This document shows positions 1 to 13,602 of a stretch of 13,602 nucleotides of DNA, piece by piece. A program made the position numbers and the translations under genes. The stretch is from Nitrospirae bacterium CG2_30_53_67 (GTDB lineage: Bacteria > CG2-30-53-67). The stretch lies in the NCBI GenBank assembly GCA_001873285.1, contig MNYV01000045.1, positions 1-13,602 on the forward strand. Reading direction: 5' to 3'. Every line of letters begins with the position of its first letter. Position 1 is the first letter of the stretch. The notes below the pieces were generated by a model. The model was not told the DNA's origin and ran no database searches. It saw only the letters and a list, made by a program, of their open reading frames with translations.

Positions 1-186
1 AACAGGGAGGATGCCATAAAGACCATGCAGTCTCTTCTCCCCCTATTCCAGGGTCTGCCCGTGGTCCTGGTGGCCGAGGAGGCAAAAGACAGGCCTCTTT
101 ATTTTGCCCGACCCGATCTCATGAATTTCCTCATGGATTTTCATCTCCCCAGCGTGGAGTGGAAGGCATATACCCTTGCAGAATAG
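1..186 (+). CDS. 3' end of an unrecognised gene (61 residues visible)
   Basis: The frame is open from the first base to a TAG at 184-186 and encodes the last 61 residues of a protein that begins outside the window. The visible part has a short hydrophobic strand (LPVVLVAEE) followed by mixed sequence ending WKAYTLAE. I do not recognise a family and assign no function. The stop lies 21 bases from the stop of the convergent oxidoreductase gene, which suits a true gene end, and codon use looks normal for the window. With only 61 residues, a chance open frame cannot be excluded. Confidence 0.55.
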   Translation, partial: NREDAIKTMQSLLPLFQGLPVVLVAEEAKDRPLYFARPDLMNFLMDFHLPSVEWKAYTLAE

Positions 187-207
187 TCTTCTTATTTTTG
201 GTTCATC

Positions 208-2256
208 TTATTTTTCCACCTGGACCAGGCTGAAGTGAAAGGTCGGTCCGTGACCCATGTCCGCTTCACGCTCCGAGGTCAGGCCATTGATCCCGCAGTG
301 ATTGTACATGTCCCTTGGCCGCCAGATGGATTCAGCAACCACCACCCCGGGCTGAGTCTCTTCGGACACGAGTGCCGTGAGCCGGCATTCCCCCCTGTCA
401 TTGAATACCCGGACCTCTTCACCGTTTTGGATCTCCCGAGGAAGCGCATCCTTAGGATGGATTATGAGGGTGGGATGCTTTTCCAGTGAACGGATCGATG
501 GGAGTGAACCGAAGCTGGTGTTCAAAAAGTTGTGCGCCGGGGGCGTCATGAGGGTCAGCGGGTAACGTTTCAGAAGTGAAGGGTCTTCTGAGACCTCGGC
601 CGGGGGCGCATATTCGGGGAGCGGCGGGAGGCCGTGCTGTTTCATCCTCTCCGAATAGAACTCCAGTTTTCCGGATGGCGTGAAAAACCCGTTTCTAAAG
701 GGGTTCCCGAACCTCTCCACGTTCAGACGGACAAAGCGTTTTTGTTTCAATGTCTGCAAATCAATCCCCTCTCGGAAAGGGGATTCCGGCTCAAGAAGAC
801 CCTCCGCAATCTGATCTTCGCTTCTCCGGAAGAAGGGATCATCAAAGCCGAATCTTTGGGACAAAAGAGAGAAGAGTTCGTGGTTGGACTTTGCCTCTCC
901 CACAGGGGGGATGACGGGTTCGGCCCACTGCAGGTAACACTGGCCATAGCTTTTGTAGAGGTCGGCATGTTCCAGCGACGTGGTGGCCGGGAGCACGATG
1001 TCGGCATAATCCACGGTATCGGTATGCATCTGTTCGTGGACCACCGTGAAGAGGTCCTCCCTCATAAGCCCTTTGACCACAAGGCCCTGGTTGGGGACCA
1101 CCGCGGCCGGGTTGGAATGATAGACAAAAAGACCCTGGACCGGAGGGTCGTCCAAATCCGTCAACGCACGGCCCAGGGAGATCATGTTGATCGTGCGGGG
1201 ATTCCTGTCTCCGAGCAGGGATTCCCCCACCACCGCCTCCATGTTCAGCTCGAAGAAGGAGCCGGTCATCAGGGTGATCCCGCCCCCGCGTTTTTCAAAG
1301 GCGCCCACCAGAGCAGGGAGGCACGCCACGGTCCGTACGGCCATGCCGCCGCCGCTCTGTCTGGACATCCCCATGCCCAGACGGATGAAGGGGGCTTTGG
1401 CATGAGCGTACCTTCGCGCAAGGTCCTTGATATGCTCTTCAGGGACGCCGGTGATCTCCGAGACCCGTTCCGGCGGGTATGACTCCAGCTTTTTTTCGAG
1501 CCGGTCAAATCCGTAGGTCCATCTCTCGATGTAGTCCTTGTCGATCCATCGGTTCCGGGTTAGAAGATGCATGATCCCCAGGGCCAGGGCCGTGTCGGTC
1601 CCTGGTTTCAGGCGGATGTGGATGTCTGCGATTTTTGCCGTTTTATTTCGGTAGGGATCGATGACGATGAGGGTTGCCCCCTTGTGTCTTGCTTCTTTGA
1701 TCAGCGGGAGGATATGCACGTTGGTGGAGGCCGCGTTGATCCCCCAGAGGAGGATGAGGTCCGAATCCACCATGCACTCGGGATCATGGCTGATCCCCCG
1801 GCCTATGGTATAGTCCCAGCCGGCTTCGGCCGTGGTGGAACAGATGGTCCGCATGAGACGGCTTGCGCCGAGACGGTGAAAAAAGGCATGGCCGGCATTG
1901 CGGTTGATCAGCCCCAGGGTCCCTCCGTAGGAAAAGGGGAGGACGGCCTCTGCGCCGAACCTTCGGATGATGCCGGTGAACCGCTCAAAGATCTCATTGA
2001 GGGCCTCTTCCCAGGAGATCGGCTGGAAGGCGCCTTCCCCTTTTTTGCCTATACGTTTAAGAGGGGTCTTGATGCGGAGGGGGGAATAGATCCTCTCGGG
2101 AAGGTAATGCATCTTCCCGCAGATGAATCCCCGGGTATAGGGATGTTCCGGGTTCCCGTCTACCGAGACCACGCGTCCTTGTTGTACCGTGACCAGGAGG
2201 CTGCAACAGTCCGGACAGTCGTGCGGGCAGACGGATAGATGTTTCTGTTCATCCAT
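208..2256 (-). CDS. Molybdopterin (bis-MGD) oxidoreductase, catalytic subunit, with N-terminal [4Fe-4S] motif
   Basis: A 682-residue member of the DMSO reductase/formate dehydrogenase superfamily (BisC-type, COG0243). The N-terminal cluster motif is visible: C10, C14, C17 (or C18) and C46, the last in a CGK context, where the lysine normally lies between the cluster and the pterin. The central molybdopterin domain runs from about 60 to 480, with the typical LLWGINAASTNVH and LIVIDPYRNKTA stretches and the RLKPGTDTALALG loop. The C-terminal dinucleotide-binding beta-barrel is at about 565-682 (LTLMTPPAHNFLNTSFG). C139 in RTICST is the best candidate Mo ligand, by position only. There is no Tat signal, so the enzyme is probably cytoplasmic. 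No FeS or membrane partner subunit lies next to it, so substrate and electron partner are unknown. The ribosome site is weak (AGG 9 bases before ATG). A CRP/FNR-type site lies about 100 bases upstream. Confidence 0.92.
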   Translation of the reverse strand: MDEQKHLSVCPHDCPDCCSLLVTVQQGRVVSVDGNPEHPYTRGFICGKMHYLPERIYSPLRIKTPLKRIGKKGEGAFQPISWEEALNEIFERFTGIIRRFGAEAVLPFSYGGTLGLINRNAGHAFFHRLGASRLMRTICSTTAEAGWDYTIGRGISHDPECMVDSDLILLWGINAASTNVHILPLIKEARHKGATLIVIDPYRNKTAKIADIHIRLKPGTDTALALGIMHLLTRNRWIDKDYIERWTYGFDRLEKKLESYPPERVSEITGVPEEHIKDLARRYAHAKAPFIRLGMGMSRQSGGGMAVRTVACLPALVGAFEKRGGGITLMTGSFFELNMEAVVGESLLGDRNPRTINMISLGRALTDLDDPPVQGLFVYHSNPAAVVPNQGLVVKGLMREDLFTVVHEQMHTDTVDYADIVLPATTSLEHADLYKSYGQCYLQWAEPVIPPVGEAKSNHELFSLLSQRFGFDDPFFRRSEDQIAEGLLEPESPFREGIDLQTLKQKRFVRLNVERFGNPFRNGFFTPSGKLEFYSERMKQHGLPPLPEYAPPAEVSEDPSLLKRYPLTLMTPPAHNFLNTSFGSLPSIRSLEKHPTLIIHPKDALPREIQNGEEVRVFNDRGECRLTALVSEETQPGVVVAESIWRPRDMYNHCGINGLTSEREADMGHGPTFHFSLVQVEK

Positions 2257-2323
2257 GATGATGGCCTGGCGTCATGGGGTGTTGAATGCAATCAATCATG
2301 AGCATGGATCAATCGTCTGATTT

Positions 2324-2367
2324 ATTATCGCGCGTCAGGACGGAAAGATTGTGATATGCGTCACAAT
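2324..2367 (-). promoter_or_regulatory. CRP/FNR-family operator and candidate class II promoter for the oxidoreductase
   Basis: A perfect palindrome of 7-base half sites, ATTGTGA-N6-TCACAAT, occupies 2348-2367 and matches the CRP-type consensus TGTGA-N6-TCACA. On the minus strand a -10-like GATAAT (five of six to consensus) lies at 2329-2324. It puts the start of transcription near 2317 and the palindrome centre at about -40.5, essentially the -41.5 class II activator position. No good -35 box is present, as expected for an activated promoter. A second half site, TCACAATT at 2372-2379, repeats the one at 2361-2368 exactly one helical turn (11 bases) away. The regulator is not in the window. 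CRP-like, HcpR-like and other family members cannot be told apart from the site alone. Confidence 0.65.
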
Positions 2368-2428
2368 TGAATCACAATTTAATGCAGCAAAAACTTCCCG
2401 CCTATGAAAGCCGAGAGTCCCTGCTGAA

Positions 2429-3016
2429 TTAAGGTTGGCCGCTATGGCAGCCGGGACATACAAAATGGCAGGTGAACCATGGCTCTTCGTGGGAGTAGTC
2501 CGGGATCATATCGAGGTACATCTGGGTTCCGCATATCCTGCACTTGAACAGGTTCAGCCTGAAATCCGAGGAGAGGCATGAGGCGTCCCCCGACTCATCC
2601 TGGATGGCGAGCCTGTAGCTTTTTACATTTTTATACTCGACATGAGAGCTGAGCATCTTGCGGATCTTTTCCAGGACGTCGTTCGGCTTGGTCACGGATT
2701 TGATCAAGTAGTCCTCAGCGCCGAGCTTCATGGCCTTTTCAATCTCTTCGGGCTGTCCCTTGGCCGAGAAGACGATGATCGGGACCTTTGCGGTTTTGGG
2801 GTTGCTCTTCACAACCTGCAGGACCTTGAACCCGTCCACAACAGGCATCATGAGGTCAAGAAGGATCAGATCGAACTGATGATCGGATACGGCCTTGATG
2901 GCTTCCATCCCGTTTCTGGCGGTGACCACATCATACTTTTCAGTGACCAGTTTTGTCTTGTAGATATTGAGAATGATTTCAGAATCTTCCACCAGGAGGA
3001 TCTTATTTTTCTGCAT
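2429..3016 (-). CDS. Response regulator: receiver domain plus C-terminal four-cysteine zinc ribbon
   Basis: 195 residues. The receiver domain spans about 4-122 with all key residues: acidic pair E10/D11, phosphoacceptor D54 (LLDLMMP), S84 and K106 (DYLIKS). After a linker of about 35 residues comes a short C-terminal module with C159-x2-C162 and C187-x2-C190 (KCRICG and CPGCH), which reads as a zinc ribbon. There is no helix-turn-helix, GGDEF or HD domain, so output may be by protein or nucleic-acid contact through the ribbon. That is inference. The start ATG has GGAG seven bases upstream. The gene lies 67 bases downstream of the slipin gene on the same strand, so cotranscription with nfeD-slipin is possible. 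No cognate kinase is adjacent. No clear terminator separates it from the oxidoreductase. Confidence 0.88.
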   Translation of the reverse strand: MQKNKILLVEDSEIILNIYKTKLVTEKYDVVTARNGMEAIKAVSDHQFDLILLDLMMPVVDGFKVLQVVKSNPKTAKVPIIVFSAKGQPEEIEKAMKLGAEDYLIKSVTKPNDVLEKIRKMLSSHVEYKNVKSYRLAIQDESGDASCLSSDFRLNLFKCRICGTQMYLDMIPDYSHEEPWFTCHFVCPGCHSGQP

Positions 3017-3083
3017 AGGCAGACTCCATAAAAAATTAGTTTATTCATACCTGAAAAATATGAAAAGACCCTTGATCTTCCGT

Positions 3084-3854
3084 TTATTTGCCTGGACTCT
3101 CGCCTAACTTACCCATCCCCTTGTTCAAAAATGGTGTGAACAGATCGATGGGGAGCGGAAACAGGATCGTGGAGTTGTTCTCCGATGCGATCTCGCTCAG
3201 GGTCTGCAGGTAGCGAAGCTGCAGGGCCATGGGATGAACTTCGATGATCTTGGATGCCTCGGCCAGCTTGGTTGCAGCCTGGTACTCGCCTTCCGCGTGG
3301 ATGACCTTGGAACGCCTCTCCCGCTCCGCCTCGGCCTGTTTGGCCATGGCCCGCTGCATCTCCTGGGGAAGATCAATGTGCTTGACCTCCACCAGGGAGA
3401 CCTTGATTCCCCAGGAGTCGGTCTGTTTGTCGATGACCTGCTGAAGTTCATGGTTGATCTTGTCCCTCGCAGAGAGGATCTCATCCAGTTCGGCCTGTCC
3501 CAGGATGCTGCGGAGCGTGGTCTGGGCAAGCTGGGAGGTGGCATAGAGGAAGTCCTCTACTTCGATGATCGCTTTTTCCGACTGGATTACGCGGAAATAA
3601 AGAACGGCATTCACTTTAATAGAGACGTTGTCCTTAGTAATGACGTCCTGGGGGTCGATATCCATGGCCACGGTCCGGAGGGAAACCTTGACCATCCGGT
3701 CGATGATCGGGATCAGGATAATGAGGCCCGGACCCTTGACCGAGAGAAAACGTCCCAGCCTGAAGACCACGGCCCTGTCATACTCCCGGATCACCTTGAT
3801 GGCGGAGGAAAGGAAAAAGATCACTAATATAAGAATAGGTAGAATTTGTATCAT
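3084..3854 (-). CDS. Slipin (stomatin/SPFH band 7 family membrane protein)
   Basis: 256 residues, the usual size of prokaryotic slipins (p-stomatin, of the PH1511 type). One N-terminal membrane segment (about 2-18, [16 protein letters not shown]) is followed by the SPFH domain (about 22-180: [49 protein letters not shown]) and a charged coiled-coil stretch (about 165-205, [21 protein letters not shown]). Family members form ring oligomers at the membrane. In archaea the partner protease, encoded next door, cleaves the slipin C-terminus. Here the NfeD-type protease gene ends only 20 bases upstream, the standard slipin/NfeD gene pair. The start ATG has GGAG seven bases before it. Confidence 0.95.
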
Positions 3855-3874
3855 AACGGTTCTCCTTTTATGGT

Positions 3875-5167
3875 TTAGCGTACCTTGCGCTTGACAATCA
3901 GGACGAGCCCTTGCATGCCGGTGACTTCCACATCCTCTCCTTTCTCAATCTTCGTTCCGCTCCTGGCTCTCCATATTTCACTGTGAAGGAAGACGGATCC
4001 CTCCGGGTCAATATCGGTTTCAGCCTTGCCCGTCAGCCCGATGAGACCCTCAGGACCGGAGGCCCTTTTTTTGCCATGAATCCCTACGGCCATGCCGACG
4101 ACCCAAAGGAAAAACAGGGCCGTGACCGCGACCGTGGGGTAGATGACTGCTTTGGAGATCCTGAGGTAGGGTTCCGGTGATTCGATCAGGAGGAAGGAAC
4201 CCAGGACCATGGAGATGACCCCGCCGATGGAGAGAATCCCGTGGCTCACCACCTTGATTTCGGCGATAAAAAGGATAATGGCAAAAATAATCAGGAGAAG
4301 TCCTGCATAATTGATCGGCAGGGACTGGAAGGCATAGAACGCCAGGATCAGGCAGATCCCTCCCACCACCCCGGGTAGAACGGCCCCCGGGCTCGTGAGT
4401 TCGAAAAAGAGCCCGTAGAATCCGAGGATCATGAGGATGTAGGCTACATTCGGGTTGGTGATGGTGTCCAGGATACGGTAACGGATCCCTTTGGGGAGTT
4501 CTTTGACCGGGATCCCCCTGGTCTGCAGGGCGACCTCTTTGCCGTCCACCATGACCTTCCGGCCGTCGGTCTGTTCAAGGAGGTCATTCAGGTCCTTTGC
4601 GATCAGGTCCACGACCTTGAGCTTGAGCGCCTCATCCGCCGTGATGGAGACACTCTCCCGTACCGCTTTTTCGGCCCATTCCTGGTTGCGCCCCCGTTCT
4701 TTTGCAATGGAACGGATATTGGCGGCGAAGTCGTTCGCAATCTTTCTGGCCATTTCCTCATCCATGGCTTGACCCCCGATATTAACCGGATGGGCGGCCC
4801 CGATGCGGGTCCCCGGGGACATAGCGGCCACATGCGCGGCAAGGGTGATGAAGACTCCGGCGGACGCGGCGCGTCCGCCGTTTGGAGCCACATAGACGAT
4901 CACGGGGACCTTGGAGGTGAGAATCCCTTTGACGATCTTCTGCATGGATTCCGCAAGCCCTCCTGGCGTGTCCAGTTGGATAATGAGGCACTCCGCCTGA
5001 TCGGATTCGGCCGTTTTAATGGATTTAAGGATGAAATCCATGGAGACCGGATTGATGACGCCGTCAATCTCGATCCGATAGGCTTGCTGATCAGAGGCGG
5101 AGCCGGACAAGAGAAAGCCTGAAACCCCTGAAACCAGGAAAAGAACAAAGAGAAATAAACGCTTCAT
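3875..5167 (-). CDS. nfeD: NfeD long form: membrane-bound ClpP-class serine protease
   Basis: 430 residues from the ATG at 5165-5167. An N-terminal signal/anchor ([17 protein letters not shown]) leads into a ClpP-class protease domain (about 28-215). The catalytic serine is S102 in [11 protein letters not shown] and the catalytic lysine is probably K142 in [11 protein letters not shown], a spacing like the Ser97/Lys138 dyad of archaeal PH1510. Four or five membrane segments follow (about 235-365), then the NfeD OB-like soluble domain (about 370-430: [19 protein letters not shown]). The open frame extends ten codons further to an ATG at 5197, but the 5167 ATG has AAGGAG six bases upstream, and the predicted transcription start near 5192 would exclude the longer version. 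The likely role is membrane protein quality control together with the slipin encoded immediately downstream. Confidence 0.95.
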
Positions 5168-5198
5168 GCAGGACTCCTTGTCTGAACCATTCGCCATC

Positions 5199-5227
5199 TT
5201 TATACTGCAAAAACAATGTTTTGTCTA
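5199..5227 (-). promoter_or_regulatory. Sigma70-type promoter of nfeD-slipin
   Basis: Read on the minus strand: -35 TAGACA (5227-5222), a 17-base spacer, and -10 TATAAA (5204-5199). Each box matches five of six consensus bases. The predicted start near 5192 leaves a leader of about 25 bases before the nfeD ATG at 5167, including its AAGGAG site. Confidence 0.6.
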
Positions 5228-5246
5228 TTCTTATTCTGTTTCCGTC

Positions 5247-5274
5247 TTGACACTTCAAAAATATATGGTATTTT
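5247..5274 (+). promoter_or_regulatory. Sigma70-type promoter for the small arginine-rich gene
   Basis: Perfect -35 TTGACA (5247-5252), 16-base spacer, and -10 TATTTT (5269-5274). The predicted start near 5281 gives a leader of about 90 bases before the ATG at 5371. The site diverges from the nfeD promoter, with the two -35 boxes about 20 bases apart, so one bound regulator could affect both. Confidence 0.5.
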
Positions 5275-5370
5275 GAAAAGGTGAGGACCGGATTCTATGA
5301 TCCATGGGCCGGGCAGTGATGTCAAGAATGTTCATCAAGGGTCTTCGATTCCTTGGGTGAGGGGGGCTCT

Positions 5371-5550
5371 ATGAGAGAAAAACGAATCGGTCTGGATCGA
5401 AGGAGCGGAGTCGACCGGAGAAGCGGGATCGAAAGAAGGACTTATGCCGTCGGCGGATACTACTCGCCCCAGCGGAAACTTTTGGATCGGAGGGGAGGGG
5501 AGAGGAGGCGGGAACATCGGAGGTCGGAATCCTCCATGGGAACCGTCTGA
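5371..5550 (+). CDS. Small arginine-rich protein built of (D/E)RR repeats
   Basis: 59 residues, 16 of them arginine. Three units with a six-residue period (D9RR, D15RR, E21RR, each followed by a short S/G or T linker) are followed, after a YAVGGYYS stretch, by three with a five-residue period (D39RR, E44RR, H49RR). Small proteins with repeated RRSG-x-DRR units recur in Desulfobacterota and relatives, without known function. There is no membrane segment, signal or cysteine. The ATG at 5371 is preceded by a GAGG-type ribosome site (5359-5362), which is preferable to the TTG at 5353. The good upstream promoter supports a real gene. The repeats suggest a disordered or nucleic-acid/anionic-polymer-binding peptide, but that is inference. 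It is convergent with the HD-GYP gene, with 59 bases between stops. Confidence 0.7.
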   Translation: MREKRIGLDRRSGVDRRSGIERRTYAVGGYYSPQRKLLDRRGGERRREHRRSESSMGTV

Positions 5551-5609
5551 GCCGGCTGAAAAGGGATAGGACCGGTTACTGTGCCGTCATAAGATGGCGA
5601 TTGGACTCC

Positions 5610-6728
5610 TTATGGGTGATTTAAAATGGGTTCTAATGCTATGACTCCGGGCATGAAAATCTCTTTCTCTTTTCGGACGAGTTTTAAAAAAATGCCGGCA
5701 ATTTTGGGATTGAAATGGGTCCCGCTGCATTTCCTGATCTCCTCGACGGCTTCTTCGAAGGTTTTTTTCCTCTTGTAGCAGCGATCCGATGTCATGGCAT
5801 CAAAACTGTCGGCAAGGATCAGGATGCCGGTTAAGTCATCAATCTCCTCCCCCTTGAGTCCGTCCGGGTATCCCTTGCCGTCCCAGCGTTCGCTGTGGTG
5901 GCGGATGATTTCAACTTCACGCTCAAGGAACTTGATGGGGGAGAGAATGCTCGCGGCAATGGTGGGGTGGCGTGATATGCAGGCCCATTCCTCAGGCGTC
6001 AGCGGCTCTTCTTTATTCAGGTAGGCGAGATCGATGACGAGTTTCCCGATGTCGTGCAGCATGGAGGCCCTCTTGAGAATCTGGATCTCCTTTTCTTGAA
6101 GAGCCATCTCTTCAGCGATTCGAATGGCGTACCGGGTGACCCGTTCGGAGTGGCCTGCCGTATAAGGGTCTTTTTCTTCGATGGCCTTGGTCAATGAGCT
6201 GATCACGTACAGGCAGATTTCCTGTATCTCCTGAGCATGTTTCTCAAGCTTTAGGTTCTTGTCCCTCAGTTCCATAATCTTCTTTTCAAGGTGCTGAACC
6301 AGTTTCCGGCTGTACTCTTTGAGGTAGTGGGGCTCTTCGGCGGCGGATACATGTTCCCTCTTGCCGTGGAGAAAAGAGAGGATGAGTTCGGGAAATTTGC
6401 GGACGTCTATGGGCTTGGAGATGTAACCGTCGCATCCGGCGGCCAGGGATCGTTCCCTGTCTCCTTCCATGACCCTTGCCGTCAGGGCGATCACGGGGAT
6501 CTGATTGAGTTCCGGAATAGCCTTGATCAGCGTGGCGGCCTCATACCCGTTGATGCCTGGAATCCCGATGTCCATGAGGACCAGATCGGGTTTTTCCTCC
6601 TGTGCGGCACGGATGGAACTCAGCCCGTCATCGGCTTCAACCACGATGTAATGGTTGGCCTCGAGAATCCTGCGGATCAGTTTTTTGTTCTCGATGTTGT
6701 CTTCTACATAGAGGATCTTGTAAGGCAT
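5610..6728 (-). CDS. Response regulator with HD-GYP domain (predicted c-di-GMP phosphodiesterase)
   Basis: 372 residues. The receiver domain spans about 3-120 with E9/D10, phosphoacceptor D53 (VLMDIGIPG), T83 and K105 (YISKP). A probable coiled coil (about 136-172) links to the HD-GYP domain (about 175-360). Metal-site motifs are present: H193 in TAGHSERV, H225-D226 in LHDIGK, H254, H277-H278, and the GYP loop in RWDGKGYPDGLKGEEI, followed by ILADSFDAMTSDRCY. This is a complete active-site set, so phosphorylation-controlled hydrolysis of c-di-GMP is expected. The stop of the histidine kinase gene lies 27 bases upstream, so the two are very probably cotranscribed and a cognate pair. The start ATG has AGAGG about ten bases upstream. 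Confidence 0.95.
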   Translation of the reverse strand: MPYKILYVEDNIENKKLIRRILEANHYIVVEADDGLSSIRAAQEEKPDLVLMDIGIPGINGYEAATLIKAIPELNQIPVIALTARVMEGDRERSLAAGCDGYISKPIDVRKFPELILSFLHGKREHVSAAEEPHYLKEYSRKLVQHLEKKIMELRDKNLKLEKHAQEIQEICLYVISSLTKAIEEKDPYTAGHSERVTRYAIRIAEEMALQEKEIQILKRASMLHDIGKLVIDLAYLNKEEPLTPEEWACISRHPTIAASILSPIKFLEREVEIIRHHSERWDGKGYPDGLKGEEIDDLTGILILADSFDAMTSDRCYKRKKTFEEAVEEIRKCSGTHFNPKIAGIFLKLVRKEKEIFMPGVIALEPILNHP

Positions 6729-6755
6729 AGGCTTTTTACCTCTTAGAAATAAATT

Positions 6756-8942
6756 TCATACGGTTTCGGTTGTTCCGGCATAGATCGAGGATAGGGGTAA
6801 AGTGAAATGAAAACGGCTCCCTTCTCGATATTGCGGGTCAACCCAAATCTTCCCTCCGCACAACTCCACAAGCTTCCTGGTGATGCTCAATCCCAGGCCC
6901 GAACCCTCAAGGTTTCTCGATGACCGGTCGATCTGCGTAAATTCATTGAAGATGTTCCGGATCTCCTCTTCCCTGATTCCGACTCCGGTGTCCGACACGG
7001 TGAATTGCAGGAACGCTTCGGATGCATGATTTTCAGGGAAGCCTCTCGAGACAGAGATGGAGATCTCGCCTCTGTGTGTAAATTTTACGGCATTTGAAAT
7101 GAGGTTGAGGAGGATCTGGAGGATCTTGTCCTTGTCCGAATGGAAGGAGCTGATCCCCTCTTCCACGTCGGTCCGAAAAATGATGGGTTTGTCTGCAATC
7201 AGACTTTTCGCAACGGGATGCAGCTCTTCAAGAAGAAGATGGGCGTCTATGTTTTTCCTGTTCAAGGAGACCTTGCCGGTTTCAATCCTGGAGAGGTCCA
7301 GGAGGTCATTGATCAGATGGAGAAGATGCCTGCCGCTTCGGGCGATGGATTTCAGGTCTTCTTTCTGTTGGTCATTGACCGGTCCGTCGATTCCCATCAG
7401 GATGACGTCCGAGAATCCGATGACGGCATTCAGGGGCGTTCTCAGCTCATGACTGATGCTCGCCAGGAATTCAGTCTTCATCCGGTTGGCCTTGATGTTC
7501 TCTTCGTTGGATATCTTCAAGGCATCGCTGGTATGAAGCAGATCCCTGTTGGCGCGGTGAAGGTCCTCGATGGTCTTTCTCAGATTCTCGTTGGTGCGGA
7601 GGATTTCCTGGGTCCGGTCCTGCACCGTTCTTTCCAGAATCTGGTTGGTCTCCTTGAGGCGGTCTTCCAGTTCGACTCGTTTCGTGATGTCTGCAAAAAT
7701 AAGCAGGGAGCCCTGAATGCCCTGATGTTCGTTCAGAAGCGGGACGCCTTTTATGGAGAAGATTTTATTTTCACCGGCCGGCAGGGAGACGATCAACCTT
7801 TCCTCCTCAACCACCCTGCCGGACAGGATTTCCTGAATCATTTCATGGATCCTCGTCTTCCGGAGGGCCTTGATCTCCCCGAGTTTCCATGTTCCGTTCT
7901 TTGAGTGCGCGGTTTCGTCCTGCAGCATCTCGCAGAGTGCGAAATTCCCGAAAGCCACCGCTCCATCCTGATCCACGGTCATGATCCCCGCAGGGGCGTT
8001 TGAGATGATCGAGTTATAGTAATCCTTGAGATTCCGGATCTGCTCAAAACTTTTCAATAACCGCTTGTCACGGTAATTCAGGGAGGATGCCATCCTGTTG
8101 AAGTTCATGGCCAGGAGTCCGATCTCGTCTTTTGAATGAACCGGGATCTTTTTTTCGAATAATCCGTCCGATATCTCTTTTGAGGCGTCCGTAATATCCC
8201 GAATAGGCTGTACCACCCATTTCTGCAGGAAGTGAATGATAGGGAAGCTGAGGAAAATGACGACCAGGGTAATCATCAGGAAGACGTTTTTGCGCATCAC
8301 GTTGATTTTATCGTTCAGAAGATCCTTTGAAATGGCCACGGCGATGACAGCGGCCGGCGTACCCTGACGGGTTGGAACAGGCCGAAGGAGGGTCAAGATA
8401 CGGTCGTATTCCTGAAAAGAAACAGCCGATGAGATGGCCCCTGTTTTCATGGCTTCTTTGCATTTTTTTTGCAGAAGAGCCGAGATATCAGGTGTTCCCC
8501 TGTCTGAAAGAAATGTTCCCTGCGCAGTGAGCAGGCCGACAGCCGTGATCCCTTCCTCGGTCTCATCCGACAGGATGTTCTGTTCAAGGTTTGTTCTCGA
8601 CTGTTCTATAAGGGATAGTATTTTTCTTTGATTGGTGGATGATCCGGGTCCTTCCGCTGAGGAAGGGGGGGTGTTTTCAAGAAGCTGGTTCATGTGTTCT
8701 TCGAACTTGAGGAAGGCGCCGTATCTCTCGAAGATATGGTGAATACTCCTCTCCCCTTGCGACAAACATTCGGTTTTCAATTTCAGGGTCTGCTGATGGA
8801 TGATGAAAAGGGCCAGGACGAACATCAGCAGCATCAGGGTCCACAAAACGACCCCGGTCATTTTAGTCAGGATACTCGTACTCCAGTGGGGTCCTGGCTC
8901 GCTGTAGGGGGTGCAAAGCGGATTCTTGGTGTTAAGTTCCAT
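6756..8942 (-). CDS. Membrane sensor histidine kinase (periplasmic sensor, HAMP, PAS, HisKA, HATPase)
   Basis: 728 residues. TM1 is at about 28-48, a periplasmic sensor region of about 170 residues follows, and TM2 is at about 219-239. HAMP is at about 240-293 (VVQPIRDITDASKEI), a PAS domain at about 306-424 (SIISNAPAGIMTVDQDG), and a coiled coil at about 424-488. HisKA carries phospho-acceptor H498 (SISHELRTPLNAVIGFSD). The ATPase domain shows the N box around N617 (LLNLISNAVKF), G1 DTGVGI from 651, F box FNEF, and G2 GSGLGLSI from 680. There is no fused receiver, so phosphate probably goes to the HD-GYP regulator encoded 27 bases downstream. The sensed signal is unknown. The ATG at 8942 lacks a good ribosome site. 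An internal ATG at residue 28 would remove the N-terminal tail but also has no convincing site, so the start is uncertain. Confidence 0.95.
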   Translation of the reverse strand: MELNTKNPLCTPYSEPGPHWSTSILTKMTGVVLWTLMLLMFVLALFIIHQQTLKLKTECLSQGERSIHHIFERYGAFLKFEEHMNQLLENTPPSSAEGPGSSTNQRKILSLIEQSRTNLEQNILSDETEEGITAVGLLTAQGTFLSDRGTPDISALLQKKCKEAMKTGAISSAVSFQEYDRILTLLRPVPTRQGTPAAVIAVAISKDLLNDKINVMRKNVFLMITLVVIFLSFPIIHFLQKWVVQPIRDITDASKEISDGLFEKKIPVHSKDEIGLLAMNFNRMASSLNYRDKRLLKSFEQIRNLKDYYNSIISNAPAGIMTVDQDGAVAFGNFALCEMLQDETAHSKNGTWKLGEIKALRKTRIHEMIQEILSGRVVEEERLIVSLPAGENKIFSIKGVPLLNEHQGIQGSLLIFADITKRVELEDRLKETNQILERTVQDRTQEILRTNENLRKTIEDLHRANRDLLHTSDALKISNEENIKANRMKTEFLASISHELRTPLNAVIGFSDVILMGIDGPVNDQQKEDLKSIARSGRHLLHLINDLLDLSRIETGKVSLNRKNIDAHLLLEELHPVAKSLIADKPIIFRTDVEEGISSFHSDKDKILQILLNLISNAVKFTHRGEISISVSRGFPENHASEAFLQFTVSDTGVGIREEEIRNIFNEFTQIDRSSRNLEGSGLGLSITRKLVELCGGKIWVDPQYREGSRFHFTLPLSSIYAGTTETV

Positions 8943-8981
8943 GTCCGGGCAACCAGAAGTACGAAAACGGCGTCTTGGAAA

Positions 8982-9152
8982 TTATTTAATTCCGATTCTG
9001 TTTAAAAATAAAATAATCAGGCAGATGTTCGTCACGCCCGCAAATGTCAGCATGATTCCGACAAACCAGGGGACCCACCAGAGCGGCTCACTAAAATATA
9101 GTCCGGCCGCAAGGACCAGTCCTGCCATGATACGGAAGAGTCTTTCAGCCAT
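8982..9152 (-). CDS. Tiny DUF2892-like membrane protein, copy 2 of a tandem pair
   Basis: 56 residues from the ATG at 9150-9152, which has TGAGG six bases upstream. A TTG four codons earlier is less likely. The layout is that of the DUF2892 / YgaP-type transmembrane family: a basic start (AERLFRIMAG), helix 1, a short tryptophan-rich turn (SEPLWWVPW), helix 2, and a GVTNIC-LNRIG tail in the place of the family's usual G-x-T-x-x-CP motif. It resembles the next gene upstream (RLFRIMAG versus RLMRMILG; GVTNI in both), so they are paralogues. It lies 39 bases upstream of the kinase gene. Function is unknown. It may be a small membrane accessory protein. Confidence 0.75.
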   Translation of the reverse strand: MAERLFRIMAGLVLAAGLYFSEPLWWVPWFVGIMLTFAGVTNICLIILFLNRIGIK

Positions 9153-9196
9153 GATCTGCCTCAAAATGTTTTATGGCCGGATATCGCTGACCAGTC

Positions 9197-9394
9197 TTAA
9201 GGTCTGGAATCATGAGGCGATGACCGGCCGGCTCCCATCCGGATCAGGATGGGTTCCAAAATTCTGATGTTTGTGACCCCCTCGAAAAGCAAGAGGGCGG
9301 CAATCCCCCATGAAAGCCAACGGGTGGACGGATCAAGAAACTGGCTGATCAGGATCAGAACACCCAGGATCATCCGCATGAGTCGCGCAGCCAC
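9197..9394 (-). CDS. Tiny DUF2892-like membrane protein, copy 1 of a tandem pair
   Basis: 65 residues starting at GTG (9392-9394), with a strong GGAGG only four bases upstream. Two predicted membrane helices (about 8-22 and 28-45) surround a PSTRWLSW turn. The second helix ends in FEGVTNI-ILIRMG, matching the neighbour's FAGVTNI-LNRIG. The C-terminal tail GAGRSSPHDSRP is hydrophilic and has no counterpart in the other copy. The gene is first in the leftward series ending with the HD-GYP regulator, 44 bases from the second copy. Family assignment rests on the pattern and pairing, not on a database search. Confidence 0.7.
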   Translation of the reverse strand: MAARLMRMILGVLILISQFLDPSTRWLSWGIAALLLFEGVTNIRILEPILIRMGAGRSSPHDSRP

Positions 9395-9807
9395 AAAACC
9401 TCCGTTAAGAGCACGGGATGGCCCTATTATTCATGATGGTCGGAATAAGTCATTTTTTATTAAATGGAGTAAAACAAGGCTTTTAAATGATATTTCAAAC
9501 CATTATTTTACTTTATATAAATTATAACAATCAATGCGGGAATCTTCAAGCATTTATGTGATATTCGCAAACTCTTTTAAAACATATCAAAATAAGCATC
9601 TTTCAAAGGAATTCCTGGAATCCTTTCTTTTAGTCATTCGTTCTGATAGAATAGGGGCCGATGATGACCCCGTTACACCAGGAAGTTCCGGACTTCCCCC
9701 GCGGTCCCGCGTAGCTTCACGGGGCGGGCAGGGTGGGGCGGGGGATGACAGGATGGATTTCCGTCGTCCGCATCGGTATGGCGCCGTATTTGTAAAAAGG
9801 GGAAATC
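9395..9807. other. Divergent intergenic region upstream of dgt and of the DUF2892 pair
   Basis: 413 bases without a supported gene. The left part (about 9430-9620) is strongly AT-rich and should hold divergent promoters. On the minus strand TTGATT and TAAAAT lie 18 bases apart (about 9534 down to 9505). On the plus strand a weak TTTCAA with TATAAA 17 bases on lies near 9493-9521. Neither is strong. The right part (9681-9750) is a GC-rich REP-like repeat. An open frame from 9534 to 9851 crosses this repeat and overlaps the dgt start. It has no protein-like features. Confidence 0.6.
9681..9750 (-). repeat. REP-like GC-rich palindromic repeat upstream of dgt
   Basis: Contains a small perfect hairpin (GGAAGT 9681-9686 with ACTTCC 9692-9697) and a larger stem with CCCCCGC (9696-9702) pairing to GCGGGGG (9738-9744). 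Read on the minus strand it runs TGTCATCCCCCGC and ends GCGGGGGAAGTCC, matching the pattern GTCATTCCCCG...CGGGGAATCC of the repeat near 12954. This is a dispersed intergenic repeat of the REP/palindromic type. It ends about 58 bases before the dgt start, so it lies inside the leader or promoter region. Confidence 0.6.
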
Positions 9808-11148
9808 GTGAGTTCAAAGGAACGCGTATCGTCACAAAACTTCTGTACTAAGCATGATCTCGAAGCGTTTGAGGACCAGAGGTTGGCTCCTTATGCCATA
9901 AAGAGCTTTTATGCCACGAGACAGCGCAATATCAGGTCGGAAGGAAGGATACACGATTACCGGACGGAGTTCCAACGGGACCGCGACCGGATCCTTCATT
10001 CCAGGGCATTCCGCAGATTAAAACATAAGACGCAGGTTTTTGTGGCCACCGAGGGGGATCACCAGAGAACACGGTTGACCCATACCCTGGAGGTCTCCCA
10101 GATGGCTCGGACACTCTGCCGCGCCCTCTCCCTCAATGAGGACCTTGCGGAGGCGATTGCCCTCGGGCACGACCTCGGGCATACACCCTTCGGACATATC
10201 GGGGAAGAGGTCCTGCATGGGATCATGTCCGGCCAGGATGATCTGGACGGGCTTCTTGATTTCATGACCTTGGGGAATCCGGGCGGATTCAAACATAATT
10301 GTCAGAGCCTTCGGGTCGTCGACCTCCTGGAGAAGCGGTATGAGGAGGATGGACTGAACCTCACCGATGAAACGCGTATCGGCATATTAAGGCACACCTC
10401 TCTGCCTGATGATATGACGTATCAGGCCTTCGAGTCGAAAAAATTCAGCGTGAAGGGCCCTCTGTTTTTAGAGGCACAGGTAGTCTCCATCGCCGACGAG
10501 GTCGCCCAGCAGGCCCACGATATGGAGGATGGTCTCCGCGCCGGTCTGGTCGATCTCGAGAAAATCGAGCGGCTCAGGATCATGAAGGAAATGATCCGGA
10601 AAATTCATCCCGACTATCATGCAACCCGCAGCCGGTTTCTCAAGCAGAATATGCTCGTGCGGGGGACCATTCATGTCCTACTGACCGATATTCTTGTGAA
10701 TTCAGCAAAAAAGATCAAGGAGTGGGGGAGCCGGGAAGGGATCATCTCTTCCGAGCAGTTCTATCAGCGGCTGAATGATTTTCCGTCAGACCTGATTGAA
10801 TTTTCCCGCAAGGGCAAGGGGCTTTTTCAGGAACTCAAGGAGTTTGTCTACCGGGAGATTATCAACAGCTATGAGGTGAACATCATGGACGGCCGGGCGA
10901 TCCATTTCATCCGGAATCTTTACAAGGCCTATTATAATAACCCCAGACAGCTCCAGGACTGGGTCCTCCTGAGGTATGCCCATGGCAGGCGTGAGGCCTA
11001 TCTTCGAGACATCCCCCTGAAGGAGGTGGGACGAAAGATTCATAAACTTCAGGATGATCCGGTCTTCCTCAGGCTGATCTCGGATCATATCGCAGGGATG
11101 ACGGACAAGTTTGCCATGGACGAGTATCGAAAACTCTATCTTCCATGA
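9808..11148 (+). CDS. dgt: dGTPase-like deoxynucleoside triphosphate triphosphohydrolase (HD domain)
   Basis: 446 residues. Hydrolyses dNTPs to deoxynucleosides plus triphosphate in characterised family members. The entry motif LAPYAIKSFYATRQRN is at about 26-41. RDRDRILHSRAFRRLKHKTQVF (from 57) and the HD metal site follow, with H92 (RLTHTLEV), H121-D122 (LGHDLGHTPFGHIGE) and D230 (SIADEVAQQAHDMEDGL). GGFKHNCQSLR (159-169) is the usual GGF-x-HN-x-QS motif. The length suits the Dgt-like branch without the Escherichia-type insertion. It starts at GTG with AAGGGG five bases upstream. It is the first gene of the run dgt-era-recO, with 41 bases to era. Nucleotide preference cannot be read from sequence. 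Confidence 0.95.
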   Translation: MSSKERVSSQNFCTKHDLEAFEDQRLAPYAIKSFYATRQRNIRSEGRIHDYRTEFQRDRDRILHSRAFRRLKHKTQVFVATEGDHQRTRLTHTLEVSQMARTLCRALSLNEDLAEAIALGHDLGHTPFGHIGEEVLHGIMSGQDDLDGLLDFMTLGNPGGFKHNCQSLRVVDLLEKRYEEDGLNLTDETRIGILRHTSLPDDMTYQAFESKKFSVKGPLFLEAQVVSIADEVAQQAHDMEDGLRAGLVDLEKIERLRIMKEMIRKIHPDYHATRSRFLKQNMLVRGTIHVLLTDILVNSAKKIKEWGSREGIISSEQFYQRLNDFPSDLIEFSRKGKGLFQELKEFVYREIINSYEVNIMDGRAIHFIRNLYKAYYNNPRQLQDWVLLRYAHGRREAYLRDIPLKEVGRKIHKLQDDPVFLRLISDHIAGMTDKFAMDEYRKLYLP

Positions 11149-11189
11149 TTCGGTGAATTTAAAGAAAATGGCACAAGGCGAGGTTTTTC

Positions 11190-12104
11190 ATGTCGGATTC
11201 CGGAGTTTATAGGTCCGGGTATGCGGCCTTGATCGGTCGTCCTAACGTGGGGAAGTCGACCCTGATGAACCGTATGCTGGGTGAGAAACTCTCCATTGTG
11301 ACGGAGAAACCCCAGACGACCCGCAACAGGATCCTGGGGATCAAAACCACCGAACGTTTTCAGGCCCTCTTCCTGGACACGCCCGGTATCCATACTGTAA
11401 AACACCGGCTGAACGAGATCATGCTGAAGGCCGCCCTTTCAGCCCTTGAGGACGCGGATCTGATTTTGTTTTTAGTGGAACCTGTCTTAGAAGTCAATGA
11501 GGAGGATCAGTGGATATGCCATAAGCTGGAAAAGGTCAAAACACCGGTCATCCTGATTATCAACAAGATAGACACCATCAGACCCGAAAACCTTCTTCCC
11601 CTGATCCGGGAGTACGGCAGTCTCCTGACATTTAAAGAGGTCATCCCTGTTTCGGCCTTGACCGGGGAGGGCGTTCCCGATCTTGAGGTTCTGATCCCTT
11701 CATTTCTCCCTGAGGGGCCGCGCTACTACCCTGAGGAAAATTTAACCGATCTCTCCGAGAGGTTTATGATTTCGGAAATGATCCGGGAAAAGATCATCCA
11801 GCAGACGCAAAAGGAGATCCCTTATGCTGCAGCCGTGGTTGTTGAGGCCGTGAGAAAGAGGGAAGGGGCGGATCTGGTTGATGTGGAGGCTGTCATCTAC
11901 ATAGAGAAGGAGTCTCAGAAAGGGATTCTCATCGGGAAGCACGGGAAGAGGCTCAAGGAGATCGGCGTCATGGTTCGTCCGGAGATCGAGGGGCTCTTGA
12001 ATTCCAGGGTCTATCTTAAACTCTGGGTCAAGGTACGTAAGGGTTGGCGGGACCATTCCGGTATGCTGAAGGAAATGGGATTTGATATATCATTGCATAA
12101 TTAA
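11190..12104 (+). CDS. era: GTPase Era, 16S rRNA-binding ribosome assembly factor
   Basis: 304 residues, the normal Era length. GTPase motifs: G1 GRPNVGKS (16-23), G2 threonine in PQTTRN (43-44), G3 DTPG (63-66), G4 NKID (125-128) and G5 SAL (155-157). The C-terminal KH domain (about 200-300) shows the GILIGKHGKRLKEIG loop, which binds the 3' end of 16S rRNA in characterised Era proteins. The second glycine position of the KH loop reads GKHG, an ordinary variant. The ATG has GAGG six bases upstream. The recO start follows 60 bases after the stop, and era-recO adjacency is common in bacteria. Confidence 0.97.
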   Translation: MSDSGVYRSGYAALIGRPNVGKSTLMNRMLGEKLSIVTEKPQTTRNRILGIKTTERFQALFLDTPGIHTVKHRLNEIMLKAALSALEDADLILFLVEPVLEVNEEDQWICHKLEKVKTPVILIINKIDTIRPENLLPLIREYGSLLTFKEVIPVSALTGEGVPDLEVLIPSFLPEGPRYYPEENLTDLSERFMISEMIREKIIQQTQKEIPYAAAVVVEAVRKREGADLVDVEAVIYIEKESQKGILIGKHGKRLKEIGVMVRPEIEGLLNSRVYLKLWVKVRKGWRDHSGMLKEMGFDISLHN

Positions 12105-12164
12105 ATGGGAGAAGAACCGAAATTAATTAAGTGGAGTTATTTTCAGCGTAGAGGTATATAGGGT

Positions 12165-12938
12165 ATGCCGCTTTATTCCACCGAAGCTGTTGTGCTCCGT
12201 AAGATTGACTACCGGGAATCCGACCAGATCATGACCTTCCTTACGCCGGATTACGGCAGGATCTCAGGATTGGTCAGGGGGGCAAAAAGAATACGAAGCC
12301 GCTTCGGAGCCGCCCTTGAAATGCTGACCTACGGGAGACTCATCTATTTTGACCGGCAGGGTAAGAACCTGGTTTCCATCAATCACTTCGATATCCTGAA
12401 GTCTTTTCAACGGATCCGGGAGGACCTGATCCGGTCCGCTTCCTGCCAGTATATGGCCGAACTGATCATGGGATTGATCCCGGAAAGGGAGTCAGCAACG
12501 GAGGTCTTTAAGCTTTTGGTCCGGAGCATGGAAGGGATGTCCGCCACTCGCGACCCTGATGCCGTCCTCAGGATCTTTGAGATCAAGTTCCTCAGCCTGA
12601 TCGGATTCTCACCGAGGATGGATGCCTGTGTTTTTTGCGGAAGCTCGAAAGGGCATTTTGGGTTTTCCATCAAAGACGGCGGGCTTGTCTGCTCTTCCTG
12701 CCGAGGGCGTGCAGCAGAAACCGATCCCGTACCGGAAGGGATCCTTTTTTTCTGGAAACAGGCATCGGCCATGGATCTTACGAAAATGGATCGTGTCCGG
12801 CTGCAGAGAAGGTTGAATACCGGACTCAAATGGCTTCTGCACCGTTATTTCCTCCATTTGCTTGGACGTGAGATCCGTTCGTTCATTTTCCTGGAAAACT
12901 TGGGAAAGGAAACGGGTGTGCGACAAATTTATGGGTAA
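12165..12938 (+). CDS. recO: DNA repair protein RecO, C-terminus altered by an inserted element
   Basis: 257 residues. RecO loads RecA onto SSB-coated DNA in the RecFOR pathway. The N-terminal OB fold (about 1-80) begins with the family signature STEAVVLRKIDYRESDQI, then RISGLVRGAKR. The helical middle (about 85-150) is followed by a four-cysteine zinc site, C155-x2-C158 and C176-x2-C179. The C-terminal helices end at REIRSFIFLENLGKETG (about 235-251). The last six residues VRQIYG and the TAA come from a mobile-like insertion. Without the insertion and one copy of its flanking repeat, the frame would continue for ten more codons (CLTPALENGK) to a TAA at 13190-13192, giving 261 residues. All conserved domains are intact, so function is probably kept. 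Start: ATG with GAGG ten bases upstream. Confidence 0.95.
   Translation: MPLYSTEAVVLRKIDYRESDQIMTFLTPDYGRISGLVRGAKRIRSRFGAALEMLTYGRLIYFDRQGKNLVSINHFDILKSFQRIREDLIRSASCQYMAELIMGLIPERESATEVFKLLVRSMEGMSATRDPDAVLRIFEIKFLSLIGFSPRMDACVFCGSSKGHFGFSIKDGGLVCSSCRGRAAETDPVPEGILFFWKQASAMDLTKMDRVRLQRRLNTGLKWLLHRYFLHLLGREIRSFIFLENLGKETGVRQIYG
12905..12916 (+). repeat. Left copy of the direct repeat flanking the insertion (target-site duplication)
   Basis: AAAGGAAACGGG, identical to 13147-13158. It encodes the recO residues KETG in frame. If the element begins with GGG (12914-12916), the true duplication is the first 9 bases. If the element begins at 12917, it is 12 bases. Confidence 0.8.
12919..12937 (+). 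repeat. Left terminal inverted repeat
   Basis: TGCGACAAATTTATGGGTA, perfect inverse of 13123-13141. It supplies the last recO codons and the first two bases of its TAA stop. Confidence 0.85.
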
Positions 12939-12953
12939 ATATTTCTCTAAGAG

Positions 12954-12984
12954 CGTCATTCCCCGACTGGATCGGGGAATCCAG
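12954..12984 (+). repeat. REP-like palindrome inside the element
   Basis: ATTCCCCGA (12958-12966), loop CTGGA, then TCGGGGAAT (12972-12980): a perfect 9-base stem within the common intergenic pattern CGTCATTCCCCG...CGGGGAATCCAG. The same pattern, reversed, is upstream of dgt. Confidence 0.7.
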
Positions 12985-12999
12985 ACAATAAAAGAATGG

Positions 13000-13097
13000 A
13001 TTGTCCGGTTAAGCCTGTCCTCCGATCCCCCGATCAAGCTTGCCCTCCGCCTTGATCGGAGGGTCAGAGGACAGGCCCGATCGGGGGACCGGACAAT
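13000..13097. repeat. Nested inverted repeat in the element core
   Basis: Three perfect stems nest symmetrically: ATTGTCCGGT (13000-13009) with 13088-13097, CCTGTCCTC (13014-13022) with 13067-13075, and CCGATCAAG (13030-13038) with 13051-13059, leaving a 12-base loop. An alternative pairing, CCCCCGATC (13027-13035) with GATCGGGGG (13079-13087), would compete with the middle stem. Transcribed as part of the recO message, this would form a large folded RNA. Confidence 0.75.
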
Positions 13098-13122
13098 GAC
13101 AAACATATGTAACCCTGATGTG

Positions 13123-13141
13123 TACCCATAAATTTGTCGCA
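13123..13141 (-). repeat. Right terminal inverted repeat
   Basis: TACCCATAAATTTGTCGCA, perfect inverse of 12919-12937. Five further bases to 13146 match the left end with one mismatch. Confidence 0.85.
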
Positions 13142-13146
13142 GACCC

Positions 13147-13158
13147 AAAGGAAACGGG
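13147..13158 (+). repeat. Right copy of the flanking direct repeat (target-site duplication)
   Basis: AAAGGAAACGGG, identical to 12905-12916, and joined to the displaced end of recO. Confidence 0.8.
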
Positions 13159-13192
13159 ATGCTTGACTCCGGCTTTGGAGAATGGTAAATAA
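13147..13192 (+). pseudogene. Displaced 3' end of ancestral recO
   Basis: Read in the frame of recO, this stretch gives KETG (duplicated) then CLTPALENGK and TAA at 13190-13192. It is no longer translated with recO because the element's own stop at 12936-12938 comes first. That the frame continues cleanly to a stop supports an insertion rather than a chance repeat, though the short length makes this suggestive only. Confidence 0.6.
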
Positions 13193-13204
13193 CTAAATAA
13201 ATAT

Positions 13205-13223
13205 CCTCCGGCAAAGCCGGAGG
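13205..13223 (-). terminator. Perfect hairpin, possible leftward terminator
   Basis: CCTCCGGC, AAA loop, GCCGGAGG: 8 perfect pairs. On the minus strand it is followed by a U-rich run (ATATTTATTTA), so it could stop leftward transcription. On the plus strand no T run follows. No leftward gene is seen to its right within the window. Confidence 0.4.
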
Positions 13224-13224
13224 T

Positions 13225-13263
13225 ATTGCGATTGCTGGCCCCTCAAAGGGGCCTGATCGCAAT
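13225..13263. repeat. Long interrupted hairpin
   Basis: Outer stem ATTGCGAT (13225-13232) with ATCGCAAT (13256-13263), small internal loop (TGCT opposite TG), and inner stem GGCCCCT (13237-13243) with AGGGGCC (13247-13253) closed by CAA: 15 pairs in all. No T run follows. It abuts the preceding hairpin, so the two look like one dispersed repeat unit. Confidence 0.65.
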
Positions 13264-13289
13264 CGGTTAAAAAACACCCTCCCCGGAGT

Positions 13290-13310
13290 CCCCTCCCATC
13301 AAGGGAGGGG
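13290..13310. repeat. GC-rich perfect hairpin
   Basis: CCCCTCCC (13290-13297), loop ATCAA, GGGAGGGG (13303-13310). Its form (CCCCTCCC...GGGAGGGG) is that of a common dispersed intergenic repeat. It has no T tail. Confidence 0.55.
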
Positions 13311-13337
13311 AAGCCCACTGGCAGTTCCCTCGCCCCT

Positions 13338-13368
13338 TGTGGGAGGCTGACCATGTCCCACATTTTTT
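13338..13368 (+). terminator. Terminator-like hairpin with T6 tail
   Basis: TGTGGGA (13338-13344) pairs with TCCCACA (13356-13362) across an 11-base loop, directly followed by TTTTTT (13363-13368). Placed after the ancestral recO end, it could end dgt-era-recO transcription and insulate the next gene. The loop is long, so strength is doubtful. Confidence 0.45.
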
Positions 13369-13384
13369 GCTGGACACAGGGGGT

Positions 13385-13406
13385 GCCGGTATGGTAGTTT
13401 ACCGGC
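13385..13406 (+). promoter_or_regulatory. Hairpin touching the start codon of the next gene
   Basis: GCCGGTA (13385-13391) pairs perfectly with TACCGGC (13400-13406), loop of eight, ending on the base before ATG 13407. No ribosome site is visible between the hairpin and the ATG. In RNA this stem would cover the ribosome-loading region, so weak or controlled translation is possible. Alternatively it may belong to the end of a mobile element. Confidence 0.4.
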
Positions 13407-13602
13407 ATGCGGGCTTGCGGTCAAGATTTTTCGGACGAAATCATCTGGAGAATAGAGGCGACGGTGGAATCTGAGCCGACGATTTCCCGTCGAGCGCTTT
13501 CTCTTCGGGTATGCGAATGGCTCGACTGGCGGGGACCGAACGGGAAACTTAGGGAGATGAGTTGCCGTGTGGTTTTGTTGAAGTTGCATCGGCAAGGTCT
13601 TA
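13407..13602 (+). CDS. N-terminus of a DUF4338/DruA-like protein (transposase-like), cut by the window edge
   Basis: 65 residues are visible from the ATG at 13407. A TAG lies in frame at 13395-13397, so the start cannot be much earlier. The sequence starts MRACGQDFSDEIIWRIEATV, then ISRRALSLRVCEWLDW, RGPNGKLREMSCRVVLLKLH and RQGL. This pattern (Cys-Gly-x-x-Phe-Ser start, SRxxLSxxVCExLxW, PNGxLxxMSCRVxLLxLxxxGL) is that of the N-terminal region of DUF4338 proteins, found in transposase-like proteins and in DruA of the Druantia defence system. The rest of the gene is outside the window, so a stand-alone DUF4338 protein, an insertion-sequence transposase and a DruA cannot be separated. No ribosome site is evident. 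Confidence 0.75.
   Translation, partial: MRACGQDFSDEIIWRIEATVESEPTISRRALSLRVCEWLDWRGPNGKLREMSCRVVLLKLHRQGL

What the first reader, a model, noticed from the sequence alone, without database searches (positions are those of the whole stretch)
12905..13158. A MITE-like element of about 230 bases has inserted in the end of recO
Seen directly: 19-base perfect terminal inverted repeats (24 with one mismatch), a 9-12 base direct repeat flanking them, no transposase, and a palindrome-rich core. The repeat copies are recO coding sequence, and joining them restores an open recO end to 13192. This is the classic signature of a non-autonomous transposition event, here caught in an essential-type housekeeping operon. 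I do not recognise the ends, so the family may be undescribed.
Basis: partly seen in the sequence, partly recalled or inferred. Interest (0 to 1): 0.75.

Follow-up and report, generated by a model that had tools for sequence, protein, structure and literature searches.

The report
ISKra4-type MITE in end of recO
A 233-base DNA parasite that carries no genes, moved by a transposase of the ISKra4 family, has jumped into the last codons of the DNA-repair gene recO; about two dozen more copies lie in the same genome, so it is a real but fairly ordinary kind of mobile element.

Summary
The element is window 12914-13146 (233 bp). Its 24-bp ends differ by one base. The target duplication is 9 bp (AAAGGAAAC); it looks like 12 because element and target both continue with GGG. 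(1) The host genome holds about two dozen more copies: 22 units have both ends, 16 have flanks matching at 7 or more of 9 positions, and 8 match perfectly, at exactly 9 bp and no other length. (2) The same-genus genome has an empty site: its recO aligns without a gap to the joined flanks. (3) Full-length insertion sequences with the same ends exist; they encode an ISKra4-family transposase (NCBIfam NF033572) plus a DUF6788 protein. The host keeps a transposase piece cut by a contig edge. The family is therefore identifiable: an ISKra4-mobilised MITE. Its core is a CGTC-type REP pair, which also occurs about 20 times in this genome without the ends. RecO probably still works: the insertion lies beyond the conserved domain and replaces the last 10 residues with 6 and a stop. 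New member of a known kind; modest interest.

The parts
12165..12938 (+). recO reading frame as interrupted: 257 aa, the last 6 residues (VRQIYG) and the stop supplied by the element
   Evidence: TIGR00613 RecO 175 bits, residues 6-244; Pfam RecO_N and RecO_C end at residue 239; translation
12905..12913 (.). left 9-bp target-site duplication AAAGGAAAC (recO coding sequence)
12914..13146 (+). MITE of 233 bp with ISKra4-type ends
12914..12937 (+). left terminal inverted repeat GGGTGTGCGACAAATTTATGGGTA, identical to the left end (3' side of the transposase gene) of the full-length IS in L095
12954..12983 (+). CGTC-tagged palindrome (REP): CGTC, 9-bp stem ATTCCCCGA, loop CTGGA, stem TCGGGGAAT, tail CCA
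   Evidence: form as described in PMC3733652
13000..13101 (.). second, facing palindrome cluster (ATTGTCCGGT...ACCGGACAAT, ending AATGAC), with nested hairpins; variable or absent in other copies
   Evidence: inverted repeats I2, I3, I5; alignment
13123..13146 (-). right terminal inverted repeat (GGGTCTGCGACAAATTTATGGGTA read inward), with the GGGTCT start seen at the right end of the IS
13147..13155 (.). right 9-bp target-site duplication AAAGGAAAC; the GGG that follows is ordinary recO sequence
13156..13192 (+). orphaned recO end (CLTPALENGK* here, GLTPVLEHGK* in the same-genus genome), cut off by the insertion

Best explanation
The element is a miniature inverted-repeat transposable element (MITE) moved in trans by an ISKra4-family (Mutator-type DDE) transposase. 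Shown: it has the ends of such an IS, left and right kinds both kept; it makes 9-bp duplications; more than 20 copies lie at different sites; the same-genus recO site is empty. Inferred: the transposase of a full-length ISKra4 element, now or formerly resident in the lineage, recognised the 24-bp ends (perhaps only the outer 17) and pasted the element into recO after codon 251. The left terminal repeat gave recO a new stop, so the last 10 residues were replaced by 6, beyond the conserved domain; RecO very likely still works. The core is a pair of facing CGTC-type REP palindromes, a repeat that is also dispersed in this genome without the ends; the MITE most likely arose when ISKra4 ends came to flank such a pair.
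For: Own genome: 48 matches to the 18-base end with up to 3 mismatches, against 1 for the reversed control. 22 copies have both ends, 124-262 bp long; 8 have perfect 9-bp duplications, all different, and 16 match at 7 or more of 9 positions. Empty site in same-genus G001: flanks align gap-free. Full-length IS: L095 1283-3131, 1849 bp, 24-bp left end identical to the MITE's, with an ISKra4 transposase (NF033572, 338.9 bits, cut-off 205) and DUF6788; a second, L145 129-1991, transposase 63% identical. Of 51 collection loci with the full TIR context 14 also hold the transposase, against 0 of 66 loci where the 16-mer occurs without that context. Own genome holds a transposase C-terminus, 81% identical, beside a left end at a contig end, C177. 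Ten contigs whose coordinates coincide with G001 end inside an IS end encoding ...ENRACA*. 9-bp duplications and 24-bp ends fit the Mutator-like IS group that includes ISKra4 (PMC3942029).
Against: No complete ISKra4 element was seen in the host genome: one fragment at a contig end, as expected for a collapsed repeat in a draft of 183 contigs, but not proof of a working copy. Transposition itself was not observed. 6 of 22 copies have flanks that match at 6 or fewer positions (older or recombined copies). The empty site comes from another species of the genus, not from another strain. The IS copy in L095 has no matching flanks of its own.
Confidence: 0.95

Rival explanations
1. The element is a REP/BIME-type palindromic repeat spread by a RAYT (tyrosine transposase), and the terminal repeats are incidental.
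For: The core is a CGTC-type palindrome pair that also occurs at about 20 other places in this genome without the ends.
Against: The 24-bp ends and the 9-bp duplications mark the outer ends of the unit in many copies, and the same ends bound a DDE transposase IS. CGTC repeats are reported to have no associated transposase (PMC3733652).
Confidence: 0.03
2. The insertion is kept because it does something for the host, for example a strong RNA hairpin after recO that stabilises or ends the era-recO transcript.
For: Very stable fold, z = -10.8. Another gene (416-aa antiporter-like frame at C106) also ends inside a copy. Coxiella QMITE2 sits at the 3' ends of recN, ruvB and other genes (PMC5896051).
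Against: A stable fold follows from the inverted repeats of any MITE. No terminator-like site lies inside the element. The insertion is not shared with the same-genus genome.
Confidence: 0.1
3. Assembly artefact: a repeat wrongly joined into recO.
For: Draft assembly of 183 contigs, and the repeat is present in many copies.
Against: Perfect 9-bp duplication of recO sequence at both edges, and correct recO sequence on both sides matching the same-genus gene. An assembly join does not make target duplications.
Confidence: 0.02

Closest known systems
ISKra4 family of insertion sequences (p-MULT 4, Mutator-like DDE transposases; PMC3942029)
   Same: Left end identical over 24 bp to that of a full-length ISKra4-type IS (L095); 24-bp ends lie within the 18-39 bp reported for the transposase class; 9-bp duplications within the reported 8 or 9 bp.
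   Different: The element has no transposase, and its inner sequence is not that of the IS. The IS found here also carries a DUF6788 frame before the transposase.
Chunjie MITE of Geobacter uraniireducens (Chen et al. 2008, cited in PMC10969869; original paper not held)
   Same: Full length 235 bp, further copies of 178-235 bp plus partial ones, and one copy inserted in an operon.
   Different: Its end sequence could not be read here, so it is untested whether it is the same family. A Geobacteraceae locus (L113) carries the present end, so a relation is possible.
MITEAba12 of Acinetobacter (PMC6382973)
   Same: Non-autonomous, 9-bp duplications, ends shared with a resident IS, found in intergenic DNA and in genes.
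   Different: Mobilised by ISAba12, 16-bp ends, 113 bp long, AT-rich core.
QMITE2 of Coxiella burnetii (PMC5896051)
   Same: 150-190 bp, 7-11-bp duplications, a REP-like core that also occurs alone, sits at the 3' ends of genes including DNA-repair genes and supplies new stops.
   Different: A GTAG-type REP instead of a CGTC-type one, and a different host; its ends were not compared letter by letter here.
CGTC-tagged palindromic repeats (PMC3733652)
   Same: Core unit CGTC + 9-bp stem + 5-base loop + CCA tail, arranged as facing pairs.
   Different: There the repeats have no associated transposase; here the pair lies between ISKra4 ends.

Membership tests
MITE (bacterial) | Short (about 70-300 bp), no coding capacity for a transposase | tested here: met
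   233 bp; copies 124-262 bp; no transposase frame inside
MITE (bacterial) | Terminal inverted repeats shared with an autonomous IS | tested here: met
   L095 left end identical over 24 bp; right end shares the outer GGGTCTGCGACAAA and differs slightly further in
MITE (bacterial) | Target-site duplications at different sites in many copies | tested here: met
   8 of 22 perfect at 9 bp, 16 of 22 match at 7 or more positions
MITE (bacterial) | Empty site in a relative | tested here: met
   G001 recO aligns gap-free to the joined flanks
MITE (bacterial) | Observed mobility | not testable with these tools
   needs a transposition assay
ISKra4-family derivative | Partner IS encodes an ISKra4-family transposase | tested here: met
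   NF033572 338.9 bits against cut-off 205
ISKra4-family derivative | 8- or 9-bp duplications and ends of 18-39 bp | tested here: met
   9 bp and 24 bp; values for the class in PMC3942029
ISKra4-family derivative | Working partner IS in the same genome | tested here: inconclusive
   Only a C-terminal piece at a contig end, C177
CGTC-type REP (core only) | CGTC tag, 8-9-bp stem beginning with AT, 4-5-base loop, CCA tail, facing pairs | tested here: met
   Read directly at 12954-12983; facing pairs outside MITEs; definition
Chunjie | Chunjie end sequence | not tested
   Original paper not held

The most novel reading that the evidence does not exclude
CGTC-type palindromic repeats, which are reported to have no transposase of their own, are carried around this genome inside MITEs with ISKra4 ends, so that ISKra4 transposases are one of their vehicles; the lone palindromes would be pieces left behind by such MITEs or the source from which the MITE core was taken.
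Probability: 0.25. Interest if true: 0.45.

Novelty: new member of a known kind. Interest (0 to 1): 0.3.

Why it matters
It adds a clearly documented MITE family, with partner IS, exact duplication length and an empty site, in a little-studied lineage. It is a case where a core housekeeping gene gets its stop codon from a mobile element. The link between CGTC repeats and ISKra4 ends bears on the open question of how those repeats spread, but the evidence here does not settle it.

Tried and rejected
Rfam gave only sub-threshold matches, nearly all microRNA models answering to a long hairpin, meaningless here. Plasmid records hold nothing similar. A search of solved structures with the transposase found none. 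The 12-bp duplication was rejected in favour of 9 bp. A RAYT-driven REP was rejected as the explanation for the whole unit. In the collection scan, 66 of 117 loci hold the 16-mer without the rest of the terminal repeat and were set aside as chance.

Full report
Observation. The window contains, at 12914-13146, a 233-bp unit bounded by 24-bp inverted repeats with one mismatch and flanked by a direct repeat of recO sequence. The only refinement is the duplication: it is 9 bp (AAAGGAAAC). It appears as 12 because the element begins with GGG and the target also continues with GGG. This is settled by the family: in 22 copies with both ends, flanks agree over exactly nine positions (15-17 of 22 per position, against 4-9 of 22 just outside), and perfect repeats occur at length 9 (8 copies) and at no other length from 4 to 14.

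Copies. The host genome (2.36 Mb, 183 contigs) has 48 matches to the 18-base inner end with up to 3 mismatches, against 1 for the reversed control. Twenty-two units with both ends, the window's included, were extracted, 124 to 262 bp long, at unrelated sites. Sixteen have flanks that match at 7 or more of 9 positions. The outer 40 bases and the start of the core are shared, while the middle varies in number and kind of palindromes. In several copies only about 17 bases of the right terminal repeat remain (GGGTSTGCGACAAAAAT) before palindrome sequence begins; three of these (C95, C169, C17) still have perfect duplications, which suggests a short functional end (inference).

Empty site. The same-genus genome G001 has recO (85% identical protein) ending in LGQEAGGLTPVLEHGK*. 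Its DNA aligns to the joined window flanks without a gap through the insertion point and to the stop. Of four other family genomes with recO, the ends of three were read (G002, G004, G005) and have ordinary short C-termini without the element. The MITE end (pattern with up to 2 mismatches) is absent from all four other genomes of the family that were searched, but present in both genomes of this genus.

Partner. Of these, 51 have the full GGGT[GC]T context, and 14 of the 51 also hold the transposase, against none of the 66 without that context. L095 holds a whole IS of 1849 bp: its left end is identical to the MITE's over 24 bases, and it encodes a DUF6788 protein and a transposase that scores 338.9 bits against the ISKra4 model (cut-off 205). 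L145 holds a second, 63% identical in the transposase. The IS has GGGTGT at one end and GGGTCT at the other, and so does the window's copy, so both kinds of end are kept. The flanks of the L095 IS do not match each other, so that copy itself shows no duplication. In the host the only transposase trace is a C-terminal piece, 81% identical, beside a left end where contig C177 breaks off. Ten contigs whose coordinates coincide with G001 break off just inside an end that encodes ...ENRACA*, the transposase C-terminus; this is how a multi-copy IS looks in a draft assembly (inference). The published description of this transposase class gives 18-39-bp ends and 8- or 9-bp duplications (PMC3942029).

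Effect on recO. The RecO model matches residues 6-244 of the 257 present, nearly its full length. The insertion follows residue 251 and replaces CLTPALENGK with VRQIYG and a stop at the left terminal repeat. A working RecO is therefore likely (inference). A second gene, a 416-aa antiporter-like frame at C106, also ends inside a copy, so recO is not unique.

Core. The unit at 12954-12983 has the form of a CGTC-tagged palindrome: CGTC, 9-bp stem starting AT, 5-base loop, CCA tail (definition in PMC3733652). A facing partner follows. The 30-base unit matches 37 places in the host. Twenty stretches holding the matches outside complete MITEs were fetched; in 19 no MITE end was found, though L229 looks like a decayed copy, and L244 has an end. 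The palindromes are thus a separate repeat family that has been taken up between ISKra4 ends, or less likely left behind by decayed MITEs. The paper cited says these repeats have no transposase of their own, which makes the combination worth a note.

Verdict. It is a new member of a known kind, with precedents in Chunjie, MITEAba12 and QMITE2. The family of the ends is identifiable, so the claim that the family may be undescribed is weakened, although I found no report of this specific MITE.

Noticed in passing
L178 1397-1490 (host contig C177, near 37782): An IS right end, then 9 bp (CTCCTCTTG), then an IS left end head to tail; resembles a tandem insertion or the junction reported for circular forms of this transposase class (6-10 bp between ends, PMC3942029).
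   Followed up: partly
L019 96-1346 with the MITE at 1326-1524 (host contig C106): A 416-aa antiporter-like frame whose last residues and stop lie inside a MITE copy.
   Followed up: partly
L226-L245: About 20 CGTC-type palindromes, mostly as facing pairs, dispersed in the host without MITE ends.
   Followed up: partly
window 13205-13270: Hairpins just after recO (CCTCCGGCTTTGCCGGAGG, and a longer one around GCGATTGCTGGCCCC...GGGGCCTGATCGC); the first scores as terminator-like on the minus strand.
   Followed up: no
L095 2611-3042: A DUF6788 protein (83 bits) precedes the ISKra4 transposase in both full-length IS elements found; role unknown.
   Followed up: no
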